From Elusimicrobium minutum (GTDB taxonomy: Bacteria > Elusimicrobiota > Elusimicrobia > Elusimicrobiales > UBA9959): a stretch of 64,000 nucleotides of DNA. Position numbers and translations under genes: made by a program. This document shows positions 1 to 64,000 of the stretch, piece by piece (position 1 is the first letter of the stretch; every line of letters starts with the position of its first letter). Where the stretch lies: the NCBI GenBank assembly GCA_020723765.1, contig DYIF01000001.1, positions 71,127 to 135,126 on the forward strand, written 5' to 3'. Under the pieces are notes generated by a model that was not told where the DNA came from, made no database searches, and saw nothing but the letters and a program-made list of their open reading frames with translations.

Positions 1-129
1 CGAAGAATCAGCAATGTTCTTTTCTATTTCTTGAATTTTAGTAATTTGCTCTTTAGCTGACAAATAGGGACACACAAAGAAAAAACAAAAAACCAAGTTT
101 ATTTTTAAATTTATTAAAAAATGTCCCAT
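1..129 (-). CDS. Secreted protein, N-terminal part only
   Basis: The gene runs off the left edge, so only the first 43 codons are visible, starting with ATG at 129. Residues 1-25 form a signal peptide: a short basic start, a strongly hydrophobic core (VFCFFFV) and a likely cut after LSA. The mature part begins KEQITKIQEIEKNIAD, polar and helix-forming, like the start of a coiled coil. Coiled coils after a signal peptide occur in EnvC/NlpD-type murein hydrolase activators, among others, but too little is present to identify it. There is no Shine-Dalgarno sequence; a TAAAAT hexamer ends six bases before the ATG. Confidence 0.7.
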   Translation of the reverse strand, partial: MGHFLINLKINLVFCFFFVCPYLSAKEQITKIQEIEKNIADSS

Positions 130-135
130 TGATTT

Positions 136-141
136 ATTTTA
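136..141 (-). promoter_or_regulatory. -10 element of a likely leaderless promoter
   Basis: TAAAAT on the minus strand, six bases before the ATG at 129. With usual bacterial spacing, transcription would start at or next to the A of the ATG. No convincing -35 box is seen. Confidence 0.45.
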
Positions 142-293
142 TATATTTTTTAAAACTAAAATAATTGCTGTTCTTTTAATTTAAAAACTGAAATCAACAT
201 ATTTATTTTAAATCAAAAACACTCAGGAATTAATATTAACGCTAATTTATAAACCTGTAATTTTTTATTCGCAAAAACTAAAAACAATACTTT

Positions 294-2177
294 TTACTGC
301 AGCTCCAATTTTCCTTTTTTCATATACCCTTCGGTCCATCCGCCGTTTGAAAAATCGGATTTTTTAACCTTATAATAATCGTCTTTATCGCCCGTTATAA
401 CGACTTTATCCCCTTTGTTAAGTTTGGTAACTTCGCCGGGGAAAAACCATGTCGCTTTTTTGAGTACCGGAGTATCGTCTTCCTTTACGATTCCGACTCT
501 ATTGGAATTTACTCTTAAATACACCTGCTCGAAATTGGAGAAAACCTTATCCTTTTCGGAAAAACTTACGAATAAAGTATCCGACCCGGGAGAAGCCACA
601 TCGTAAATTTTGCCTACATTGAGCTCTATAATGTTTTTATCTCTTCCTTCTACTGCGTTCGAACCAAGGTTTGGATTAAAAGATATTTCGCCTCTTGCGC
701 TTTTTACAGACACCGATATATTATCGGATCTTTTAAATCCTAAGTTTCTTATCTCCGCCGAAAGTATTATGTTTTCGTTAGCTTCAAACTTCCCGTCGCC
801 GTTTTCGTCTTTAAAAAATATGTTGTAGGCCTTAAGAACGGCGTTGTCCGCATAATATTTGTCGGCCGCGGCGATACCCGCCTGTCTTCCTTCCTCAAAA
901 GCTACAGGATAAACCTCCGCCGCAACTTTGTCATATCCGGCTTTATACCCTTTTCTATACTGTTCTTGAGAGCCGAAAGCAAAACCGTCTTTATATCCTT
1001 TATCTCTTCCGTCGCTCATACCTCTGGCTCTATCTTCCGCGTAGTCTTTTCTTTTATATTCGTTATAATAAAAATCGTAAGCGGAGTTATAGGCTCTGTT
1101 GTAAGCGTCCTGATAACCTTTTTCCTTCCCCTGATTAAAACTTTCTCTGTAGCTTATGGAGTACTGAGAAGTATAAGACTGGCTGTAAGTTCTGTTATAA
1201 CCTTCGTTGTAACCTTCTCGTTTGGCCTGATCGAAAGCTCTTCTATAAGCCTGCTGATAACCTTCTCTATAACCTCTGTCGTAAGCCGCTTTTTCTTCTG
1301 GCGTGGTAAAACCGCCTTTTATAACGTCTAACGAAACGCCTTTCATTTCTCCCGTCTCAAATAAATTTTTAACTAAAGCGGATTTTGCCGACTTAACGGA
1401 AGCAAAAGAGTTTTCAAGCTCGGCTTCCCTCTGAGCAAAACCGGACTGATACCCCGCTTTTCTCCCTTTATCCGATTCCAGAACTTTAGCGTCGGCTTCG
1501 CCTTTAGAATAGCCCGAATTATAAGAACTTACATCGGTAAGTCCCGCGGATTTTCCTTCGACATATGCGGCGTTATAACCGGAGTTATATCCTTCGTCGT
1601 AGCATCTTCTTTTACCCGCGTTAGTACCGTCGTTTATACCGGCATTCTGGCCGTCGATATTTCCTCTCTGAGTTCCCTGAGACTGATCCACATTATAACC
1701 GTCTCTATAACCCGCATCTTTACCCGCCCTTTCTCCGTCGCTTATTCCTCTCCATCTTCCGTCTCGCTCTCCGTCTCTAATACCGTCTGAATAGCCGTCT
1801 CTTCTTCCGTCGATCATTCCTCTGTTGGTACCGTCTCTAAAACCGGCGTTATAAGCGTTTGTGGTATCAACAGGAGGTTTCGGAGGTTCGGGAACCGGTT
1901 GAGGCGTCGGAACGGGTTGAGGATTAGGAGGAATGGGATTTGGAGTAGGCTGAGGCTGAGGTTGAGGATGAGGATTTGGCACAGGGTGGGGGTTGGGATT
2001 AGGCAAAGGGGGATGATTGGGGTTATTATGATCCGGCTTATCCTTGTCCTTTTTAGAATCTATCAACTCTTTTATTTGAGAAGTATTAAAATCTCTTAAA
2101 GACTCATCTCCCGCAAATAGAAAAACATAGTTTGAAACGAAAGAAAACAAAATAATAGAATAAAATAAACTCTTCAT
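294..2177 (-). CDS. Secreted Gly/Tyr-repeat protein with calcium loop and SH3-like end
   Basis: I do not recognise this 627-residue protein as a named family. Residues 1-23 are a signal peptide. Residues 47-103 are a Pro/Asn/Gln-rich linker. Residues 110-245 and 297-445 are tetrapeptide repeats with Gly or Tyr every fourth position (DGxxDGxxDG, GYxxGYxxxY), recalling the deca-GX3 pattern of Yae1-like proteins. Residues 457-468 match an EF-hand loop (D457, N459, D461, G462, E468), followed by a beta-rich domain of the type placed before cell-surface repeats. Residues 562-627 look like a bacterial SH3 domain, often used to bind cell wall. The start is fixed by GGAGG upstream. It is monocistronic. 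A surface or periplasmic structural protein is likely, by inference. Confidence 0.75.
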   Translation of the reverse strand: MKSLFYSIILFSFVSNYVFLFAGDESLRDFNTSQIKELIDSKKDKDKPDHNNPNHPPLPNPNPHPVPNPHPQPQPQPTPNPIPPNPQPVPTPQPVPEPPKPPVDTTNAYNAGFRDGTNRGMIDGRRDGYSDGIRDGERDGRWRGISDGERAGKDAGYRDGYNVDQSQGTQRGNIDGQNAGINDGTNAGKRRCYDEGYNSGYNAAYVEGKSAGLTDVSSYNSGYSKGEADAKVLESDKGRKAGYQSGFAQREAELENSFASVKSAKSALVKNLFETGEMKGVSLDVIKGGFTTPEEKAAYDRGYREGYQQAYRRAFDQAKREGYNEGYNRTYSQSYTSQYSISYRESFNQGKEKGYQDAYNRAYNSAYDFYYNEYKRKDYAEDRARGMSDGRDKGYKDGFAFGSQEQYRKGYKAGYDKVAAEVYPVAFEEGRQAGIAAADKYYADNAVLKAYNIFFKDENGDGKFEANENIILSAEIRNLGFKRSDNISVSVKSARGEISFNPNLGSNAVEGRDKNIIELNVGKIYDVASPGSDTLFVSFSEKDKVFSNFEQVYLRVNSNRVGIVKEDDTPVLKKATWFFPGEVTKLNKGDKVVITGDKDDYYKVKKSDFSNGGWTEGYMKKGKLELQ

Positions 2178-2231
2178 ATTAACCCTCCGTATTTTCGGAT
2201 TTTAAAATAAAACATAAAATTACTTGTTTAT

Positions 2232-2260
2232 ATTTTACACTACATCGCATAATTTGGAAA
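2232..2260 (-). promoter_or_regulatory. Sigma70-type promoter of the Gly/Tyr-repeat gene
   Basis: Reading the minus strand: TTTCCA (2260-2255), 17 bases, TAAAAT (2237-2232). The ATG lies at 2177, leaving a leader of about 50 bases with a GGAGG ribosome site. Confidence 0.5.
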
Positions 2261-2325
2261 GTGCTAAAAGTCCTATATCGCAGATTAAGATTAAATAAAA
2301 AATTCAACCGTTAATTTTATCGATT

Positions 2326-3528
2326 TTAATAAAGCCGTATCTCTTTTTTTATATACTTATTAAATTCTTTCAATTTTTTTTCGTAAGATTTGATTATTTG
2401 TTTTGGGGAATATCCTTTTTTAATTTTATTAAAAAAATCTTTATCGCCGGTCATCTTAGCTATTTCTTCTTCCTTTATTATAAGATTATCCGGATGATAT
2501 TTGTTTAAAAAATAAATAGCGTTTACGAAAATCTTGAAAGATTCCACTTTTCTCTTATCCCAAACCTCGACGCAAACCCCTTTTACGCTCTCACCTTTGT
2601 AAATATCCGCATCGGGGGTTTTCTCGCAGACTTTGAATTTTACTCCTTTTAATTTTGCTTTATTAAGTTCGTTTGAAATTTTTATATTATCCATCCAGGG
2701 AGAGCCGAAAAACTCAAAAGGCTTATCCGTCCCTCTTCCGACGGATATGTTTGTGGCTTCAAAACAGCCGAGCCCCGCATATAATATCGCGGCGTTTAAG
2801 CTTCTTATATTGGGAGAAGGATTTACCCAGCCAAGCCCGGTCTCGTCGTAAAACATTTCGTTTTTATATCCTTCCATTTTTATTACTTTGAGGCTTAAAT
2901 TTAAATTAGATCTTTTTTTATGGAAAACCGCCATCTCACCCGGCGTTAGAGAATGTCTTGTCGGAACTTTAAAATATGCGGTGAAAGCGGTTATGCTTTC
3001 GTCGAGTATCGGGCCTTCTGTCATATCGCCTATGGGATTTGGCCTATCCAGAACGATAAACTCAATATTTTTTTTAGCCGCCTCTTCCATAGCATAGCCC
3101 ATTGTGGTAAGATAGGTATAAAACCTCGCTCCAACATCCTGTATATCGAAAACAAGAACGTCTATTCCGTTAAGCATATCTTCGGTTGGCCTTTTAGTTT
3201 TTCCGTAAAGGCTGTATACGGGAATGGAATTATATGTGGAATTTTCTATCAGATACCCTCCTTCCACATTACCCATAAATCCGTGTTCTGGAGTAAATAT
3301 CGCGACAAGATTGACTTTGTTTTCAACAAAAACATCCACCAGTTTATTCCCTTTTTTATTTAAAGAAGTATGGTTTACTATAACCCCCACTCTTTTGTTT
3401 CTTAAATCCGAAAAATTATTTTTCTCAATTACATCAAGCCCGGTTAATACTTCGCAATTAAGATCTGGGAAAAAGGATATGAGAGAAACGAAAATCAATA
3501 AAGTTTTTTTTAATTCCAAGTATCTCAT
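2326..3528 (-). CDS. namZ: Exo-beta-N-acetylmuramidase NamZ (DUF1343 family)
   Basis: NamZ enzymes (GH171) release MurNAc from the non-reducing ends of peptidoglycan glycans. The 400-residue length fits. Family blocks are visible: TPEHGF (79-84), FDIQDVGARFYTYL (127-140), DRPNP (161-165) and SVGRGTDKPFEFFG (262-275). Residues 1-25 form a signal peptide; the Cys at 25 is preceded by LN, a poor lipobox, so periplasmic secretion is likelier than lipidation. The start has AAGGAAGG upstream and overlaps the stop of mltA by four bases. It is the last gene of the operon SIS enzyme-mltA-namZ, a salvage set for wall sugars. Confidence 0.9.
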   Translation of the reverse strand: MRYLELKKTLLIFVSLISFFPDLNCEVLTGLDVIEKNNFSDLRNKRVGVIVNHTSLNKKGNKLVDVFVENKVNLVAIFTPEHGFMGNVEGGYLIENSTYNSIPVYSLYGKTKRPTEDMLNGIDVLVFDIQDVGARFYTYLTTMGYAMEEAAKKNIEFIVLDRPNPIGDMTEGPILDESITAFTAYFKVPTRHSLTPGEMAVFHKKRSNLNLSLKVIKMEGYKNEMFYDETGLGWVNPSPNIRSLNAAILYAGLGCFEATNISVGRGTDKPFEFFGSPWMDNIKISNELNKAKLKGVKFKVCEKTPDADIYKGESVKGVCVEVWDKRKVESFKIFVNAIYFLNKYHPDNLIIKEEEIAKMTGDKDFFNKIKKGYSPKQIIKSYEKKLKEFNKYIKKEIRLY

Positions 3529-4844
3529 TTCCCTTCCTTAATAACAATCAAATAAAGGTTTCCCTTTTCCCACACCGAATAAGCGAATTTTTTTGCTCTA
3601 TCTCCGGTTCCGGCAAAATAATCCACTCTCGCACCTTTTATCGCGCCGCCGGTATCGTGAGCGAAAACAAATCTCTTATTTTCATTAAAACCTTTTATGT
3701 TTAGTTTATCGTCTACATCGGGCAGATTAACCTTTATAAAAGCCGGGGTTCCCATAGGTATCAAAGAGTTATCTATCGCTATGGACCTTCCTCCGACCAG
3801 ATTAAACCCGTAAGTTCCTATCGGACCTTCGTCGAATGACTTCAAATCGTCTAAGCTAAAAAAAGCGTATCTTTTATTAGAACCTATGACCTCGCGCCAG
3901 AGATTCGGATTTTCGTTTATAAATTTTTTGGCTCTGTCGTAAAAGGTATTGTCTTTGCCTACGGCGCCGTCTCTTTTAATATAACCGCCTTCTATCAAAG
4001 CCGTCATCCACCCCTTAAATTTAAGCGAGTTGGTTGCCGCAAACTTTACCCTTTTATACCCTCCTTCTTTTAATTTCAATATGCCGGAGCCCTGAGTATG
4101 AAGGTCTAAAAGGTCGGTTATGTCTTTCATATAAGCTATCTCGTAGCCTTTACCGGATATTATCCCGTCGAAATCTATCTGGGAACGAGAGTAATAAGGT
4201 ATAAATTTTTTGCCGTCTATTCTTCCCGTCAGTTTTTGGCCTTTGTATTTATCGGAATCGAATTCTTCCAGATTTATTTCATACATATCGTCCGGTTTCC
4301 TATATAAGGGGAATTTAAAAACTTCGTCCTTTTTTAAAGAACCGTCGAAAACCGGTTCGTAATACGAGCTGAATGTCACTATCTCGGTTCCTCTTTTAAG
4401 CTCGTAAATATCGAAGTTTTCTTTTATCAGCTTATTCAATTCCGGATCGCTTTTCGAGTTTTTTAGTATCTCTCTTAACTTAACGGTTGTTTTTAATAAA
4501 ATCTCGGGAGTTATTTTCCTATTTTCAAAAGAATAGGAAACGTTTTTGGACAAAACGCCGTTCAAATATTTTTCGTTCAAATCGAAAACTCTTTCCATAT
4601 CCCCGCCCCACTGGTAAGAAAAATCGGGATAATCATTCTCGTTTAATTTTACGATAGAAACTTCTTTTACTTCTATTTTTTTACATACGAGAACCTCATC
4701 CTTTGCGCAAACCGGGGCCATCGGTTGCGGGGGTTGGCAAACCGGGCAGGAAACCTCGGTTTGATAGACCTCCGTTTTTTTTATCTGATGATGACATGCC
4801 GATAAAACAAAAGCAAAAAGAGCCGCTTTGTATATATTTTTCAT
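3525..4844 (-). CDS. mltA: Membrane-bound lytic murein transglycosylase A (MltA)
   Basis: MltA cleaves the MurNAc-GlcNAc bond of peptidoglycan, leaving 1,6-anhydroMurNAc ends. The first 17 residues form a lipoprotein signal with lipobox LSAC, Cys17 being the lipidated residue. A Cys/Pro-rich stretch follows, then the MltA double-psi barrel domain from about 145. The C-terminal 3D domain carries its conserved acids D397, D408 and D415 in HDTGGAIKG and RVDYFAGTGD; one is the catalytic Asp of the family. The 439 residues are somewhat more than E. coli MltA because of an N-terminal extension of about 60 residues. A GGAGGA site precedes the ATG. It lies 16 bases after the SIS gene and overlaps namZ. 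Confidence 0.92.
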   Translation of the reverse strand: MKNIYKAALFAFVLSACHHQIKKTEVYQTEVSCPVCQPPQPMAPVCAKDEVLVCKKIEVKEVSIVKLNENDYPDFSYQWGGDMERVFDLNEKYLNGVLSKNVSYSFENRKITPEILLKTTVKLREILKNSKSDPELNKLIKENFDIYELKRGTEIVTFSSYYEPVFDGSLKKDEVFKFPLYRKPDDMYEINLEEFDSDKYKGQKLTGRIDGKKFIPYYSRSQIDFDGIISGKGYEIAYMKDITDLLDLHTQGSGILKLKEGGYKRVKFAATNSLKFKGWMTALIEGGYIKRDGAVGKDNTFYDRAKKFINENPNLWREVIGSNKRYAFFSLDDLKSFDEGPIGTYGFNLVGGRSIAIDNSLIPMGTPAFIKVNLPDVDDKLNIKGFNENKRFVFAHDTGGAIKGARVDYFAGTGDRAKKFAYSVWEKGNLYLIVIKEGK

Positions 4845-4860
4845 TATTCCTCCGATAATT

Positions 4861-5853
4861 TTATACCGTATAAGTAACCTTAGAAAGACCTTTGGGGTTA
4901 TCGGGATTTAACCCTTTTAAAACCGCCAGCTTAACCGCTACGAGTTTTATAAAAACATCCATATCCAGAGCGTTAAAAGGATAATCGGTCGAAAAAGCCG
5001 GCAAAACGATATAGTTTATTTTCTTTTCGTTTAGTTTGTTTTTAACCAGAATAAGGTCTTCGGTAAGTTTTTTGTCTCTCGAAAGTATTATAACGAGATC
5101 TTTCGAAGTATAAGCCCCCACGGGACCGTGCAAGAACTCGGCCGCGGAATAACCTAAAGAATGTATCCGGGCCATTTCTCTGAATTTCAAAGCCGAATCC
5201 TCGGCTATGGCGTTAAAAGGGCCTCTTCCGACAAAACCGACAATCTGACTTTTTAAAACCGCATCCCAACCGAATTTCGAATAAATTTTTTCGAAATTTT
5301 CTATTACGCATTTTATGTTTTCTACGGTTTTGGAAAACTTTTTTTCGTTAAACTCCGCTCCCAACAAATTTGAGATTTTCATTACCGCCCAGAGCTGAAG
5401 TATAAAACTTTTGGTGGCGGCGACGGGAATTTCTTTGGAATTTGAAAGAAGAATATGCCAGTCGGATATTTTAGCCAGATCGTTTTTAACGATATCTTTC
5501 TCGTTCGTAACCGCGACGAGCTTTGCCCCCATATCTTTTATAATTTTAGAGCATTTTACTATGTCGAAGCTTCTTCCCGATTGGGAAAAAGAGAAAAGAA
5601 TCTTGTTTTTAAAATCCATTTTCTTTTTTAAATTGAATATGGAAAACGGGTGAACTATATTGCTTATCACGCCGCAGTAAGTTTCCCATACGTATTTTGC
5701 AAACAGAGTGGCGTTCCCCGAACTGCCTCTTCCCAACAAAAAAACCTCTTTATATTTAGCCAATTCTTTTCCTTTTATATTTAATTCGAAATTTTTAAGC
5801 AATTGTGGTATTTCCGAGATATCTTTATATGTTAAAGTTTCTTTATAATTCAT
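4861..5853 (-). CDS. SIS-domain sugar-phosphate enzyme, NagB-II/GlmS-isomerase-like
   Basis: The 330-residue protein consists of two SIS domains like the isomerase half of GlmS, without the glutaminase half. Visible are the first sugar-phosphate loop (GRGSSGNA, 42-49), SFSQSGRSFD near 90 and the GlmS-like end PKGLSKVTYTV. Such stand-alone proteins include glucosamine-6-phosphate deaminases of the NagB-II type and AgaS-like isomerases. As first gene of an operon with mltA and namZ, a deaminase acting on amino sugars recovered from peptidoglycan is the best guess. It is cytoplasmic, with no signal peptide. CGGAG precedes the ATG. Frlb-type deglycases cannot be excluded. Confidence 0.8.
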   Translation of the reverse strand: MNYKETLTYKDISEIPQLLKNFELNIKGKELAKYKEVFLLGRGSSGNATLFAKYVWETYCGVISNIVHPFSIFNLKKKMDFKNKILFSFSQSGRSFDIVKCSKIIKDMGAKLVAVTNEKDIVKNDLAKISDWHILLSNSKEIPVAATKSFILQLWAVMKISNLLGAEFNEKKFSKTVENIKCVIENFEKIYSKFGWDAVLKSQIVGFVGRGPFNAIAEDSALKFREMARIHSLGYSAAEFLHGPVGAYTSKDLVIILSRDKKLTEDLILVKNKLNEKKINYIVLPAFSTDYPFNALDMDVFIKLVAVKLAVLKGLNPDNPKGLSKVTYTV

Positions 5854-5889
5854 AAAAACTCCGTTTTATTTTTCTATTTTACATAAATT

Positions 5890-5918
5890 TTGACAAAATA
5901 AAAATACTATGATAAAAT
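5890..5918 (+). promoter_or_regulatory. Strong sigma70-type promoter of the aminotransferase gene
   Basis: A perfect TTGACA (5890-5895), 17 bases, then an extended -10, TGA-TAAAAT (5910-5918). This is the closest match to consensus in the window. The start of transcription should lie near 5925, giving a leader of about 45 bases. Confidence 0.85.
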
Positions 5919-5924
5919 CTTGTT

Positions 5925-5944
5925 AGAGGGTTATAACTCCCTCT
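5925..5944 (+). promoter_or_regulatory. Leader hairpin before the aminotransferase gene
   Basis: AGAGGG (5925-5930) and CCCTCT (5939-5944) can pair around an eight-base loop at the very 5' end of the transcript, followed by TTTTAA. It could protect the 5' end, attenuate transcription weakly, or be an operator next to the promoter. Its role is unknown. Confidence 0.4.
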
Positions 5945-5969
5945 TTTAACGATAAAAACGGAGGATTTT

Positions 5970-7154
5970 ATGAATTTAGCAAACAGAATGAATAGATTGG
6001 GAACCGAAACGGCTTTCGAGGTTTTAGCAAAAGCAAAAAAATTGGAAGCGGAAGGAAAAGAAATAGTTCATTTGGAAATAGGAGAACCGGATTTCGACAC
6101 TCCAAAAAACATAAAAAAAGCGGCTATAGAAGCGATTAAAAACGGATATACTCACTACACCCCGTCCGCTGGCATTCCAAAAGCCAGAGAAGCGGTAAGC
6201 GAATATTTAAACAAAACAAGGCCGGGTATAAACGCAAGACCGGAAGACGTAGTAATAACCGTCGGCGGAAAACCGGTTATGTTATATACTATTTTAGCTC
6301 TTGTGGACGAGGGGGACGAGGTTATATGTCCAAACCCCACATACCCGATATACGAGTCGCTCGTTAACTTCGTAGGCGGGAAAACCGTTCCGATACAGAT
6401 TAAAGAAGAAAAAGGGTTTAATTTCGATGTGGAAGACCTTGAGAAGCTGATAACTCCAAAAACCAAACTCATAGTAATAAACTCTCCCGCAAATCCGACC
6501 GGCGGAGTAATACCGGAAAAAGACATGGAAAAGATAGTAAAGATTTTAGAAAAACATCCTCAGATTTACATCCTTTCGGACGAAATATACAGCGAGATAA
6601 TATATAGCGGAAAACACATATCCATAGCCACATACCCGGGGATGAGACAAAGAACCATAGTTTTAGACGGGCTTTCCAAAACCTACGCGATGACCGGATG
6701 GAGATTGGGTTACGGGCTTTGCCCTTCGGATTTGGCTCCTTATATAACCAAACTTATAACGAACTCCGTTTCATGCGCCCCGGCATTCGGTCAGATGGCT
6801 TTAATAGAATCTTTGACCGGCCCTCAGAACTCGGTAAAGAAAATGTTGAGAGAGTTTAAGAAAAGAAGAGACGCCATAGTCAAAGGATTGAACGAAATAC
6901 CGGGATTTTCCTGCCAGACCCCAAAAGGCGCTTTTTATGTTTTCCCGAATATAACAAAAACCGGATACAAATCTCAAGAACTTGCCGATATGATATTATA
7001 CGAAGCGGGAGTGGCATGCTTAAGCGGAACCTGCTTTGGAGCATACGGAGAAGGATATCTGAGATTTTCATACGCCAACTCGCTTGAAAACATAAATAAA
7101 GCGATAGAAAAAATAAAAAGCATATCCAATAAATGGGCCGATAAAGTCAAGTAA
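5970..7154 (+). CDS. Class I PLP-dependent aminotransferase, aspartate aminotransferase type
   Basis: The 394-residue cytoplasmic enzyme has the fold I aminotransferase landmarks: NSPANPTGG (171-179), DEIYS (204-208), the PLP lysine K237 in SKTYAMTGWRLG, and the substrate-carboxylate Arg in YLRFSYANS near the end. Sequence and length fit the aspartate/aromatic aminotransferase Ib group, which transfers amino groups between aspartate, other amino acids and 2-oxoglutarate. Exact specificity cannot be read from sequence. GGAGG lies just before the ATG. The gene is monocistronic, divergent from the SIS operon and convergent with the histidine kinase gene. Confidence 0.88.
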   Translation: MNLANRMNRLGTETAFEVLAKAKKLEAEGKEIVHLEIGEPDFDTPKNIKKAAIEAIKNGYTHYTPSAGIPKAREAVSEYLNKTRPGINARPEDVVITVGGKPVMLYTILALVDEGDEVICPNPTYPIYESLVNFVGGKTVPIQIKEEKGFNFDVEDLEKLITPKTKLIVINSPANPTGGVIPEKDMEKIVKILEKHPQIYILSDEIYSEIIYSGKHISIATYPGMRQRTIVLDGLSKTYAMTGWRLGYGLCPSDLAPYITKLITNSVSCAPAFGQMALIESLTGPQNSVKKMLREFKKRRDAIVKGLNEIPGFSCQTPKGAFYVFPNITKTGYKSQELADMILYEAGVACLSGTCFGAYGEGYLRFSYANSLENINKAIEKIKSISNKWADKVK

Positions 7155-7195
7155 TAAGCGAGCCGATTAAATTTAGGTTTTTAAAAACTCGCTTA
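7155..7195. terminator. Possible bidirectional terminator between convergent genes
   Basis: TAAGCGAG (7155-7162) pairs with CTCGCTTA (7188-7195), with an inner GTTTTTAAAAAC palindrome. It starts right after the aminotransferase stop and overlaps the stop of the kinase gene. The loop is long (25 bases), so this is a weak call. Confidence 0.35.
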
Positions 7196-9040
7196 AATGT
7201 TTTCTTTGATTTTCGGAAGCGCGAAATAAAACTTTGAACCTTTGCCTTTTTCGGATTCAAACCATATTTTTCCGTTGTGTTTTTCCACTATGGTTCTGGC
7301 TATGCTTAGCCCCAAACCGGAGCCTTCGACGTTTAACATCGTATCTTTGGCTCTGTAAAATTTTTCAAAAACGTATTTTTTATCCGCTTCGTCTATACCA
7401 TATCCCTTATCTTCGACCGAAAAAACGGCCACGCTTCCCCTATCGTAAATCTTTATTTTTATTTCGCTGCCGTTAGGCGAATATTTTATCGCGTTATCCA
7501 TAAGATTGTTTATCACCTGAACTATCCAGTGCCTATCGGCCATTACATAAATCTTATCGGCTTCTTTTTCAAATTTTACGGTTATGCCTTTGGAATAGGT
7601 TTTTATCTTCATCGCGGTTATCGCGGATTCCGCAAGCTCCACCATATCCGTTTTTTCCATCTCAAGTCCGGTTTCGGAATTCAATTTGGATATATCTAAC
7701 AAATTGGTCACTATGTTTATAAGCCTGTTTGTTGCCTGATCCACCATTGTTAAGAAGGCGGATTGCTGGTCGTTTAAACTTCCGACCTCTCCGCTCAAAA
7801 GAACCGAGACAAATCCTTTTATCGTGGTAAGCGGAGTTTTTATTTCGTGATTTACGGTAGCCAAAAAATCGTCTTTTATTTTATTAAGGTTGGCTAAGTT
7901 TACCGCATCCTTTGAAACCTTATTGTAAAGCTCGAATATGTTTACCGTAACGGATATTTCTTTGGAGATAAGCTCCATAATAAACATATCGTCTTTTGTA
8001 AAATTTCTCCTGTCTTTCATTCCTATAAGCAAAACTCCGAATTTTGTCTTGGAGCTATATATCGGGAATAACACGGCAGTTTTTATATCGTTCTCTTTCA
8101 AAATGGGATCTTTTATCTCGTCCTCGTTATAAACATAAAGCGGGTTTTTATTGACGAAAGATTTTACAACCAGCCAATCATGTTCGTTTAAACCCGCCGA
8201 ATAACGGGAAAGATCGATGTCCCCCGGCAAAAATATGTTCGGAGACAAAATGTTAGCGCCTTCTTCGTAAGAATAATATACGGCAAAATAAGGCTTTAGG
8301 GAGTTATATATTAACGAAAGCAAGTTTCTCAAAGGGTTATCGTTTTCCATGTCGAAACTCGATATTCCTTCGTATATGATTTTGGCTTCTTTGTGTTTTT
8401 TGATAAGCCTGGATCCTTGAGATTCGAGTTCTTTGACAAGGCTATCAAGCTCCATTCTTAACCTTTTGCTTTCTACGGAAACGGCGTCGAATGATTCGTA
8501 ATAATTTCTCGCAAATCTCATGAAAGAGAGTAGAAATTTGGAATAATGTATCAGTATTTCTTTTTCGTCGCCTTCGCACAACATGATGGCGTAAATTTTT
8601 CTTTTCAGTATTCCAAGAGGTATTATGGCGAATTTTCTTATCTTCCCGTCCAATATATCGCCGTCCTCTATGAAAATTATCTCGTTTTTAATGCTCGATA
8701 TTATGGGTTCGACCTTCGAAAAATTTATCTGAGATTCCGCGTTATTGACCCCGCCTATATAGCTCCACTGACCGTCGTTATTTTCAAAAACGTATATCGA
8801 TGTATCGGGAAATACCGAGTTTAATTTTATAAAAACCATATTCAAAAGATTTATATAATCGTCTTTATGAAAATTGGTCGAAACCGATAAAACCGAATAA
8901 ACGAATTCCTCAAACCTTACGTATATTTTTTCCAGATGTTCTATTCTTTGATATACCGGAAGCACATGTTTAAACTTTACATACCAGTAAATAAAAAACG
9001 AGATAAAAATTATAACCACAATTATTACGAGGTAAATCAT
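7193..9040 (-). CDS. Membrane-anchored GAF sensor histidine kinase
   Basis: The 615-residue protein has one N-terminal membrane segment (1-22), a GAF-like region (about 45-180), a short coiled coil (190-220), a second GAF-like region (220-375), HisKA with phospho-acceptor H398 in FLATVNHEIKTPL, and a HATPase domain with N box around 511-516, G1 box DKGYGI (544-549) and G2 box GSGLGL (573-578). It should sense a cytoplasmic signal through the GAF domains, autophosphorylate, and pass phosphate to a response regulator. No regulator gene is adjacent. The ATG overlaps the end of the DnaA-like gene by four bases, so the two are translationally coupled. The lone receiver at 62983-63387 is a possible partner. 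Confidence 0.92.
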   Translation of the reverse strand: MIYLVIIVVIIFISFFIYWYVKFKHVLPVYQRIEHLEKIYVRFEEFVYSVLSVSTNFHKDDYINLLNMVFIKLNSVFPDTSIYVFENNDGQWSYIGGVNNAESQINFSKVEPIISSIKNEIIFIEDGDILDGKIRKFAIIPLGILKRKIYAIMLCEGDEKEILIHYSKFLLSFMRFARNYYESFDAVSVESKRLRMELDSLVKELESQGSRLIKKHKEAKIIYEGISSFDMENDNPLRNLLSLIYNSLKPYFAVYYSYEEGANILSPNIFLPGDIDLSRYSAGLNEHDWLVVKSFVNKNPLYVYNEDEIKDPILKENDIKTAVLFPIYSSKTKFGVLLIGMKDRRNFTKDDMFIMELISKEISVTVNIFELYNKVSKDAVNLANLNKIKDDFLATVNHEIKTPLTTIKGFVSVLLSGEVGSLNDQQSAFLTMVDQATNRLINIVTNLLDISKLNSETGLEMEKTDMVELAESAITAMKIKTYSKGITVKFEKEADKIYVMADRHWIVQVINNLMDNAIKYSPNGSEIKIKIYDRGSVAVFSVEDKGYGIDEADKKYVFEKFYRAKDTMLNVEGSGLGLSIARTIVEKHNGKIWFESEKGKGSKFYFALPKIKENI

Positions 9041-10809
9041 ATAAGATCTAAAATAGCGGTCAGATAAACCGACTCGGCTTTCAGTTTATTGGAATAAATC
9101 CATGCGGTTTTTATATTCATGCTTTCGAGTATTTTTTCGGTAAGATGAGAAAACTCCTGCTCTTTTGAACTTAAAGCGCTTGTGGGCGGAGGGCCCATCA
9201 CTATCAAGCCGTTTATGTTTTTATCGAGAACGTAATTTCCTATTTTGAAAGGTATTCCGTAGATTTCATCCGGGTCGTATTCTTCGACAAAAACATTTTT
9301 CCACTCTATGTCCATTGAAAGTTTTTTAGAAGAAGTTTCCTTAAGTTTGGCTCCCATATAATTTATATATTCTTTCATTCCTTTGGGACAAAAGAAACCC
9401 CATTTATAAAAGCTATCTTCGGCTTGAGAAGAATAAACGTTGGCTCCTTTTATCTCGCCTTCCGATGGCATGGAGAAATCGTCTTTATCGCCCAAAAGCA
9501 TGGAAATCATATCCTGATGCAAAAGAGACTGATTTAGAGGAGAAAGATATTTTTCCAATTTTTTCATCCTGAAAAGCGTTTTGTTTACGGTTTTAAAATC
9601 CATCGATTTGTTTATAAAGAAATTTTTAATTTGCTCCTCGCTGAGCTTTATGTCCATATTCCCCAAAATTTGATTAAGTATTAATCTATATGTTTGTGGG
9701 TTGGGCTGTTTTATGTCCACCATCCACCCCTGTGAAAATTGTATCCCCAACATGTTTTCCAAAGGTTCCAATTCTTGAGGAGAAAACAACGACGAAAAAA
9801 CGACCTGTTTATTCGACTGCATCGAACCGCTTATGACCCTGGATATAAATTGTTTGTTTTCTTTGTTAATAAGCATAAGATGTATATCGTCTATGATAAT
9901 AACCTTGCAATCGTTTATTATTTTTTCAAGGCTATCTATAAAACCCTCTTTTATGGCGAGATTGACGCCTATGGAAAATTTAACACCGTTTGTGACAAAA
10001 ATGTTTTTTTGGCCTATCGTGGAAGAAAGCCCGTAAGACATGGAATGTATGAAGTGAGACTTCCCGTTTCCGACGGGACCGTATATCAGTATGGGGTTAT
10101 ACATAACCCCCGGGTTTTCAACCACGGCCATGGCCGCGGCGTGAGCGAATCTGTTGTGCGAACCGGTTATAAGAGTTTGAAAGCTCAACATCGGATTTAA
10201 CGGAAGCTCTATCGACCATTTTAGCCTTATCTTTTCAAGACTCCTCTTGCTAATATCTTCTTTATTTTCTTCGACTTTTTTCGCTTCTTCGGCCTTTTCT
10301 TTTTCTTCTTTTTTAACTTCTTCACGAGCCATTCTCATCGACTGAGATTTGGGAACGACCGGGCCGAATGTTTTTTTTCTATCCGATATTTCTTTGTCGT
10401 TTTTGGACGGCTCTTTAACTTCCTCTTTTTTGTCTATTTTCGGAACCGGGATTTCTATTTTTTCCTCTTTTTTAATCTCCAAATCCGGGACCGGTATGCT
10501 TATCTCTTCCACGGCCGGAGATATGTTTTCGGGTTTTCTTTCAATAGTTGCGGTTTGAGTTATTTTTCCCGAAGATATTTCTTGAATGGCGGTTTTTAGT
10601 TTATTTTCTATATCCTCATTGTAATTAAAAAGATATATTATAAAATTATAATCTTTTGAAATTATTCTTTCGGGTCTCGAGCATACGGCGCCCAATTTTT
10701 TTACTATCTTTAAAATATCTTTTAACTCGCATTTTAAAAGAAGTTGATGTTTATTTGCGTTTTTAACATCTTGAGCTTTGGAAACTTCCCATTTGGTTAT
10801 CATACTCAT
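9037..10809 (-). CDS. DnaA-family AAA+ ATPase without the DNA-binding domain
   Basis: Residues about 205-425 match the AAA+ core of DnaA: SHNRFAHAAAMAVVENPG (217-234), Walker A GPVGNGKS (244-251), Walker B VIIIDDIH (303-310), and the box VII-like stretch GWMVDIKQPNPQTYR (361-375). DnaA domain IV (the helix-turn-helix that reads DnaA boxes) is absent. Residues 1-85 are a small alpha/beta region, 90-190 a charged Lys/Glu/Pro linker, and 470-590 an unknown domain that appears to be repeated at the end of the neighbouring acidic protein. So this is not the replication initiator; Hda/DnaC-like helper ATPases are the nearest functional analogy. It overlaps genes on both sides by four bases. Its role is unknown, perhaps a switch working with the histidine kinase. 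Confidence 0.8.
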   Translation of the reverse strand: MSMITKWEVSKAQDVKNANKHQLLLKCELKDILKIVKKLGAVCSRPERIISKDYNFIIYLFNYNEDIENKLKTAIQEISSGKITQTATIERKPENISPAVEEISIPVPDLEIKKEEKIEIPVPKIDKKEEVKEPSKNDKEISDRKKTFGPVVPKSQSMRMAREEVKKEEKEKAEEAKKVEENKEDISKRSLEKIRLKWSIELPLNPMLSFQTLITGSHNRFAHAAAMAVVENPGVMYNPILIYGPVGNGKSHFIHSMSYGLSSTIGQKNIFVTNGVKFSIGVNLAIKEGFIDSLEKIINDCKVIIIDDIHLMLINKENKQFISRVISGSMQSNKQVVFSSLFSPQELEPLENMLGIQFSQGWMVDIKQPNPQTYRLILNQILGNMDIKLSEEQIKNFFINKSMDFKTVNKTLFRMKKLEKYLSPLNQSLLHQDMISMLLGDKDDFSMPSEGEIKGANVYSSQAEDSFYKWGFFCPKGMKEYINYMGAKLKETSSKKLSMDIEWKNVFVEEYDPDEIYGIPFKIGNYVLDKNINGLIVMGPPPTSALSSKEQEFSHLTEKILESMNIKTAWIYSNKLKAESVYLTAILDLI

Positions 10810-12014
10810 CTCGCTATCAATTCCATAACAAAGTCTATGGCTTTGCTTCTGGAAAAATTATCTTTTTTAAAGTTTACGAAATATATGTTGTTTTGAGAAA
10901 GAGCGTTTTCAAACTCGTAAGTTTTTTCTACCGGCAGCTCTCCGACTAAAACGACAGCCGAAACCTTCTCGTTTTTGGAATTTATAATCAAAGCGTCGGA
11001 GGTCAAAGAGTCGTCATAGGTTAACACGAAAGATCTTTTTACAAACATCGGTTTTTCTTTGGAAGAAAGGCAGATATCGTCTATTGTCTTTAATACCGAC
11101 AAAAAAAGATCCTGATCCAAAGAAAAGACAAAACCGACGTTCTTTATCCTTTCGGCATCTACGGATTTGGGAGGTTCTAAAGCTATGAGCTTATTAAGCT
11201 CTATGGAAAACTCCACGTTTACGGGAGTTTTGGAATAATCTTCTTTGCCGGTTTCTGTTTCTAAACCAATTTTAAAATTCTCTATCTTAACATCGCCGTC
11301 CAATTTTATATCCAAAAAATTCTCTTCTTTTTCCGTTTCTTTCTCCGAATTTTCTTTCTCGGAAAAATCGTTTTTTATCCCCTCGGTCTCTAACTTGCCG
11401 GAAATATCAATCTCGACATTTTCTAAAACCGCATTTTCGCTTAAATCTATTTTTATTTCGGATTCGTTTTCTTTGGTTTCTTTTACAGGCATATCCTGTA
11501 AATTCTCTTTTTCTTCACCCTCAAAAAAAGCATTTTCTTTCAAATCCGTTTCGGAAAGAACATCTTTTTCCTCTACAATATTCTCTTTTTTCTTGTTCGA
11601 TTCGTCCGAGGAAAGTATTTCGTTGGGGTCGAGTATTTCAATTTTTTCTTCTTCCGACTTAGTCAAATCTTCGGCTAAATTAATATTTATCGATTCGTCT
11701 TTTTTCTCAGGACCTTCTTCTAAGCGATTTGATACTACGCTATCTTCTTTAATCTCAAAAACGATCTCTTCGTTTTCTTTTTGTATTTCGTCGAGTTTGA
11801 TCTCTTGAATAAGGTCTTCTCTACTTTCTTCTTTCTCTTTTAAGTTATCGGTTTTTACTTCGGGAATAACATTTTCGTTGTTTTTCTCTTCTTTTTTTTC
11901 ATCTATCGGTTTTTTAATTTCGTCCACTATATTAGGCATTTTTTCAAGTATGGAATTCAAATCGTTTAAAATTTCTTCAAAAGACCTTTTTTTATCTTTA
12001 TCGTTATCCTGCAT
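10806..12014 (-). CDS. Acidic low-complexity protein with a C-terminal domain shared with the DnaA-like ATPase
   Basis: I do not recognise this 402-residue protein. Residues 1-270 are extremely rich in Glu, Lys, Asp and Ser, with no signal peptide or membrane segment, so probably disordered. Residues 292-402 form a compact alpha/beta domain. By eye it aligns with residues 470-590 of the ATPase encoded next: GF followed by a helix, a strand ending in YDD/YDP, a hydrophobic strand ending in G (VVLVG versus LIVMG), helix, strand (IYFVNF versus TAWIYS) and a last helix ending in MELI/LDLI. GAGGG precedes the ATG. It leads the operon, overlapping the ATPase gene by four bases. Confidence 0.7.
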   Translation of the reverse strand: MQDNDKDKKRSFEEILNDLNSILEKMPNIVDEIKKPIDEKKEEKNNENVIPEVKTDNLKEKEESREDLIQEIKLDEIQKENEEIVFEIKEDSVVSNRLEEGPEKKDESININLAEDLTKSEEEKIEILDPNEILSSDESNKKKENIVEEKDVLSETDLKENAFFEGEEKENLQDMPVKETKENESEIKIDLSENAVLENVEIDISGKLETEGIKNDFSEKENSEKETEKEENFLDIKLDGDVKIENFKIGLETETGKEDYSKTPVNVEFSIELNKLIALEPPKSVDAERIKNVGFVFSLDQDLFLSVLKTIDDICLSSKEKPMFVKRSFVLTYDDSLTSDALIINSKNEKVSAVVLVGELPVEKTYEFENALSQNNIYFVNFKKDNFSRSKAIDFVMELIAR

Positions 12015-12052
12015 AAACCCTCTGAAAATAAAACATATTCAAACTATAATAA

Positions 12053-12058
12053 ATTATA
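12053..12058 (-). promoter_or_regulatory. -10 element for the acidic protein/ATPase/kinase operon
   Basis: TATAAT on the minus strand, 38 bases before the ATG at 12014. No clear -35 box is seen 16-18 bases upstream. Confidence 0.45.
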
Positions 12059-12128
12059 CAATTTTTAGGATAATAAAAGATTAAACAAATGTTACACAAC
12101 TGTTAAATAAAAAAACCTTTTTGTTTTA

Positions 12129-12134
12129 TATAAT
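12129..12134 (+). promoter_or_regulatory. -10 element of a likely leaderless promoter (alanine aminotransferase)
   Basis: TATAAT with its last base seven bases before the ATG at 12142. There is no Shine-Dalgarno sequence between them. No good -35 box is seen. Confidence 0.5.
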
Positions 12135-12141
12135 AATTTAT

Positions 12142-13566
12142 ATGATAAACATAAAAAAATTAAACCCCAATCTTATAAAAGCTCAGTATGCGGTAAGAGG
12201 CAAAATAGTTCAGAGGGCTTACGAACTTGAACAGGAAGGGAAAAAAATAATATACTGCAACATCGGAAACCCTCAGGCTTTAAAACAAAAACCTCTTACC
12301 TACGTAAGACAGCTTCTGGCCTTATGCGAATATCCCAAGCTAATCGAAGACCAAAAAACGAAAGCCCTTTTTCATAAAGACGTTATTGAAAAAGTTCAAA
12401 GAATACTTGCGGAAAATCCGAACGGGCTCGGCGCATATACTCAAAGCGAAGGGATGATATTCATAAGAAAAGCCGTTAGCCGATTTATATCCGAAAGAGA
12501 CGGGATAGAATCCGACCCTACCAAAATAATACTTACGGACGGCGCTTCCAAAGGGATACAATCGGTTTTTACGCTTTTACTGAATAACCCGAACTCCGGA
12601 TTTATGATTCCCATCCCTCAGTATCCTCTATACAGCGCCACAATAGAGCTATACGGGGCAAAACAAATAAATTATTATCTGGATGAGGAAAAACACTGGG
12701 AACTTAACAAAGAAGAGTTAGAGTCCAGCATAGATGAAGCAAAAAAAAAGGGAATAGAGCCGGTAGCGATAGTGGTAATAAACCCCGGAAACCCAACAGG
12801 TTCGGTATTATCCAAAGAAAACATAAAAATGATAATAAGCTTCGCTCAAAAACACAATCTTTCGATATTGGCCGACGAGGTATATCAAGAAAACATTTAC
12901 AGCGACCATCATAAATTTCATTCCTTCGCAAAGGTTATGGACGAAATGAAAGTAACGGACGTTTCTCTTTTCAGCTTTCATTCCACTTCCAAAGGTTTTT
13001 TAGGAGAATGCGGGCATAGAGGCGGTTATTTTGAAACAAAAAACGTAGACAGCGAGGTCTATTCGCAACTGATAAAACTTCAATCCATAGGCCTTTGCTC
13101 CAACACCGCCGGACAGATAGTAACTTACGCCATGGTAAACCCGCCGCAAAAACACGAAGATAGCTACGAAACTTATATGAAAGAAAAAAACTCCATATTA
13201 GGCGAGCTTAAAAAAAAGGCGGAGATACTCGGCGAGGAGTTGAATAAAATAAAAGGCATGAGTTTAAAATTCCCATACGGCGCAATGTATGCGTTTGTAA
13301 AGATAGACTTGCCCCAAGAGAAAAATATCAGAAATATGAGCAAAAAAGAAATAGCGGAATACGAATCGAAAAGAGATTTTAATTATTGTTTAGAGTTACT
13401 TGAAGAGACCGGGATATGCGTCGTTCCCGGTTCCGGGTTTGGACAAAAACCTCATACATACCACTTTCGTACGACATTTTTGCCCCCCGCTGACGAAATA
13501 AAGGAACTTGTTAAAAAACTTAAAAAATTCCACGAAAATTATTTAAAAAATTTGAGTAAAAACTAA
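12142..13566 (+). CDS. Alanine aminotransferase, animal/plant (GPT) type
   Basis: This enzyme interconverts alanine plus 2-oxoglutarate with pyruvate plus glutamate. The 474-residue protein matches eukaryotic-type alanine/glyoxylate aminotransferases rather than bacterial AlaA: NIGNPQALKQKPLTYVRQLL near the start, AYTQSEG, NPGNPTGSVL (214-223), ADEVYQENIY and the PLP lysine K284 in HSTSKGFLGECGHRGGY. I chose ATG 12142 over the in-frame TTG at 12121, because the TTG reading would translate through the TATAAT and the family starts about here. In fermenting bacteria such an enzyme can make alanine as an end product, which is inference here. It is monocistronic; the tRNA-Leu promoter lies in its 3' end. 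Confidence 0.9.
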   Translation: MINIKKLNPNLIKAQYAVRGKIVQRAYELEQEGKKIIYCNIGNPQALKQKPLTYVRQLLALCEYPKLIEDQKTKALFHKDVIEKVQRILAENPNGLGAYTQSEGMIFIRKAVSRFISERDGIESDPTKIILTDGASKGIQSVFTLLLNNPNSGFMIPIPQYPLYSATIELYGAKQINYYLDEEKHWELNKEELESSIDEAKKKGIEPVAIVVINPGNPTGSVLSKENIKMIISFAQKHNLSILADEVYQENIYSDHHKFHSFAKVMDEMKVTDVSLFSFHSTSKGFLGECGHRGGYFETKNVDSEVYSQLIKLQSIGLCSNTAGQIVTYAMVNPPQKHEDSYETYMKEKNSILGELKKKAEILGEELNKIKGMSLKFPYGAMYAFVKIDLPQEKNIRNMSKKEIAEYESKRDFNYCLELLEETGICVVPGSGFGQKPHTYHFRTTFLPPADEIKELVKKLKKFHENYLKNLSKN

Positions 13567-13580
13567 TAAAAAGGTAAAAT
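13552..13580 (+). promoter_or_regulatory. Promoter of tRNA-Leu
   Basis: TTGAGT (13552-13557), exactly 17 bases, TAAAAT (13575-13580), ending ten bases before the tRNA. The -35 box lies inside the last codons of the aminotransferase gene. Confidence 0.65.
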
Positions 13581-13590
13581 AGTATTTGTC

Positions 13591-13677
13591 GGGCTGGTGG
13601 CGGAATTGGTAGACGCGACGGACTTAAAATCCGTTGGCCGCTAAACGGCCGTGCGGGTTCGAGTCCCGCCCTGCCCA
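13591..13677 (+). tRNA. tRNA-Leu(TAA)
   Basis: The 87-base cloverleaf is complete: acceptor GGGCTGG with CCTGCCC (one T-T mismatch at 5:68), D arm with GGTAGAC, anticodon stem ACGGA/TCCGT with loop CTTAAAA (anticodon TAA, reading UUA), a long class II variable arm GGCCG...CGGCC, and T arm GCGGG-TTCGAGT-CCCGC. The discriminator is A77 (13677); CCA is not encoded. The last 18 bases are repeated at 13808-13825. Confidence 0.95.
13660..13677 (+). repeat. Direct repeat, copy 1 (3' end of tRNA-Leu)
   Basis: CGAGTCCCGCCCTGCCCA, part of the T loop, T stem and acceptor strand of tRNA-Leu. An identical 18-base copy lies 148 bases downstream. The arrangement looks like the two attachment sites left around an element that used the tRNA as its target. 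Confidence 0.85.
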
Positions 13678-13690
13678 GATGCGCAACTAA

Positions 13691-13711
13691 GCAAAAGCGA
13701 AAAGCTTTTGC
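13691..13711 (+). terminator. Strong hairpin after tRNA-Leu
   Basis: An eight-base perfect stem GCAAAAGC/GCTTTTGC with loop GAAAA, 14 bases past the tRNA. It has no following T-run, so it may be a processing or termination structure rather than a classical intrinsic terminator. Confidence 0.4.
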
Positions 13712-13807
13712 GTGGGACTCGAAAGTCCGCAGTCCCAAGATTTTCATTCGCTTGGGACGAGGAGCGGCTTGCGAAAAAATGAGCGGTGAACGAATTTTAT
13801 TTGCAAG

Positions 13808-13825
13808 CGAGTCCCGCCCTGCCCA
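13808..13825 (+). repeat. Direct repeat, copy 2 (tRNA-Leu 3' end remnant)
   Basis: Exact copy of the last 18 bases of tRNA-Leu, not part of any tRNA here. It is consistent with an att-like scar or a tRNA-derived repeat. Confidence 0.8.
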
Positions 13826-13850
13826 CACTCCATAAAATTTCAATGTTCAA

Positions 13851-13966
13851 TGTCTAAACTCATATTGAAGAGAATAGAGAGGAGAGAATAGGGGATAGAG
13901 AATAATTGAGTTTAATGTTTGAAGTTCAAAGTTTAAAGTCTAATGTCTAAAGTTTAATGTTAAAAA
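13851..13966. repeat. Degenerate AT-rich short tandem repeats
   Basis: First a purine-rich run of GAGAATAGAG-like units (13866-13902), then about seven imperfect units of 7-10 bases built on AATGTCTAAA / GTTTAATGTT / AAGTTCAAAG (13908-13962). No coding potential is seen. Confidence 0.6.
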
Positions 13967-13975
13967 TTTTATATT

Positions 13976-13984
13976 TGGTATAAT
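13976..13984 (+). promoter_or_regulatory. Extended -10 promoter of psd-pssA
   Basis: TGG-TATAAT (13976-13984), followed by an 18-base gap that contains the GGAG ribosome site, before the ATG at 14003. The leader is therefore only about 12 bases. Confidence 0.6.
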
Positions 13985-14002
13985 TTAATTACGGAGATAA
14001 TT

Positions 14003-14638
14003 ATGAAAGTTGTAAAAGAAGCGTTAATAATATTGATTATAAGCGGAGCCGGTTTTTTATGCTCTTTATACGCCGCAAAATTTTCCAAACTGGCATATAT
14101 ACTTACTTTCTTATTTGCGGTAGTTTTTCTTTTTTCAATGTATTTTTTTAGAGACCCAGACAGAAAAAAGGTATTTAACGAAAACGAAATATCCTCGCCG
14201 GCGGATGGGACCGTATTATCAATTAAAAAAGAAGATTCGGAAAACATAATAGTAATAAGGATATTCCTTTCCATATTTAACGTTCACCTCCAGCGTTCTC
14301 CTATGGAAGGAAAAGTATCGGAAACAAAATTCACTTACGGCAAATTCCACATAGCATATAAGCCCGAAGCCAAAGACAACCAAAGAAATATTATTAAAAT
14401 AGAAGGGACAGACGGCAGATGGGCATGGGTTGAGCAGATAACCGGGGCGATTGCAAGAAGAATAGCCTGTTACGTAAAACCGGGAGATAATGTAAAAACA
14501 AGCCAGAAAATAGGAATGATTTATTTCGGCTCTCAGGTAGCTTTGTATCTTCCTTCCGACAAAGTAGAGATAACGGTTAAGGAAGGAGATAAAGTGGAAG
14601 CCGGAAATACCGTAATAGGATTATGGAAAAAGAATTAA
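14003..14638 (+). CDS. psd: Phosphatidylserine decarboxylase, short (archaeal-type) form
   Basis: The enzyme decarboxylates phosphatidylserine to phosphatidylethanolamine at the inner membrane. Two membrane segments lie at about 7-46, followed by the family motif FFRDP (48-52), NVHLQRSPMEG (93-103) and the self-cleavage site YFGSQV, where cutting between G176 and S177 creates the pyruvoyl group. The 211-residue length is typical of the short type. GGAG precedes the ATG. The gene overlaps pssA by 16 bases, so the two last steps of phosphatidylethanolamine synthesis are coupled. Confidence 0.93.
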   Translation: MKVVKEALIILIISGAGFLCSLYAAKFSKLAYILTFLFAVVFLFSMYFFRDPDRKKVFNENEISSPADGTVLSIKKEDSENIIVIRIFLSIFNVHLQRSPMEGKVSETKFTYGKFHIAYKPEAKDNQRNIIKIEGTDGRWAWVEQITGAIARRIACYVKPGDNVKTSQKIGMIYFGSQVALYLPSDKVEITVKEGDKVEAGNTVIGLWKKN

Positions 14639-15411
14639 CGAAAATAGAAACCATCAAAACAAAAACAAAAAACGCCATTCCGTCGGTCTTTACATTATCG
14701 AATATGGCCTGCGGACTTATGGCCCTTTTAAGCGTATCCAAAGAGCAGTATGTGGTTGCCTGTTATTTTATAATAGGTTCTTACATAATGGATATACTGG
14801 ACGGAAGAGTGGCAAGGCTCATAGGAGCGGAAACCGAAATGGGAATAGAGTTAGACTCTTTCTCGGACTGGCTTTCCTTCGGCATAGCTCCGGCTTATAT
14901 GATTTATGAATTCGCTTTGAAAGAGTACGGGATAGTCGCATACCCCGTGGTATTAATATATGTAATATGCGGGGCATTGAGGCTTGCGAGATTTAATTTA
15001 AAATCTTTATCGGGAGAAAGCTCCAAAACGTTTTTTCAGGGGCTTCCTATACCCGCGGCGGCCGGAGTAATAATATTTTTTGTTCTCTCTTATTCGCTTT
15101 TAGAAGACGACACCCCGACAAAGATGATTAAAATGCTTTCCAAACAGATGCCTTTCATATACGGAATATTTCCTTTTATAATGATAGGAATTTCGCTTCT
15201 TATGATATCCTCTGTTCCTTACGTCGCGATGAAATCTCAAAAAGCTTTTAGGGTAAAATCGCCGTTAGGCATAATAGTAACGATATCGATTATTTTCTTT
15301 ATAGTATTTTACCCTCAAAACGCTCTATTTCTATTTTTTCTTCTATACGCGCTTTCCGGAATAATATATTTCTTGTACAGGCTTTTCTTTAAAGCCCAGG
15401 AAAACGGTTAA
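14623..15411 (+). CDS. pssA: CDP-diacylglycerol-serine O-phosphatidyltransferase
   Basis: The 262-residue integral membrane enzyme makes phosphatidylserine from CDP-diacylglycerol and serine. The CDP-alcohol phosphatidyltransferase signature is complete: D57, D60, G61, A64, R65, G74, D78 and D82. About seven hydrophobic segments follow. It starts inside psd with AGGA upstream. It converges with metG and overlaps its end by four bases. Confidence 0.93.
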   Translation: MEKELTKIETIKTKTKNAIPSVFTLSNMACGLMALLSVSKEQYVVACYFIIGSYIMDILDGRVARLIGAETEMGIELDSFSDWLSFGIAPAYMIYEFALKEYGIVAYPVVLIYVICGALRLARFNLKSLSGESSKTFFQGLPIPAAAGVIIFFVLSYSLLEDDTPTKMIKMLSKQMPFIYGIFPFIMIGISLLMISSVPYVAMKSQKAFRVKSPLGIIVTISIIFFIVFYPQNALFLFFLLYALSGIIYFLYRLFFKAQENG

Positions 15412-16883
15412 TTTTTTTTGGGAAATAACGGAGCTAATTTTTGAGATTCGACCGTTTTGTCCGCAGTGTTTCCTATCGCCAAATACATATTCATTTTAGC
15501 CGATGTGTCCGGCATAAAAGGATAAATCCAGCGGGCTATGAGCCTTAAACACCAGACCATTTCGTTTAGAAATTTTTTCAAACCCTCAATGTCTTTTTTA
15601 GCCATTTCCCATGGTTTTTTATCGTCTATTTCTTTATTTAAAATGGAAACGGCTTTCCATATCAAATCCAAGGCTGAGCTAAATTGCATTTCTTCTATGT
15701 TTTTATAAATATCTTTCTGCATAAGAGTTATTTTAGAAAAGATTTCCGAATCTTTCGGCTTATCGGGCATTATATTGTCCATATATTTTCTAACCATATT
15801 TACGGTTCTTGAAAACAAATTCCCAAGGCCGTTGGCTAAGTCGCTGTTGTATTTGGTTTTAAGCATATCGGTAGAAAAATCGCCGTCCTGTCCGAAAGGA
15901 ACTTCCCTAAATATAAAGTACCTGAAAGTATCAAGCCCGTATTCCCTTACAACATCCACCGGATTTATTATATTTCCTCTGGATTTGGACATCTTCTCGC
16001 CGTTAACGGTCCACCAACCGTGAGCGTAAACTTTCTTGGGAAGAGGCAAACCTAAAGCCATAAGCATGGCCGGCCATATTACCGCATGAAACCTGAATAT
16101 CTCTTTGCCTATAAGATGAACATCGCAAGGCCATAACGATTTAAATTTTTCATTGTCGGGGTTATGGACATCGTACCCCGCTCCCGTTATGTAATTTAGC
16201 AAAGCGTCAAACCAGACATATACCGTATGATTGGGGTCCGAGAGCACGCTTATTCCCCATTTAACCCTGGTTCTGGACACCGATATGTCCTTAAGCCCCA
16301 TCTCCACAAACCTTATTATTTCGTTGGCCCTGTAAGACGGAGACAAGAACTCGGGATTTTCTTTATAATGATTCAAAAGTCTGTCCTGATAGGCCGAAAG
16401 CTTAAAAAAATAAGTTTCTTCGTTAACTCTCTCAACCTCTTTTTTATGTATCGGACATTTCCCGTCGACAAGTTCCGATTCGTCATAAAAATTTTCGCAT
16501 GAAGAGCAGTAAATTCCTTCGTAATTTCCCTTATATATATCCCCCGATTTAATCAGCTTTTCGAAAACAAGCTGAACCTGCTTTTCATGATATTCGTCGG
16601 TGGTCCTTATGAAATAATCGTAATCTATATGAAGGGTTTTCCACATATCCTTAAACTCCACGACTATCTCATCGGACCATTGTTTGGGAGTTTTAGAGTG
16701 TTCTCTGGCCGTTCTTTCTATGTTTATACCGTGCTCGTCGGTACCCGTTTGAAAAAAAACATCCCTGCCTTCGGCCTTTAAATGTCTTTTCAATATGTCC
16801 GCGGCCAAAGTCGTATATGCGTGGCCTATGTGCGGTTTATAATTAACGTAATAAAGCGGCGTAGTAATGTAATACTTTTTCAT
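15408..16883 (-). CDS. metG: Methionyl-tRNA synthetase, short form
   Basis: The enzyme charges tRNA-Met. HIGH is at 18-21 and KMSKS at 297-301. The zinc knuckle uses C126, C129, C143 and apparently H146 (CPIH), a one-knuckle type with His in place of the fourth Cys. At 491 residues it ends after the anticodon-binding helices and lacks the C-terminal EMAP/OB domain of the long form. AGGAG precedes the ATG. It is third in tmk-holB-metG, overlapping holB by four bases. Confidence 0.95.
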   Translation of the reverse strand: MKKYYITTPLYYVNYKPHIGHAYTTLAADILKRHLKAEGRDVFFQTGTDEHGINIERTAREHSKTPKQWSDEIVVEFKDMWKTLHIDYDYFIRTTDEYHEKQVQLVFEKLIKSGDIYKGNYEGIYCSSCENFYDESELVDGKCPIHKKEVERVNEETYFFKLSAYQDRLLNHYKENPEFLSPSYRANEIIRFVEMGLKDISVSRTRVKWGISVLSDPNHTVYVWFDALLNYITGAGYDVHNPDNEKFKSLWPCDVHLIGKEIFRFHAVIWPAMLMALGLPLPKKVYAHGWWTVNGEKMSKSRGNIINPVDVVREYGLDTFRYFIFREVPFGQDGDFSTDMLKTKYNSDLANGLGNLFSRTVNMVRKYMDNIMPDKPKDSEIFSKITLMQKDIYKNIEEMQFSSALDLIWKAVSILNKEIDDKKPWEMAKKDIEGLKKFLNEMVWCLRLIARWIYPFMPDTSAKMNMYLAIGNTADKTVESQKLAPLFPKKN

Positions 16884-17869
16884 AACACGGCTCCTTGTTT
16901 AAAAAAATCAAACTCCGAAAAAAATTTATAAAGCGCGGCGGACAAAACCAGCCTCGTATTAACGTTATGTTTTAAATAATTCATATATTTAAAATTCTCT
17001 TTTATCGCTTTGGTTATTTTATCGGTATTATTATAATTTTTCATTTTAAAGTATAAAAAAGAATTGATAAAATTAAGAACGGTGACCGCGCCCTCTCTAA
17101 AATCTTCGGTTTTTGAAAGTTTCGAAGTTATTAAAAAAGGAGCGATATAAGGCTTTTGAGCGTTTTCTTCAAACATTTGAAGAACTTTTTCGTATTTAAA
17201 AGCCAATGAAACCGACCCTTCCGAAATTTCGGATAACAACTCCGCCCTTTTGATTTCATATCCTTTTTCCGCCAATATATCCATAACCGCGGACTGGCTT
17301 AGCCTGTTAAAAACCAGTTTATAACATCTTGAAAGTATGGTAGGAAGAAGCTTATTCGAAGAAGACGATACGAGTATTATGGTGGTCCCTTCAAAAGGTT
17401 CTTCCAGAGTTTTTAACAAAGAATTTTGAGCTTCGACGGTCATTTTTTCCGCATCGTTTATAACGATAAATTTTCTAAAACAAAAAGACGGTTTAAGGTT
17501 TGAAAATTTTACGGCTTCTCTTACGGTATCTATTCCTATGCTTTTTTGCTCCGAAACTTTTTCTCCCAAAAGACCCGCCTGATAATTAAAATCGACAAGC
17601 AAAAAATCGGGATGAACCCCAAGCTCGAACATCCTGCAGCTTTCGCATCCCGGGCAATCCAATCCGTCGTTGGAATCGAACGACAAAAAATCCTCGTTGT
17701 TTATCTTGGATTTACAAAGAGAAATCTTTGCAAATTCTTTGGCTATAGTCAATTTTCCGACGCCTTCTTTGCCGCAAAAGAGAAAAGACGAAGGGATCTC
17801 TTTCGAGTTAATTATATTTACGATACCGTTTATATTTTTCAAATGCCCTTTTATCTTTTCAAAAGCCAT
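16880..17869 (-). CDS. holB: DNA polymerase III delta' subunit
   Basis: A 329-residue clamp-loader AAA+ subunit. Walker A is GKEGVGKL (33-40). The zinc module has C52, C72, C75 and C78 in CPGCESC. The delta'-type segment NSLLKTLEEP near 160 is present. It works with DnaX and HolA to load the beta clamp. It overlaps tmk by 11 bases and metG by four, a common bacterial arrangement of tmk and holB. AAAGGA precedes the ATG. Confidence 0.88.
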   Translation of the reverse strand: MAFEKIKGHLKNINGIVNIINSKEIPSSFLFCGKEGVGKLTIAKEFAKISLCKSKINNEDFLSFDSNDGLDCPGCESCRMFELGVHPDFLLVDFNYQAGLLGEKVSEQKSIGIDTVREAVKFSNLKPSFCFRKFIVINDAEKMTVEAQNSLLKTLEEPFEGTTIILVSSSSNKLLPTILSRCYKLVFNRLSQSAVMDILAEKGYEIKRAELLSEISEGSVSLAFKYEKVLQMFEENAQKPYIAPFLITSKLSKTEDFREGAVTVLNFINSFLYFKMKNYNNTDKITKAIKENFKYMNYLKHNVNTRLVLSAALYKFFSEFDFFKQGAVL

Positions 17870-18479
17870 TTATCCTTTTTAAAACCTCTTTTTTTATTTT
17901 TTCGTGTATATCTTCTACGCTTTTTGACGCGTCGACTAAAAAAACATTTTTCATCTCTCTAAATATATGAGAATAAGCCGAATTAACTCTTTCTCTAAAT
18001 TTATCGGATTCCATCTCTATTCTATCGACTTCGTTTCTTTTTCTTTTTTTATACTCCTCATCCGATATATCGAAACCTATTACCAGATCGGGCTTTAATC
18101 CCATCGTGGCTATATCGTTTAAAAGCCTTACCGTTTTCAAATCTATATTTCTACCGTATCCCTGATAGGCTTCGGTAGCTATGGTAAATCTATCGCATAT
18201 TACTATATGCCCCTCGTCCAGAGCCGGTTTTATTTTTTCAAAAACGTGCTGGGCCCTGGAAGCCTCGTACAAAAAAAGCTCGCAGAGAGGCGATATTTTG
18301 TTTTTCGGATCCAAAAGCAAATCCCTTATCTTTTCGGAAACCTCCGTTCCTCCCGGTTCTCTGGTAACGATTACCTTAAAGCCATTCTCTTTTAAAAAAC
18401 CGGAAAGCATGTTAACCTGAGTGGTTTTCCCGCTTCTATCCGGACCTTCGAAAAGTATAAAAAATCCTTTCTGGCTCAT
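17859..18479 (-). CDS. tmk: Thymidylate kinase
   Basis: The enzyme phosphorylates dTMP to dTDP. The P-loop is EGPDRSGKTTQ (11-21), followed by TREPGGTEVSEKIRDLL and the DRF-type motif DRFTIATEAYQGYGR. The 206-residue length is normal. There is no ribosome site; TAAAAT lies eight bases before the ATG, so it may be leaderless. It leads the tmk-holB-metG unit and is divergent from ndk, a second dNTP-supply gene. Confidence 0.93.
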   Translation of the reverse strand: MSQKGFFILFEGPDRSGKTTQVNMLSGFLKENGFKVIVTREPGGTEVSEKIRDLLLDPKNKISPLCELFLYEASRAQHVFEKIKPALDEGHIVICDRFTIATEAYQGYGRNIDLKTVRLLNDIATMGLKPDLVIGFDISDEEYKKRKRNEVDRIEMESDKFRERVNSAYSHIFREMKNVFLVDASKSVEDIHEKIKKEVLKRINGF

Positions 18480-18487
18480 AGAATAAT

Positions 18488-18493
18488 ATTTTA
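18488..18493 (-). promoter_or_regulatory. -10 element of a possible leaderless promoter (tmk)
   Basis: TAAAAT, within TATAAAAT on the minus strand, ending eight bases before the tmk ATG at 18479. The region is nearly pure A/T, so chance matches are likely. Confidence 0.35.
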
Positions 18494-18569
18494 TAATATT
18501 TATGAAAAGCGAAATTGCTTTACAAAATTTTATAAAATTTAATTATATTATAACTTCAAAGGAGAAAAA

Positions 18570-19025
18570 ATGGCGATTGAAAAAACCCTTCTTTTAATAA
18601 AACCCGACGCGGCCAAAAGAAAGCTTACCGGCCTTATAATAGATAGGCTTGAAAATTCGGGATTTGAGCTTGTCGGAGCGAAACTCGTTAGAGTAACGGA
18701 AGAATTGGCAAGAGAACATTACTCGGCGTTAAAAGACCAGCCTTTTTTTGAAAATCTGATAAAATACATAAGAGGAGAATTTCACGGAATAAAAAACAAC
18801 AAAATACTCGCTCTTGTTTACAAAGGAGAGAATGTCATATCGGAAATGAGAAAGATAGTGGGTAAAACAAATCCGGAAGAAGCCGACCCGGATACCATAA
18901 GAGGAAGCTTCGGAAGAATTACGACAAAGGGGCAATTTGAAAATGTGATACACGCAAGCGGAAACAAGGAAGACGCCGAAAAAGAGGTAAAACTCTGGTT
19001 TAAAGAAGAAGAGATAATAGAGTAA
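18570..19025 (+). CDS. ndk: Nucleoside diphosphate kinase
   Basis: The enzyme moves phosphate from ATP to nucleoside diphosphates through a phosphohistidine, here H128 in NVIHAS. Family blocks KPDAAKR and RGSFG are present. The 151 residues are slightly longer than usual. The common HGSDS after the active His reads HASGN here. AAAGGAG precedes the ATG. It leads a unit with a hydrolase-like gene, murQ and uvrB. Confidence 0.94.
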   Translation: MAIEKTLLLIKPDAAKRKLTGLIIDRLENSGFELVGAKLVRVTEELAREHYSALKDQPFFENLIKYIRGEFHGIKNNKILALVYKGENVISEMRKIVGKTNPEEADPDTIRGSFGRITTKGQFENVIHASGNKEDAEKEVKLWFKEEEIIE

Positions 19026-19027
19026 AG

Positions 19028-19861
19028 ATGTTTAAAATAATAATAACCTTTTTTCTATTCCAGTTTAATCTAAATTCGCAGGAAAGCGTTTTTCTGGAAA
19101 CAAACGACGGCTGGAAAATACACGCAAAATATTTAAAACCCAAAAAAGAAAACCTTCCTGTCCTTTTATTGGTTCATTCTCAAAAATCCAATTATACGGA
19201 ATGGAAAAAATGGTTTAGCGAGATAGAAAGATACGGCTACGGATGGATGGCTCTGGAACTGAGAGGCCACGGCATATCTACTTATAAAACCGACGGTTCC
19301 ACTCAAACATTCTCCTCGTTTTCGGTATCCGGGTTTGATAACGATTACAATAAGATGATAAGAGATATAGACGCCGCGGTTATTTACCTTTCATCTACCG
19401 GAGTTAAAGAAAGCGACATCATAATAATAGGAGTTAATCTCGGCGCCAACCTGGCGATAAAATATTCGGCGATAAATAAAAACATATTCGCTTGCGTGGC
19501 GATAAATCCATCAACAAACATAAACGATATACTGACCGTAAATCCTTTAAGACTCTACGGACAAAGACCGATACTTTTTGTTACGGCTCAAAATTATAAA
19601 AAGAGAATGCAGGAAGTAATGCTTTTATACACGATAGCCAAAAAAACTACCGGACAGGAAAACGCTTTTATAATAATAGAATACTCTATAAAAAGCGCAG
19701 AAGACGTCTTAAAATCTACCATATATAAAATTTTAAACTGGGTTAAAAATCCTAAACTTCCTCCGGTGGTTGAACCGGAAAAAATATCCGTTTCCTCAGA
19801 CACTTTTTCCATAACCTCCTCGTCTCCTTCTTACATAATACTTCCCGATAGCGAGGATTAG
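19028..19861 (+). CDS. Secreted alpha/beta-hydrolase-fold protein lacking the catalytic triad
   Basis: The 277-residue protein has a signal peptide (1-17) and a clear alpha/beta-hydrolase outline: strand LPVLLLVHS, LELRGHGIST, and the nucleophile elbow IIIIGVNLGANLA. The elbow should read G-x-S-x-G but position 137 is Asn (codon AAT at 19436). The acid position after strand PILFVTA reads QNYKKR and no late His in a GHG-like loop is seen. So the fold is likely kept without hydrolase activity. The C-terminal 40 residues are Pro/Ser-rich and unstructured. It starts two bases after ndk and ends two before murQ. A binding or structural role is possible. Confidence 0.75.
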   Translation: MFKIIITFFLFQFNLNSQESVFLETNDGWKIHAKYLKPKKENLPVLLLVHSQKSNYTEWKKWFSEIERYGYGWMALELRGHGISTYKTDGSTQTFSSFSVSGFDNDYNKMIRDIDAAVIYLSSTGVKESDIIIIGVNLGANLAIKYSAINKNIFACVAINPSTNINDILTVNPLRLYGQRPILFVTAQNYKKRMQEVMLLYTIAKKTTGQENAFIIIEYSIKSAEDVLKSTIYKILNWVKNPKLPPVVEPEKISVSSDTFSITSSSPSYIILPDSED

Positions 19862-19863
19862 CG

Positions 19864-20763
19864 ATGAACAAATTCAACTTTTACGCCAATCTACCTACGG
19901 AGCGAATAAACAAAAATACTTTTGACATAGATAGAATTCCTTTAAAAAAGATATTAAAAAAACTAAACGAAGAGGACAAAAAGGTTCCGATAGCCGTATC
20001 GAAAAGATTAAACGAAATATCGAAAGCGGCGAAAATAGTATCGGAAGCTTTTTTATCCGACAAAACCGTTTTTTTCGTAGGGGCGGGGACAAGCGGCAGA
20101 TTGGGGATACTGGAAGCGGCGGAACTCGTTCCGACTTACGGAGTAAAACCCGAGAAATTTAGAGCGATAATAGCCGGCGGGAAATCCGCGGTTTTTAAAG
20201 CGAAAGAAGGAGCGGAAGACGATTACGATAAAGGGAAAGATACAATAAAGAAAATCATTAAAAAAGGCGACGTATTAATAGCCATAGCGGCAAGCGGAGT
20301 AACCCCTTATGTTAAAGGGGCGATGGAAGGCGCTAAAAATTCCAAAGCGAAAGTAATATTTATTACCTGTAATCCCAAAGAAAAGCCGAAAAACAGCGAC
20401 ATAAACATAGCGATAGACGTAGGCCCCGAACCGATAAACGGCTCCACCAGAATGAAAAGCGGAACCGCGACAAAACTCGTTTTAAATATGATTACCACCT
20501 CGGCTATGATACTCTCCGGCAAGGTTTATCATAACTGGATGGTGGACGTTAAACCTACAAATTATAAACTGGTAATGAGAGCCGAAAGAGTTTTTTCGGA
20601 AATAACGGGGATGGGAGTAAAATCCGCCAAAAAATTCTTAAAAGACTCAAACTACAACGTAAAGACCGCCGTCGTAATGGCTTTAAAAAACATAACCAAA
20701 GAAGAAGCGGAAAAACTTATCAAAAGACACAAAGGTTTTTTAAAAGACATTCTGAATAAATGA
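19864..20763 (+). CDS. murQ: N-acetylmuramic acid 6-phosphate etherase
   Basis: MurQ splits MurNAc-6-phosphate into GlcNAc-6-phosphate and D-lactate, the step that lets muramic acid be recycled. The 299 residues contain the SIS sugar-phosphate loop GAGTSGRLGILEAAE (about 77-91), the family block AGGKSAVFKAKEGAEDD and EPINGSTRMKSGTATK. GAGGA precedes the ATG. It overlaps uvrB by four bases. Its substrate could come from MurNAc released by NamZ, or from anhydroMurNAc after MltA action, but a MurNAc kinase is not identified in the window. Confidence 0.94.
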   Translation: MNKFNFYANLPTERINKNTFDIDRIPLKKILKKLNEEDKKVPIAVSKRLNEISKAAKIVSEAFLSDKTVFFVGAGTSGRLGILEAAELVPTYGVKPEKFRAIIAGGKSAVFKAKEGAEDDYDKGKDTIKKIIKKGDVLIAIAASGVTPYVKGAMEGAKNSKAKVIFITCNPKEKPKNSDINIAIDVGPEPINGSTRMKSGTATKLVLNMITTSAMILSGKVYHNWMVDVKPTNYKLVMRAERVFSEITGMGVKSAKKFLKDSNYNVKTAVVMALKNITKEEAEKLIKRHKGFLKDILNK

Positions 20764-22736
20764 ACTTTAAACTCGTATCTAAATTCAAACCCAAAGGCGA
20801 CCAGCCGAAAGCCATTAAACAACTTGTCGAAAACGTAAAAAAAGGAGTTTCTAACCAAACCCTTTTGGGGGTGACCGGAAGCGGAAAAACTTTTACCATG
20901 GCCAATTTAATAGCCTCGGTTCAAAAGCCGACGCTTATAATTTCTCCAAACAAAGTTTTAGCCGCTCAGTTATACTCCGAGTTTAAAACATTTTTTCCTC
21001 ATAACCATATTGAATATTTTATTTCCTATTACGATTATTATCAGCCCGAGGCATACATACCGCAAACGGACACCTATATAGAAAAAGACGCCTCGATAAA
21101 CGAACACATAGACAAGTTAAGAATCAAAGCCACATCCTCCGTTTTAAATTTTAAAGACACCATAGTAATAGCCTCCGTTTCATGCATATACAATATAGGC
21201 TCTCCTCAAAACTTTGAAAAATTTTCTTTTTTAATCAAGAAAGACAGCGAGTTTGATAGGACCAAATTTACCGAAAGGCTTGTAAATATGGGTTACACCA
21301 GAAACGAAATGGAATTTAAAAGAGGAAATTTCAGATTGAGAGGCAACACCATAGACATACATCCCTCCGATTCGGATAATTTCATAAGAATTACGACTTC
21401 AGATAAAATAGAATCCATATCGGAAATGGACGCGATTAACATTAGCGAAATAAAGTCGCTAAAAGAATTCATACTTTCCCCCACTTCTCATTTCATAACC
21501 GACATATACGATATAGAAATAGCGATAGATTCGATTAAAAAAGAGTTGGAGGAAAGATACGAACAATTGAAAAAATCCGGGAAGGATTTGTATGCCGAAA
21601 GATTAAAGCAAAAAACCAACTACGACATAGAAATGCTAAAAAATACCGGATTTTGCCACGGAATAGAAAATTATTCCAGGCACTTAACTCAACGCCTCCC
21701 AGGATCCAGACCGATATGTTTATTGGATTACTTTCCGAAAGATTATCTTCTTTTAATAGACGAATCTCACATCTCCATACCGCAGATAAGAGGGATGTAT
21801 GAAGGGGACCGGTCCAGAAAACAAACATTAATAGATTACGGATTCAGACTGCCTTCGGCTCTGGATAACAGGCCTTTAAAATTTGAAGAGTTTGAAGAGA
21901 TAAGACCTCAAACCGTATTCGTATCCGCCACCCCAGGCCCTTACGAGTTAAGCATATCCCGACAAAACATAATAGAGCAGATAATAAGGCCGACCGGGCT
22001 TGTGGACCCCGAGGTGGAAGTGGTCGGTTATGAGAACCAGATATCCAGGCTTATAAAAGAGATAGAAGAAAGGGCTAAGAGAAAAGAAAGAACTCTGGTT
22101 CTTACGCTTACCAAAAAAATGAGCGAGGATTTGTCTAAATTTTTCGCAGAAAAAAAGATAAAAGCCAGATACATACATTCCTCAATGGATACTCTCGAAA
22201 GGCTTGAGATAATAGATTCGTTTAGAAAAGGGGATTTTGACGCGCTTGTAGGTATAAACCTTTTAAGAGAGGGCATAGATATACCTGAGGTTTCTCTTGT
22301 GGCGATATTAAACGCCGACGCAAGCGGATATTTAAGAAATAAAACCACATTGATTCAGATATCGGGAAGAGCCGCAAGAAATTCATGCGGCAAGGTTATA
22401 CTTTTTGCGGATACCCTAACTCAGGCGATTAAAGAAGCCGTGGAAGAAATGGAAAGAAGAAGAAAGATTCAAATGGAATATAACAGAAAAAACAAAATAA
22501 CGCCTAAAACGATAAAAAAGAATTTTGTAATTTATGAAGAGCTAAAAAAACAAAAAGACAGAAACACCACAAAAACCATAGAAAAAATATACTCGGAGAT
22601 AAACGGAGAAAACATAAACGCGGTGATAACAGAGCTTGAAAGGCAGATGAAGGAAGCCGCCGAAAACTTAAATTTCGAGCTTGCGATAGAACTTAGAGAC
22701 AGAATAAAAATCCTAAAGGAAATGAAAGTTAAATAA
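20760..22736 (+). CDS. uvrB: Excinuclease ABC subunit B
   Basis: UvrB is the damage-verifying helicase-like subunit of nucleotide excision repair. Walker A is GVTGSGKT (37-44). The beta-hairpin region YYDYYQPEAYIPQTDTY is near 91-107, the DESH helicase box near 336, helicase motif VI ISGRAARN near 537, and the C-terminal UVR domain at about 620-655 binds UvrC. The 658-residue length is standard. The ATG overlaps the murQ stop. Confidence 0.96.
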   Translation: MNFKLVSKFKPKGDQPKAIKQLVENVKKGVSNQTLLGVTGSGKTFTMANLIASVQKPTLIISPNKVLAAQLYSEFKTFFPHNHIEYFISYYDYYQPEAYIPQTDTYIEKDASINEHIDKLRIKATSSVLNFKDTIVIASVSCIYNIGSPQNFEKFSFLIKKDSEFDRTKFTERLVNMGYTRNEMEFKRGNFRLRGNTIDIHPSDSDNFIRITTSDKIESISEMDAINISEIKSLKEFILSPTSHFITDIYDIEIAIDSIKKELEERYEQLKKSGKDLYAERLKQKTNYDIEMLKNTGFCHGIENYSRHLTQRLPGSRPICLLDYFPKDYLLLIDESHISIPQIRGMYEGDRSRKQTLIDYGFRLPSALDNRPLKFEEFEEIRPQTVFVSATPGPYELSISRQNIIEQIIRPTGLVDPEVEVVGYENQISRLIKEIEERAKRKERTLVLTLTKKMSEDLSKFFAEKKIKARYIHSSMDTLERLEIIDSFRKGDFDALVGINLLREGIDIPEVSLVAILNADASGYLRNKTTLIQISGRAARNSCGKVILFADTLTQAIKEAVEEMERRRKIQMEYNRKNKITPKTIKKNFVIYEELKKQKDRNTTKTIEKIYSEINGENINAVITELERQMKEAAENLNFELAIELRDRIKILKEMKVK

Positions 22737-22745
22737 TCTTATTTT

Positions 22746-23567
22746 CTATTTTTTATCTATAGAAATAAAAGGAACTCCGCCTCCCACATAACCCGGGAGA
22801 ACTCCGTTCCATTTTTCTATCGCCTTAAGCTGAGCCTCCACTTTTCTTAATTCTATGAGCTGGGAGGTAACGGCTTCTCTCTGCATTCTTAAAGACTCCG
22901 CTTCCGCTTTAGCTTTGGCTATTTGTTGTTCCGCATCTTTTTTCGCTTTTTCGACGAGTTTTTCGGCCATTTTAGCCTGTTGTTCCGCTATTTGTTTATC
23001 CTCGACCGCTTTTAAAAACTGGTCGGTGAAATCCAAATCTACGACCGAAATATCGGTTACTATTATCTCCTTGGCCATAAGTCTTTGTTTAACCTCTTCA
23101 TTTACCTCTTTGACAAGCTCGTTTCTCTCTCCTATTATTTTTTCGGCGGAATATTTTGCCGCTATGGACTTAAAAACTTCCTGAACAACGGGGTCCACCA
23201 CGGTATTAACATAATAAAGCCCGAGATTCCTATATACGCTTACGACTGTTCCCTGCTGTATCCTATGATTTACCACCATATGCACATCCATAGTTTGAAG
23301 ATCTTTTGAGAAAGCTTGAGTTTTTATATCCGCTCTTTGTATTTGTATGGAAAACTTTGTAACGCTTTCCAATATCGGAATTTTAAAATGTATTCCTTCG
23401 CCGTAAGATCCCACTATCTTCCCAAGCCTCGTTTTTACCGCCACTGTACCCGGAGAAACTATAAAGAAAGACATAAAAACGATAATAATGGAGAAAAAAA
23501 TTAAAATGAAACCGAACATAGAATTAAAAAGCTTTTTTAAATCCAAATTTATATTCGCATCTTGCAT
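22746..23567 (-). CDS. SPFH/prohibitin-family membrane protein
   Basis: The 273-residue protein has one N-terminal membrane segment (about 14-36) followed by the SPFH domain, which starts with PGTVAVKTRLGKIVGSYGEGIHF in family style, and a C-terminal Ala/Glu/Lys-rich helix (about 180-245) typical of prohibitins. Such proteins form ring-like membrane scaffolds and in bacteria often regulate FtsH-type proteases. No partner (HflK/HflC pair or NfeD) is adjacent. GGAGG precedes the ATG. Confidence 0.88.
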   Translation of the reverse strand: MQDANINLDLKKLFNSMFGFILIFFSIIIVFMSFFIVSPGTVAVKTRLGKIVGSYGEGIHFKIPILESVTKFSIQIQRADIKTQAFSKDLQTMDVHMVVNHRIQQGTVVSVYRNLGLYYVNTVVDPVVQEVFKSIAAKYSAEKIIGERNELVKEVNEEVKQRLMAKEIIVTDISVVDLDFTDQFLKAVEDKQIAEQQAKMAEKLVEKAKKDAEQQIAKAKAEAESLRMQREAVTSQLIELRKVEAQLKAIEKWNGVLPGYVGGGVPFISIDKK

Positions 23568-23602
23568 AAAACCTCCATTACCGATAAAATATGTATAGGA
23601 TT

Positions 23603-23608
23603 ATTATA
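23603..23608 (-). promoter_or_regulatory. -10 element for the SPFH gene
   Basis: TATAAT on the minus strand, 35 bases before the ATG at 23567, giving a leader that holds the GGAGG site. Confidence 0.45.
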
Positions 23609-23667
23609 GCAATTATAAAAATTTTAAATTTATATTTTTTAAAAATAAAATTTAAAGATATTTTTAA

Positions 23668-23673
23668 TATAAT
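23668..23673 (+). promoter_or_regulatory. -10 element of a likely leaderless promoter (nadC operon)
   Basis: TATAAT ending six bases before the nadC ATG at 23680, with no ribosome site. The 14-base stretch AATATAATTTATTT is shared with the 33776 gene. Confidence 0.55.
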
Positions 23674-23679
23674 TTATTT

Positions 23680-24525
23680 ATGAACGAAACCGAAAAAATA
23701 ATAGAAAAAGCCTTAAAGGAAGACATAAAAACAGGGGATATAACCACCGAAATATTCGTAGATAAAAACGCAAAATTCAAAGGGATACTTATTTCAAAAG
23801 ACAACGGGATTTTATGCGGAATAGATTTCGCCGAAATGTGTTTTAAAAAATTAAATTCAAAGGCAAGAATAAAAAAACTCAAAAAAGACGGGGAGTTCAT
23901 AACAAAAAAAGAAATTATAGCCGAAATCTTATCCGATAGAACAATACTTTCCGCCGAAAGAACCGCCCTTAACATAATTCAAAGGCTTAGCGGAATAGCC
24001 ACAAAAACATACGAGTTTGCAAGGTTATCCCGAAACTACGGAGTGGAAGTCTTCGATACGAGAAAAACGGGACCCAATTTTAGAATAATGGAGAAATACG
24101 CCGTATCCTGCGGAGGAGGAACAAACCATAGATTCGGCCTTTACGACGCCTTTATGATAAAAGACAATCATATATCTTCGTTTAAAAACATAAAAGAAAT
24201 AGAAAAGAAGATATCTATAGCCAGAAGACTCCATCCTCAAAAAGAAATAGAGATAGAAGCCGAGTCTTTAAAGCAAGTTAGGGATTTTATAGATATGGAC
24301 ATAGATGTTATAATGTTAGACAATATGGACTTAAAAACGGCTAAAAAAGCCATAAATTTAATAAGAGCCAAAAGAAAAGACATAGAGATAGAATTATCCG
24401 GCGGCATAGACGAAAAAAATTTTATTAACTACCTTAAATTAAGACCGGATAGGATATCCATCGGAGCGCTTACTCACTCGTATAAATCCTTAGACATATC
24501 CCTTGAAATCGAAAGAATAAAATGA
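23680..24525 (+). CDS. nadC: Quinolinate phosphoribosyltransferase
   Basis: NadC makes nicotinate mononucleotide from quinolinate and PRPP in NAD synthesis. The family block is evident near 127-165: RKTGPNFRIMEKYAV, GGGTNHR, and FMIKDNHI. ELSGGI with the later ISIGALTHS completes the phosphate-binding barrel end. The 281-residue length is typical. Neither nadA nor nadB is in the window. It overlaps birA by four bases. Confidence 0.94.
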   Translation: MNETEKIIEKALKEDIKTGDITTEIFVDKNAKFKGILISKDNGILCGIDFAEMCFKKLNSKARIKKLKKDGEFITKKEIIAEILSDRTILSAERTALNIIQRLSGIATKTYEFARLSRNYGVEVFDTRKTGPNFRIMEKYAVSCGGGTNHRFGLYDAFMIKDNHISSFKNIKEIEKKISIARRLHPQKEIEIEAESLKQVRDFIDMDIDVIMLDNMDLKTAKKAINLIRAKRKDIEIELSGGIDEKNFINYLKLRPDRISIGALTHSYKSLDISLEIERIK

Positions 24526-25073
24526 TTTTTTCCATATCGGCAAAAGAATTGGACTCCACCCAGAATCTCGCGAAAGAACTTATAGAAAAAGGATTTGGCG
24601 AGCGATTTAAAAGCTTCGTAATAACCGCCGAAATTCAAACTAACGGAAGAGGACAGAGAGACAACAAATGGTCGAGCGAAAAAGGAGGGCTATACTTTTC
24701 TTACGTATATTATATAGACGAAGCCGAAATCCATAATATTAAAAATCTTTCGATTGAAATCGCGCAAACGATAAAAGAAGCTTTAGAAGAAACTTACGGA
24801 AAATACGGGATAAAACTTTTCATAAAACCTCCGAACGACATATACGCAAAAACCTCAAACGGAGATAGAAAAATATGCGGCATTTTAATAGAAACCACTC
24901 CTTGCAAAGGCAAAAGATTTATAATAATAGGAGCAGGCGTAAATTTTACCAATAAAATACCGAAAGAACTTCGAGAAAAGGCCTCATCTTTATATCTTTT
25001 GACCGGAAAAAGGTTTAACAAAAAAATCTTTTTAAAAAAACTTTTAAACCGACTAATCCTTAAAACGAGATGA
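24522..25073 (+). CDS. birA: Biotin-protein ligase, catalytic domain only
   Basis: BirA activates biotin to biotinyl-AMP and attaches it to carboxyl carrier proteins. The biotin-binding block TNGRGQRDNKWSSEKGGLYF (about 43-62) is clear. The usual KWPND motif reads KPPND here, and CGILIET follows. There is no N-terminal helix-turn-helix, so no repressor function, and at 183 residues the C-terminal SH3-like domain is short or absent. It sits between nadC and queG with four-base overlaps. Confidence 0.88.
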   Translation: MIFSISAKELDSTQNLAKELIEKGFGERFKSFVITAEIQTNGRGQRDNKWSSEKGGLYFSYVYYIDEAEIHNIKNLSIEIAQTIKEALEETYGKYGIKLFIKPPNDIYAKTSNGDRKICGILIETTPCKGKRFIIIGAGVNFTNKIPKELREKASSLYLLTGKRFNKKIFLKKLLNRLILKTR

Positions 25074-25900
25074 AGTACTCCGAACTCAAAGAAATTTTAA
25101 AAGAAGAAGATATAACCGATTTCGCCGTTATAAATAAAAAAGATTTTCCTATTTTCGGCGAAATAACAAAGGAACTTCCGAAGGAGCTTAACTATATAAA
25201 AAGGCCAGAGAGGAAAAACCCCGCTATTATTTATCCTTTAGCGAAAAGCATACTGATATGCGTTTATCAGTATTGGGACAATGATAAAAATTACGAAGAA
25301 GAATTTAAAAAATTGAGCGATATAAAAGAATATATAAAAAACAGAACCCGGAATTGGGAAAATATAGAAAAAAAACTAAAAAACGGATTTAAAATATCGA
25401 GATACGCTTTAGTAGAAGAATATCACAAAAAAATAAAAAAACATTTGAGAAAAATAATCGCAAAATTAAAAGAAAAACAAAAAGAGATAGACGGGAAAAT
25501 ATTCGTAGACACATCGCCTATATTCGAGAAAAAAATGGCCGAAACAGCGGGACTTGGATTTATAGGCAAAAACACTCTTTTGATAAGCCCCGTTTACGGA
25601 AGCTATTTATTCATAGGCGGGATAATTTTAAACGAGGAATTTGAAAACATACCGGAAATAAAAGAGAAAAATGAAAAAATATGCGACAGTTGCCGCATAT
25701 GCGAAGAATCATGCCCGACTAAAGCGTTATATAACGGATCGCTTGAGCCGGAAAAATGCATATCCTTCTGGACAACTCACACAAAAAGAGAAATACCGGA
25801 GTCAATATTATCCGCATCGAATTACATGCTGGGGTGCGACATATGCCAGGAGTTCTGCCCGTACAATAAAACGGCAAAAAAAGGAAAAAGCATATTTTAA
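25070..25900 (+). CDS. queG: Epoxyqueuosine reductase-like iron-sulfur protein, short form
   Basis: QueG reduces epoxyqueuosine to queuosine in tRNA, using cobalamin and two 4Fe-4S clusters. The core block VDTSPIFEKKMAETAGLGFI..GKNTLL (about 144-170) matches the family. The cluster ligands are CDSCRICEESCP (about 204-215) and, with the Cys of EKCISF, CDICQEFCP. The protein stops just after the second cluster at 276 residues, so the C-terminal HEAT-like region of long QueG is missing. Its end overlaps the end of lptD by four bases (convergent). Confidence 0.85.
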   Translation: MKYSELKEILKEEDITDFAVINKKDFPIFGEITKELPKELNYIKRPERKNPAIIYPLAKSILICVYQYWDNDKNYEEEFKKLSDIKEYIKNRTRNWENIEKKLKNGFKISRYALVEEYHKKIKKHLRKIIAKLKEKQKEIDGKIFVDTSPIFEKKMAETAGLGFIGKNTLLISPVYGSYLFIGGIILNEEFENIPEIKEKNEKICDSCRICEESCPTKALYNGSLEPEKCISFWTTHTKREIPESILSASNYMLGCDICQEFCPYNKTAKKGKSIF

Positions 25901-27939
25901 TAATCCCTTTCTTCGTCAAACTTACGCCACGGCTTAAAAAATTCATCCACCTCTCTGTCTATTTCGTTTTTCCTGTACGGGTCGTTCATTTTCATCGTTA
26001 TGTAAAAAAACACTTCGTTTACTTTCTTTCTGTTTCTTAAAGCGAATTTCGCTCTAAAATCGTGAAATTCCTTATTTAAATTAAAGCCTTTCTCAAAAAA
26101 CTTAACTCCCATATCTTTATTAAAATCGACGTAATAACGCAAAACGAACTCTCCGTACCATCCTCCTTTTCTGGACGGGTAATATCCAAGAGTATTTGAA
26201 ATTAAAAATCTATCCTTATTAGACGAATAATTGGCAAACCCTATATTAAGATAATTTTTTTCGTAATTGGAGTTAAGTTGAGTTATAAAGCTTTTATGAC
26301 CGTCGTTTATATCGTAAACCTCTTTGACGTAAACCTCGTAATTATAAAAACTTTTATAATAATCAAGGGATAACGGCCCCAGTCTCCTTTTAAAATTTCT
26401 GCCTTCGTCGTAAGGCTTTAAATCGTAATCTGCGTGAAACCTCATATATCTGTCTATTTGGGAAAACAAAGTAATATCCAAATTTAAAAGGCTTTTTTCT
26501 ATTCCTTTATCCTGGCTGTTAAAATCTATTTCCGCCTTATTTTTTTTCGACCTGAAAAGCCCGAAATATCCTATTTCATAAGAATTGGAAAGAGTGGAGT
26601 ATCTAAAACCGGAATTATATCTATATCTTGAGATCAAAACATCTTCGGAATTGGAAGCGTTTTGAAAAGTAATATTTCCGCTATAATTTATAGAGTTATA
26701 AAACGAAAAATCTCTCAATATATTTAAAGAATTGGAAAGAGTATAGCTCAAATTCATTTTTTTGCCAAAATACTCTGGAGCGGTCCTTGAGTTTTCCGCC
26801 GAAACATATAGCTCGTGATTTATCGGAAGATTTGAAATTCTTCTCGTAATCATCTGATACTCAGCTTTAGGAGAAATGTTTTGATATTCTTTAAAAGAAT
26901 AATCGTCTAAGCTTTTATAAACGACCCTATTTAAAACTCTAAGATAAGAGCCGCTCATCCTGTATGTCAGAGAGGTTTCCCATTGTTTATCGGCCGAAAT
27001 GGCGAAAGGATTGGACCTGAAATAATTGTTATTAAAACTGGGAGCCGACATCAATCTTATATAGTTTTGAACATACAATTCTTTTCCGTCTTTATCGTAT
27101 ATCTTAGCCCATAATCCGCCGTTTGCTCCCCATTCTATCGGCCCGGCTCCCCTTTCGTCTATCCTATAATAAGATAGGTTAAATTTTACGCTATCTTTTT
27201 TATATTTATAAAATTCTCCTCCGAATCCCCATCCTTTTCTTGAAAAATAATCGACAAAAAGTTTCATTTTGCTATAGCTTGAAAATTTATATGTATAGTT
27301 AGATTTTATATAAAAACCGTTTCTTGAATCGTACCCCGGATAAAATTGGCTTATTATCGGAGTTCCTCCGCCCAAAGGTTTATAAAAAACGGGAAAATAG
27401 AGTATCGGAACCTTGCCTATATAAAATATATTATTATATGAAAGAAAATATTTATGAGGAACGAAGCTGAGTCTTTGAGAAGAAACTCGATAATGAGGAG
27501 GATCCTCATCGCAAGTCGTTATTACCGCGTTTTTATAAATATATTTATCCTTATCAAAAACGACTTTTTTGCCTTTTATGACGAACCTGTCGTATCTGGA
27601 TATGGCGTTATCGAATAATCCGTAGTTTTCCTCGAAATTAAAATCTCCGTTATCGGCTTTTATCGACATCGAAGAAGTATCCAGAGTAAAGCTTGAGTTT
27701 AAAACTATTACGGAAGAGGATGTATTAATTTCCGCTTTTTCGGTCTTTATTTTTAAATCCACTTTATTATTTTCATTTACGCTGTTTATTACCACATTGC
27801 TCGATAACAATATTAAAGACCCGGAACTGTCGTAGAGAGCGTAATCGGAAACAAACTCTATCCTGTTTATATCGTTATAATCGAACTTATTTTCGCAATA
27901 TAAAAAGGAGTTTATTAAAAAAATTAAAACAAACGTCAT
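25897..27939 (-). CDS. lptD: LPS-assembly outer-membrane protein LptD
   Basis: LptD is the beta-barrel that inserts LPS into the outer leaflet. Residues 1-15 are a short signal peptide. Residues about 35-160 form the OstA/LptA-like N-domain, ending in the family hallmark TTCDEDPPHYRV. The rest alternates aromatic and polar residues as a barrel of about 500 residues. Only one Cys remains in the mature chain, so the disulfides that activate E. coli LptD cannot form. At 680 residues it is a little smaller than the E. coli protein. It is the last gene of the rpmE operon, overlapping the ROK gene. Confidence 0.87.
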   Translation of the reverse strand: MTFVLIFLINSFLYCENKFDYNDINRIEFVSDYALYDSSGSLILLSSNVVINSVNENNKVDLKIKTEKAEINTSSSVIVLNSSFTLDTSSMSIKADNGDFNFEENYGLFDNAISRYDRFVIKGKKVVFDKDKYIYKNAVITTCDEDPPHYRVSSQRLSFVPHKYFLSYNNIFYIGKVPILYFPVFYKPLGGGTPIISQFYPGYDSRNGFYIKSNYTYKFSSYSKMKLFVDYFSRKGWGFGGEFYKYKKDSVKFNLSYYRIDERGAGPIEWGANGGLWAKIYDKDGKELYVQNYIRLMSAPSFNNNYFRSNPFAISADKQWETSLTYRMSGSYLRVLNRVVYKSLDDYSFKEYQNISPKAEYQMITRRISNLPINHELYVSAENSRTAPEYFGKKMNLSYTLSNSLNILRDFSFYNSINYSGNITFQNASNSEDVLISRYRYNSGFRYSTLSNSYEIGYFGLFRSKKNKAEIDFNSQDKGIEKSLLNLDITLFSQIDRYMRFHADYDLKPYDEGRNFKRRLGPLSLDYYKSFYNYEVYVKEVYDINDGHKSFITQLNSNYEKNYLNIGFANYSSNKDRFLISNTLGYYPSRKGGWYGEFVLRYYVDFNKDMGVKFFEKGFNLNKEFHDFRAKFALRNRKKVNEVFFYITMKMNDPYRKNEIDREVDEFFKPWRKFDEERDY

Positions 27940-28874
27940 TTATTATCCAGAGCGAAACTTGCGCAACCCAAAACGCCTATATCCTCATTATTGGATATAA
28001 GTATTTTCATTTTATTTATCGGAGTCTTTATTCCATACTCCGAAAGTCTCTTTTTTACAAAAGGCATAAAAAACTTATGGGCCCTTGAAACCCCTCCGGC
28101 AAGAACGGTAATTTCGGGATTCAATAAAACCGCGATATTCCCTATACCGCTACCCAGCCGATAGCCGTAATCCTTCCATATATCTAAGCAAATTCTATCG
28201 CCTTTTTCGGCCAAGTCGAAAATAATCTTCGGGGTTATATTTCCTTTTTCAAACCCGTATTTTTTTAAATAAGAATCCGTATTTTTAATTCTTCTTTGGA
28301 CCTCTCTAATCAAAGCGTAAGTTCCGCAGTAAGCCTCAAGGCATCCGTAATTGCCGCAGTTGCATTTTTCTCCGCCTTCTTTTATTATCATATGGCCTAT
28401 TTCCCCCGCCGTTGAGGTGGAGCCTCTATAAAGATTTCCGTTTGTTATTATCCCGCCTCCGACTCCGGTGCCGAGTGTAAAAACCGCCATATTTTTAACT
28501 TTTCTTTTAACCTCGAAAACATAAATCCCCCAGGATGCCATATTCGCGTCGTTTTCAACCAAACACTTAAAACCGGATACCCTTTCAAAATCTTTTTTTA
28601 TATTTTTATTTTTCCATCCGCATAAATTGGGGGCGTATCTCAAAATTCCCCTATCGGAGTCCACATCGCCAGCTATCCCTATGCAAACCGATATCTTTTT
28701 TTTCTGATATTCCCGCGATATGGAAATCGCTATCTCGGTTAATTCTTTTATAAAAAAATCATAACCGTTAGACAAAGGGGTTGGAATCTTAATGTTCTTT
28801 AAAATTTTATATTTATCGTTTAAAACCGCTATCTTTGTATTTGTACCGCCCACATCCAGGCCTACGGATATCAT
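27936..28874 (-). CDS. ROK-family sugar kinase
   Basis: The 312-residue protein has the ATP motif LDVGGTNTKIAVL at the start and the ROK signature GEIGHMII with the zinc cluster CNCGNYGCLEAYCG (about 165-190). Family members phosphorylate glucose, GlcNAc or ManNAc; there is no DNA-binding domain, so it is a kinase and not a repressor. Its place after murA and folC, together with murQ and namZ elsewhere, makes an amino-sugar kinase possible, but a plain glucokinase is as likely. It overlaps neighbours on both sides by four bases. Confidence 0.85.
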   Translation of the reverse strand: MISVGLDVGGTNTKIAVLNDKYKILKNIKIPTPLSNGYDFFIKELTEIAISISREYQKKKISVCIGIAGDVDSDRGILRYAPNLCGWKNKNIKKDFERVSGFKCLVENDANMASWGIYVFEVKRKVKNMAVFTLGTGVGGGIITNGNLYRGSTSTAGEIGHMIIKEGGEKCNCGNYGCLEAYCGTYALIREVQRRIKNTDSYLKKYGFEKGNITPKIIFDLAEKGDRICLDIWKDYGYRLGSGIGNIAVLLNPEITVLAGGVSRAHKFFMPFVKKRLSEYGIKTPINKMKILISNNEDIGVLGCASFALDNK

Positions 28875-30157
28875 ATCTTCTCCTTTATTATTTTAAGAAC
28901 ATCGGAAACAAGATAAAAAGAACCGCAAACGCATATATTATCCGAAAGATTCGACGCGTATTTTAGCGCGATATCGTAATCGGATATAACCGTCAATTCG
29001 ATGTCCGAAGAATATTTGCTAAACTCATCCGCGATAAAAGTCGCGCTTAATTTTTTAGGATTATTTATTTCGCATATTATTACTCTTTTAAATAATCCGC
29101 AAACGCATATTTTTTTTATTACATCGGCGTAATCCTTGGTCGATAAAATGGAAAAAACAAGAACCGGTTCTTTTATGTCGAAAAATCTGACGTTATCTAT
29201 AAAAACGGAGAATGCCTCGGGATTATGAGCCCCGTCCAGAACCAAAAATTTTTCTTTTCCGTTTATCTTTTTAACGAATGTTTGGAATCTACAGTTAATT
29301 TTTATGTCGGATAAAGCTTTTTGAAGCGTTTTTTTATCCGGCCTAATCCCGATTTTTTCCAATCCCTTAACGACCATAGATAAATTTAAAGGCTGTTTTA
29401 AACCCAAAATACTCATACTAAATTCGTCTCCGGTTTCTTTGTTTACTATATTCATTAAGCCTTTAACTCTGTCGAAATTTTTTATTTCGAAAAAGTTATC
29501 ACATTCCAGATGATAGGCGTTGTTCTCCACGCATTTTTTATAAACGATATCTTTTATTCCCTCTTCAAATCGAGGAGTAACGCATACGCTTTCCTTCTTA
29601 ATTATTCCGGATTTCTGGAAAGCGATATCCGATTTCGTTTTTCCCAAAAGTTCGGTATGATCCAGGGATATGGAAGTTATGAAACAAAGAGCGGTATTAT
29701 CGAATACGTTTGTGGTGTCGTATAATCCTCCTATTCCGACCTCCACAACCGAATAATCGACTTTATTTTCAAAATAAAGAAATGCGATTAAGGTCATCAT
29801 TTCAAAAAAACTCAAATCTTTCGATAAAGAATAAACGCGCTCGAATAGTTTTATAAAATCTTCTTTACTTATCGGAGTTCGGTTTATCTGAATTCTTTCC
29901 GTAAGGTCGTCGATATGAGGAGAGGTATACAAAGCTGTTTTAAAGCCCATGCTTCTTATTATCGACTCGGCAATATAAGCGACCGAACCCTTCCCGTTGG
30001 TGCCGGTTATATGAATTATCTTCCCCATTTTTTTTTGCGGTTCGCCCAATTTCAAAAGTATTTTTTTTATATGTTCTATCCCGTTCTTTTTTATCTGAGA
30101 ATGTCTGGAATACAAAATATTTTCTATCTCTTTGTATCTTTCTTCTATTTCATTCAT
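28871..30157 (-). CDS. folC: Folylpolyglutamate/dihydrofolate synthase
   Basis: FolC adds glutamate to folates (and to dihydropteroate in bifunctional forms). The P-loop is HITGTNGKGSVAYIAESI (about 47-64), followed by YTSPHIDDLTERI and the Mur-ligase-like C-terminal domain with LDGAHNPEAF near 311. The 428-residue length is standard. It overlaps the ROK gene and murA by four bases each. Confidence 0.92.
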   Translation of the reverse strand: MNEIEERYKEIENILYSRHSQIKKNGIEHIKKILLKLGEPQKKMGKIIHITGTNGKGSVAYIAESIIRSMGFKTALYTSPHIDDLTERIQINRTPISKEDFIKLFERVYSLSKDLSFFEMMTLIAFLYFENKVDYSVVEVGIGGLYDTTNVFDNTALCFITSISLDHTELLGKTKSDIAFQKSGIIKKESVCVTPRFEEGIKDIVYKKCVENNAYHLECDNFFEIKNFDRVKGLMNIVNKETGDEFSMSILGLKQPLNLSMVVKGLEKIGIRPDKKTLQKALSDIKINCRFQTFVKKINGKEKFLVLDGAHNPEAFSVFIDNVRFFDIKEPVLVFSILSTKDYADVIKKICVCGLFKRVIICEINNPKKLSATFIADEFSKYSSDIELTVISDYDIALKYASNLSDNICVCGSFYLVSDVLKIIKEKI

Positions 30158-31407
30158 TCTTCCGTCCTTTTGATATTTAAACCGACCGAAGCCAATTTTT
30201 GTTCTATCTTTTCATACCCCCTGTCTATGTGATAAACCCTTCTTATTTTGGTAGTGCCGTAAGCGTTAGCTCCGGCTATTATAAGACCGGCTCCCGCTCT
30301 CAGGTCGCTCGCCATAACCGTTGCGCCTATCAGTTTTTTTACTCCTTTTATATAAGCGGTATTGCGTTTAATTTCTATATCGGCTCCCATTCTTATAAGC
30401 TCGGCCACATGCATAAACCTGTTTTCGAAGATGTTTTCCTCTATCTGCGATTTGCCTTCGGCAAGGCTCATATAAGCCATCCATTGAGATTGCAAATCGG
30501 TGGGATATCCCGGATAAGGCTCGGTTTTTAAGTTTATCGGTTTTATATGTTTGTTCGAGCAAACTTTAATCTCGTCGTTATTTACTATAAGCTCCGCCCC
30601 CGTTTTTTTAAGTTTTTCTATCAAAGCCGTTAAATGTTGGGGGATTACATTTTTAACCGTAAGTTTTTGAGCGGACATCGCCCCCAAAATCAAAAAAGTC
30701 CCGGCCTCTATTCTATCCGGTATTACTTTATGCTCAAACCCTCTTAATTTTTTACTACCCTTAATTTTTATCTCTTCCGTTCCCGCTCCCGACACCACGG
30801 CTCCCATCTTATTTAAAACTTCCCCCAGATCTTCTATCTCCGGCTCGCATGCGGCGTTTTTTATTACGGTTTCCCCCTCTATCAAAGAAGCCGTCATCAT
30901 AAGATTTTCGGTGGCTCCAACGCTTGGGAATTTAAGTTTTATAACCGCCGGTTTAAGTTTTTTGACTTTCAATATTACATACCCCCCGTCGAGTTTTACA
31001 TCCGCGCCAAATTTCTTAAATCCTTCAAGATGAATATCTATGGGCCTTACTCCTATCGCGCATCCTCCCGGCATAGAAAACTTTACGCTTTTAAATCTGG
31101 CCAACATGGGCCCGGATATCAAAACCGAGGCTCTCATTTTCCTGACAAGGTCGTAAGGGGCTTCGGTTAATAATTTTGAGCTTTCAGAAATTTCAAATCT
31201 ATTAAAACCGAAAAAACAGGATTTTCCGCAATAAGAAAGAAGCTCGTATGTCGTTTTTATGTCGCTAAGCTCGGGGACTCCGTTTAAAACGCATTTTTCA
31301 TCGGTGAGAATGGAAGCGAAAAGTATCGCTAAAGCCGAATTTTTAGAACCGCTCACATTTATTTCACCGTTAATTTTGCCGGGACCTTCTATTATAAAAC
31401 TATCCAT
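30154..31407 (-). CDS. murA: UDP-N-acetylglucosamine 1-carboxyvinyltransferase
   Basis: MurA commits UDP-GlcNAc to peptidoglycan synthesis by adding enolpyruvate. K22-N23 and the fosfomycin-target cysteine C116 (GGCAIGVRPID) are present, with AGTFLILGAM and LRAGAGLIIAG later. The 417-residue length is standard. A strong GGAGGA site precedes the ATG. It lies nine bases after prmC, the only gap in the tight prfA-to-lptD run. Confidence 0.95.
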   Translation of the reverse strand: MDSFIIEGPGKINGEINVSGSKNSALAILFASILTDEKCVLNGVPELSDIKTTYELLSYCGKSCFFGFNRFEISESSKLLTEAPYDLVRKMRASVLISGPMLARFKSVKFSMPGGCAIGVRPIDIHLEGFKKFGADVKLDGGYVILKVKKLKPAVIKLKFPSVGATENLMMTASLIEGETVIKNAACEPEIEDLGEVLNKMGAVVSGAGTEEIKIKGSKKLRGFEHKVIPDRIEAGTFLILGAMSAQKLTVKNVIPQHLTALIEKLKKTGAELIVNNDEIKVCSNKHIKPINLKTEPYPGYPTDLQSQWMAYMSLAEGKSQIEENIFENRFMHVAELIRMGADIEIKRNTAYIKGVKKLIGATVMASDLRAGAGLIIAGANAYGTTKIRRVYHIDRGYEKIEQKLASVGLNIKRTEE

Positions 31408-31416
31408 ACTCCTCCG

Positions 31417-32256
31417 TCAATCGCTATAAACCGCTTTTATAAACCTATCCTTTCCGTTAAAATCCTTTATTATCTCAAAATCTTTTATAAAAGGCAAATC
31501 GAATATATTTTTTAAATCTTTGGAATAATACTCTCCCGCTTCTATCAATATAAAACCGTTTTTTTTCATAACCTTAGGAATATTTTTCGCTATGTATCTT
31601 ATCGTTTTAAGGCCGTCTTCCCCCGAAAAAAGCGCCGTTTTCGGCTCCGACTTAACATCATCGGGCAAGGCATCGTATTGATTTAACGGTATATAAGGCG
31701 GATTTGAAACAAGAATATCGAATTTAATATTAAAAAAATTTATATCCGAAGATAAAGCGCAAAGATAGTTTTTCAAATTCAAATTATTTTTGTTTCTAAC
31801 CATTACGGAATAAGGCTTTTTCATTTTCTCTATAGCGAAAACTTTAGAAGCTTTGTTTTTAAAAGCTATAGCCAACCCTATGGCTCCGCTGCCGGCGCAA
31901 AAATCCAAAACCAGAGGATTATGGTAATCCATACTTTTTTTTAAAGCTATTTCGCAAAGCTCTTCCGTCTCGGGCCTTGGGACAAAAACGCCTTCTTTTA
32001 TAAAAACATTTAACCCGCAAAAATTATGGCTTTTTAAAACCCAGCTCAAAGGTTTTTTGCAAGCCCTCATATCGGCGAGTCTCATAATTTTTCTTATCTC
32101 CAAACCGCTTAATGCTTTTTCCCGATACAAACAAAGCTCCAATCTGTTAATTTTTAGTATATGAGAAATTATATGTTCGGCGTTTAAAGAAGGATTTACG
32201 ATACCGGATTTTTCGAGTTTTTTAGAAACGATATATTTTGTTTCCGCTATATTCAT
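31417..32256 (-). CDS. prmC: Release factor glutamine methyltransferase
   Basis: PrmC methylates the Gln of the GGQ motif in release factors. The SAM loop is [10 protein letters not shown] (118-127), the family block VPRPETEEL (92-100) and the catalytic NPPYIP (185-190). The 279-residue length is typical. It overlaps prfA, which encodes its substrate, by four bases. Confidence 0.94.
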
Positions 32257-33299
32257 AATTCGGATATCGCAAGCTGTATATCCTCTATCATCTCTCTCAT
32301 ACCCCCCTCCATTATCTCGTCTATATTAAACCACGATAGATTTACTCTATGATCCGTTACTCTGTTTTGGGGGAAATTATATGTTCTTATTTTTTCGGAC
32401 CTGTCCCCGCTTCCTACCTGTTTTTTTCTCTGCGATGTCATTTCGGATTCCGCGTTTATATCGGATATCTCTTTCAATTTGGCGTATAACAATTTCAAAG
32501 CTCTTTCTCGGTTTTGTCCTTGAGAACGCTCCTGCTGGCACTGAACAACTATTCCCGTCGGGATATGAGTTATTCTTACGGCGGTTTCCACTTTGTTTAC
32601 GTTTTGCCCGCCCGCGCCCCCGGCTCTGTATGTGTCTATTTTAAGCTCCGAAGGATTTATCTTAACTTCTTTTTCCTCGGCTTCGCAAAGAACCGCCACG
32701 GTCACGGTGGATGTGTGAATTCGACCGCTTGCTTCGGTTTTCGGAACCCTTTGGACCCTATGAACTCCCGCCTCATACTTAAACCACCAGTAAGGCTTTG
32801 CTCCCTTTATGTAAACGACCGCGGTTTTTATACCTTTCAAGTCGCTTGCCGATATGTCTTCAATCTCGGCTCTCATACCCAAATCCTGAGCGAATTTCAT
32901 ATAGGCTCTCAAAAGTTCCGAAGCGAAAAGAGATGCCTCTTCACCTCCGACCCCCGCTCTTATTTCAAGATATATATTTTTCTCGTCGTTAGGGTCCTGC
33001 GGAATAAAGCTAAGTTTTAGATAATTATAAAGCTCCTTTTCTTTTTTGCTCAGTTCATCTATTTCTTTTAAAGCCAATTCCATCATCTCTTTATCGCCGC
33101 AGTTTTGCATCTCTTTAGCGTGCTTTATGTTTTCTTTGACCTTATTGTATTTCTCATAGCTTTCAAGGATTTCTTTTATATGGTGGTATCTTTTGGAAAC
33201 AACCTGATAATCGGAAGGAGATAAAGAAGACGATAATTTAGACTCAAGCTCAGAAAATTCCTTTCTTAAATCCTTACATTTCGCTTCTATATCTATCAT
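32253..33299 (-). CDS. prfA: Peptide chain release factor 1
   Basis: RF1 ends translation at UAA and UAG. The GGQ motif is at 230-232 and the RF1-type stop-codon reader reads PKT within [20 protein letters not shown], which separates it from RF2. The 348-residue length is normal. The ATG follows the T-run of a strong terminator-like hairpin after rpmE with no ribosome site and no room for a separate promoter, so expression must depend on read-through or reinitiation. Confidence 0.95.
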
Positions 33300-33300
33300 A

Positions 33301-33338
33301 TAAATAAAAAAGGCCGGAGCATAAAAAATCCGGCCTTT
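33301..33338 (-). terminator. Intrinsic terminator/attenuator between rpmE and prfA
   Basis: On the minus strand AAAGGCCGGA and TCCGGCCTTT pair perfectly over ten bases (33338-33329 and 33318-33309), with a ten-base loop, followed by a T-rich tail. It lies 12 bases after the rpmE stop; the tail runs directly into the prfA ATG. Confidence 0.85.
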
Positions 33339-33350
33339 AAGTCAGTTAAT

Positions 33351-33686
33351 CTATTTTGTCTTTTTCTTATCGTCTTTTTCGAGTTTTTTGGGCAGCTTTT
33401 TGGTAACGCCCGTAGGAGTAGATTTTCTGTGAGCGGGAGTAACCTTCGGCATTTTCGCTTTTATTGTTTTTTTCTTCTCAACGGTGGCCGCCGCGGCGTA
33501 TTTCTTTTTAAATTTTTCCACTCTTCCTTCGGTATCGAGTATCTTATGTTTCCCGGTATAAAAAGGATGGCAATTGGAACATATATCCACTTTAATGTTT
33601 CCCTTTACCGATCTCGTTTTAAATGTATTTCCGCAGGCGCAAACGACCTCGCAGACCTCATATTTTGGATGAATTCCTTCTTTCAT
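33351..33686 (-). CDS. rpmE: Ribosomal protein bL31 with long basic tail
   Basis: Residues 1-65 are bL31 of the zinc-containing type, with C16, C18, C36 and C39 ([19 protein letters not shown]). Most bL31 proteins end near residue 70; this one continues with a Lys/Ala/Pro-rich tail of about 45 residues that probably contacts rRNA. GAGGTG precedes the ATG. It leads the operon with prfA, prmC, murA, folC, the ROK kinase and lptD. Confidence 0.94.
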
Positions 33687-33705
33687 ATATACACCTCTTT
33701 AAAAT

Positions 33706-33722
33706 AGGAAGCGAAACTTCCT
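33706..33722 (-). promoter_or_regulatory. Hairpin in the rpmE leader
   Basis: AGGAAG/CTTCCT with a five-base loop, about 20 bases before the rpmE ATG and just after TATTAT (33731-33726), a likely -10 box. It may be the site where bL31 or another factor controls its own mRNA, as in other ribosomal-protein leaders; that is inference. Confidence 0.35.
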
Positions 33723-33761
33723 TATATAATAACATTTTACCATAAATATAAAGCGATTTAA

Positions 33762-33767
33762 TATAAT
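33762..33767 (+). promoter_or_regulatory. -10 element of a likely leaderless promoter (33776 gene)
   Basis: TATAAT ending eight bases before the ATG at 33776, without a ribosome site. Confidence 0.5.
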
Positions 33768-33775
33768 TTATTTAA

Positions 33776-35755
33776 ATGCGTATCAGATTGATGACTTACG
33801 GCATAAACTCCGTAATAATTCAAACCTTAGTTTTAAGGGAAATAATTTCCGATTTCCAATCAAACGAACTTTTTGTTTCTTTGACCATATTAGGATGGTT
33901 GATATTCGGCGCCCAAGGGGTTAGGTTTTCGGAGAAGCTCGTAACGGAAAAACATTACGAGAAAACGATAAAAGCTTATCACATAATAACTCCCCTCGTT
34001 TTAGCCTTATCGCTCTTATTTATCAAGAAAATTAAAATTTCGCTCTCTCCGCTTGGAGAGTCTTTGGATTTCGGATCCTCTATGTTGGTATCTTTTTTCT
34101 CCTCTTTCTTTTACGGCTTCATAAACGGGATATACTATTCGGTTTCCTCCAAAATGAAAGGCTCCGATTATGTAAAAACATATTATTGGGAGGCTTTGGG
34201 CTACGGTTTGGGAGGGTTTATTTTATATTTTTCTTTTAATTTTCCACAAGATTTGTTAATACTTTTTTTATTTATAGTCGCAATAAATGTTTTTCAAATT
34301 TACAGGACTAAAACGGCATTTCTTTTTTTCTTATCGATAAATATTTTTGCTATGATTAAAGCGGATAAAATTTATAGGTCTTATCAAACATCAAACAGAA
34401 ACATAATTCAAACTTTAAATTCTCCATACTCCAAAATAGAAGTTTTGGAAATGGGAGAAGAAGTCGTAATTTATTCAAACTCATCCAGGATATCCACTAC
34501 GATGAAAGATTTTTCGGTGGGAAAAAACGTTTTTATACCCATTTATCATAACCCCGAACCTCGCAAAATCGCGGTTTTCGACAAAAACATAGCGTTAATA
34601 AAAGAAATACGGTTATATAATCCGAAAGAATTATACATAATGGAAAAAGACAAAAAACTTTCGGATCTGATATCTAAATATTTGGAAAATTCCGGTTTAA
34701 ACGTAAAATTTGCAAAAGAATCTCCCGCTTCTTTTTTCAAAAAAACCAAAAATTTAGACATAATATTCTTGCCGCCGGTTCTAACCCAAAACGGATACGG
34801 AGAGTATTATTACTCCAGATCTTTTTTAAAGTTAATAAAAAAATCCTTATCGGAAAACGGAATTGTCGCGGTTAAAATTCCATTCCCATCGTATTCCAAT
34901 TATCCGATAAACAAGAAAATTTCCGAACTTATAAAATACAACATTAAATCGGAATTTCGATATGCTTATGAATACGAAGGAGATGAAACCGTAATAATAG
35001 CCGGCGAAAAAAAACCGATCTTTGAAAAGAAAGATTTAAAACATATCAAAAAAGAATACTTAGAATATTTTAAAGAAACCGCCAAAGAAATAGAGATTAA
35101 CCCTAAAAAATCTTTTCTTATTACAAACCCGTCTTTATCTCTATACTCTTCTCTAAACGAAATAGCAAAGTACAAACCGAAAATGGCGTTAATAATCGCT
35201 TCAAAACCCGACATGATATTTTCGGTTATTTTTTTATCTGTAATCGTATTTTTTATAATTATTTTCTTAAAATCGAAAACAAAAGCAATTATGAGCTTTT
35301 CTTCCTTTTTATTTACTTTTTCCGAAATTCTCGCCATTTTTATAATAAATAACAGATATTCCTCGCTATATTCCGAAATACAATGGATTATAACTTCGGC
35401 GATGGCGGGGCTATCGTCGGGTGCGGCATACAAAATAAACCCTCCCATAAAATTACCGAATATTTTAATCGTTTCCTGTTTATCTCTTTTATTCTTCCCA
35501 AACAAATACGTATTATATACGTCCATATTCGCCATAGGTTTTGTAAACGGGAAAATATTCAGGGAATTGACCCAAAAAGAATCGAATAAAAAATATGAAA
35601 TTTATATTTACGACATATACGGAGGGGCGGTCGGGATAGCGGTTTCGTCTTTTTTGATAGGCCTTGGAGGAATAACAATTTCGATTATTTCTTTAACGAC
35701 ACTCGGTTTATTGTTTTTACTTTATATAAGATTTTACCCTAAAATAGTCGATTAA
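33776..35755 (+). CDS. Membrane protein with degenerate spermidine-synthase-like core
   Basis: The 659-residue protein has about six membrane segments in residues 1-200, a soluble domain (about 215-430) and about six more segments (475-655). The soluble part follows the outline of spermidine synthase: SPYSKIEVLEMGEEVVIYSN, then a HNPEPRKIAVF strand. The glycine-rich SAM loop and catalytic Asp are not recognisable. Fused membrane/spermidine-synthase-like proteins are common in bacteria and mostly uncharacterised. The end overlaps the end of the HprK-like gene by 39 bases, convergent. Polyamine synthesis is unlikely. Confidence 0.7.
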   Translation: MRIRLMTYGINSVIIQTLVLREIISDFQSNELFVSLTILGWLIFGAQGVRFSEKLVTEKHYEKTIKAYHIITPLVLALSLLFIKKIKISLSPLGESLDFGSSMLVSFFSSFFYGFINGIYYSVSSKMKGSDYVKTYYWEALGYGLGGFILYFSFNFPQDLLILFLFIVAINVFQIYRTKTAFLFFLSINIFAMIKADKIYRSYQTSNRNIIQTLNSPYSKIEVLEMGEEVVIYSNSSRISTTMKDFSVGKNVFIPIYHNPEPRKIAVFDKNIALIKEIRLYNPKELYIMEKDKKLSDLISKYLENSGLNVKFAKESPASFFKKTKNLDIIFLPPVLTQNGYGEYYYSRSFLKLIKKSLSENGIVAVKIPFPSYSNYPINKKISELIKYNIKSEFRYAYEYEGDETVIIAGEKKPIFEKKDLKHIKKEYLEYFKETAKEIEINPKKSFLITNPSLSLYSSLNEIAKYKPKMALIIASKPDMIFSVIFLSVIVFFIIIFLKSKTKAIMSFSSFLFTFSEILAIFIINNRYSSLYSEIQWIITSAMAGLSSGAAYKINPPIKLPNILIVSCLSLLFFPNKYVLYTSIFAIGFVNGKIFRELTQKESNKKYEIYIYDIYGGAVGIAVSSFLIGLGGITISIISLTTLGLLFLLYIRFYPKIVD

Positions 35756-36508
35756 AGATTCGGATTTGGGAAAAAACAGCGCGGAGGAATCCACTTCCGC
35801 CAAAAAAACGGCTTTATTCGCTATTTTTTTTAGCGCTTCTTTTTCTTTGCTAAAATTCATAACGCATCTCAAAATTTTCAACAAAGCTTCTTTTTTTCTT
35901 ATCCCGATCTCGCGATTATCGGTATGTTTTTTAATAAAAAATATCTTTTTAAGTTTAGATTTTAAATTTTTCCCTTCGTTTTTCATCTCACCCCAGAAAG
36001 GCGTAGAAAAAGCGAAAAACTTTCCGCCAAGCATTCTCAATGCAACCAACTCGTCGCTTAAAATATTAAATTTTGAAAATATTTTGGCTACGGTAGTCTT
36101 ACCCGCTCCGCTTTTCCCGATAAAAATAAAAGCTTTATCTTTATAATTAAAACCGGAAGAATGGATGAGAAACCCGTCTCCGCAGTTAAGAAGATAAGAA
36201 ACATAAACCCTTAAAAAACTATCGAATGAATAGATGTCAGGTTTTATTAAAAGTTTTTTTGATTTTTTATCCGCTTTAAAAAGGAAATCTTTTCTAACGA
36301 TAGTCAAAAAATTTTTTTCTTCCATATCCACTCCGTCTTTTAACTTAAAGACATCGTTAGAAAAACATACTTTTACAAAATTCCCTTCGGAAAATGAAGA
36401 AAAAAAAGGCTTATATCTTTCTTTAAACCTCTCGGCGAAATCCGAAGGAAAAGAATCGAACGAAAAACTAAACTTTAATTCGGCTATATTCAGCGTTATT
36501 TTTCTCAT
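35717..36508 (-). CDS. HprK/PEPCK-like P-loop protein
   Basis: The 263-residue protein carries Walker A GKSGAGKTT (131-139), preceded by LIHSSGF and followed by SDELVALR (151-158), the layout of HPr kinase and its relatives that act in peptide or polysaccharide clusters. True HPr kinase has a P-loop plus an HPr-binding signature, which I do not see, and no HPr gene is near. It is the last gene of the polysaccharide run, overlapping the phosphoesterase by four bases. The substrate is unknown. Confidence 0.65.
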   Translation of the reverse strand: MRKITLNIAELKFSFSFDSFPSDFAERFKERYKPFFSSFSEGNFVKVCFSNDVFKLKDGVDMEEKNFLTIVRKDFLFKADKKSKKLLIKPDIYSFDSFLRVYVSYLLNCGDGFLIHSSGFNYKDKAFIFIGKSGAGKTTVAKIFSKFNILSDELVALRMLGGKFFAFSTPFWGEMKNEGKNLKSKLKKIFFIKKHTDNREIGIRKKEALLKILRCVMNFSKEKEALKKIANKAVFLAEVDSSALFFPKSESLIDYFRVKSYIK

Positions 36509-37569
36509 CGCCCGGCTATATTTAATACTATTATTTCAGAATTTGAAAAAAATCTAAGCGGCGGTCCCCATGTTCCGGCTCCTTTCGAAACATAAAAAAA
36601 GGAATTTTTATTTCTATGTTCGCCGCAAAAATAAGGATAAGCCATTTTGGTAAATATATGAAAAGGGAATATCTGTCCGCAATGGGTGTGTCCGCTCAAC
36701 ATTAAAAGGTCGAATTTATCGGAAATCTCTTTGAAATAAAGGGGTTGATGAGAAACCAATATGTTTAAAAAACCTTTTTTATATTCTTTTGAAACGATAT
36801 TAACGACATCCTGTTCGGTTAAAGACTCGGTCTTAACGTCGGATATGCCTATTATGTTTAATCTATCGAAAACGAAAGACGAATCTTTAACCGAAATTAA
36901 TCTCAATTTCTCCGCTATCGCTTTGCTTTTATCAAATCCGTAATAATACTCGTGATTTCCGAAAACGAATATTACGGGGAAAGAAAGCGCCTTTATTTTT
37001 TCCACATATTCGTTAATTTTAAACCCGGGATCTAAAAGATCTCCGCCTATTATAAGGATATCGGGTTTTATCTTTAAAATTTCATCGAGTATTTTCGAAA
37101 ACGTTTTATATTTGAAAGAAAAATCCAGATGAATATCGGACATAAAAACCAATTTGTAATTTCTATTCAAGCCGTTTTCTTTATAATCCAGCGATTTAAA
37201 ATTCGGAATTTTTAAAGCGTTATAAAAAGAAACAAAAAGCGAAACCGCAGACGAAAAAATAACGAATATGAAAATTTTTTTAAATTCGATATTTAAAAAA
37301 GAAAGAAGGTAACCCGCCGAAATGAAAAAAGAGAGCATCAAAACATAACCCATCCATATAAAAGAAATAACATACGCCGTCTCGTATAATGAGCCCTCCA
37401 ATTTTCTTCTTAAAAAAAGAGTAAGGATTGAAAATAAAGCCAAGGATAGGAATAATTTATTTGAATAATTTTTAAAATAGCCGGCTTTGGAAAAGAAATT
37501 GGATATGTAAATATGGAGATAGACGTAAGCCGCGGATATTAACAAGAAAAAAAAAGCGAATTTTTTCAT
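36505..37569 (-). CDS. Membrane-anchored metallophosphoesterase (YkuE-like)
   Basis: Residues 1-115 contain four membrane segments. The calcineurin-like domain follows with all metal-binding motifs: SDIHLD, GGDLLDPG, GNHEYYYG and SGHTHCGQ. YkuE-type enzymes hydrolyse phosphoesters outside or at the membrane, and some act on UDP-sugars or lipid-linked phosphates. The 354-residue length is typical. It overlaps both neighbours by four bases, so it probably belongs to the polysaccharide operon. Confidence 0.85.
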   Translation of the reverse strand: MKKFAFFFLLISAAYVYLHIYISNFFSKAGYFKNYSNKLFLSLALFSILTLFLRRKLEGSLYETAYVISFIWMGYVLMLSFFISAGYLLSFLNIEFKKIFIFVIFSSAVSLFVSFYNALKIPNFKSLDYKENGLNRNYKLVFMSDIHLDFSFKYKTFSKILDEILKIKPDILIIGGDLLDPGFKINEYVEKIKALSFPVIFVFGNHEYYYGFDKSKAIAEKLRLISVKDSSFVFDRLNIIGISDVKTESLTEQDVVNIVSKEYKKGFLNILVSHQPLYFKEISDKFDLLMLSGHTHCGQIFPFHIFTKMAYPYFCGEHRNKNSFFYVSKGAGTWGPPLRFFSNSEIIVLNIAGR

Positions 37570-38630
37570 ACGAATATTCTATCAAACGACTTTAGAATCC
37601 TATCTATCTCCGCCTCGGTAAGCGAAGGATATATGGGAACGGATACGAAATTATGGTACATATAATCGGAAACATCAAAAACATCGGAATTTTTATAATA
37701 GAAATTTACCGGCTTTCCGATATCCGAAGCTTCTATGCCAAAATCTCTAAATTTTTTAATTATCGTATTTTTATCGTAACCGGTTAATTCTATTAAATAT
37801 CTGTAAAATATCGGAGACTTCTTTTTATCGTATTCAAAAAACACGCTAATCCCTCTTTTTTTACTAAGTTTCTCCGAATAAATTCGAGCTATATTTATTC
37901 TTTTTTCAATAAATTTTTCCATATAATCCAATTGTTTTAAACCGAAAAATGCCTGAGCCTCGGTCATTTTAAAAGAAAACCTTAATTTGAAATCTTTTTT
38001 CTTATCGTAATCCACTAAATCCTTAAAATAGCGGTACGATTTTTTATCGTTTACCGATATCATCCCCCCCTCGCCCAAAGTAGTTATCACCTTTGTGGCG
38101 TAAAAAGAACAAACGGCAAAATCTCCAAAAGAACCTAAAGGTTTCGAGTTTATTTCCGCTCCCAAAGACTGGGCTATATCTTCGATAAGAAAAACACCCA
38201 TTTTTTTAAATTTAAAAACGACATCCGAGGGATAGCCGAACATATAAGGCAAAACGGCGATTTTTATTTTATACTTCGAAATAAGAGTTTTGGCCCTTTC
38301 AAAGTCGTATGAAAAATCTTTTTTATCCACATCGCATATAATCGGCTTAAACCCGGCCATTAAAACCGCGTTTAAAACCGCAACGCAGGTAAGCGAAGGG
38401 ATCAAAACGAAATCTCCGAAAGTTCCTTTTTCTTTTAAATAATAAAGGGCGAGAAACAAAGCGTTAGTTCCCGAATTGACCGCCACCGAATATTTTTTGT
38501 TTATCAATTTGGAAAATTTTTCCTCAAATTTTTCAACTCCTTCGTAAGAAGAAAGCATGCGATTTGAGGACAAAGTTTTTACAAAATCGAAATCCTTTGG
38601 CGTTAAAAAAGGTTTTGAATGCCTTATCAT
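37566..38630 (-). CDS. DegT/DnrJ/EryC1/StrS sugar aminotransferase
   Basis: These PLP enzymes aminate keto-sugar nucleotides for unusual amino sugars in surface glycans. NSGTNALFLAL (52-62), EDIAQSLGAE (150-159) and PLP lysine K180 in FYATK, followed by GEGGM, are visible. The 354-residue length fits. It overlaps the WbqC-like gene by four bases; the pair is common in O-antigen clusters. The matching dehydratase or epimerase is not in the window. Confidence 0.9.
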   Translation of the reverse strand: MIRHSKPFLTPKDFDFVKTLSSNRMLSSYEGVEKFEEKFSKLINKKYSVAVNSGTNALFLALYYLKEKGTFGDFVLIPSLTCVAVLNAVLMAGFKPIICDVDKKDFSYDFERAKTLISKYKIKIAVLPYMFGYPSDVVFKFKKMGVFLIEDIAQSLGAEINSKPLGSFGDFAVCSFYATKVITTLGEGGMISVNDKKSYRYFKDLVDYDKKKDFKLRFSFKMTEAQAFFGLKQLDYMEKFIEKRINIARIYSEKLSKKRGISVFFEYDKKKSPIFYRYLIELTGYDKNTIIKKFRDFGIEASDIGKPVNFYYKNSDVFDVSDYMYHNFVSVPIYPSLTEAEIDRILKSFDRIFV

Positions 38631-39301
38631 AAACTTAAAAGCTCCCTTGTTTTTCGGGGTCCGAGGTTAAACAACATATCCAATATGGATAAATTTTCCA
38701 CAAACTCTCCCCATAACTGGTCGTATTTTAAAGGTTTATAATTTAGATATGTCAGTTTTATTTTATTAAGTTTAAAAAGATTTTCATCCAGATAATCTTT
38801 TCCGCCGTCTCCGGATAGATATTCGTCGGCTTTAACCATTTCGCATATTTTAACAAGACGCTCGGTTTTAGACAAATTTATGTTCAACGACGACGAAACT
38901 TCCGTTCTTTTTTCTATATCCATATATTTTAAAATCATTTTAACGCACTCTATATTTAAATCGGACAAATATTCGTAATCTTTTCCAAAAAAATATTCAA
39001 TATAACCGAAAAGATCTTCGAAATACGGAGATTTGGAATATGCCGACTTTATTGAATTGAGATGTTTCCTTTTCCACAAATTATCCGATATCTTAACTTC
39101 ATTTATTTTATCCCCGAATTTAAAACTAACCGGAACCGTAAGCCATATAAGCCCGTTGGCGCCTTTTATCCTGTTTCTGTTTTGCCATTCGTTCTTTTTA
39201 AACTGAGCGTCGTCTAAAAAAACAAAAATATCGCTTTTAATAATTTTATAAATATACCCTATATAGGGCATATACTGAGGCTGATGGATAGAGGCTATCA
39301 T
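38627..39301 (-). CDS. WbqC-like family protein
   Basis: The 224-residue protein begins with the family hallmark IHQPQYMPYIGYIYKI and continues FVFLDDAQFKKNEWQNRNRI and WLTVPV. WbqC-like proteins occur in O-antigen and glycan clusters beside aminotransferases, and are thought to modify the amino sugar, though the chemistry is not well defined. There is no clear ribosome site. It lies 36 bases after the upstream glycosyltransferase. Confidence 0.85.
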   Translation of the reverse strand: MIASIHQPQYMPYIGYIYKIIKSDIFVFLDDAQFKKNEWQNRNRIKGANGLIWLTVPVSFKFGDKINEVKISDNLWKRKHLNSIKSAYSKSPYFEDLFGYIEYFFGKDYEYLSDLNIECVKMILKYMDIEKRTEVSSSLNINLSKTERLVKICEMVKADEYLSGDGGKDYLDENLFKLNKIKLTYLNYKPLKYDQLWGEFVENLSILDMLFNLGPRKTRELLSL

Positions 39302-39337
39302 AATAATAGTTTATAAATTTTAAATGTTTTATTAAAT

Positions 39338-40489
39338 CTATGCGCCCATATAAAGCTTTTTATAAAGCAGGTATTCCCTTTCGAAACTATAATACTTAAA
39401 TCCGTTTTCTTCCCTATTAACAAGCTCAAAAGACTTTTGGCCCATATTTTTTCTTAAATCTTCGTTTTTAAAAAGCTCGTAAATTTTCATCGCCAATTCA
39501 AGCGAATTTTTAGGCTCGACAAGATAACCGTTATAGGCGTCCGTTATCAAGTCTTTTAAACCGCATACGGAAGACGCTATTATCGGCTTTGAAAGTATTT
39601 CGGCCATAACGACTGTTCTTCCCATACCTTCGTTTAATGAAGGCTGGACGTAGATATCCATAACGTTTATTAAATCGTATACGTCTTCCCTATATCCGGC
39701 AAATATTATATGTTCTTTAACCTTATCCTCATCGGCTATTTTTTTTAAATAATCTTTTTGAGAACCGTCCCCTACTATTAAGAAAATCGGAAAATCTTTT
39801 ATGTTTTTTATTTTTAAAATTTCGTTTAGATATTTTACGCTTCTTATAAGATAGTCTATTCCCTTTATCGGCTCCAATCTGGCTACGCTTCCGACAACGA
39901 TTTTTTCTTTAGGTATTTTAAACTCCTCTCTTATATCTTTCCCGCTAAGTTTTTGAAAATAATCGACTCCGCTTGGTATTATATGCCATTTTTTTTCTTT
40001 TCCTATACCGTATTTTAAGGTTTCCATTTTTTCATTTTCGGTTAAAGCGACCAAAAAATCCGTTATAAAAGAAGTTAAAAACTCTAAGATTATAAAAAAA
40101 TAAGTCTTTGGTTTAGAAAAATAACCGTAAAAAATATGGCCGTGAGGAACGTGTATAATTTTAGTATTTTTATTGGCTAAAAGTTTGTAAAAAAAACCCG
40201 CCCATCTTCCTATTATGCCGGCTTTCGAGGTATGAGTATTTATCACATCGGGTTTTTCTCTAAAGAGTATTTTGATTATTTTCAAAAAAGCCTTAATATC
40301 GTCCAATACTCCTATTTCCCTTTTTAATTCTTTTAAATAATAATATTTAAAATCAAATTGTTTAACCTTATCCCCGCCGTAAACCAGTATCACATCGAAA
40401 CCGTCTTCTTTTAGCTTACGGCATAAATCGATTAAATTTTCGGAAGACCCTCCGAAATTAAGCCTTGTTATTATTTGAACTATTTTCAT
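39338..40489 (-). CDS. GT4 glycosyltransferase
   Basis: GT-B fold, family 4: N-terminal NFGGSSENLIDLC, C-terminal VARLEPIKGIDYLI and the E-x7-E motif EGMGRTVVMAE in VQPSLNEGMGR. I place the start at ATG 40489 (383 residues); the reading that starts at 40501 uses a TTG. It overlaps the preceding GT9 gene by 32 bases. It transfers a sugar from a nucleotide donor to the growing glycan; donor and acceptor are unknown. Confidence 0.85.
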   Translation of the reverse strand: MKIVQIITRLNFGGSSENLIDLCRKLKEDGFDVILVYGGDKVKQFDFKYYYLKELKREIGVLDDIKAFLKIIKILFREKPDVINTHTSKAGIIGRWAGFFYKLLANKNTKIIHVPHGHIFYGYFSKPKTYFFIILEFLTSFITDFLVALTENEKMETLKYGIGKEKKWHIIPSGVDYFQKLSGKDIREEFKIPKEKIVVGSVARLEPIKGIDYLIRSVKYLNEILKIKNIKDFPIFLIVGDGSQKDYLKKIADEDKVKEHIIFAGYREDVYDLINVMDIYVQPSLNEGMGRTVVMAEILSKPIIASSVCGLKDLITDAYNGYLVEPKNSLELAMKIYELFKNEDLRKNMGQKSFELVNREENGFKYYSFEREYLLYKKLYMGA

Positions 40490-41477
40490 AATTTTTTTCA
40501 AATTCTCTCAAAACATTTTCGACATTTATGCCTCTCATGCAAACCATATTATTTTCTTTTCTATTCGGACAAGAGTAGTAATCGCAAGGCCAACATTCGA
40601 CTTTATTATAAACAAATTTAAAAAAATCTCTGTTAAAAAACGGAACCGTTTTTCGAGGATCCGAAGGACCGCTTATTATAACCGAAGGAATTTTAAATAT
40701 TGAAGCTATATGCATAGCGGCGGAGTCCACCGATATCAAAAAATCGCATTTTTTTAAAGCGGATATCCATTCCTCCTGTGAAAGATCTTCCAAAAAAATC
40801 AAATTATCTTTTTTGGCTTCTTCATATATTTCTTTTACGTAATAATAATTTTTTTTATCCGAAAAAACGAGAAACAGAAATTCATCTTTCAAACCGACAA
40901 GTCTTACGAGATCCATCCATTTTTCCTTATCCCATCTTTTAGTCAACGTATTCCCGGACGGAACCATCCCAATTATCTTTTTGTATTTAAATTTAGATAA
41001 AGTTTTTTTAATTTTATTCTCCGCCTCTACTTTAAACCATAAAATATTTTCGAAACTTTCCTTGAACACTCCTATTTTTCGAAACAAGTCTTCATATCTT
41101 TCGTAGTAGTTTTCCATCTTAAAATCCGCCGAAAAAACACAAGCCTCATTATTTTCATTTATAAATCTTATAGTTAAACCGTATAAAAACTTTGAAAAAA
41201 ATCTCGAAGAGGGATATGTGTTAATTAAAAAATCGTATTTATTTCTCAGATTTAAAATTGTTTTCAAATTATGAAAAGAAAAAAGATTTATATGATTATT
41301 ATTTGATTTCAGATAAAAAACATTATCGGCATAAGGACAGGTTTTGGCATACTCGTAGCTTCTATCGCTAACCAAAAGAGTTATCTCGCATTTTTTTTGT
41401 TTTTTTAATAAATAAATCCAGGGCACAAGCGCTATAAAATCTCCTATACCCGCGGTATTAAATATTAAAATTTTCAT
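40458..41477 (-). CDS. GT9 heptosyltransferase-like glycosyltransferase
   Basis: The 339-residue protein starts with the GT9 motif FNTAGIGDFIALVPWIYLL and has GMVPSGNTLTKRW, VDSAAMHIASI and a Cys-rich end (CWPCDYYSCP). GT9 enzymes add heptose or related sugars to LPS cores. It overlaps both neighbours. Confidence 0.87.
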   Translation of the reverse strand: MKILIFNTAGIGDFIALVPWIYLLKKQKKCEITLLVSDRSYEYAKTCPYADNVFYLKSNNNHINLFSFHNLKTILNLRNKYDFLINTYPSSRFFSKFLYGLTIRFINENNEACVFSADFKMENYYERYEDLFRKIGVFKESFENILWFKVEAENKIKKTLSKFKYKKIIGMVPSGNTLTKRWDKEKWMDLVRLVGLKDEFLFLVFSDKKNYYYVKEIYEEAKKDNLIFLEDLSQEEWISALKKCDFLISVDSAAMHIASIFKIPSVIISGPSDPRKTVPFFNRDFFKFVYNKVECWPCDYYSCPNRKENNMVCMRGINVENVLREFEKNYENSSNNNKA

Positions 41478-42529
41478 AAGCCGTTTAAAACATCCGAAAC
41501 ATCTTTTAAAAAATTCGATATTTGGTAATTCGAAATATCGAAAGTTTTCTTTTCCACCTCGGCCATTAAAACCTCTTCTATTTTCTTAGAAAGCTTTAAT
41601 ATATCCGCAGGATCGAAATAATCGGCGTTATCTCCTAATACTTCCCTAAAAACCGGGATATCCGAAACCAAAACTTTCAAACCGCATTTTAGGGCTTCCA
41701 AAGGAGGATACCCAAACCCCTCATAAAGAGAAGGGAAAACAAAAAGAGAAGAATTCGAGTACAAACAAGAAAGCTCGGTATCGTCGGCTTGGGGGATTAC
41801 GAAAGCATTCGGATAATCTTTAAAAGAATCTTTAAATCCTACAAGAACAAGTTTATATTCGCTTCTCAATTTAAAAGGAAGATTTAGATAAGCATCATAA
41901 AGAGTTTTTATGTTTTTATGAGGATTGTTATTCCCGACATAAAGTATATATTTAAAATTTATATTCATTTTTTTTAAAATCTCGTAAGATTCGGTTTTAT
42001 CCATCTTTCTTATACTCTCGTCTATAGAAAGCCTTATAACTTTAATCTTTTTTTCATCCATATTAAAAAAAGAAACCATATCTTTTTTTGTCGAGTATGA
42101 GGATGTTATTATCGCATCGGCTTTAGCCGTAAAAAATCTTATAAAATTTTTTAAATAAATTTTATTTTTTAAATTTTTTTTATACGGTTCGAGTTTTAAA
42201 TAAATAATATCGAAAATAGAAGTTATAACCGGAATATCGCAAAATACCGGATACTTATAATAAGGAGAAAAATAAATATCGGCTTTTGTTTCTTTGATTA
42301 TCTTCCTTACATAAAACTGCTCGGAAATTATTGGAAGAGAATCTTTTATTAAATATTTTTTAAAATCTTTTAATGTGGGATTGTCCAGATCCGTTTTAGA
42401 ATCGCATATCAAAACGAAATCAAAGCCATTAAAATAATTTTTATTTTTTAAAATATTTAAAACAAACCTTCCTATTCCGGTATATTTATTTTTTTCGAGC
42501 TCCCTGGCGTCAAAGATTATTTTTTTCAT
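41474..42529 (-). CDS. GT4 glycosyltransferase, mannosyltransferase-like
   Basis: The 351-residue protein begins FDARELEKNKYTGIGRFV, the start typical of WbdA/MtfB-type mannosyltransferases, with YVGNNNPHKNIKTL and PSLYEGFGYPPLEALKCG (E-x7-E). GGAG precedes the ATG, which lies 20 bases inside the upstream GT2 gene. Confidence 0.87.
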   Translation of the reverse strand: MKKIIFDARELEKNKYTGIGRFVLNILKNKNYFNGFDFVLICDSKTDLDNPTLKDFKKYLIKDSLPIISEQFYVRKIIKETKADIYFSPYYKYPVFCDIPVITSIFDIIYLKLEPYKKNLKNKIYLKNFIRFFTAKADAIITSSYSTKKDMVSFFNMDEKKIKVIRLSIDESIRKMDKTESYEILKKMNINFKYILYVGNNNPHKNIKTLYDAYLNLPFKLRSEYKLVLVGFKDSFKDYPNAFVIPQADDTELSCLYSNSSLFVFPSLYEGFGYPPLEALKCGLKVLVSDIPVFREVLGDNADYFDPADILKLSKKIEEVLMAEVEKKTFDISNYQISNFLKDVSDVLNGL

Positions 42530-43277
42530 ATATCTCCAGAAATTTTAAATAAGAAAACATAACGGTTAAAGCGCTCGATAAACTTATAAAAAAACCCCGC
42601 CATCCGTCCTTAAACCCTTTAAGCCAAAAGTATTTCAAAAGGAAAAAATATAAAGGCCTGGCCGAAAGTTCTTTAACCGATAAGATTAATGAAGGTTTTA
42701 AACCTTTTTTATAATACTCTAAAGCGTATCTGTCCGTATATCTTTTAAACTTTTTCACCCACTCGTTTATGTCGTCGTAAGAATAATGCAACAAATCGTT
42801 TTTCAGATAACCTATCTTATCCGTTTTAAATATGCCGTTGGTATGTATATCATCTTCGAAAATAATGCTGCCTTTTCTAAACAAACGAGGAATATACCCC
42901 GGGTACCAACCGCAAGTTTTAATCCATCTGCCGGAAAAAAAGGTTTTTACAGGCAGATAAAAAATATCCGCTTTATTTTGCGAAAGAACTTCGGATATTT
43001 CCTTTCTTAAATCCTCGCAAACGACCTCATCCGCCTCTATTATTAAAATCCAATCGTTTTCGGCCTTGGATATGCCGAAGTTCCTATCCGGATTGCAAAT
43101 GCCCTTCGGTTCGGTTATAAAAATTTTATCGGTATATCTCTTCGCTATATCTACGGTTTTGTCTTGAGAAGACTGGTCTATAAAGATTATCTCATCGCAC
43201 CATTTTATTCCTTCCAAACATTTTTCTATTTTCTTCTCTTCGTTCCTCGCTATCAAAACGGCGGAAATTTTAATCAT
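42510..43277 (-). CDS. GT2 glycosyltransferase, WaaE/KdtX-like
   Basis: The 255-residue protein shows the GT-A start SAVLIARNEEKKIEKCL, IFIDQSSQDKTVDIA and DRNFGISKAENDWILIIEAD, with the D-x-D replaced by EAD as in the WaaE (beta-glucosyltransferase) group of LPS-core enzymes. A C-terminal hydrophobic helix may attach it to the membrane. Four-base overlap with the GT4 gene upstream. Confidence 0.86.
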   Translation of the reverse strand: MIKISAVLIARNEEKKIEKCLEGIKWCDEIIFIDQSSQDKTVDIAKRYTDKIFITEPKGICNPDRNFGISKAENDWILIIEADEVVCEDLRKEISEVLSQNKADIFYLPVKTFFSGRWIKTCGWYPGYIPRLFRKGSIIFEDDIHTNGIFKTDKIGYLKNDLLHYSYDDINEWVKKFKRYTDRYALEYYKKGLKPSLILSVKELSARPLYFFLLKYFWLKGFKDGWRGFFISLSSALTVMFSYLKFLEIYEKNNL

Positions 43278-44314
43278 AAAAGCTCCCTATAAATTTTGTA
43301 AAGATTATTCATATAAGGATTTATATCGAACCCCTTAGCTTTAGCTAAGGCTTGTTTTGATATCTTTAAATAAAGGTCTTTTTCTTCCAAAAATTTTTCT
43401 ATGGCATTTTTCAAATCTTTTTCGTTAGGTTCGACCAAAAAACCGTCCTCGGCGTTATTAATTATTTCTTTTGCGCCTCCCATATCTGTGGCTATAACCG
43501 GCTTTCCCAAAGCCATCGCCTCTATTATCGTCCTACCGAAAGGCTCCGGCTCAGCCGATGGATTTACTACGATATCCGAAATATCCATATAATCGTAAAC
43601 ATTATTAACATGTCCCGCAAAAAAAACTCTTTCGGATATATTTAAATCCGACGATAATTTTTTCAAATTGTCCATCTCCGCCCCAAATCCGCAAACAAGC
43701 AGCGCGGTTTGAGTATTTTTTAATTCGGCAAAAGCCTTGAAAAGGCTATCGTGTCCTTTCCATTTTTCAAGTCGAGAAAAAACTCCGATAACTTTAAACC
43801 CTTCGCGTATTCCTATTTTTTGTTTTAACAAACTACCGTCCGACTTCGATCGGATATCGTTAAAATCTATAGGGTTATGCATTATTACCGTTTTTTTATC
43901 GGCGTAGCCAAATTTATTTTTTACCGCCTGGCTTACGGCTATTATTCTATCCGAAAACAAAGATATTATCCTTTCTTTCGTCGGGGAAGAGTCCAAAACT
44001 CTATTATGCCACACCGTTTTTTTTCTTAAAAATTTAGACCAAAAAGCCGAGAAAAAGGAGTATCTGGTGCATGCGGAATTAATATGAACTATGTCGGGGT
44101 CATACTCTTTTATTTTTATAAAAAGAGACGAGATTTTTACTATATCCGCTTTAACCCCGATACCCGAAAGCATATTTCTAAAAACTCCGTCGTTTTTTAA
44201 AAAAACTTTAAATTCGTATTCTTTTCTATCTAAATTTTTTAAAACGGTAAAAAGACTTATCTGACCTCCCCCGGGCGGGTTTAACGGCTCGTCTATATAC
44301 AATATCCTTTTCAT
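43274..44314 (-). CDS. GT4 glycosyltransferase
   Basis: GT-B fold of 346 residues: LNPPGGGQISLFTVLK at the start, VFSRLEKWKGHDSLFKA, and the donor-binding block PFGRTIIEAMALGKPVIATD. It overlaps its neighbours by four bases on both sides. Confidence 0.87.
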   Translation of the reverse strand: MKRILYIDEPLNPPGGGQISLFTVLKNLDRKEYEFKVFLKNDGVFRNMLSGIGVKADIVKISSLFIKIKEYDPDIVHINSACTRYSFFSAFWSKFLRKKTVWHNRVLDSSPTKERIISLFSDRIIAVSQAVKNKFGYADKKTVIMHNPIDFNDIRSKSDGSLLKQKIGIREGFKVIGVFSRLEKWKGHDSLFKAFAELKNTQTALLVCGFGAEMDNLKKLSSDLNISERVFFAGHVNNVYDYMDISDIVVNPSAEPEPFGRTIIEAMALGKPVIATDMGGAKEIINNAEDGFLVEPNEKDLKNAIEKFLEEKDLYLKISKQALAKAKGFDINPYMNNLYKIYRELL

Positions 44315-45300
44315 TTTTTATTCTTTAAAAAATAATAAGTTTGAATGACTCTCCCGATATCCAAAAACAAATCGGCTAAAAATTTTAATAACGGGAATAA
44401 AATTAATATAAAAAATCTATAAAAAACATTAAATTTATAAAACCCAAAATATTTAACCATAAAAAAATATTTATAAATTTGATAAAAATACCAAAATGCC
44501 GAAACAAATAAAAACAATTTAAAACCTGCGAATATCCATATTAAAACAAAAATTAAAAATTTAATTGAAACGGAAGTTTTTAAAACATAGTCAAGGTGAA
44601 GTTTGTCTATAAAAACAAGATCTATATCCGCTTTTCCTCTTCTTATGTACCACTTTAAAGCTTTATAAATATTTTTATGAGTGTCGTGCCATACCAACGC
44701 TTTTGGCAAAAACAAAAATCTGTTTCTGCCGTATTTGCTTATTATTTTCAAACACAAGTCGCTATCCTCGGCGCCGAATTTATTTTCTAAATTAAACATT
44801 CCGACATCTTTTATAATATCTTTTCTAAATACGGTATTACAGGTGGCGACCTGAGACAAACTCATATCTTCTCCTTTGGAATCGTTATGCAACCTAAATC
44901 CGCCTCCCGGATGTCCGAGGACTCCCAATGAAAAACTTATCAAATTAGCGTCCTCTTTGGGGAAAACCGCTCCCATAGCGCCAAACTTATCTTGGGGCAA
45001 TTTTTTCGTAATTTCAAAAAACCATTTATCGGTTATCTCCACATCGTCGTCTATAAATATGACCCACTCCCCAAGAGCGGTATTTACTCCGATATTTCTT
45101 TGATTTGAAAAACCCGCATCTTTTAAAGATAATTTAATATGTTTTACGGGATATGGCAAATCCGCCAAATTTTCTCCAGCCTCAACTACTATTATTTCAT
45201 AGTTTTTAAAAGTCTTTAAATTTTTATTAAGAGACTCAACGGCTCTTAAAAGTTTTTCCCTGTTATCCTTTGTTATTATTATTATCGAGTATTTAATCAT
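44311..45300 (-). CDS. GT2 glycosyltransferase with C-terminal membrane helices
   Basis: The N-terminal GT-A domain has SIIIITKDNREKLLRAVESL, SNQRNIGVNTALGEW and the metal motif FIDDDVEI. The last 90 residues are hydrophobic, with two or three membrane helices. I choose ATG 45300 (330 residues), which overlaps the upstream stop as ATGA; an ATG at 45315 would add five residues and has no ribosome site. Confidence 0.85.
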   Translation of the reverse strand: MIKYSIIIITKDNREKLLRAVESLNKNLKTFKNYEIIVVEAGENLADLPYPVKHIKLSLKDAGFSNQRNIGVNTALGEWVIFIDDDVEITDKWFFEITKKLPQDKFGAMGAVFPKEDANLISFSLGVLGHPGGGFRLHNDSKGEDMSLSQVATCNTVFRKDIIKDVGMFNLENKFGAEDSDLCLKIISKYGRNRFLFLPKALVWHDTHKNIYKALKWYIRRGKADIDLVFIDKLHLDYVLKTSVSIKFLIFVLIWIFAGFKLFLFVSAFWYFYQIYKYFFMVKYFGFYKFNVFYRFFILILFPLLKFLADLFLDIGRVIQTYYFLKNKK

Positions 45301-46211
45301 AAGCCTAAAACCCATCTAATTAATTTTATCTTAACGGAGACCTTTTTGGAAATATCGTTTTTTCTCCCGGTAATATATTTAACAAAATACGCGAAAAGGT
45401 ATATCAAAGAAGATAGAATTATGGAAATCCTTATAATCATTTCCGACAAAACTCCGCCGTATTTTCTATGATAATAACACATACTTTGATAATACTCCAA
45501 TTTTCTCGATCCTTTTTTATCCGCACTTGCCCCTCTATAATGAATAACTTCCATATACGGAAAGAAAAAAACTTTTCCCCCCTCTTTTCTCGCTCTTCTG
45601 CACAAATCGTTTTCTTCGAAGTACATAAAAAACTTTTCATCAAATCCGCCTATATTCTTAAAAAAATCTTTCCCAATCATAAAAGCGGCGCCGACTACCC
45701 AATCAACCTCTGCGATTTTATCGAACACTTTAAAATCGTAATTTACATATCTGTTAAAAGGATTTTTGCCGAAATAATAATGAAACTCGAACAATTCGAG
45801 AACCGAATGAAATACCGAGAAAAATCGGGCGTAAGAGTCTTGGAATTTTCCGTTTTCCCATAGAAGCTTAAATCCCAAAACGCTTTTTTCGTTCGAGGAT
45901 ACAAAATCTACGGCTTTGGAAAGTTCGTCGGAAAGAATCTTGGTATCCGGATTTAAAAAAAACAAGATATCTCCTTTGGAAATTTCCGCTCCTCTATTGC
46001 AAGCGAAACCAAAGCCCGGATTATGAGGAAAGGTCAGTATTTTAACTTCGGGAAAATTTTCTTTTATCACCGATAGAGTCTTATCCGACGAGCCGTTATC
46101 CGCGATTATTATCTCTTTCAAAGGATAAGACAAGGATTTTACGGAAGCCAAACAATCTTTGATATGGTTTTCCGAATTCCATGTTACTATTACAAAAGAT
46201 ACCGTTTTCAT
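45297..46211 (-). CDS. GT2 glycosyltransferase, rhamnosyltransferase-like
   Basis: VSFVIVTWNSENHIKDCL, IIIADNGSSDKTL, GFACNRGAEIS and FFLNPDTKI mark the GT2 family close to dTDP-rhamnosyltransferases. The long open frame extends upstream to 46298, but family homology starts at the ATG at 46211 (305 codons with the stop), preceded by AGAGG. It has a C-terminal hydrophobic helix. Confidence 0.86.
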   Translation of the reverse strand: MKTVSFVIVTWNSENHIKDCLASVKSLSYPLKEIIIADNGSSDKTLSVIKENFPEVKILTFPHNPGFGFACNRGAEISKGDILFFLNPDTKILSDELSKAVDFVSSNEKSVLGFKLLWENGKFQDSYARFFSVFHSVLELFEFHYYFGKNPFNRYVNYDFKVFDKIAEVDWVVGAAFMIGKDFFKNIGGFDEKFFMYFEENDLCRRARKEGGKVFFFPYMEVIHYRGASADKKGSRKLEYYQSMCYYHRKYGGVLSEMIIRISIILSSLIYLFAYFVKYITGRKNDISKKVSVKIKLIRWVLGL

Positions 46212-46212
46212 T

Positions 46213-47130
46213 TTATTTTTTGCCTCTAATAATTCCGATATAAAAAAAACTATCGCTAAATTTTGAAAACGCATACGGCCAATACAAAAATCTTTCAATA
46301 ATTAAAGTTATTAAAAGAAACAATCCGGCCTTTAAATAGAGATATAAAATTTTAAACAAGTTAACATCCATATTTTTATTTTTTCCCGTGGCGATATCGA
46401 ATAAAACTCTGGATCTGCCCGAAAAATATATTCTTTTGGCGTATTTTAAAGCTTTTATCGGATGATAATGATATCCTAAAGCTTTTTGAGAATACATAAG
46501 CCTAAATCCCTTTTTCATAAGCCTATAACCGAATTCGATATCTTCAAAAAAATAATCCGGGGATTTGAATCTTTCATCGAAAAGCAAATCGTTTTCGGTC
46601 AAAAACTTCTTTTTAACGGATACGTTCGAGCCGTAAAAATGCCAAAAATCGGTATAATTCTCGTCTTTAAGAGAATTATAATCGAACTGAGGCCCCCCGT
46701 TTTCAAGCCAATGCATAAAAGGAGTAACTTTAATCTCCTTATGCCATGTAATGCGACCGAGCAATCCGAATTCGGCGCAAGGGTTTAAGCGATGATATTT
46801 CGCGTGTGTTTCTATGGCAAATTTGTCTACCATTATGTCGTCGCCCAAAAAAAGCAAAATCTCCCCTCCGGAATTTTTTATACCGACATTTCTCGCGGCG
46901 GCGGGCCCGGAGTTATGGATTTCATAATATCCAAAAGCGAAAAATTTATTTTTGGTCATATCCGAAATCTTTTCTCTATAGCCATCGTCCTTCCCTCCGT
47001 CGTTAATTATGATTAACTCGATAAGATTAAGCGGATATGAGGATAAAAGAATAGAATCGATACATTTAAAGATAGCGTCGGGCCTATTATAAGTCGGAAT
47101 TATTAAGCTGATTATATACTCACCTTTCAT
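46213..47130 (-). CDS. GT2 glycosyltransferase
   Basis: The 305-residue protein has ISLIIPTYNRPDAIFKCI, IINDGG, AARNVGIKNSGGEILLFLGDD and, later, a galactosyltransferase-type block PDYFFEDIEFGYRL. A C-terminal hydrophobic stretch (about 265-285) suggests membrane association. GGAG precedes the ATG, which lies 11 bases inside the fused methyltransferase/GT9 gene. Confidence 0.87.
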   Translation of the reverse strand: MKGEYIISLIIPTYNRPDAIFKCIDSILLSSYPLNLIELIIINDGGKDDGYREKISDMTKNKFFAFGYYEIHNSGPAAARNVGIKNSGGEILLFLGDDIMVDKFAIETHAKYHRLNPCAEFGLLGRITWHKEIKVTPFMHWLENGGPQFDYNSLKDENYTDFWHFYGSNVSVKKKFLTENDLLFDERFKSPDYFFEDIEFGYRLMKKGFRLMYSQKALGYHYHPIKALKYAKRIYFSGRSRVLFDIATGKNKNMDVNLFKILYLYLKAGLFLLITLIIERFLYWPYAFSKFSDSFFYIGIIRGKK

Positions 47131-48733
47131 AATTTATTATCTCCGTAATTTGTTTAATTACATAATCCGGCTTTAAGTTATTCATACACTTATGATGATT
47201 TAACGGACAACCGTATTTTAAATCTTTTTCCTCGAAAAGACCTTTGGTATAACAACCGTAACATTCATAATCGTTTATCGCGACGGCATTATTATATTTT
47301 CTTAATTCGGCTTCGGCGGGCCCGTAAATTATAAAAGAAACGGCCCCGACGCTCAAAGCGACATGAGCCAGCCCGCTATCGTTACCGAAAAAGAACCCGC
47401 ATTTGGATATGAGCCATGCGGTTTGTCGCAAATTCAGTTTATCGACAAAAGAAAAATCCGAGTTTTTAAGCCTTTCCTTTCCTTTTACGGAGCTATGCCA
47501 GTTATTTTTGCCTACCTCTATAATTTTAATTCCGTATTTTTCTCTTAAAAACTTACAAACATATTCGAAGCGATCGTGAGGCCATTTTCGAGAAACCCAC
47601 CCGGCTCTGGTATCGACCGCAATATACTTAACTCCTTTTTCAAATTTAAAATCAAAGACGTCTTTTTCGTCTATAAAAACCCCGGGAGATATTTTTAAAA
47701 CATCGCCAATCGCTTCGGACAATCCCGCTTGCCAAGCGAAATTGGATATAAGATGTTTCCCGACCCATTCTTTATCGGGAACATGAAATTCGACTATATT
47801 TATATCCTTATCTTGAACCGGAAAATTATCGAATACTCTATCGGAACCGATCAGTTCATAAAAAGACGAATCCTTATCGAGAGATATCGTTATCTCCGGG
47901 AATTTGCTTTTTATATAATACAAAGACGGCAAAACGCATAAACTATCGCCAAGCCCCATCTTAATTCTAATTAAATTATTTTTGTTTCCATCCCAAATTT
48001 CATTAAATCGATCGGTTTTTTTAAAATATATGAAAGGCTCCACGAGATTCAATTTGGAAGACGGAAGATATGCCGGATAAAAGCCGTATTTAACAAAAAT
48101 ATCGTCCCACCATTTTCTCCTTTCAAATATGATATTGTTCTTATGATCATAAAACTCGGCGAGATAAGAAGGATAGGTTTGAATGCTTGCGACAATCCAC
48201 CTGGAACTTATCCGGCAAAGATTTTTTACATAATAATCTATACGTTCGTAAGGAATATGCTCCAAAAAATTAAAGACGCAAACCGTATCGTAAGATTCTT
48301 TTTCAATAGATTCAAAGGATGTTTTTTTAATATTATCAAAAACTTTATTTTTAATATAATAATCGGAGTTTTCTATTCCGAATATATTTTTATATCCGCT
48401 ATCGTATAACCTTTTTAAAAAATACCCCTTCCCGCAACCGTAATGCAATACCTTACAATCTTTGGAAGGATACAAATATTCGAATAGATTAAAACAAGAA
48501 TTCAGATAAACGGAAAAATTTTCATTTTCATCGCCACTTTCGTAATTTATATTTTCATCCGAATAGGAATATCTTTTAATTCCGGACAAACGACGAATCC
48601 GATTAAACGAAACGATCTTTTTTATAATCATCATAATAATTATCGTTTTTTTAAATCTATCGGTTTTATCCCTAAAAGCAAGTTTTATCAATATTTTATC
48701 GTAAAAATCGGAAATTTTTTTAAAAATATTCAT
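47120..48733 (-). CDS. Methyltransferase-GT9 glycosyltransferase fusion
   Basis: Two enzymes in one chain of 537 residues. Residues about 75-200 are a class I SAM methyltransferase (KVLHYGCGKGYFLKRL near 94-109, NFLEHIPYERIDYY near 155-168). Residues about 254-535 are a GT9 heptosyltransferase-like domain (KMGLGDSLCVLPSLYYIK, then GNDSGLAHVALSVGAVSF). The start is ATG 48733, overlapping the previous stop as ATGA with AGGA upstream; the longer reading from 48763 lacks support. It could add a sugar and then methylate it, perhaps to cap the chain; that is inference. Confidence 0.85.
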   Translation of the reverse strand: MNIFKKISDFYDKILIKLAFRDKTDRFKKTIIIMMIIKKIVSFNRIRRLSGIKRYSYSDENINYESGDENENFSVYLNSCFNLFEYLYPSKDCKVLHYGCGKGYFLKRLYDSGYKNIFGIENSDYYIKNKVFDNIKKTSFESIEKESYDTVCVFNFLEHIPYERIDYYVKNLCRISSRWIVASIQTYPSYLAEFYDHKNNIIFERRKWWDDIFVKYGFYPAYLPSSKLNLVEPFIYFKKTDRFNEIWDGNKNNLIRIKMGLGDSLCVLPSLYYIKSKFPEITISLDKDSSFYELIGSDRVFDNFPVQDKDINIVEFHVPDKEWVGKHLISNFAWQAGLSEAIGDVLKISPGVFIDEKDVFDFKFEKGVKYIAVDTRAGWVSRKWPHDRFEYVCKFLREKYGIKIIEVGKNNWHSSVKGKERLKNSDFSFVDKLNLRQTAWLISKCGFFFGNDSGLAHVALSVGAVSFIIYGPAEAELRKYNNAVAINDYECYGCYTKGLFEEKDLKYGCPLNHHKCMNNLKPDYVIKQITEIINYER

Positions 48734-49308
48734 TTTTTCCTGCCGGCTATATAATAGCTCCAATAAAGATCCGCATCGGAAGCATATTCTATTATTTCCA
48801 TTTGATTATCGGATAAAAAACCGAGTATTTTTGACGGATAAAGAATATGTTTATGATTTTTACCGACCCAGGGAGAAAGGGGTCTCCATAAAAGCATAGA
48901 AGGATGAGGGAGATAAAGAAACAGTATACCGTGTTTTTTTATTTTTTTTATCCATAACAAGAGCGCTTTTTGCCAATCATCGAGATGTTCGAGACAATGA
49001 GAACTAAAAACATAATCCAAAGACTCGTCTTTAAACGCATTTAAATTAAATGCGTTTAGATCCTTATCGTTGTCTATCGGTATCGCTCCTTTTAAAGCCC
49101 AATTCCCCGCTCCCACATCTATTCCGTATCCCTCGCAATATTTTAGCGCTCTGTCTTCTATAAACGATTTGGCATTTCCTTTGTTCAAATAATCAGGGTA
49201 ATATCTGCCGAAATAATTCCAATAAACATTCCCGTTTATTATTACTTTTTTTAAGAAAATTTTCTTTAATCTTATTATAGCTCTTTCATACAAATCAACG
49301 ATATTCAT
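48730..49308 (-). CDS. Class I SAM-dependent methyltransferase
   Basis: The 192-residue protein has the SAM loop GIDVGAGNWALKG and the post-I region LDYVFSSHCLEHLDDW, typical of small-molecule methyltransferases in glycan clusters. It overlaps the fusion gene and the flippase gene by four bases each. The substrate is unknown, probably a sugar of the surface polysaccharide. Confidence 0.85.
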   Translation of the reverse strand: MNIVDLYERAIIRLKKIFLKKVIINGNVYWNYFGRYYPDYLNKGNAKSFIEDRALKYCEGYGIDVGAGNWALKGAIPIDNDKDLNAFNLNAFKDESLDYVFSSHCLEHLDDWQKALLLWIKKIKKHGILFLYLPHPSMLLWRPLSPWVGKNHKHILYPSKILGFLSDNQMEIIEYASDADLYWSYYIAGRKK

Positions 49309-50843
49309 AAGCCGATAAATCTCCTAAACAAAATCTCAAATTTTTGTTTGTCGTAATTATCTATGCCTTTAAAAAGCCGCATAAAACCGACATAGACAAT
49401 TATGAACGCAAAAAGAGTTACAATTAAATATAAAATCTGGAGACTAAAATGTTTAACGAGAGATAATTTTAAAATATAAATCGAAAACAAAGAAAAGAAT
49501 ATTCCGTAAAAAACGCTTAAAAAACCGTTCCAAAAATCCGAATTGGAGACTTTTATAACTTTGTTTATCGCAAAAACATAATATACCGCCGCCACTATCA
49601 GCGAAATGCTCGTACCGTAGGCGACGCCTTTAAAACCGAATTTGATTATAAAAAAATAACTCAAGGACATATTTAATATTCCGTTAAGTATGGCTCCCTT
49701 CATCTGTATATCCGTTCTGTCTATCGATTGTCCGACCAGAGAACTAACAGAACCCAAAAAAGTATTTATAAAATATCCTATTATAATAATTTTTAAAATA
49801 TAAGATATTTCCAAAAAATTCTTCCCTAACCATAAACTTACTATATCTTCGGAAAAAACGAAAAGATAACCGAAAATGAAACCGCTTATTATAATCATAT
49901 ATTTGGTGGCTTTTAAATAAAGGCGTTTCAAATTTTCCAACAAACCTATAGACTCCAATTCCGAAAAGCCGGGCATTAGGGCGCTTGAAAAAACGACTAT
50001 AATATTCCTTACATTAATCGCCAAACTGCTCGCTATATGGTAAAAAGTAACGTAATTGAGAGAAAGAAATTTCGTCAGTATTATTTTTTCAAAATGAGAA
50101 GCTATCAATGATGAAATTAAAGTTACGTTAAGTTTGCCGCCGTAAGATACGGCGTTTTTTAAAATATCCATATCGAATTTGAAATGTCGCACAGAAAAAA
50201 TCGGAACATGCTTGTACGAAAAATAAAAATTAACCGCGAAGTTTATAACGCCGGCCAATAGAGTATTTAATATTAATCCTTTCAATCCGAACCCCGATTC
50301 TATGAAGAAAACCATACCGGAAACTTCGGCTATGGATACGAAAAAAGCGATCTTATTGGAATAGTCCATGCGCTGGATAGATGAAAATATGGAATTAACC
50401 ACCCCGAATATTCTTAAAAAACCGCTGACAAAACAATAAAAAACCGATAAAGAGATAAACTGCGAAAAATCATTATTAGATATGTCCAAAAAAACCGCTA
50501 TCTTTCCCCTGATTAGAAGCAAAATTAACATTGAAATCAATAAAATTACCGAATAAAATATCATACAAGTAAAAATATAAGAATTGAATTTAGCTTTATC
50601 GTTCAAAGAATAGAATCTTGACAAATACCTTACAAAAGAAGTCGAAACCCCCAAATCCAAAAGATTCATATAATCTACAACTACTTTTATGACGATATAT
50701 ATCCCGTAATCATTCGGACCTATTTTTGAAAGCAAATAGAAAGGAACGAACAACATAACGCAAAAATACCAGATCTTTCCGAAAATATTCCATAAAGTAT
50801 TTTTAAAGACTTTATAATGAAACTCTTCCAAATCAAATCCCAT
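49305..50843 (-). CDS. Polysaccharide flippase (Wzx-type, MOP superfamily)
   Basis: The 512-residue protein has about 14 membrane segments and the polysaccharide-transporter outline, beginning NTLWNIFGKIWYFCVMLFV. Wzx proteins move undecaprenyl-linked repeat units across the inner membrane. GAGGA precedes the ATG, which lies 11 bases inside the O-antigen ligase gene. Confidence 0.88.
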   Translation of the reverse strand: MGFDLEEFHYKVFKNTLWNIFGKIWYFCVMLFVPFYLLSKIGPNDYGIYIVIKVVVDYMNLLDLGVSTSFVRYLSRFYSLNDKAKFNSYIFTCMIFYSVILLISMLILLLIRGKIAVFLDISNNDFSQFISLSVFYCFVSGFLRIFGVVNSIFSSIQRMDYSNKIAFFVSIAEVSGMVFFIESGFGLKGLILNTLLAGVINFAVNFYFSYKHVPIFSVRHFKFDMDILKNAVSYGGKLNVTLISSLIASHFEKIILTKFLSLNYVTFYHIASSLAINVRNIIVVFSSALMPGFSELESIGLLENLKRLYLKATKYMIIISGFIFGYLFVFSEDIVSLWLGKNFLEISYILKIIIIGYFINTFLGSVSSLVGQSIDRTDIQMKGAILNGILNMSLSYFFIIKFGFKGVAYGTSISLIVAAVYYVFAINKVIKVSNSDFWNGFLSVFYGIFFSLFSIYILKLSLVKHFSLQILYLIVTLFAFIIVYVGFMRLFKGIDNYDKQKFEILFRRFIGL

Positions 50844-52203
50844 TTTTTTCTATCCTCAAATAACTTACGCTAACAAGAGCCACGCAAAACCAAAAGGGCT
50901 CCATTATTCTGACTATTATGAAAGTATTGACTCCTAAACCCTGAACTAAAAAAGCGAATATCGAACAAAAAACTCCAAAAGCCAAGCTTTTTTCATATAA
51001 ATTATCGCTTTTATTATATACTTTAAAAGACATATTTAGAACGGAATATATAAGCCAAACAAATAACACAAATCCGATAATACCGGTTTCTCCCAAAATA
51101 AGAGAATATTGATTATCGCCAAGTCCAACGCCTGTAACCCCGGCCCCTAAAAACGGATGGTTAGGCAATACGTTTAATACGACTCTTTCTATCGATTGAT
51201 ACCTTTGATAAGCGGAGTCTTCAAGAGTAATTTTACCAAAAGGTGTAACGACAATATTTTTAGCTTCCAAACCTTTATAGGTGTATTCTATTCTCGCTCT
51301 TACTTTTTCTCCAAGCCCGGGCAAAAAAAACGTTATTAAAAACACAAAGAAAGCGCCCATTAAAAAGAAAAATTTTCTTTTCTTAACAAAAATTACAAAT
51401 ACCAAAAAAAGCGTTATAAAACCCATATAACTTGCTCTTGAAAAGGTCAAAAGAAAAGAAGGATACAAAAATATAAAACTCAAAAGAACTATTAAAAACT
51501 TGCCACCCTTTATTTCAGATAACAAGGCAAGCATTACTCCCATAGCCAAAAGATAATAACCCCCAAGCGATGCGGGTTCGGATTCTTTCGGATTTCCTAA
51601 AGGCGCTTCAAAAGGAGCCGTGGTTCTAACAAGGTCTCCGGTAGCGTTAGCGTAGTAATAATAAGAATAAGCGATAACTATCAACAAAACATAAAACATA
51701 TATTTAATATATCTATAATAATCCTTCTCTTCTTTTAACATATTAACTATCATAAAATACATCATATAATACTCGATATATTTTAATACGTAAAAAAAAG
51801 CCTTTTCCCAATTAAGCCTTCCACCAATTATTCCCAATAATGTCGAAATCACATAAACCGAAGTATAAAGAAGAAGAGGAAGTTGTATCGGCGTTTTTAT
51901 TAAGAAAGGCTCTCTTTTAATCAACGCGGTTCTTATAAGCCAAACGAGGAATATGAGAATGAGCAAAACATCGTCGTATCTTACAACTACCGCTTTTCCT
52001 GATACCGCTCCAACTCCTATTTCGGGAGACAAAAGCATTGAAAAAATCAAAAAAACAACCGATTTTAAAGGATAATTAAAAGTTATGAAAAGTATAAGAA
52101 AACCCAAAAAAATCATTAAAAGTTTGTAAGGAGAATAATTTAAAGCGTATTTGACTATTAAAATAGAAATGAAAACGAATATCAAACCGAGGGTTAACTG
52201 CAT
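50833..52203 (-). CDS. O-antigen ligase/polymerase family protein (WaaL/Wzy)
   Basis: The 456-residue protein has about 12 membrane segments and a large periplasmic loop (about 295-350) with HPFLGAGVTGVGLGDNQY, the family block that holds the functional His. Wzy polymerises repeat units; WaaL attaches chains to lipid A core. With one such gene in the cluster, sequence alone does not decide between them. It starts exactly after the Wzc stop region, with GGAAG as ribosome site. Confidence 0.85.
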   Translation of the reverse strand: MQLTLGLIFVFISILIVKYALNYSPYKLLMIFLGFLILFITFNYPLKSVVFLIFSMLLSPEIGVGAVSGKAVVVRYDDVLLILIFLVWLIRTALIKREPFLIKTPIQLPLLLYTSVYVISTLLGIIGGRLNWEKAFFYVLKYIEYYMMYFMIVNMLKEEKDYYRYIKYMFYVLLIVIAYSYYYYANATGDLVRTTAPFEAPLGNPKESEPASLGGYYLLAMGVMLALLSEIKGGKFLIVLLSFIFLYPSFLLTFSRASYMGFITLFLVFVIFVKKRKFFFLMGAFFVFLITFFLPGLGEKVRARIEYTYKGLEAKNIVVTPFGKITLEDSAYQRYQSIERVVLNVLPNHPFLGAGVTGVGLGDNQYSLILGETGIIGFVLFVWLIYSVLNMSFKVYNKSDNLYEKSLAFGVFCSIFAFLVQGLGVNTFIIVRIMEPFWFCVALVSVSYLRIEKNGI

Positions 52204-54075
52204 TTATCTTCCGGAATAATCAGAATAGTCATAATAATAACTATATCTCGGTCCCAATTCGCTCGTTTTAACCCCGTTTAAAACTATACCTATCATTTTG
52301 GCCCCGACTCCGGTAATCTGTTCTTTCGCTCTTTTTAACGCCCCTCTGGCTATCTTACCGGATTTATAAACCATAACAACGCCGTCAAGCCTTTTACCTA
52401 TGACAATACTGTCTACAAACAACAAAACCGGAGGTCCGTCGAATATTATAAAATCAAAGTTAGACTTTAACTCGTCCATTATCTCGGTCCAGTTCGCATT
52501 GTCTAACAAATCCACCACATTATAAGGAGTGGTGCCGCTCGTAATCACGGTTAAATTTTCTATGCCGGGGAATTTAATCATGGCGTCCGGCGAAAAACCG
52601 CCTCCTATAAAATCGTTCATTCCTCTTTCCACCTCTGCTAAGTTCGCTTTACCGGCTATAAAATCGGTAAGACCGGGTTGTTTTGGAATTGAGAATATCT
52701 GATGTAATACCGGCCTTCTTAAATCTGCTTCAACAAATAATGTTTTAAGCCCGGAGCCCGCCGAAGCCAAAGCTAAGTTTAAAGCGGTTAAAGTTTTTCC
52801 CTCGGCGGCTCCGCTTGAGCTTATCATTATGGCAAGCGGACCTTTGTTTTCAATGTTGGATATTATATTCGCTCTTAAAGTATGATAGGATTCTATTATG
52901 TTGGTGGTTATTCTTCTATTAAATATCAAAACGGTTTTAAATCCGTCTATTGAAAATCTTTTCCTTTTAAATATGTTTGTAAACCAATTATCCGAAATCT
53001 TAGCCGAAGAAATATGAGGTATTATCCCGAGAACCGGAGCGTTAAGAAAAGTTTCTATCTCTTCTATTGTGCTTATCGAAACGTCAAGGTTTTCAAGTAT
53101 GAAAACAAAAACTATACCCAAGAATATTCCGGTTAAAATGCCTATTGCGAGATTCAATCTTTTGTTGGGAAGAACCGGGGTGGTATTTAAAACAGGCGGA
53201 TTTATAACGGTTACGAAAGAAACTATAGAAGAAAGCCCTAATTTGGCTTCTTCGTACTGTTTATTTATGGTCGAATACAAATCTTCCTGAAGCTTTATTT
53301 CTCTATTAATTCTAAGTAGTTCCAACTCCTGAGAAGGCATCTGTTTTAATCTGGATTGCAAAGTCTCTATTTTTTTATCAAGGCTTATCACATCCGGATG
53401 ATTGGAAGTATATTTTTCGAGCAATTCTTTTCTTTTTATTTCCAAATCGGCTATCTGGTCGCTTATAATCGTAGCCATGCCGGTATTAGGGTTTTTTTGA
53501 ATATAATCTTTTTTCTGTCTTTCCAAGCTTCTCAATTTATCTTCTATTTCCACTTTTCTTTGCATTATATCGTTAAAAGTTTTTTTGGCTTGAGAGCTTT
53601 TTTGCTCGAGGTCGTACTCCTTATAAGAATCTATAACCGCGCTTACTATATCGTAGGCTTTATAAGGATTGGATGCGTATGCTGTAATCGAAATCAAATT
53701 GGTATCTGGAACTCTATCCGCTTTATAAGAGGATTGTATTTCGGAAGCCACTCTATTTAAATTCAATTCGTCTAAAGAACTGGCAAGATTAAGTTTAACC
53801 GCAACTTTTTTTGCTATTTCAAGAGAAGATATTACTCTTATCTCTGTATTAACCGCCCCCCAGGGGTCTATATCCATTATATCGGAACCGGGGAGTTGAG
53901 AGTATATCTTTGGAGGCTGTATTTTAATTACCGCGGAAGTCGAATAGAGAAGCGGAGAAAGCTTTGTATAAAAAATGGCGGCGATTATCGTTATAAAAAA
54001 AATAGACAAAAAAGACCATTTCCTTTTATTAAGTATCCTCCAGTAATCGTATAGGGTCAAGCCTTCGTTATTCAT
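52204..54075 (-). CDS. wzc: Polysaccharide co-polymerase with tyrosine autokinase domain (Wzc-type)
   Basis: The 623-residue protein has a Wzz domain between two membrane helices (about 20-40 and 305-325) with coiled coil between them, then a BY-kinase: Walker A SSGAAEGKT (420-428), Walker A' VEADLRR (448-454), Walker B IIFDGPP (543-549). The C-terminal tail is a tyrosine cluster, with Tyr at 611, 613, 614, 615, 617 and 620, the autophosphorylation site of the family. It controls chain length and export with Wza. No Wzb-type phosphatase lies nearby. Confidence 0.93.
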   Translation of the reverse strand: MNNEGLTLYDYWRILNKRKWSFLSIFFITIIAAIFYTKLSPLLYSTSAVIKIQPPKIYSQLPGSDIMDIDPWGAVNTEIRVISSLEIAKKVAVKLNLASSLDELNLNRVASEIQSSYKADRVPDTNLISITAYASNPYKAYDIVSAVIDSYKEYDLEQKSSQAKKTFNDIMQRKVEIEDKLRSLERQKKDYIQKNPNTGMATIISDQIADLEIKRKELLEKYTSNHPDVISLDKKIETLQSRLKQMPSQELELLRINREIKLQEDLYSTINKQYEEAKLGLSSIVSFVTVINPPVLNTTPVLPNKRLNLAIGILTGIFLGIVFVFILENLDVSISTIEEIETFLNAPVLGIIPHISSAKISDNWFTNIFKRKRFSIDGFKTVLIFNRRITTNIIESYHTLRANIISNIENKGPLAIMISSSGAAEGKTLTALNLALASAGSGLKTLFVEADLRRPVLHQIFSIPKQPGLTDFIAGKANLAEVERGMNDFIGGGFSPDAMIKFPGIENLTVITSGTTPYNVVDLLDNANWTEIMDELKSNFDFIIFDGPPVLLFVDSIVIGKRLDGVVMVYKSGKIARGALKRAKEQITGVGAKMIGIVLNGVKTSELGPRYSYYYDYSDYSGR

Positions 54076-54078
54076 ATC

Positions 54079-54765
54079 TTATTTGCTCAAAATAATGGAA
54101 ACGCTTATGGCGAAAGTGGCAAGCATTGTCCATGGAATAATATTATCCGAAACCCATTTTGTTTTTGCGGTGAATTTTTGTTTCGGAACGTATACTATGT
54201 CCCCCGGCATAAGTTCTATATTTTTTTCAAGGCTGCCTTGAAAAAAACTATCCATGGAAATGCTAAATATCTCCTCTTTTAAAGCTCCGTCTTTGGTTTT
54301 AGTTTTTCTATAAACCTTTATATTTTTGCTATCCGCATAATCCCCGGGGCCTCCCGCTTCCGCTATTAAATCCAACAGCGTCATGCCTTCCGAGTAATCG
54401 AAATAACCGGTTCTTAAAACCTGTCCTATTACCGCGACTCTGTAAGAAGAAAACTTTTTTATCGAAACCGTTATTTTGGGGTTTGAAACGTATCTTGAAA
54501 ACCTTTCGGTCAAAATCTTTTCGAGATTTGAAGGCGTCATAGATGTAACCTTGATATTTCCTATAAGAGGAAGTTCTATGGTCCCGTCGGGGGAAACCGA
54601 AACCTCTCTGGAAAATTCCTCTGCGGGAGATACCGCTATGCTAATTACATCTCCGCTGGTTATGTAATAGTTGGATTCATAACCTTTAGGAAGGTCTATC
54701 GCAAAAGCGAAAGAATCCAGAAAGAAAACAAAAGCAAAAAACAAAGACGATATTTTTTTAATCAT
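54079..54765 (-). CDS. wza: Polysaccharide export protein (Wza-type, SLBB)
   Basis: The 228-residue protein has a signal peptide (1-22), the poly-export domain (ITSGDVISIAVSPAEEFSREV onwards), an SLBB domain (RVAVIGQVLRTGYF, LIAEAGGPGDYAD) and a C-terminal hydrophobic helix (WTMLATFAISVSIILS). At 228 residues it is shorter than E. coli Wza, and the helix may span the inner or outer membrane. There is no ribosome site; TAAAAT ends six bases before the ATG, so a separate leaderless promoter may serve the export and glycan genes. Confidence 0.9.
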   Translation of the reverse strand: MIKKISSLFFAFVFFLDSFAFAIDLPKGYESNYYITSGDVISIAVSPAEEFSREVSVSPDGTIELPLIGNIKVTSMTPSNLEKILTERFSRYVSNPKITVSIKKFSSYRVAVIGQVLRTGYFDYSEGMTLLDLIAEAGGPGDYADSKNIKVYRKTKTKDGALKEEIFSISMDSFFQGSLEKNIELMPGDIVYVPKQKFTAKTKWVSDNIIPWTMLATFAISVSIILSK

Positions 54766-54771
54766 AATTAA

Positions 54772-54777
54772 ATTTTA
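54772..54777 (-). promoter_or_regulatory. -10 element of a likely leaderless promoter (wza)
   Basis: TAAAAT on the minus strand, six bases before the wza ATG, in the 33-base gap after the preceding gene. No good -35 box. Confidence 0.45.
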
Positions 54778-54798
54778 CTATATATAAAAGATGTTCCA

Positions 54799-55332
54799 TC
54801 ATTTTTTAAAAGAACTTAAAACCGTCTTTAAAACGCTTTTAATCTCCCTGATTTCGTTTTCCAAGTCTTTTGTACGCCCGGAAGACAAACCCGTCTCTTT
54901 TTGAGAAACATATTCCATCTTTTTTTCAAGCACGGAAATCCTATTTATTATATCCTCGGGGATTTTGGATTTTTGATAAGCCGTCAAAACATATCTAAAA
55001 AATGTTATAAAAACCAATACCGAAAACAGCATAAAAGAAACCGAGCCTATTACCGTTATATACTCATATGATGATATCAGTCCTATGACTATTAATATTA
55101 TGGAAGCCAAAAGGGAGAAAAGAAGCGTTTCTTTGTTTTCGCTCCATACGACGTTAAACTTGGAAGAGCCGACATTCTCGGTTTTCATATTAAAATCGAA
55201 CTTAGCGGGAGAAGGCTTAATGTAAGAAAGATTTTCCTCGGTTTTATTTTCGCTTTCTCTCAAATCGAAATCTTCGCTTAAAGATTCCTTTTTCAAATCG
55301 TTTAGAAGGTTTTCAAGCTTATTATCTTTCAT
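54799..55332 (-). CDS. Small two-helix membrane protein with coiled coil
   Basis: I do not recognise this 177-residue protein. Residues 1-65 are polar and acidic, 69-88 and 91-112 are two closely spaced membrane helices (a hairpin with both ends probably cytoplasmic), and 125-177 form a short coiled coil. GAGGA precedes the ATG, which overlaps the coiled-coil gene by 11 bases. The place between two coiled-coil genes and wza suggests it ties the cytoplasmic coiled-coil proteins to the membrane. Confidence 0.7.
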   Translation of the reverse strand: MKDNKLENLLNDLKKESLSEDFDLRESENKTEENLSYIKPSPAKFDFNMKTENVGSSKFNVVWSENKETLLFSLLASIILIVIGLISSYEYITVIGSVSFMLFSVLVFITFFRYVLTAYQKSKIPEDIINRISVLEKKMEYVSQKETGLSSGRTKDLENEIREIKSVLKTVLSSFKK

Positions 55333-56071
55333 CTTTATCCTCTGTTTTTTTATCCAGCTCCTCGCTGATACCCAATTTTTTTATCGTTTCATCTATCTTT
55401 TTTTCTCTTTCCTCCAATATTTTTTCTTTCATATCAAGTTCTTCTTTCAACTTTTCAAAAGCTTTTATAAGCTCCCTTTTTTTTCTCGAAAAATCCTCTT
55501 CCAACCTTTTTTCTTTTATTTTTATCTCCATCAATTTCTTATTGTAATCAGACTCCAATTTTATTCTGAAGTTATCGATTTCTTTGTTTTTTTCTTCCCA
55601 TCTTTTAAACATCTCCTCTTCTTTCATCCTAAAAGAATCGTAAAGCTCCTGAGTTTTCTTGGAGTATTCCGCGGTAAGCTTCGTTCTTTCGTTTCCTATC
55701 TCCATCAACTTTAGCTCCAGCTGTTTGTTTTGCTCTTCCATATATTTTTTAAGCTCCAAATTCTCTTTTAAAATTTTTTTCTTTTCTTCGTTTAACTTTT
55801 CTAAGGTTAAATTTAATTCGGCTATTTGAGAATTTAACTCTTCAATTTTTAATTCGTATTTTTTAACGTTATTTTTATATTTCTCCTCCGCTTCTCTTTC
55901 CCTTCTTTTTATTATTTCGTCGGTCGAATAAGTTTCCAAAGAAAACTCTTCCATTATCGCGGTCATCTCTACCGCGGCCGGATTTTTTTCGCTCCATAGT
56001 TTTTCTCCGAATTTAACCAGCCTTTCGTAAAGCTCTTTTGGAACGCATTTGATTTCTTTCATAATATCCAT
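55322..56071 (-). CDS. Coiled-coil protein
   Basis: The 249-residue protein has an N-terminal globular part (1-55, PKELYERLVKFGEKLWSEKN), then an unbroken Glu/Lys-rich coiled coil to the end. There is no signal peptide or membrane segment. A second ATG at codon 4 is possible. It lies eight bases after the giant coiled-coil gene and overlaps the small membrane-protein gene. The function is unknown; a partner of the giant coiled coil is likely. Confidence 0.72.
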   Translation of the reverse strand: MDIMKEIKCVPKELYERLVKFGEKLWSEKNPAAVEMTAIMEEFSLETYSTDEIIKRREREAEEKYKNNVKKYELKIEELNSQIAELNLTLEKLNEEKKKILKENLELKKYMEEQNKQLELKLMEIGNERTKLTAEYSKKTQELYDSFRMKEEEMFKRWEEKNKEIDNFRIKLESDYNKKLMEIKIKEKRLEEDFSRKKRELIKAFEKLKEELDMKEKILEEREKKIDETIKKLGISEELDKKTEDKDER

Positions 56072-56079
56072 AATATTAC

Positions 56080-59000
56080 CTACTTTTTATACTGATTTAT
56101 CGCTTTTATCAGCTCAAGCCTTAATTTTTCTATTTCCGCTTCCTTTCTCGCGTATTCTTTTTCCAAATTTACTCTTTCCTCGTTTATTTTCCTTTCTTTT
56201 TCGCCAAGCTCTTTTCTTTTTTTGGAAAACTCTTCCTCATATAATTTTAACTTACTATTTATCTCTTTTTCCAATTCCGCTATGCTTTGCTTTTGAGCAG
56301 TTATTATTTCGTCTTTTTCTTTTAATGCTTTTTCAAAAGAAGAAACGACGGCGGAAATATCTTTTATTCTGGCTTCATACTCTTTCTTTAACTCTTCGGT
56401 TTTATCGAAAATCTTTTTTTCCGCCTCTTTTTTCTCTTTGAGAAAATATTCTTCCATTTCTTTCAATTTAGCGGAGTACCCTTCCCTTTCTCCGGCGATG
56501 GCTTTGGCGTACTCAAGGCTAATCTTTGCTAACTCATCTTCCATTTGAGCTATCCTGTCTTTCATTGCGGCTATCGCTGAATCTTTTTCGTTTAACTGCT
56601 TTTCGTACCTGTTTTTTTCTTTATCGAAGTTTTCCATTAATTTGCCGAAGTATTCTTCTCTTTCTTTTTCCATTTTGGCAATCTTTCCTTCGTATTCTTT
56701 TATTTTTGCTTGATAATCCTCGGTCGCTTTAGATATCTCTTCCGAAACCTTTTCGTTCAATTTATTTAAGTAATTGGACCTGATATCGTTTAATATCTTT
56801 TTATACTCTTCTTCTTTTTTATTCATCATATCGGACAATTCTCTGTTTTTATTCTCCATATCCGATATCTTTGAGCGAGTTAAAGCGAGAACGCTTTCAA
56901 ACTCTTTTTTCTCCGATTCCAAAATTTTAATCTTTTCTTCGTAGGATTTTTTCAATGTGTTTAACTCTATTTCTCCGATAGCTTTAGCGTTCTCTTCCGT
57001 TTCCTTAACAACTTTCTCGCAATAAGATTTCATCTCTTCCATGGATTTTTTTATTTTTGAAACCTCTTCTTCTTTTTCCTTTATTTTAGCCTGCATATCC
57101 AGCTTTAACGATTCCGTCTCTCTAACATGTTCTTCTTTCGCTTTTTTTAATTCTTCCAAGATTCTTGCCTTATTTTCTTCGATTAATTTGGCTATTTGAG
57201 ACGAAAGCTCTTCTCTTAAAACCTTTATCTCTTCCTCTTTTTTCTTCTCAAGATCCGCTCTTTTTTCTTCCTCCGCTTTAATTCGGCTTTCAAATTCTTT
57301 AACTTTTTTATCAATCATAGATTTATACTCGTTTTCCAGTTTGTTTTGCTTTTCGGAAAACTCCTTCTCTTTTTCTATCAATTTATTGCGCAAAGATTCG
57401 TTTTCTCCCAAATATCGAGCCCTAATGTTTTCAATTGTTGTTTTTAAAGCTTTTAATTCCTCTTCTTTTTTATCCGAAATTTCCGCTAAAGCTTTTTCAA
57501 ACTCTAAGTTTTTAGACTCGGCTTTTTCCATTATCTCTCTCATTTTCTTTTCTTTTTCTTCCATTTTAGAGACAAATTCTTCTTGCAACTTGTTTTTTTC
57601 CGATTCCGCTTTTTCCAAAAGCTCTTTAATCTTCAAAGACAATTTTTCTTCAATTTCTTTTATTTTTTTATCTTTCGCTTCCAATTGTTCGCGATAACCG
57701 CCGATCAAACCATCCTTTTCCATCTCGAATTTGCTTTCTAACTCGGAAATTTTTAAGAAATACTCTTTTTCTTTTTCGTTCAATTTCTCTTCCCAATGCT
57801 TTCTAATCTTTTCCGTTTCGCTCTCTTTTTCCTTTTCAAGCTCCGAAATCTTGGCCTCAAGAACCCTTATCTTATTTTCGTAACGTTTTCCCGTCTCTTC
57901 AACCGCTTTTTCTTTCTCGGCAATCTTTTCCAAAAGAGCGTCTTTTTCTTTTTTATTTAATTCTTTTATTGCGGCTATCTCTTTTTCAAGCCTTTCGAAA
58001 TATTCGGCCTCCGTTCTTCTTCTAAACTCTTCCAACTCCCCGGCATATCTTTGGCTAATCTCTTGCGCTTTTAAATTAAGCTCTTCAATCTTCGATCGAT
58101 ACTCGTTTTCTTTTTCTTTAAATTCGCCATTCATTTTTAATATTTTCTCTTCATATTCCTTTATAACGGATTCAAGTTCCGTTTGTTTTTTATTCCTTTC
58201 TTCCAAAATCTTTCTCTTTAGCTCGGCCTTTTCTTCTTCGATTTTTTTCAACTCTTCGCTAAACCTTATTTCATACTCCGCTTTTACTTCTTCAAGCCTT
58301 TTTATTCTTTCGGAAAACTCTTTTTCCTTTAAAGCCAAAAGCTCGGTTATCTTTTGCTCTCCCAAAGACTTTATCGTTTTAATTTCTTCTTTCAAAGCCT
58401 CTATCTCTTTTTCTTTACTCGCCGCATATTCGTTATATTTATTTTTTATAGAATCGATCTTTTCTCTATATTCGTTTTCCAATCGGCTTATCTCTTCCCG
58501 GTGTTTTTCTTCGATAGATTGGAACTTCTGTTTTTCCGCCTCCGAAATGGAATTTATTTTATTTTCGTAACCAATCGCGATATCTTTTATTCTGGACTCG
58601 TAAAGCTCTATCAGGCTACTCTTTTCTTTTTGATATTCCTCCGCTTTTTGCGAAAGCTTATTTTGCAATTCTAAAATCCTCACCTCCAATCTTTCGCCGG
58701 CCTGGGAAATCGCTTTTTCATAATTTGTTTTTATTTTTTCCAACTCCAAATTGTGATTTCCTTTAAGCGTTTCCATCTCGGCCTTAAGCTTTCTTATCTC
58801 GGATTCGTATATCGCGAGTTTGGCCGATTTTTCATTTTCCAAATCTCTAAGTTTTAAATCGTAGTTTTTCTCTTTTTCTTTGAAATCCAAGACCATCGCC
58901 TCCATTTTCCCTTCGTATTCTTTTCTTATATTATCTGCCAGAATGATCTTTTCGTTTTCTTTTTCTTTAAAAAGTTCTTTTTGGGCGTTTTTATAGAACT

Positions 59001-62000
59001 CTTCGGTTTCTTTGATTTTTTCTTTCAAAGATTCGTTTTCGTTTTTAACTATGGCGATATTTTTGTCAAATTCTTCCTTAACGGCCTTAACTTTTAATCC
59101 CACTTCGCTGTGTATCTTCGCCAGATATTCTCTTTCTAACTCTTCTTTCTCTTCATTATGTTTTCTCTCCATTTCTATTAATTTAATATTCAGTTCGGAA
59201 TTTTTCAAATTTAATTCTTCTATTTTGGCATACAATGCCGAATTTTCCGATTTAAGATTTTCTTTTTCCTTTTCTATTACCGAAAACTTTGCGTCGAAAG
59301 AAGACTTCAATTCCTCGTACTTTCTCTGATAATCTTCCATCAACTCTATTTTAAGATTGGTGTATTTTTCTTCTATTTTAGCCTGTTCTTCGGCTATTTT
59401 ATTTCTATACTCTTCTTCCTTTTCGGCGGATAATTTTATTTCAAAATCTTTTAATTTTTTCTCCCAGGATAAATTAATTTCGCCGATCTCCAAATTAAAT
59501 CTGGCTATCTGTTCATCTTTATATTTTAACTGCTCGGTTAACTGACTTATTTTATTTAAAGATTCTTTATGTTTATTGGATATATTTTCGGTTTCGATTT
59601 TAACAAGTTCGTCAAGTTTTTTATTAAACTCATTTTCAAGCTTAACTCTAAACTCCGCCAGTTTCCTGTTAGATTCGAGCTCTATTTCGCTTATTTTATC
59701 CGAAAGTTCGTTGTTTTGGGAAATAAGAGCTATTACGGTCTGCTGAGATTTTTGATATATCTCCCTTAACTCTTCCACAAGATTCTCATAATCTTTCTTT
59801 TCTTGAGCCCACACTCCTTTTTCTCTTTCTAAGATTTTAGAATATTCTTCATCCAGCTCTTTTTCCTTTAAAAGATAATCGTTTCTAATAATTTTAATCT
59901 TTTCTTTATATTCTTCTTCAATTTCTTTCTTAATAGACAACACTTTCCCCTCATATTCCCTTTTTGTCGCCTCAAGTTCCTTTTGACGCATCTCCAATTC
60001 TAAATCAAACTTTTTCTTCATCTCTTTTTTTTCTTCTTCGAGTCTGGCTCTTTCTTCGCTTAATTTATTCTGATATGAAATTTTTATCTCTTCTATTTTT
60101 TTGATATGGCTTTCAAGTTCTTTCTCCTTTACGGCCACCACCTCCAACAACTTCTCATTGGACTCGGACTTTATTTTCCTTATCTCTTCGTTTAGTCTTT
60201 CTATATCGGAGTCTCTTTTTAAGATTTCGTCTTTATATCTTAAGACTATTTCTTCCTCTCTTCTGTTATATTCTTCTTTGAGTTCTTTTAACGCCTGATC
60301 GTATTCGTTTTCTTTTTTAATAAGCGCTTCTTCAAAATCTTTTTTAATCGCATCGACCTTTTCTTTTTCTTCCAGGGAAATGTGGTTTATTCTATCTTCG
60401 AAAGCCTTTTCTATTTCCCTTATCTTAGAGTTATAAAAATCTATGAGATTGGATTTTTCTCTTTCGTATTCTTCGTTTTTGCCGGAAAGCTCGTTTTTCA
60501 AAGATTCTATCTTTAAAAGATAGCTCTCTCTCATCTTATCGAACATTGCAGATCTTTCCGCAAATTCTTTTTCTTTTTCTTCTATCAATCCGCTTATTCT
60601 GCCGGCATAGTCTTTCTCCATGCCATTTATTTTGTCAGTAAGCTCGGATATTTTATTTCTATATTCGTTTATTTTACTCTCATAATCGGCCGATATCTTT
60701 TTTTCTCTGACGGCCGCCGCTTCTTCATATCTCTTTTTTTCTTCTTCAAGTTTTAGCTTCAGTTCGTTTACTTTGTTCAAATACTCGTCTCTGGATCTGG
60801 AAAGCTCTTCCAGATGCTTTTTAAAACCTTCCTCCTTTTCTCTTATCGCTAAAGATATTTTATTTTCAAACTCTTCGTGTTTTTTACTAAGCTCGGCTAA
60901 AAGCTCGTTTATTTTATTTTCTTTTTTACCGAGCTCTTTGGAAAAAATTTCCGAAATATTTCTTTTTTCTTCCTCAAAATCGGCGTAAAGCTCTTGTTTT
61001 TGAGAGTCGTAATACAACTCAAGCTCTCTAACCTGATTTTTGTATCTACTCTCCATATCTTTTACGGTATTCTCTATCTCAAGATTTTTCTCTTCTATGA
61101 TCTTAAGATATCTTTTTTCCATCTCCTTCATTTTATTGTCGTAATCGGCTTCTATGTTCGAAATTTTATCTCTCAAAGCTCTGATTTCTTCCACATTTTT
61201 AAACCTTATGGACTCAAGTCTGTTTATCTCGTCCTTCAACTCTTTTTCTCTGGTTTCTATGAAAGACAAAAGTTTCGATTCGAATTCCTTTTCTTTTTCC
61301 AGTATTTTATCGTTTAAATTATTTATAATTTGAGAATATTCGTTTATTTTATTTTCAAGTTTTTCCTTTTCGATTTTGCCTTCGCTTTTAATTTTTTCGA
61401 CTTTGCTTTCAAAATCGCTTTTCGCTTCTTCAATCTCTTTATCCTTAGCTCTCTTAAAATCGGCTTTAATCTCAAAAACTTTGCTTTCGAAACTTTTTTC
61501 CATTAAAGAAATTTTATTCTGAAGGTTCGATATCTCGGTTTTATAATTTTCTTTTAAGTTATTCAAATTATTTATCTCGGAAATAAGTTCTTTTTCTTTA
61601 TCGGTTACCATCTGGATTATTTTCTGGTCGTATCCGTTTTGGATCTCGATCAGTTTGGACTCGACCGATTTAAGATTGGATTCTTTTTCGGCTATTTTAT
61701 TTTCGTATTCTTTCCTCAAAGATTCCATTCTTTTTTCGAAATCCGCCTGATACCGAGCAAATTTTGCCTCATATTCGGCGGCGACTTTGTTTTTTTCTTC
61801 CAGTATTTTGCTTTCAAGTTCTTTTATCTTATTAATTAATTCGTCGTTTACAGCCTTAACTTTTTCTCTTTCTTCTTCAAATTTTTTTAGATTATCAGAA
61901 TATTCTTGCTCTCTTAAAGATATTTGCTTTAATAATTCTTGTCTGAAATTTTCCTTCAACGAGCTTATTTCGTTTTCAAGCTTTGAAATGGTGGTTTGAC

Positions 62001-62835
62001 TTTCTTTATATTTTTCCTCCATTTCTTTCGCTCTTAAAACTACTCGCTCTCTTTCCGCCTCAAAAGCTTTATGAATTTCGGAAATCTCTCTTTTCCTCTC
62101 CTCCTCTATATTTTCAAGTTTTTTGTTAAAATTATGAGTTAAAAATTCATATTCTTTTCTGCCTCTCTCCTCAAGCTCTTTTTTCTTCTCTTCATACTCT
62201 CTTCTAATCTTTTCTTTTTCTTCTTCAAGGGCCCTTTCCTTTCCGGCGAGGTTTTCCTCAAGATTTTTAACTCTGGACAAAAGTTCGGTCTCTCTAAGTC
62301 TAAACGAATCTTCTATTTCGTTTATTCTATTTTTAAAAACTTCCTCGGTTTCTTTTTTAAGCTGGTCGTATTTTTTTTGAGCTTCCGAAAGTTTTTCGGA
62401 ATATAAGCTTTCCGTGTCCAGCAACCTTTTTTGCCACAAACCGACCAGATTTCTCTGCTTTATATCGAGCTCCTCAAATCTTTTCTGATACTCCTCCTCA
62501 AGTTCCTTTCTTAAAATTTCTATCCTCGCTTCTTTTTTTATCAAATCGTCTATGCTTATCTTCCCCTCTCCCAAAAGAGAAATGGTTGCTTCCAATTTTT
62601 TATAGAAATCCTCTTTTTCTTCCACGGTCTTAAGCCTTGAGTTTAAATTAAATTCTATTTGAGAAAGTCTTTCGGAAAGCTTTTTCTTCTCATCGTCTAA
62701 AATTTCTACGTTTTTTTTCAAATCCAACTTTTCTTTTTCCAGAGAAGATATTTTCTCAAGCGCCCATCTCAAACTCATTCTTGCGGTATCTATATTGGAT
62801 ATATCTCCGACTATCTTTTCTATTTCGTTTTCCAT
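56080..62835 (-). CDS. Giant coiled-coil protein of 2251 residues with internal repeats
   Basis: Residues 1-35 are a short non-coil head (DTARMSLRWALEKISSLE); nearly all the rest is Glu/Lys-rich coiled coil. There is no Walker motif, no signal peptide and no membrane helix, so it is neither SMC/Rad50 nor a surface protein. A motif of about 40 residues, KI..L...KEKEF...I..LE..K..Y..KI, recurs at least six times. A block near residue 776 realigns near 1388, suggesting a duplication with an offset of about 612 residues. Fully helical it would be roughly 0.3 micrometre long. GGAG precedes the ATG. It leads the 27-kb minus-strand run and is divergent from a CheY-type receiver. Confidence 0.85.
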   Translation of the reverse strand: MENEIEKIVGDISNIDTARMSLRWALEKISSLEKEKLDLKKNVEILDDEKKKLSERLSQIEFNLNSRLKTVEEKEDFYKKLEATISLLGEGKISIDDLIKKEARIEILRKELEEEYQKRFEELDIKQRNLVGLWQKRLLDTESLYSEKLSEAQKKYDQLKKETEEVFKNRINEIEDSFRLRETELLSRVKNLEENLAGKERALEEEKEKIRREYEEKKKELEERGRKEYEFLTHNFNKKLENIEEERKREISEIHKAFEAERERVVLRAKEMEEKYKESQTTISKLENEISSLKENFRQELLKQISLREQEYSDNLKKFEEEREKVKAVNDELINKIKELESKILEEKNKVAAEYEAKFARYQADFEKRMESLRKEYENKIAEKESNLKSVESKLIEIQNGYDQKIIQMVTDKEKELISEINNLNNLKENYKTEISNLQNKISLMEKSFESKVFEIKADFKRAKDKEIEEAKSDFESKVEKIKSEGKIEKEKLENKINEYSQIINNLNDKILEKEKEFESKLLSFIETREKELKDEINRLESIRFKNVEEIRALRDKISNIEADYDNKMKEMEKRYLKIIEEKNLEIENTVKDMESRYKNQVRELELYYDSQKQELYADFEEEKRNISEIFSKELGKKENKINELLAELSKKHEEFENKISLAIREKEEGFKKHLEELSRSRDEYLNKVNELKLKLEEEKKRYEEAAAVREKKISADYESKINEYRNKISELTDKINGMEKDYAGRISGLIEEKEKEFAERSAMFDKMRESYLLKIESLKNELSGKNEEYEREKSNLIDFYNSKIREIEKAFEDRINHISLEEKEKVDAIKKDFEEALIKKENEYDQALKELKEEYNRREEEIVLRYKDEILKRDSDIERLNEEIRKIKSESNEKLLEVVAVKEKELESHIKKIEEIKISYQNKLSEERARLEEEKKEMKKKFDLELEMRQKELEATKREYEGKVLSIKKEIEEEYKEKIKIIRNDYLLKEKELDEEYSKILEREKGVWAQEKKDYENLVEELREIYQKSQQTVIALISQNNELSDKISEIELESNRKLAEFRVKLENEFNKKLDELVKIETENISNKHKESLNKISQLTEQLKYKDEQIARFNLEIGEINLSWEKKLKDFEIKLSAEKEEEYRNKIAEEQAKIEEKYTNLKIELMEDYQRKYEELKSSFDAKFSVIEKEKENLKSENSALYAKIEELNLKNSELNIKLIEMERKHNEEKEELEREYLAKIHSEVGLKVKAVKEEFDKNIAIVKNENESLKEKIKETEEFYKNAQKELFKEKENEKIILADNIRKEYEGKMEAMVLDFKEKEKNYDLKLRDLENEKSAKLAIYESEIRKLKAEMETLKGNHNLELEKIKTNYEKAISQAGERLEVRILELQNKLSQKAEEYQKEKSSLIELYESRIKDIAIGYENKINSISEAEKQKFQSIEEKHREEISRLENEYREKIDSIKNKYNEYAASKEKEIEALKEEIKTIKSLGEQKITELLALKEKEFSERIKRLEEVKAEYEIRFSEELKKIEEEKAELKRKILEERNKKQTELESVIKEYEEKILKMNGEFKEKENEYRSKIEELNLKAQEISQRYAGELEEFRRRTEAEYFERLEKEIAAIKELNKKEKDALLEKIAEKEKAVEETGKRYENKIRVLEAKISELEKEKESETEKIRKHWEEKLNEKEKEYFLKISELESKFEMEKDGLIGGYREQLEAKDKKIKEIEEKLSLKIKELLEKAESEKNKLQEEFVSKMEEKEKKMREIMEKAESKNLEFEKALAEISDKKEEELKALKTTIENIRARYLGENESLRNKLIEKEKEFSEKQNKLENEYKSMIDKKVKEFESRIKAEEEKRADLEKKKEEEIKVLREELSSQIAKLIEENKARILEELKKAKEEHVRETESLKLDMQAKIKEKEEEVSKIKKSMEEMKSYCEKVVKETEENAKAIGEIELNTLKKSYEEKIKILESEKKEFESVLALTRSKISDMENKNRELSDMMNKKEEEYKKILNDIRSNYLNKLNEKVSEEISKATEDYQAKIKEYEGKIAKMEKEREEYFGKLMENFDKEKNRYEKQLNEKDSAIAAMKDRIAQMEDELAKISLEYAKAIAGEREGYSAKLKEMEEYFLKEKKEAEKKIFDKTEELKKEYEARIKDISAVVSSFEKALKEKDEIITAQKQSIAELEKEINSKLKLYEEEFSKKRKELGEKERKINEERVNLEKEYARKEAEIEKLRLELIKAINQYKK

Positions 62836-62853
62836 AAAATTCTCCGTTAAGAT

Positions 62854-62882
62854 ATTTTACATAAAAGGGTATGAAATGTTTA
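62854..62882 (-). promoter_or_regulatory. Promoter of the giant coiled-coil operon
   Basis: Minus strand: TAAACA (62882-62877), 17 bases, TAAAAT (62859-62854), then 18 bases to the ATG with GGAG. The 147-base divergent gap also holds ATGAAA...TTTCAT (62871-62910) and TGATAAATATCA (62920-62931), possible operator sites. Confidence 0.45.
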
Positions 62883-62982
62883 TTAAATGAATGTTAAATA
62901 ATTGTTTCATATTAAAATATTGATAAATATCATTTTAAAAAACCTATTTTTTTTAAATAATTTTTTAAAAGGGGGCTAATCT

Positions 62983-63387
62983 ATGGATAAAATACTCATA
63001 GTGGAAGATGAGGTTATTATAGCGAACATATTAAAAAAATTCTTTGAAGATAAAGGGTATCTGGCTACCTATACCGAAACCGCCGATGCCGCTCTAAAAT
63101 GGATAGACAACTTCAGACCCGACCTCCTGATAGTCGATGTCGGCCTTCCGGACATAAACGGAATAGAACTTTGCAAGGAAGTAAGGAAGAACATTAGAAC
63201 AAAAAAAATACCCATAATAATAATGACCGGAATAAACGAAATCGACACCAAAATAAAAGGTTCGGTCGAAGCTTGCGCCAATCTTTATTTGCAAAAACCT
63301 GTGGAGCCTCAAAAAATTCTCGAAGCGGCCGGCAAGTTAATAGACAACTACAAAACGGAAAAATACAGATTTAATCTCAATTACTAA
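62983..63387 (+). CDS. Single-domain response regulator (CheY-like receiver)
   Basis: The 134-residue receiver has every active-site residue: E8 and D9, phospho-acceptor D52 (LIVDVGLPD), T82 and K105 (LQKP). No output domain is fused, so it must signal by binding a partner. GGGGG lies before the ATG. It is divergent from the giant coiled-coil gene, which makes that system its likely target; coiled coils with receiver input act in polarity systems such as AglZ and FrzS of Myxococcus. The orphan kinase at 7193-9040 could phosphorylate it. Confidence 0.93.
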   Translation: MDKILIVEDEVIIANILKKFFEDKGYLATYTETADAALKWIDNFRPDLLIVDVGLPDINGIELCKEVRKNIRTKKIPIIIMTGINEIDTKIKGSVEACANLYLQKPVEPQKILEAAGKLIDNYKTEKYRFNLNY

Positions 63388-63410
63388 ACCCGTTTCTAAG
63401 TTAAAGTTTA

Positions 63411-63419
63411 TGATAAAAT
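63411..63419 (+). promoter_or_regulatory. Extended -10 element of a likely leaderless promoter (63426 gene)
   Basis: TGA-TAAAAT (63411-63419), ending six bases before the ATG at 63426. The TGn extension can replace a -35 box. There is no ribosome site. Confidence 0.6.
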
Positions 63420-63425
63420 ATAGTT

Positions 63426-63836
63426 ATGAAGAGGTTTTTTTTTGTTTTTTTATTTATTTTGTTTGCATATTTTGGATATAAAAATAGATACGATATTTAC
63501 GCCTTCTCCGCCAATTTAACCGGCAAAATCGAAATTTCCGAGGATTTATCAAAACACATAAAGCCCAATTCGATGTTATATATAACTTTAAAAAACGACA
63601 AAAATATAATATTCGCGGTAAAAGAAATAATAAATCCGATCTTTCCTTTGGATTTTAAAATTACAAGAAAAAACGTTTTATATCCGGATATATCCTCTTT
63701 TAAAATAAAATTGGAAGCGGTAATAAACACTCACGGCGAAATAGGAAAGATAAAACCGGGAGACATATACTCTTCTTCAATCGAAGCCAACATTATATCG
63801 AGAAATTTAGATATAAAATTAGATAAAATCAAATGA
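63426..63836 (+). CDS. Small membrane-anchored or secreted protein, unknown
   Basis: I do not recognise this 136-residue protein. Residues 3-18 are a very hydrophobic Phe-rich signal or anchor, and the rest is polar and beta-prone (MLYITLKNDKNIIFAVKEI, then a region with FKITRKNVLYPD). The size and plan recall the periplasmic part of cytochrome c-type biogenesis or SPOR-like proteins, but no motif supports either. It lies 38 bases after the receiver gene and has its own promoter. Confidence 0.6.
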   Translation: MKRFFFVFLFILFAYFGYKNRYDIYAFSANLTGKIEISEDLSKHIKPNSMLYITLKNDKNIIFAVKEIINPIFPLDFKITRKNVLYPDISSFKIKLEAVINTHGEIGKIKPGDIYSSSIEANIISRNLDIKLDKIK

Positions 63837-64000
63837 TCATTTATTATACTTGCTCATCGCAAAGTCTATTCCTTTAGAAACGATATCCTCTACTATAAAA
63901 GGAGCTACTTTAAAAACTTTATTTATTTTTTCAAACTCCTCTTTCGAAAAATCGGATAACACGTAATCGCTTAAATCCGTTCCCTCTCTCTTTGGCCCTA
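63837..64000 (-). CDS. C-terminal end of an unknown protein (partial)
   Basis: The last 53 codons and a TGA stop (63839-63837) of a gene that enters from the right. The visible part reads GPKREGTDLSDYVLSDFSKE, then EEFEKINKVFKVAPFIVEDI and SKGIDFAMSKYNK; it is soluble and helical. I cannot assign a family. It converges with the small 63426 gene, with no base between the two stops. Confidence 0.65.
   Translation of the reverse strand, partial: GPKREGTDLSDYVLSDFSKEEFEKINKVFKVAPFIVEDIVSKGIDFAMSKYNK

Follow-up and report, generated by a model that had tools for sequence, protein, structure and literature searches.

A predicted exported GX3-repeat protein of Elusimicrobiota and a promoter element shared with genes for exported hydrolases

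The locus and its product

Translation of the window (the whole stretch of 64,000 nucleotides that was analyzed) gave an open reading frame at exactly positions 294–2177 on the minus strand, and its 627-aa product was recognized from the translation and from homologue searches as an apparently exported protein with GX3 repeats, here called the GX3-repeat protein. All features of the gene described below are on the minus strand. Upstream comparison and pattern scans showed a shared promoter element at 2232–2273, which consists of GGACTTTTAGCACT, 22 nt, and TAAAAT, with the ATG 54 nt downstream. The likely ribosome-binding site, GGAGGG, was read from the sequence at 2183–2188. The first 22 residues (2112–2177) look like a Sec-type signal peptide that ends in FLFA and has no lipobox Cys; this was judged by eye, without a signal-peptide program, and the N-terminal hydrophobic segment was present in all rows of the homologue alignment A1. 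Export is predicted from this N-terminal sequence, in agreement with a preliminary description of the locus, which had called the protein secreted.

A Pro-rich linker (residues 47–101; 1875–2039) varied in length and sequence in the alignments and was almost absent from three homologues (L080, L129, and L130). GX3 block 1 (residues 103–255; 1413–1871), with predicted helices at residues 105–161, 165–213, and 216–255, was delimited by repeat statistics, a structural model, and the Pfam family Yae1_N. This block contains RCYDEGY (residues 191–197; 1587–1607), of which R191, C192, Y193, E195, and G196 (RCY.EG, including the Cys) were invariant in 24 of 24 aligned rows. A linker modeled with low confidence (residues 256–292; 1302–1412) leads to block 2, which is rich in GY and Y (residues 293–445; 843–1301) and for which the repeat statistics and the model gave helices at 293–375 and 380–445. 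The C-terminal part is predicted to hold an Ig-like beta-sandwich domain (residues 446–559; 501–842), from the model and a fold search, and an SH3b-like domain (residues 560–627; 297–500), from profile, model, and fold search. The Pro-rich linker, the two repeat blocks, and the SH3-like end of the layout first described were retained, but its EF-hand was not, as the loop in question sits in the Ig-like domain.

The Gly/Tyr repeat

The repeat was analyzed in residues 103–444, which contain 13.7% Gly, 10.8% Ala, and 10.5% Tyr. The number of Gly(i)/Gly(i+4) pairs was 32, in comparison with 6.3 ± 2.1 (maximum 14) when the same residues were shuffled 2000 times, and 24 and 25 Gly pairs were counted at lags 8 and 12, respectively. 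The corresponding number of Tyr pairs was 20, in comparison with 3.6 ± 1.7 in the shuffles. All 23 Gly residues in the stretch 112–212 share one phase of four; the phase moves by 2 near residue 216, and the new phase holds all 15 Gly residues of block 2 (residues 302–434). The strict period of four that had been noticed earlier therefore holds inside the blocks, and is interrupted by this one phase shift and by the 37-residue linker (residues 256–292). At the DNA level, the best tandem repeat in the blocks scored 43 and the best overall (61) was in the Pro-rich linker, so the DNA of the repeat region is not a microsatellite.

An exact period of four on an alpha helix drifts by about 40 degrees per repeat, so that 13 consecutive Gly residues circle a straight helix more than once. 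A Gly stripe of this kind turns round a straight helix, and packing is expected with a strong right-handed supercoil. By this geometry, the proposed placement on one helix face is impossible for these Gly residues unless the helices supercoil. Glycan binding by the repeat had also been suggested, and nothing was found in its favor.

Predicted structure

In a full-length model built from 18 rows, the Ig-like and SH3b domains were confident and the repeat was poor, with a mean pLDDT of 58.3. The repeat was also modeled alone with AlphaFold2, using the 32 rows (alignments A2 and A4) left from 51 segments in 60 loci after identical segments were removed; L060 and L077 were missed by the segment pattern and are therefore absent from these alignments. 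The mean pLDDT was 87.9, a value to be read with the ease in mind with which long helices reach high pLDDT, the pTM was 0.61, and block means were up to 98. The model consisted of five helices of 57, 49, 40, 83, and 66 residues folded as a single-chain bundle of hairpins, in line with the helix assumed in the preliminary description, and the helices may pack through Gly. Comparison of the repeat model with the PDB gave no good match (Foldseek E 0.37 or worse; best VIA Z 3.8), nor did comparison with viral models (BFVD; best E 0.043), and a missing match of this kind does not prove a new fold. A PDB sequence search yielded nothing beyond weak rows and matches of low-complexity or Pro-rich type. 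Its top-ranked profile row, 6su9 (a repeat of His/Asn/Gly within a pyridoxal kinase, E 0.0016), was rejected as a match of composition.

The loop D457–E468 (DENGDGKFEANE; 774–809), which reads DxNxDGxxxxxE and was located by sequence, alignment, and model, has the 12 residues and the DxDxDG-type spacing that are common to EF-hand loops. However, in the model it is flanked by strands (448–457 and 469–478), where an EF-hand has helices. The loop is therefore not part of an EF-hand helix-loop-helix, as had been proposed, but would join two beta strands of the Ig-like domain, and residues 457–468 are a possible Ca2+ site.

The presence of an SH3-like end was upheld by the model, in which residues up to 627 fit the SH3b domain of 4r0k (Z 10.0, rmsd 1.8, 64 residues aligned). 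The score of the window's protein against Pfam SH3_3 was 15 bits, below the cut-off of 27. Among six Wallbacteria-side homologues, SH3_3 was above the cut-off in three (L080, L126, and L127) and absent from the other three (L128, L129, and L130) in the Pfam search, so wall binding is no fixed property of the wider family. The predicted C-terminal fold is the same as that of bacterial SH3b wall-binding domains (SH3_3; the putative dipeptidyl-peptidase BT_1314, 4r0k), and we infer peptidoglycan or another wall polymer as its probable ligand. In contrast to proteins of the BT_1314 type, the GX3-repeat protein has no catalytic peptidase domain, and its SH3b domain is joined to a GX3 rod.

Distribution and conservation of the family

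The family is known here only from metagenome-assembled genomes, and the window's genome holds one copy of the gene. When 61 genomes (the window's own and 60 relatives) were searched, 20 passed E 0.001; two of these (G011 and G057) did so only through weak low-complexity stretches, and 18 were counted as having true full-length copies. The 17 relatives, at 51–54% identity (52–56% in the search of the 61 genomes), retain the repeat pattern. Of 294 Elusimicrobiota genomes, 28 had the protein, and every one of them belongs to the GTDB family of the window's genome. These 28 were picked equally by the whole-protein profile and by one built from the C-terminal domains alone, which indicates that the repeat and the C-terminus travel together. 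Within the same GTDB family, 18 of 46 genomes were without the protein, including the sole genome of the same genus.

A scan of genome contigs gave 40 loci, 39 of which were labeled Elusimicrobia, Elusimicrobiota, Elusimicrobiales, plain 'bacterium', or, once, Actinobacteria; the single Actinobacteria record is likely mislabeled. The remaining locus was in a Candidatus Wallbacteria genome (36% identity), and in the phylum of this genome the protein was present in 3 of 39 genomes, one of them with four copies. From the Wallbacteria-side and wider searches, G297, G298, and G299 were accepted and the other matches were set aside. Four different proteins with RAEG/KAEG/QEG-type tails (L110, L112, L114, and L116) and three different proteins of TPR type (L131, L132, and L113) were rejected as members. 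The remaining weak rows of the wider search matched the repeat region or profile positions of about 435–550, and none was accepted. Viral contigs held no relative (22 stretches matched a pattern and none was confirmed), nor did the plasmids and phages searched, and the PHROG matches were rejected as repeat look-alikes. No description of the family or of its architecture was found in the printed record.

The constant core of the family runs from block 1 through the Ig-like domain, and the tail varies. The tail is an SH3b domain in L080, L126, and L127 and is missing in L128; in L129 and L130 it is replaced by other sequence without a Pfam match. Across the 24 rows, 47 residues were invariant; the repeat holds 44 of them, and Gly or Tyr accounts for 37 of the 44. 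In 17 of the 24 rows, though not in the window's protein, aligned position 403 is a second Cys. The Gly register was invariant at about 35–55% identity in two phyla. In the tree, a single clade (100/100) united the Elusimicrobiota rows and excluded the Wallbacteria-side rows; L129 and L130 were long branches.

Comparison with known GX3 and GxxxG systems

Pfam Yae1_N (PF09811) matched the window's protein with 46 bits, above the cut-off of 27.5, and matched 17 of the 18 rows of A1 at E ≤ 0.01. The FliH equivalog models reached at best 62.5 bits, far below the cut-off of 180, over residues 375–429, which belong to the repeat only. These matches mean that the repeat is not without precedent, although resemblance between such simple repeats is no evidence of common descent. 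The earlier statement that no named family is known for this protein consequently stands only in part: the repeat does match Yae1_N (above the cut-off) and FliH (below it), whereas for the whole architecture no characterized family was found in the Pfam, FliH-type model, PHROG, and PDB sequence searches. For a five-helix repeat architecture in a putatively exported protein no precedent came to light, and the kind of repeat is itself known.

In the parts of the 2015 eLife report considered here, association of Yae1 and Lto1 requires or runs through a deca-GX3 motif (PMC4523923). Consecutive GX3 units are common to both systems, and in Yae1/Lto1 they mediate protein association. The Yae1/Lto1 pair binds the ABC protein Rli1 and the CIA complex. 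As portrayed in those parts, however, Yae1 and Lto1 are cytosolic eukaryotic adaptors with one 40-residue motif and no other domains (PMC4523923), whereas the present protein is bacterial and apparently exported and has about 300 repeat residues, five predicted helices, and Pro-rich, Ig, and SH3b parts. For FliH, the relevant portions of Trost and Moore (PMC2674601, BMC Microbiol 2009) state that the GxxxG repeats are thought to drive dimerization and favor Tyr or Phe right after Gly (over 45% at x1), describe long GxxxG repeats as surprisingly rare outside FliH, and call for structures. The AxxxG(xxxG)m helices of FliH/YscL, in which an aromatic x1 is common, resemble the repeat studied here, but Y and F make up only 22% and 6% of x1 (28%) in comparison with over 45%, and FliH has up to 12 GxxxG in comparison with 33 in the window's protein (PMC2674601, as above). 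In L080, L126, L127, and L128, the unbroken runs reach 20 Gly. In further contrast with FliH/YscL, the GX3-repeat protein is predicted to be exported and the rest of FliH is unmatched. By analogy with deca-GX3 and FliH, the self-association that had been proposed for the repeat is plausible.

The TPR proteins L131, L132, and L113, from near Wallbacteria, carry CxxC pairs, a Pro-rich stretch, short GY/GX3 repeats, and TPR. They are also predicted to be exported, but they end in TPR and have 8 overlapping GxxxGxxxG, in comparison with 23–29 in the GX3-repeat family, and they form a separate family.

The promoter element and the genes behind it

The element GGNCTTTNNGCNCT, 21–22 nt ahead of TANAAT, was found upstream of 16 of the 18 homologues and was absent upstream of all six Wallbacteria-side homologues. 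A slightly looser pattern had a single match in the whole window, that of this gene, with 0.22 expected. Across 59 genomes of the family, 108 pattern matches were obtained, in comparison with 7 for a reversed control (both sums over the per-genome table, with site G002:C144 counted twice), and the form TRGGCCTTTNGGCCCTT, 21–23 nt before TANAAT, had sites in 49 of the 59. As sites of other genes, 76 were fetched, and 31 rows were assigned to this gene by position or likeness, six of them (G412, G413, G415, G416, G417, and G418:C7) being assumed own-gene sites. The gap was 21–23 nt in 70 of the 76 fetched sites, though 14–26 nt was allowed. Positions left free by the pattern were conserved as well: T (85%) and A/G (99%) directly precede GG, position nine is G (78%), and position twelve is C (68%). 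If the gap is 22 nt, the 14-mer would be centered at about −41.5, the binding position of class II activators. A standard −35/−10 scan of the region found 9 in comparison with 5.7 ± 2.3 expected, which says little. Rfam gave nothing at the GX3-repeat gene and one tRNA in the window, and the exact strings of the element retrieved only unrelated papers from the printed record.

A signal-like N-terminus was found in the open reading frame behind 51 of 70 sites, in comparison with 86 of 233 baseline open reading frames (Fisher p 1.3e-7), as judged by a home-made rule under which an in-frame start anywhere within the first 170 nt is accepted and for which the baseline is high (37%). The 70 sites are redundant through orthology and fall into 25 clusters, 21 of which have a signal-like member. 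Pfam assigned a family to 13 of 20 proteins chosen to represent the downstream genes, and most of the 13 are exoenzymes: PAP2, alpha-amylase, Amidase_2, Lactamase_B, Ribonuclease, Abhydrolase_6, PAD_porph, Peptidase_C11 (clostripain), Trypsin_2, SLT_2, and Peptidase_S8 (subtilase). Two small conserved families, which account for 9 and 7 of the 70 sites, appear to be cytosolic, and use of the element is thus not confined to exported proteins. Since the element is common to genes for exported hydrolases, the GX3-repeat protein is probably made together with exoenzymes, and the element possibly marks an uncharacterized exoenzyme regulon of this Elusimicrobiota family.

Two further observations were made among these sites. 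The only other full match in the window's genome (L199; G000:C8:38760-40500) lies ahead of a gene whose product is an exported trypsin-like protease. At nine sites (L221, L232, L238, L243, L245, L253, L256, L259, and L262), the element lies ahead of the gene for a conserved protein (about 56 aa; MTWEEI..KYE...STDKLIWLFS), and Pfam had no match for its representative, L221.

Function

The GX3-repeat protein is probably part of the outer-surface feeding equipment. With a little under even confidence, we favor a structural role for the exported protein in the envelope or at the cell surface, namely as a helical rod or scaffold that is anchored to the wall and made together with exoenzymes. The repeat, the conserved architecture, and the shared element were computed, and the Ig and SH3b folds were predicted. 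The signal peptide would take the protein across the inner membrane, and the flexible Pro-rich linker would precede a stiff rod in which five long alpha helices pack closely via evenly spaced Gly and Tyr occupies the grooves. At the end of the rod would come the Ig-like domain, possibly stabilized by Ca2+, and then the SH3b domain, which would sit on peptidoglycan or another wall polymer. We infer co-regulation with the exoenzyme genes and a scaffold role, and in such a program the rod could attach substrate or prey, hold enzymes, or brace the envelope.

A wider proposal appears doubtful to us: that the protein has a new soluble fold, a multi-helix glycine-zipper rod with unbroken GX3 register, which serves as an extracytoplasmic wall-anchored surface machine and stands under an unrecognized activator element, TRGGCCTTTNGGCCCTT near −41.5, defining a regulon of exoenzymes, for scavenging or predation, in uncultured Elusimicrobiota.

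Alternatively, the protein might be a surface adhesin or self-assembling fiber, in which GX3 helices of several molecules join head-to-tail or side by side and a Cys192 disulfide dimer is allowed. The association of Yae1 with Lto1 through GX3 segments and the presumed dimerization of FliH through GxxxG, as given in the parts of the two papers cited above (PMC4523923; PMC2674601), would fit such a fiber, as would Cys192, the sole Cys of the window's protein and invariant in all 24 rows. However, the modeled single-chain hairpin bundle may satisfy the Gly faces within one chain, and an intra-chain disulfide is equally possible in the 17 rows with the second Cys; we consider a fiber possible but not likely. 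It is improbable that the protein protects the envelope or acts as an inhibitor that guards the producing cell against its own amidase, transglycosylase, and proteases. Its promoter element is that of the Amidase_2, SLT_2, and protease genes, but no inhibitor-like domain was found in the Pfam and FliH-type model searches, the element also precedes genes without such a need, and genomes without the GX3-repeat protein (for example G005, G007, and G009) still have it. A FliH/YscL-like stator of an export ATPase or a Yae1-like cytosolic adaptor, with a signal peptide that is only apparent, would account for the Yae1_N score and the FliH matches to the repeat, but the latter stay confined to the repeat at 62.5 against 180 bits, and the hydrophobic N-terminus of all A1 rows and the Ig and SH3b domains make this very improbable. 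Low-complexity drift, a functionless repeat born of slippage, would suit the biased composition but has practically no chance, for the blocks hold little tandem repetition in their DNA and the conserved Gly register in two phyla refutes it.

Returning to the favored rod or scaffold, the family provides long GxxxG examples of about 300 residues that are strictly conserved in two phyla, soluble, and predicted to be exported and to form a helical bundle, and the shared promoter element offers an entry to what free-living Elusimicrobiota secrete, and when.

Genomic neighborhood

At 56080–62835 on the minus strand, the window holds an open reading frame of 2251 aa, for which Pfam gave no match at E 1e-4. 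No conserved gene neighborhood was found around the GX3-repeat genes, as no neighbor cluster occurred in more than 7 of 41 loci. Just upstream of the gene in the window (2326–5853, minus strand), genes for SIS, MltA (with a 3D domain), and NamZ lie in a row. This row did not cluster with genes of other loci and was dropped as evidence for function; it is likely a peptidoglycan-recycling operon.

Follow-up and report, generated by a model that had tools for sequence, protein, structure and literature searches.

The BcsHD cortical belt of Gluconacetobacter/Komagataeibacter is an intracellular scaffold that aligns cellulose secretion complexes (PMC11470070). In Myxococcus xanthus, the filament-forming coiled coil AglZ marks the sites of a surface machine (PMC2907295), and in filamentous cyanobacteria a polar surface machine is controlled by HmpF, a coiled coil restricted to that lineage (PMC12288463). 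Cytoplasmic polarity proteins are also found at the beta-glucan-making tips of Streptomyces, where the polarisome (DivIVA, Scy) occurs with CslA (PMC13432765). In E. coli O9a, WbdD contributes to polysaccharide assembly a coiled coil of tunable length that sets chain length (PMC5082667).

The locus described here lies in a stretch of 64,000 nucleotides (the window, taken as a whole) from an Elusimicrobiales MAG. It combines a giant helical protein (coilA), a second coil (coilB) and a small membrane protein (TM protein) with a Wza/Wzc exporter. Its Wza, Wzz-kinase and ligase-like genes are ordinary members of Wza/Wzc (eps_fam) systems by Pfam and NCBIfam; the giant rod, second coil and membrane hairpin belong, to our knowledge, to no described system of this type, and a literature search on Elusimicrobia coiled coils and polysaccharide returned nothing relevant. 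With BcsHD, which forms a longitudinal belt inside the cell, coilA would share the role of an intracellular scaffold for polysaccharide secretion; however, BcsH is rich in proline and works with cellulose export of the synthase-dependent type, whereas coilA is a proline-free helical rod with wza and wzc, rather than a bcsA synthase, as neighbours. Like HmpF, it is a coiled-coil protein so far found in one lineage only, but HmpF acts on a pilus motor and is often encoded near chemotaxis-like systems, while coilA adjoins wza/wzc. The Streptomyces polarisome consists of other proteins and involves no Wza/Wzc, and the linkage of coilA to its exporter is genetic only.

The coil and export genes

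The reading frames of the preliminary description, namely a 2251-residue coil, a second coil and a two-helix TM protein ahead of wza/wzc on one strand, with a stand-alone receiver divergent from them, are all present (Table 1). It had overlooked the conserved divergent neighbour of coilA, which encodes an Ig_CycH-like protein. Given their short gaps or overlap and their common strand, the genes from coilA through coilB, TM, wza and wzc to the ligase gene look like one operon (coilA-coilB, 8 nt; coilB-TM, 11-nt overlap; TM-wza, 33 nt; wza-wzc, 3 nt; wzc-ligase, 0 nt). Wza matches Poly_export (E=2.9e-21) and SLBB (2e-12), as a Wza/Wzc export protein should. Wzc matches Wzz, GNVR and AAA_31, the make-up of a co-polymerase/BY-kinase fusion, and the eps_fam tyrosine autokinase model (E=1.5e-46; 158.5 bits, over the cut-off of 108).

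Table 1. Features of the locus, in window coordinates
Feature	Position	Strand	Remarks
coilA	56080-62835	(-)	2251 aa; predicted cytoplasmic helical rod
coilA N-terminal domain, residues 1-140	62416-62835	(-)	class-wide signature
coilA internal duplication copy 1, residues about 766-967	59935-60540	(-)	ungapped scoring
coilA internal duplication copy 2, residues about 1377-1567	58135-58707	(-)	ungapped scoring
coilA conserved C-terminal tail	56083-56202	(-)	..E.Y..K.AE.EKLR.EL..AI..YK
coilB	55322-56071	(-)	249 aa
TM protein	54799-55332	(-)	177 aa; putative membrane anchor
wza, outer-membrane polysaccharide export protein	54079-54765	(-)	Poly_export and SLBB domains
wzc	52204-54075	(-)	Wzz/GNVR co-polymerase fused to BY-type tyrosine kinase; Tyr-rich tail
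O-antigen-ligase/Wzy_C family membrane protein	50833-52203	(-)	kept beside wzc
Stand-alone receiver	62983-63387	(+)	Response_reg E=3.3e-25; divergent from coilA
Ig_CycH-like anchored protein	63426-63836	(+)	~136 aa; conserved divergent neighbour of coilA

Over its entire length coilA lacks proline, and its hydrophobic periodicity is strong (power 12.1 vs a shuffled maximum of 1.7). The period peaks at 3.63 residues, compared with 3.46-3.53 for the coil of E. coli MukB used as control. Contrary to the earlier label, coilA is thus not a coiled coil of the classical heptad type, whose period would be 3.5. As one continuous helix, the rod would measure about 330 nm. The class-wide signature occupies residues 16-27 (D-T-A-R-M-[TS]-L-R-W-A-L-E), and the AlphaFold model of residues 1-200 predicts helices at 2-89 and 95-199 (pLDDT 89.9, pTM 0.37); a profile of the N-terminal region found no match among solved structures. 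The two copies of the internal duplication, offset by 600-611 residues and 41-42% identical, emerged by ungapped scoring with controls (BLOSUM 60-mer score 156/142 vs a control maximum of 87), and BLAST of coilA against itself for internal repeats returned nothing. Weak matches to ATG17_like, SMC_prok_B and OppC were discarded as chance or as coil/TM composition.

Orthologues of coilA span a fourfold range of length, from 729 to 2957 aa, a variation that a precise geometric role would not predict and that counts against the scaffold proposed below. Indels among them stay in phase with the 3.63-residue stripe: over 28 distinct lengths the mean cosine is 0.48 (jitter p=1e-4), as read off pairwise alignments, a method with its own bias towards gaps that are in phase. 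CoilB has a small helical head (residues 12-46) followed by a single helix (50-232), and its distant relatives end in a tail resembling the C-terminal tail of coilA. The TM protein comprises an N-terminal motif, a disordered linker, a two-helix membrane hairpin (hydrophobic segments 69-87 and 94-112) and a C-terminal coil. Other membrane partners that begin in a similar way are found repeatedly; the one of family f14 has a borderline CBM_48 match (22 bits).

Conservation and linkage in Elusimicrobiota

Conservation of the coil-coil-TM-wza order in related genomes, chosen beforehand as the test, proved positive: coilA-coilB-TM-wza-wzc(-ligase) is kept in 28 of the 35 assessable loci of the window's family (f1). 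This synteny is not independent evidence, since the site glmU-prs-rplY-pth is itself inherited as a block within the family. At least two further families show a looser linkage of coilA to wza/wzc at different sites and in different orders, wza-wzc-coilA in f14 and coilA facing TM-wza-wzc in f10. The separation of coil genes from polysaccharide genes in all relatives, which would have spoken against the association, is thus not observed. In addition, wzc accompanies a short-coil set at one locus (L108), and TM-wza-wzc-ligase recurs in family f15.

The coil-linked Wzc proteins form a separate clade (100/100 support), and the second wza/wzc copy is coil-free in all four f1 genomes checked. Where the linked wza is missing, decay of the coil and TM parts matches its loss in two genomes: G012 has a coilB-TM fusion, and G191 a 329-aa coilA with a TM fragment containing a stop. 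A few other genomes (L058, L070, L116 and L089) retain coilA without a linked wza, so coilA may have another job, and at the short-coil loci L104-107, L109 and L110 there is no wza within the DNA examined there. Sequence comparison shows the parts list, the linkage, the Wzc-clade specificity, the co-occurrence and the fact that the rod is constrained in phase. The membership of coilA, coilB and the TM hairpin in one particular Wza/Wzc system is well supported.

A scan of genome contigs for coilA relatives beyond the phylum returned only Elusimicrobia-labelled records or MAGs labelled 'bacterium', and one with the TM protein alone as query found nothing. The rod family thus appears so far restricted to Elusimicrobiota in a scan that demands a short exact motif and could therefore miss distant relatives.

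Candidate signalling partners

The divergent receiver had been taken as the input to the coil, which comparison does not bear out. It is absent from the locus of the closest relative (L046), and a receiver lies nearby in only 4-5 of about 47 family loci, close to the chance rate (~40 receivers in 2.1 Mb), with those near other family loci only 34-40% identical to that of the window. It is a local insertion and probably not part of the export system. In the short-coil families f4 and f10, a receiver is often found nearby.

Phosphodiesterases of the HD-GYP type are recognised by an HD domain with the motifs HDxGK and HHExxDGxGYP. A related protein (HD_5 match, 4.2e-14) is present in 24/24 family genomes with an intact TM (Fisher p = 3e-7). 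Its gene lies beside the module in f10, in f15 and in one subclade of f1, and elsewhere in the window's genome, outside the window; in several genomes the protein is accompanied by its own receiver. The motifs deviate (YDLGM in the window's genome, HDxGM in most relatives, xHE for HHE), and the protein is degenerate and probably impaired. As a signalling partner, it fits better than the receiver.

A proposed dedicated exporter scaffold and its alternatives

We give an even chance to the explanation as a whole, namely a membrane-tethered cytoplasmic rod dedicated to the Wza/Wzc exporter, gathering exporters and receiving HD-GYP input. CoilA would form a long, nearly straight helical rod in the cytoplasm, and we infer that coilB and the TM protein attach it to the inner membrane next to Wzc. 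The rod would collect or align the Wza-Wzc complexes at one place in the cell, in a way comparable to the alignment of cellulose exporters by BcsHD, and the polysaccharide would therefore leave the cell in an organised way. Signal input would likely come from the degenerate HD-GYP protein with its own receiver. More tentatively, the system may be a signal-controlled cytoskeletal filament, so far of Elusimicrobiota only, built into the Wza/Wzc machine and setting the polymer exit site; it would be an almost unsupercoiled helix-bundle rod, about 100-440 nm long, evolving through in-phase insertions and duplications.

Instead of placing the exporter, the coils and TM protein could regulate the Wzc kinase cycle as a signal-driven adaptor that opens or closes the exporter. 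The position of TM directly ahead of wza-wzc, its co-occurrence with the degenerate HD-GYP protein and the specificity of coilA and coilB for one Wzc clade would suit such a role, which has, however, no need for a rod of 730-2957 residues that keeps its stripe phase through indels and seems rather unlikely. It is unlikely that coilA is a filament serving the envelope or cell shape in general and only co-expressed with polysaccharide genes: the recurrence of linkage in f10 and f14, at other sites, in other orders and with different Wzc lineages, argues against it, as does the shared decay in G012 and G191, even though coilA outlasts the linked wza in several genomes, short-coil loci stand without a nearby wza and the f1 site is inherited as a block.

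The preliminary description favoured a polarity scaffold for slime or gliding, controlled by CheY and modelled on Myxococcus. There is indeed a divergent receiver, and the genome encodes type IV pilus-type ATPases. CoilA would resemble AglZ/FrzS as a filament-forming coil tied to a surface machine (AglZ; PMC2907295). Yet the receiver is unconserved and in the family no commoner than expected by chance, no receiver or pseudo-receiver is fused to coilA (no Response_reg match by profile search), a profile search of the genome for CheW, a Frz-type chemosensory partner, gave 0 matches, and an Arf family search for MglA gave a best match of 1e-9 in an 801-aa frame and none of MglA size. The comparison is an analogy only, and the proposal very unlikely. 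Hardly any credence goes to coilA as a WbdD-like molecular ruler of polysaccharide chain length. Its length is species-specific, and in E. coli O9a a coiled coil does determine how long the O-antigen becomes (PMC5082667), but WbdD bears enzymes, while a profile search of coilA and coilB gave no enzyme domain, and neither methyltransferase nor kinase on coilA; moreover, the co-polymerase here is Wzc, which is located in the membrane and the periplasm, and a ruler should keep its length constant.

If the scaffold explanation is true, a whole bacterial class would equip one polysaccharide exporter with a dedicated internal skeleton, as few systems are known to do. The system offers a testable parts list (coilA, coilB, TM, Wza, Wzc and the HD-GYP partner) together with natural loss lineages. 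Long helices such as coilA, in which length can vary freely while the phase of the hydrophobic stripe is kept, are rare, and this one would provide a clean case in which to ask what selects for the geometry of a coil rather than for its length.

Conservation of the coil-exporter linkage

On the minus strand of the window, transcription runs from coilA (2251 aa) through coilB (249 aa), the membrane protein TM (177 aa), wza and wzc, which encodes a Wzz co-polymerase with tyrosine kinase, to an O-antigen-ligase-like gene; neighbouring genes lie at most 33 nt apart, and the closest pair overlaps by 11 nt. The genes 3′ of the ligase-like gene (a flippase-type gene, methyltransferases, about ten glycosyltransferases, WbqC and a DegT aminotransferase) form an ordinary surface-polysaccharide cluster. 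Two genes diverge from coilA: one encodes a stand-alone receiver, the other a small anchored protein whose domain resembles Ig_CycH (27.6 bits in locus L089, 17.9 in the window). Relatives of the window are MAGs of the Elusimicrobiales; by coilA N-terminus, SKW254 (L046, 79%) is the closest.

The coil-coil-TM-wza order, from which the preliminary description derived a scaffold that places polysaccharide secretion, is conserved. The full coilA-coilB-TM-wza-wzc series occurs in 28 of the 35 loci of f1, the window's own family, that have enough downstream sequence (L068 completed via G009), and coilA is linked to wza/wzc in other families as well. The f1 module adjoins glmU-prs-rplY-pth at a site that is itself inherited, so that synteny within f1 is partly mere common descent; judged from gene order, linkage outside f1 is independent support for the association. 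In f14 the order is wza-wzc-coilA-membrane protein (L097-099, L101, L122, L123, L152), in f10 coilA faces TM-wza-wzc (L100, L103, L128), and in L108 a further coilB and then wzc come after a short-coil set (coilA-coilB-membrane protein). In f15 (L151), TM-wza-wzc-ligase and coilA sit on different contigs. In a Wzc tree, the coil-linked proteins of f1, f10, f15 and L108 form a single clade (100/100 support) separate from other Wzc; this clade also holds one f2 copy without adjacent coil (L139), and f14 makes up a second lineage. Four f1 genomes were sampled for their additional wza/wzc copy, which groups with unlinked Wzc; these pairs (L120, L121, L144, L145) are coil-free.

Some genomes have no linked wza. 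In G012 (~100% complete), no Poly_export match was found, coilA has 729 aa, and the coilB head and TM hairpin are joined in one 177-aa protein, a natural fusion that places coilB at the membrane. In G191, which has no wza, coilA is shortened to 329 aa and TM is a fragment with a stop; in L081 coilA is shortened to 277 aa. Conversely, coilA of 1079-1965 aa is retained without adjacent wza in g11 genomes (L058, L070, L116) and in L089, so the rod can function, or linger, without a linked exporter. In L117 and L118, a two-helix coil of 357-361 aa follows coilA. Short coilA (411-684 aa)-coilB sets (L104-107, L109, L110, L126) have a receiver within a few kb, some also a histidine kinase; wza was not found in the locus DNA examined there.

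Coordinates of features discussed in the text (L, loci; G, genomes; C, contigs)
Feature	Position	Remarks
Window	G000:C6:71127-135126	2.1-Mb genome
Receiver	window, 62983-63387 (+)	
Anchored protein	window, 63426-63836 (+)	~140 aa; conserved divergent coilA neighbour, same position in most f1 loci
f14 membrane partner with borderline CBM_48-like domain	L122:14053-14757; L123:12973-13689	
Short-coil set	L108:3108-10884	consecutive genes, with two coilB copies, propeller-like membrane protein, degenerate HD-type protein, wzc
MKFSDL protein, window genome	G000:C21:68591-69850	motif YDLGM
MKFSDL operon	L156:7524-9851 (G000:C21)	HD-GYP-like protein, receiver, weakly DnaJ-like protein; GGDEF gene ~6 kb away
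Weak coilA N-terminal matches (examples)	G009:C4:6146; G012:C15:257265; G024:C52:20577	

The rod and its membrane partners

CoilA contains no proline and one cysteine in 2251 residues. Its hydrophobic period is 3.63 (power 12.1 versus ≤1.7 in shuffles), with power at the heptad value of 3.5 near background; the E. coli MukB coil, used as control, peaks at 3.46-3.53. Since 3.63 approximates the natural helix turn, a nearly straight bundle with hardly any supercoil is expected, which would measure ~330 nm if continuous. Conserved at the ends are an N-terminal domain (~140 residues) that bears the signature DTARM[TS]LRWALE throughout the class, and a C-terminal tail. AlphaFold places helices at residues 2-89 and 95-199 of segment 1-200 (pLDDT 89.9), in an arrangement made unsure by a pTM of 0.37; coilB is predicted as a small helical head followed by a single 183-residue helix. 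Weak matches to the coilA N-terminus (E 1e-7 to 1e-10), located in ~1000-aa ORFs of many f1 genomes, point to another coil family encoded elsewhere.

The middle is variable (whole coilA proteins have 729-2957 aa in family members with a recognised C-terminal tail) and in the window holds an old duplication (residues ~766-967 and ~1377-1567, 41-42% identity; 60-mer score 156/142, control maximum 87). Indels between orthologues are in phase with 3.63 (11, 18, 33, 47, 54, 58, 62, 138, 232 and others): 28 distinct lengths give a mean cosine of 0.478, equalled in 1/10,000 jittered sets, and the ten events of the closest pairs give p=0.014. Alignment programs prefer in-phase gaps, which weakens this evidence, but in several closest pairs one gap suffices and its size is set by the length difference.

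TM begins with a short amphipathic stretch (..[DE]L..LL..LK.E); a disordered linker leads from there to a two-helix hairpin, and a coil follows. TM-like starts recur in proteins following coilA in g11, f3 and f15 (~404 aa in the latter two, with two and one predicted helices), and in a protein preceding wza in f10. The f14 partner has one helix and, outside, a borderline CBM_48 match (22.1 and 22.4 bits, cut-off 22.4), a possible glycan-binding end. The partner in L104, L105 and L108 combines a single helix with a propeller-like region, whose repeat pattern was judged by eye; among these loci, L105 alone gave an NHL match, below threshold.

CoilA, coilB and TM have no credible match in Pfam or NCBIfam, nor, for the coilA N-terminal profile, in the PDB, and no paper describing the system was found in the open literature. 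In a motif-limited scan of 84,980 species, all 70 coil loci were labelled Elusimicrobia or "bacterium" MAGs. Closest in working is the BcsHD belt (PMC11470070), of which the coil system, with a proline-free coilA, no BcsD and a different export type, is not a member. AglZ/FrzS, HmpF and WbdD were rejected as identities, as defining features are missing or partners differ.

Signalling candidates and proposed mechanism

The receiver had been proposed as input to the coils; it probably does not belong to the module, as L046 and almost every other locus have none between coilA and the conserved divergent gene. Small receivers lie within 4 kb in 4-5 of ~47 f1 loci, roughly what chance predicts for a 2.1-Mb genome with ~40 receivers, and share only 34-40% identity with that of the window. 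An alternative candidate is an HD_5 protein starting MKFSDL, encoded divergently from coilA in f15 (L133) and an f1 subclade (L069, L078), from TM-wza in f10 (G110, G134) and from coil-type wza in the f2 genome G144 (L139), and mostly away from the module in f1. A receiver adjoins its gene in L156, L157, L159, L161 and L163. Among 38 f1 genomes, intact TM and the MKFSDL protein occur together in 24, the MKFSDL protein alone in three (G003, G016, G032), neither in 11 and TM alone in none (Fisher p=3.0e-7, kinship ignored). Most copies outside the window genome read HDxGM, and xHE replaces HHE; with catalytic motifs that look damaged, this HD-GYP-like protein is likelier a sensor than an enzyme. 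GGDEF proteins are encoded in the window genome.

CoilA, coilB and TM are very probably functional parts of the linked Wza/Wzc export system, while the scaffold reading as a whole has roughly an even chance of being correct. According to the latter, coilA and coilB would assemble into rods, which the TM hairpin, by its predicted topology, would tie to the inner membrane. Linkage and clade specificity suggest that the rods cluster Wzc-Wza complexes or keep them at a site, and co-occurrence that the HD-GYP protein and its receiver may tune this arrangement.
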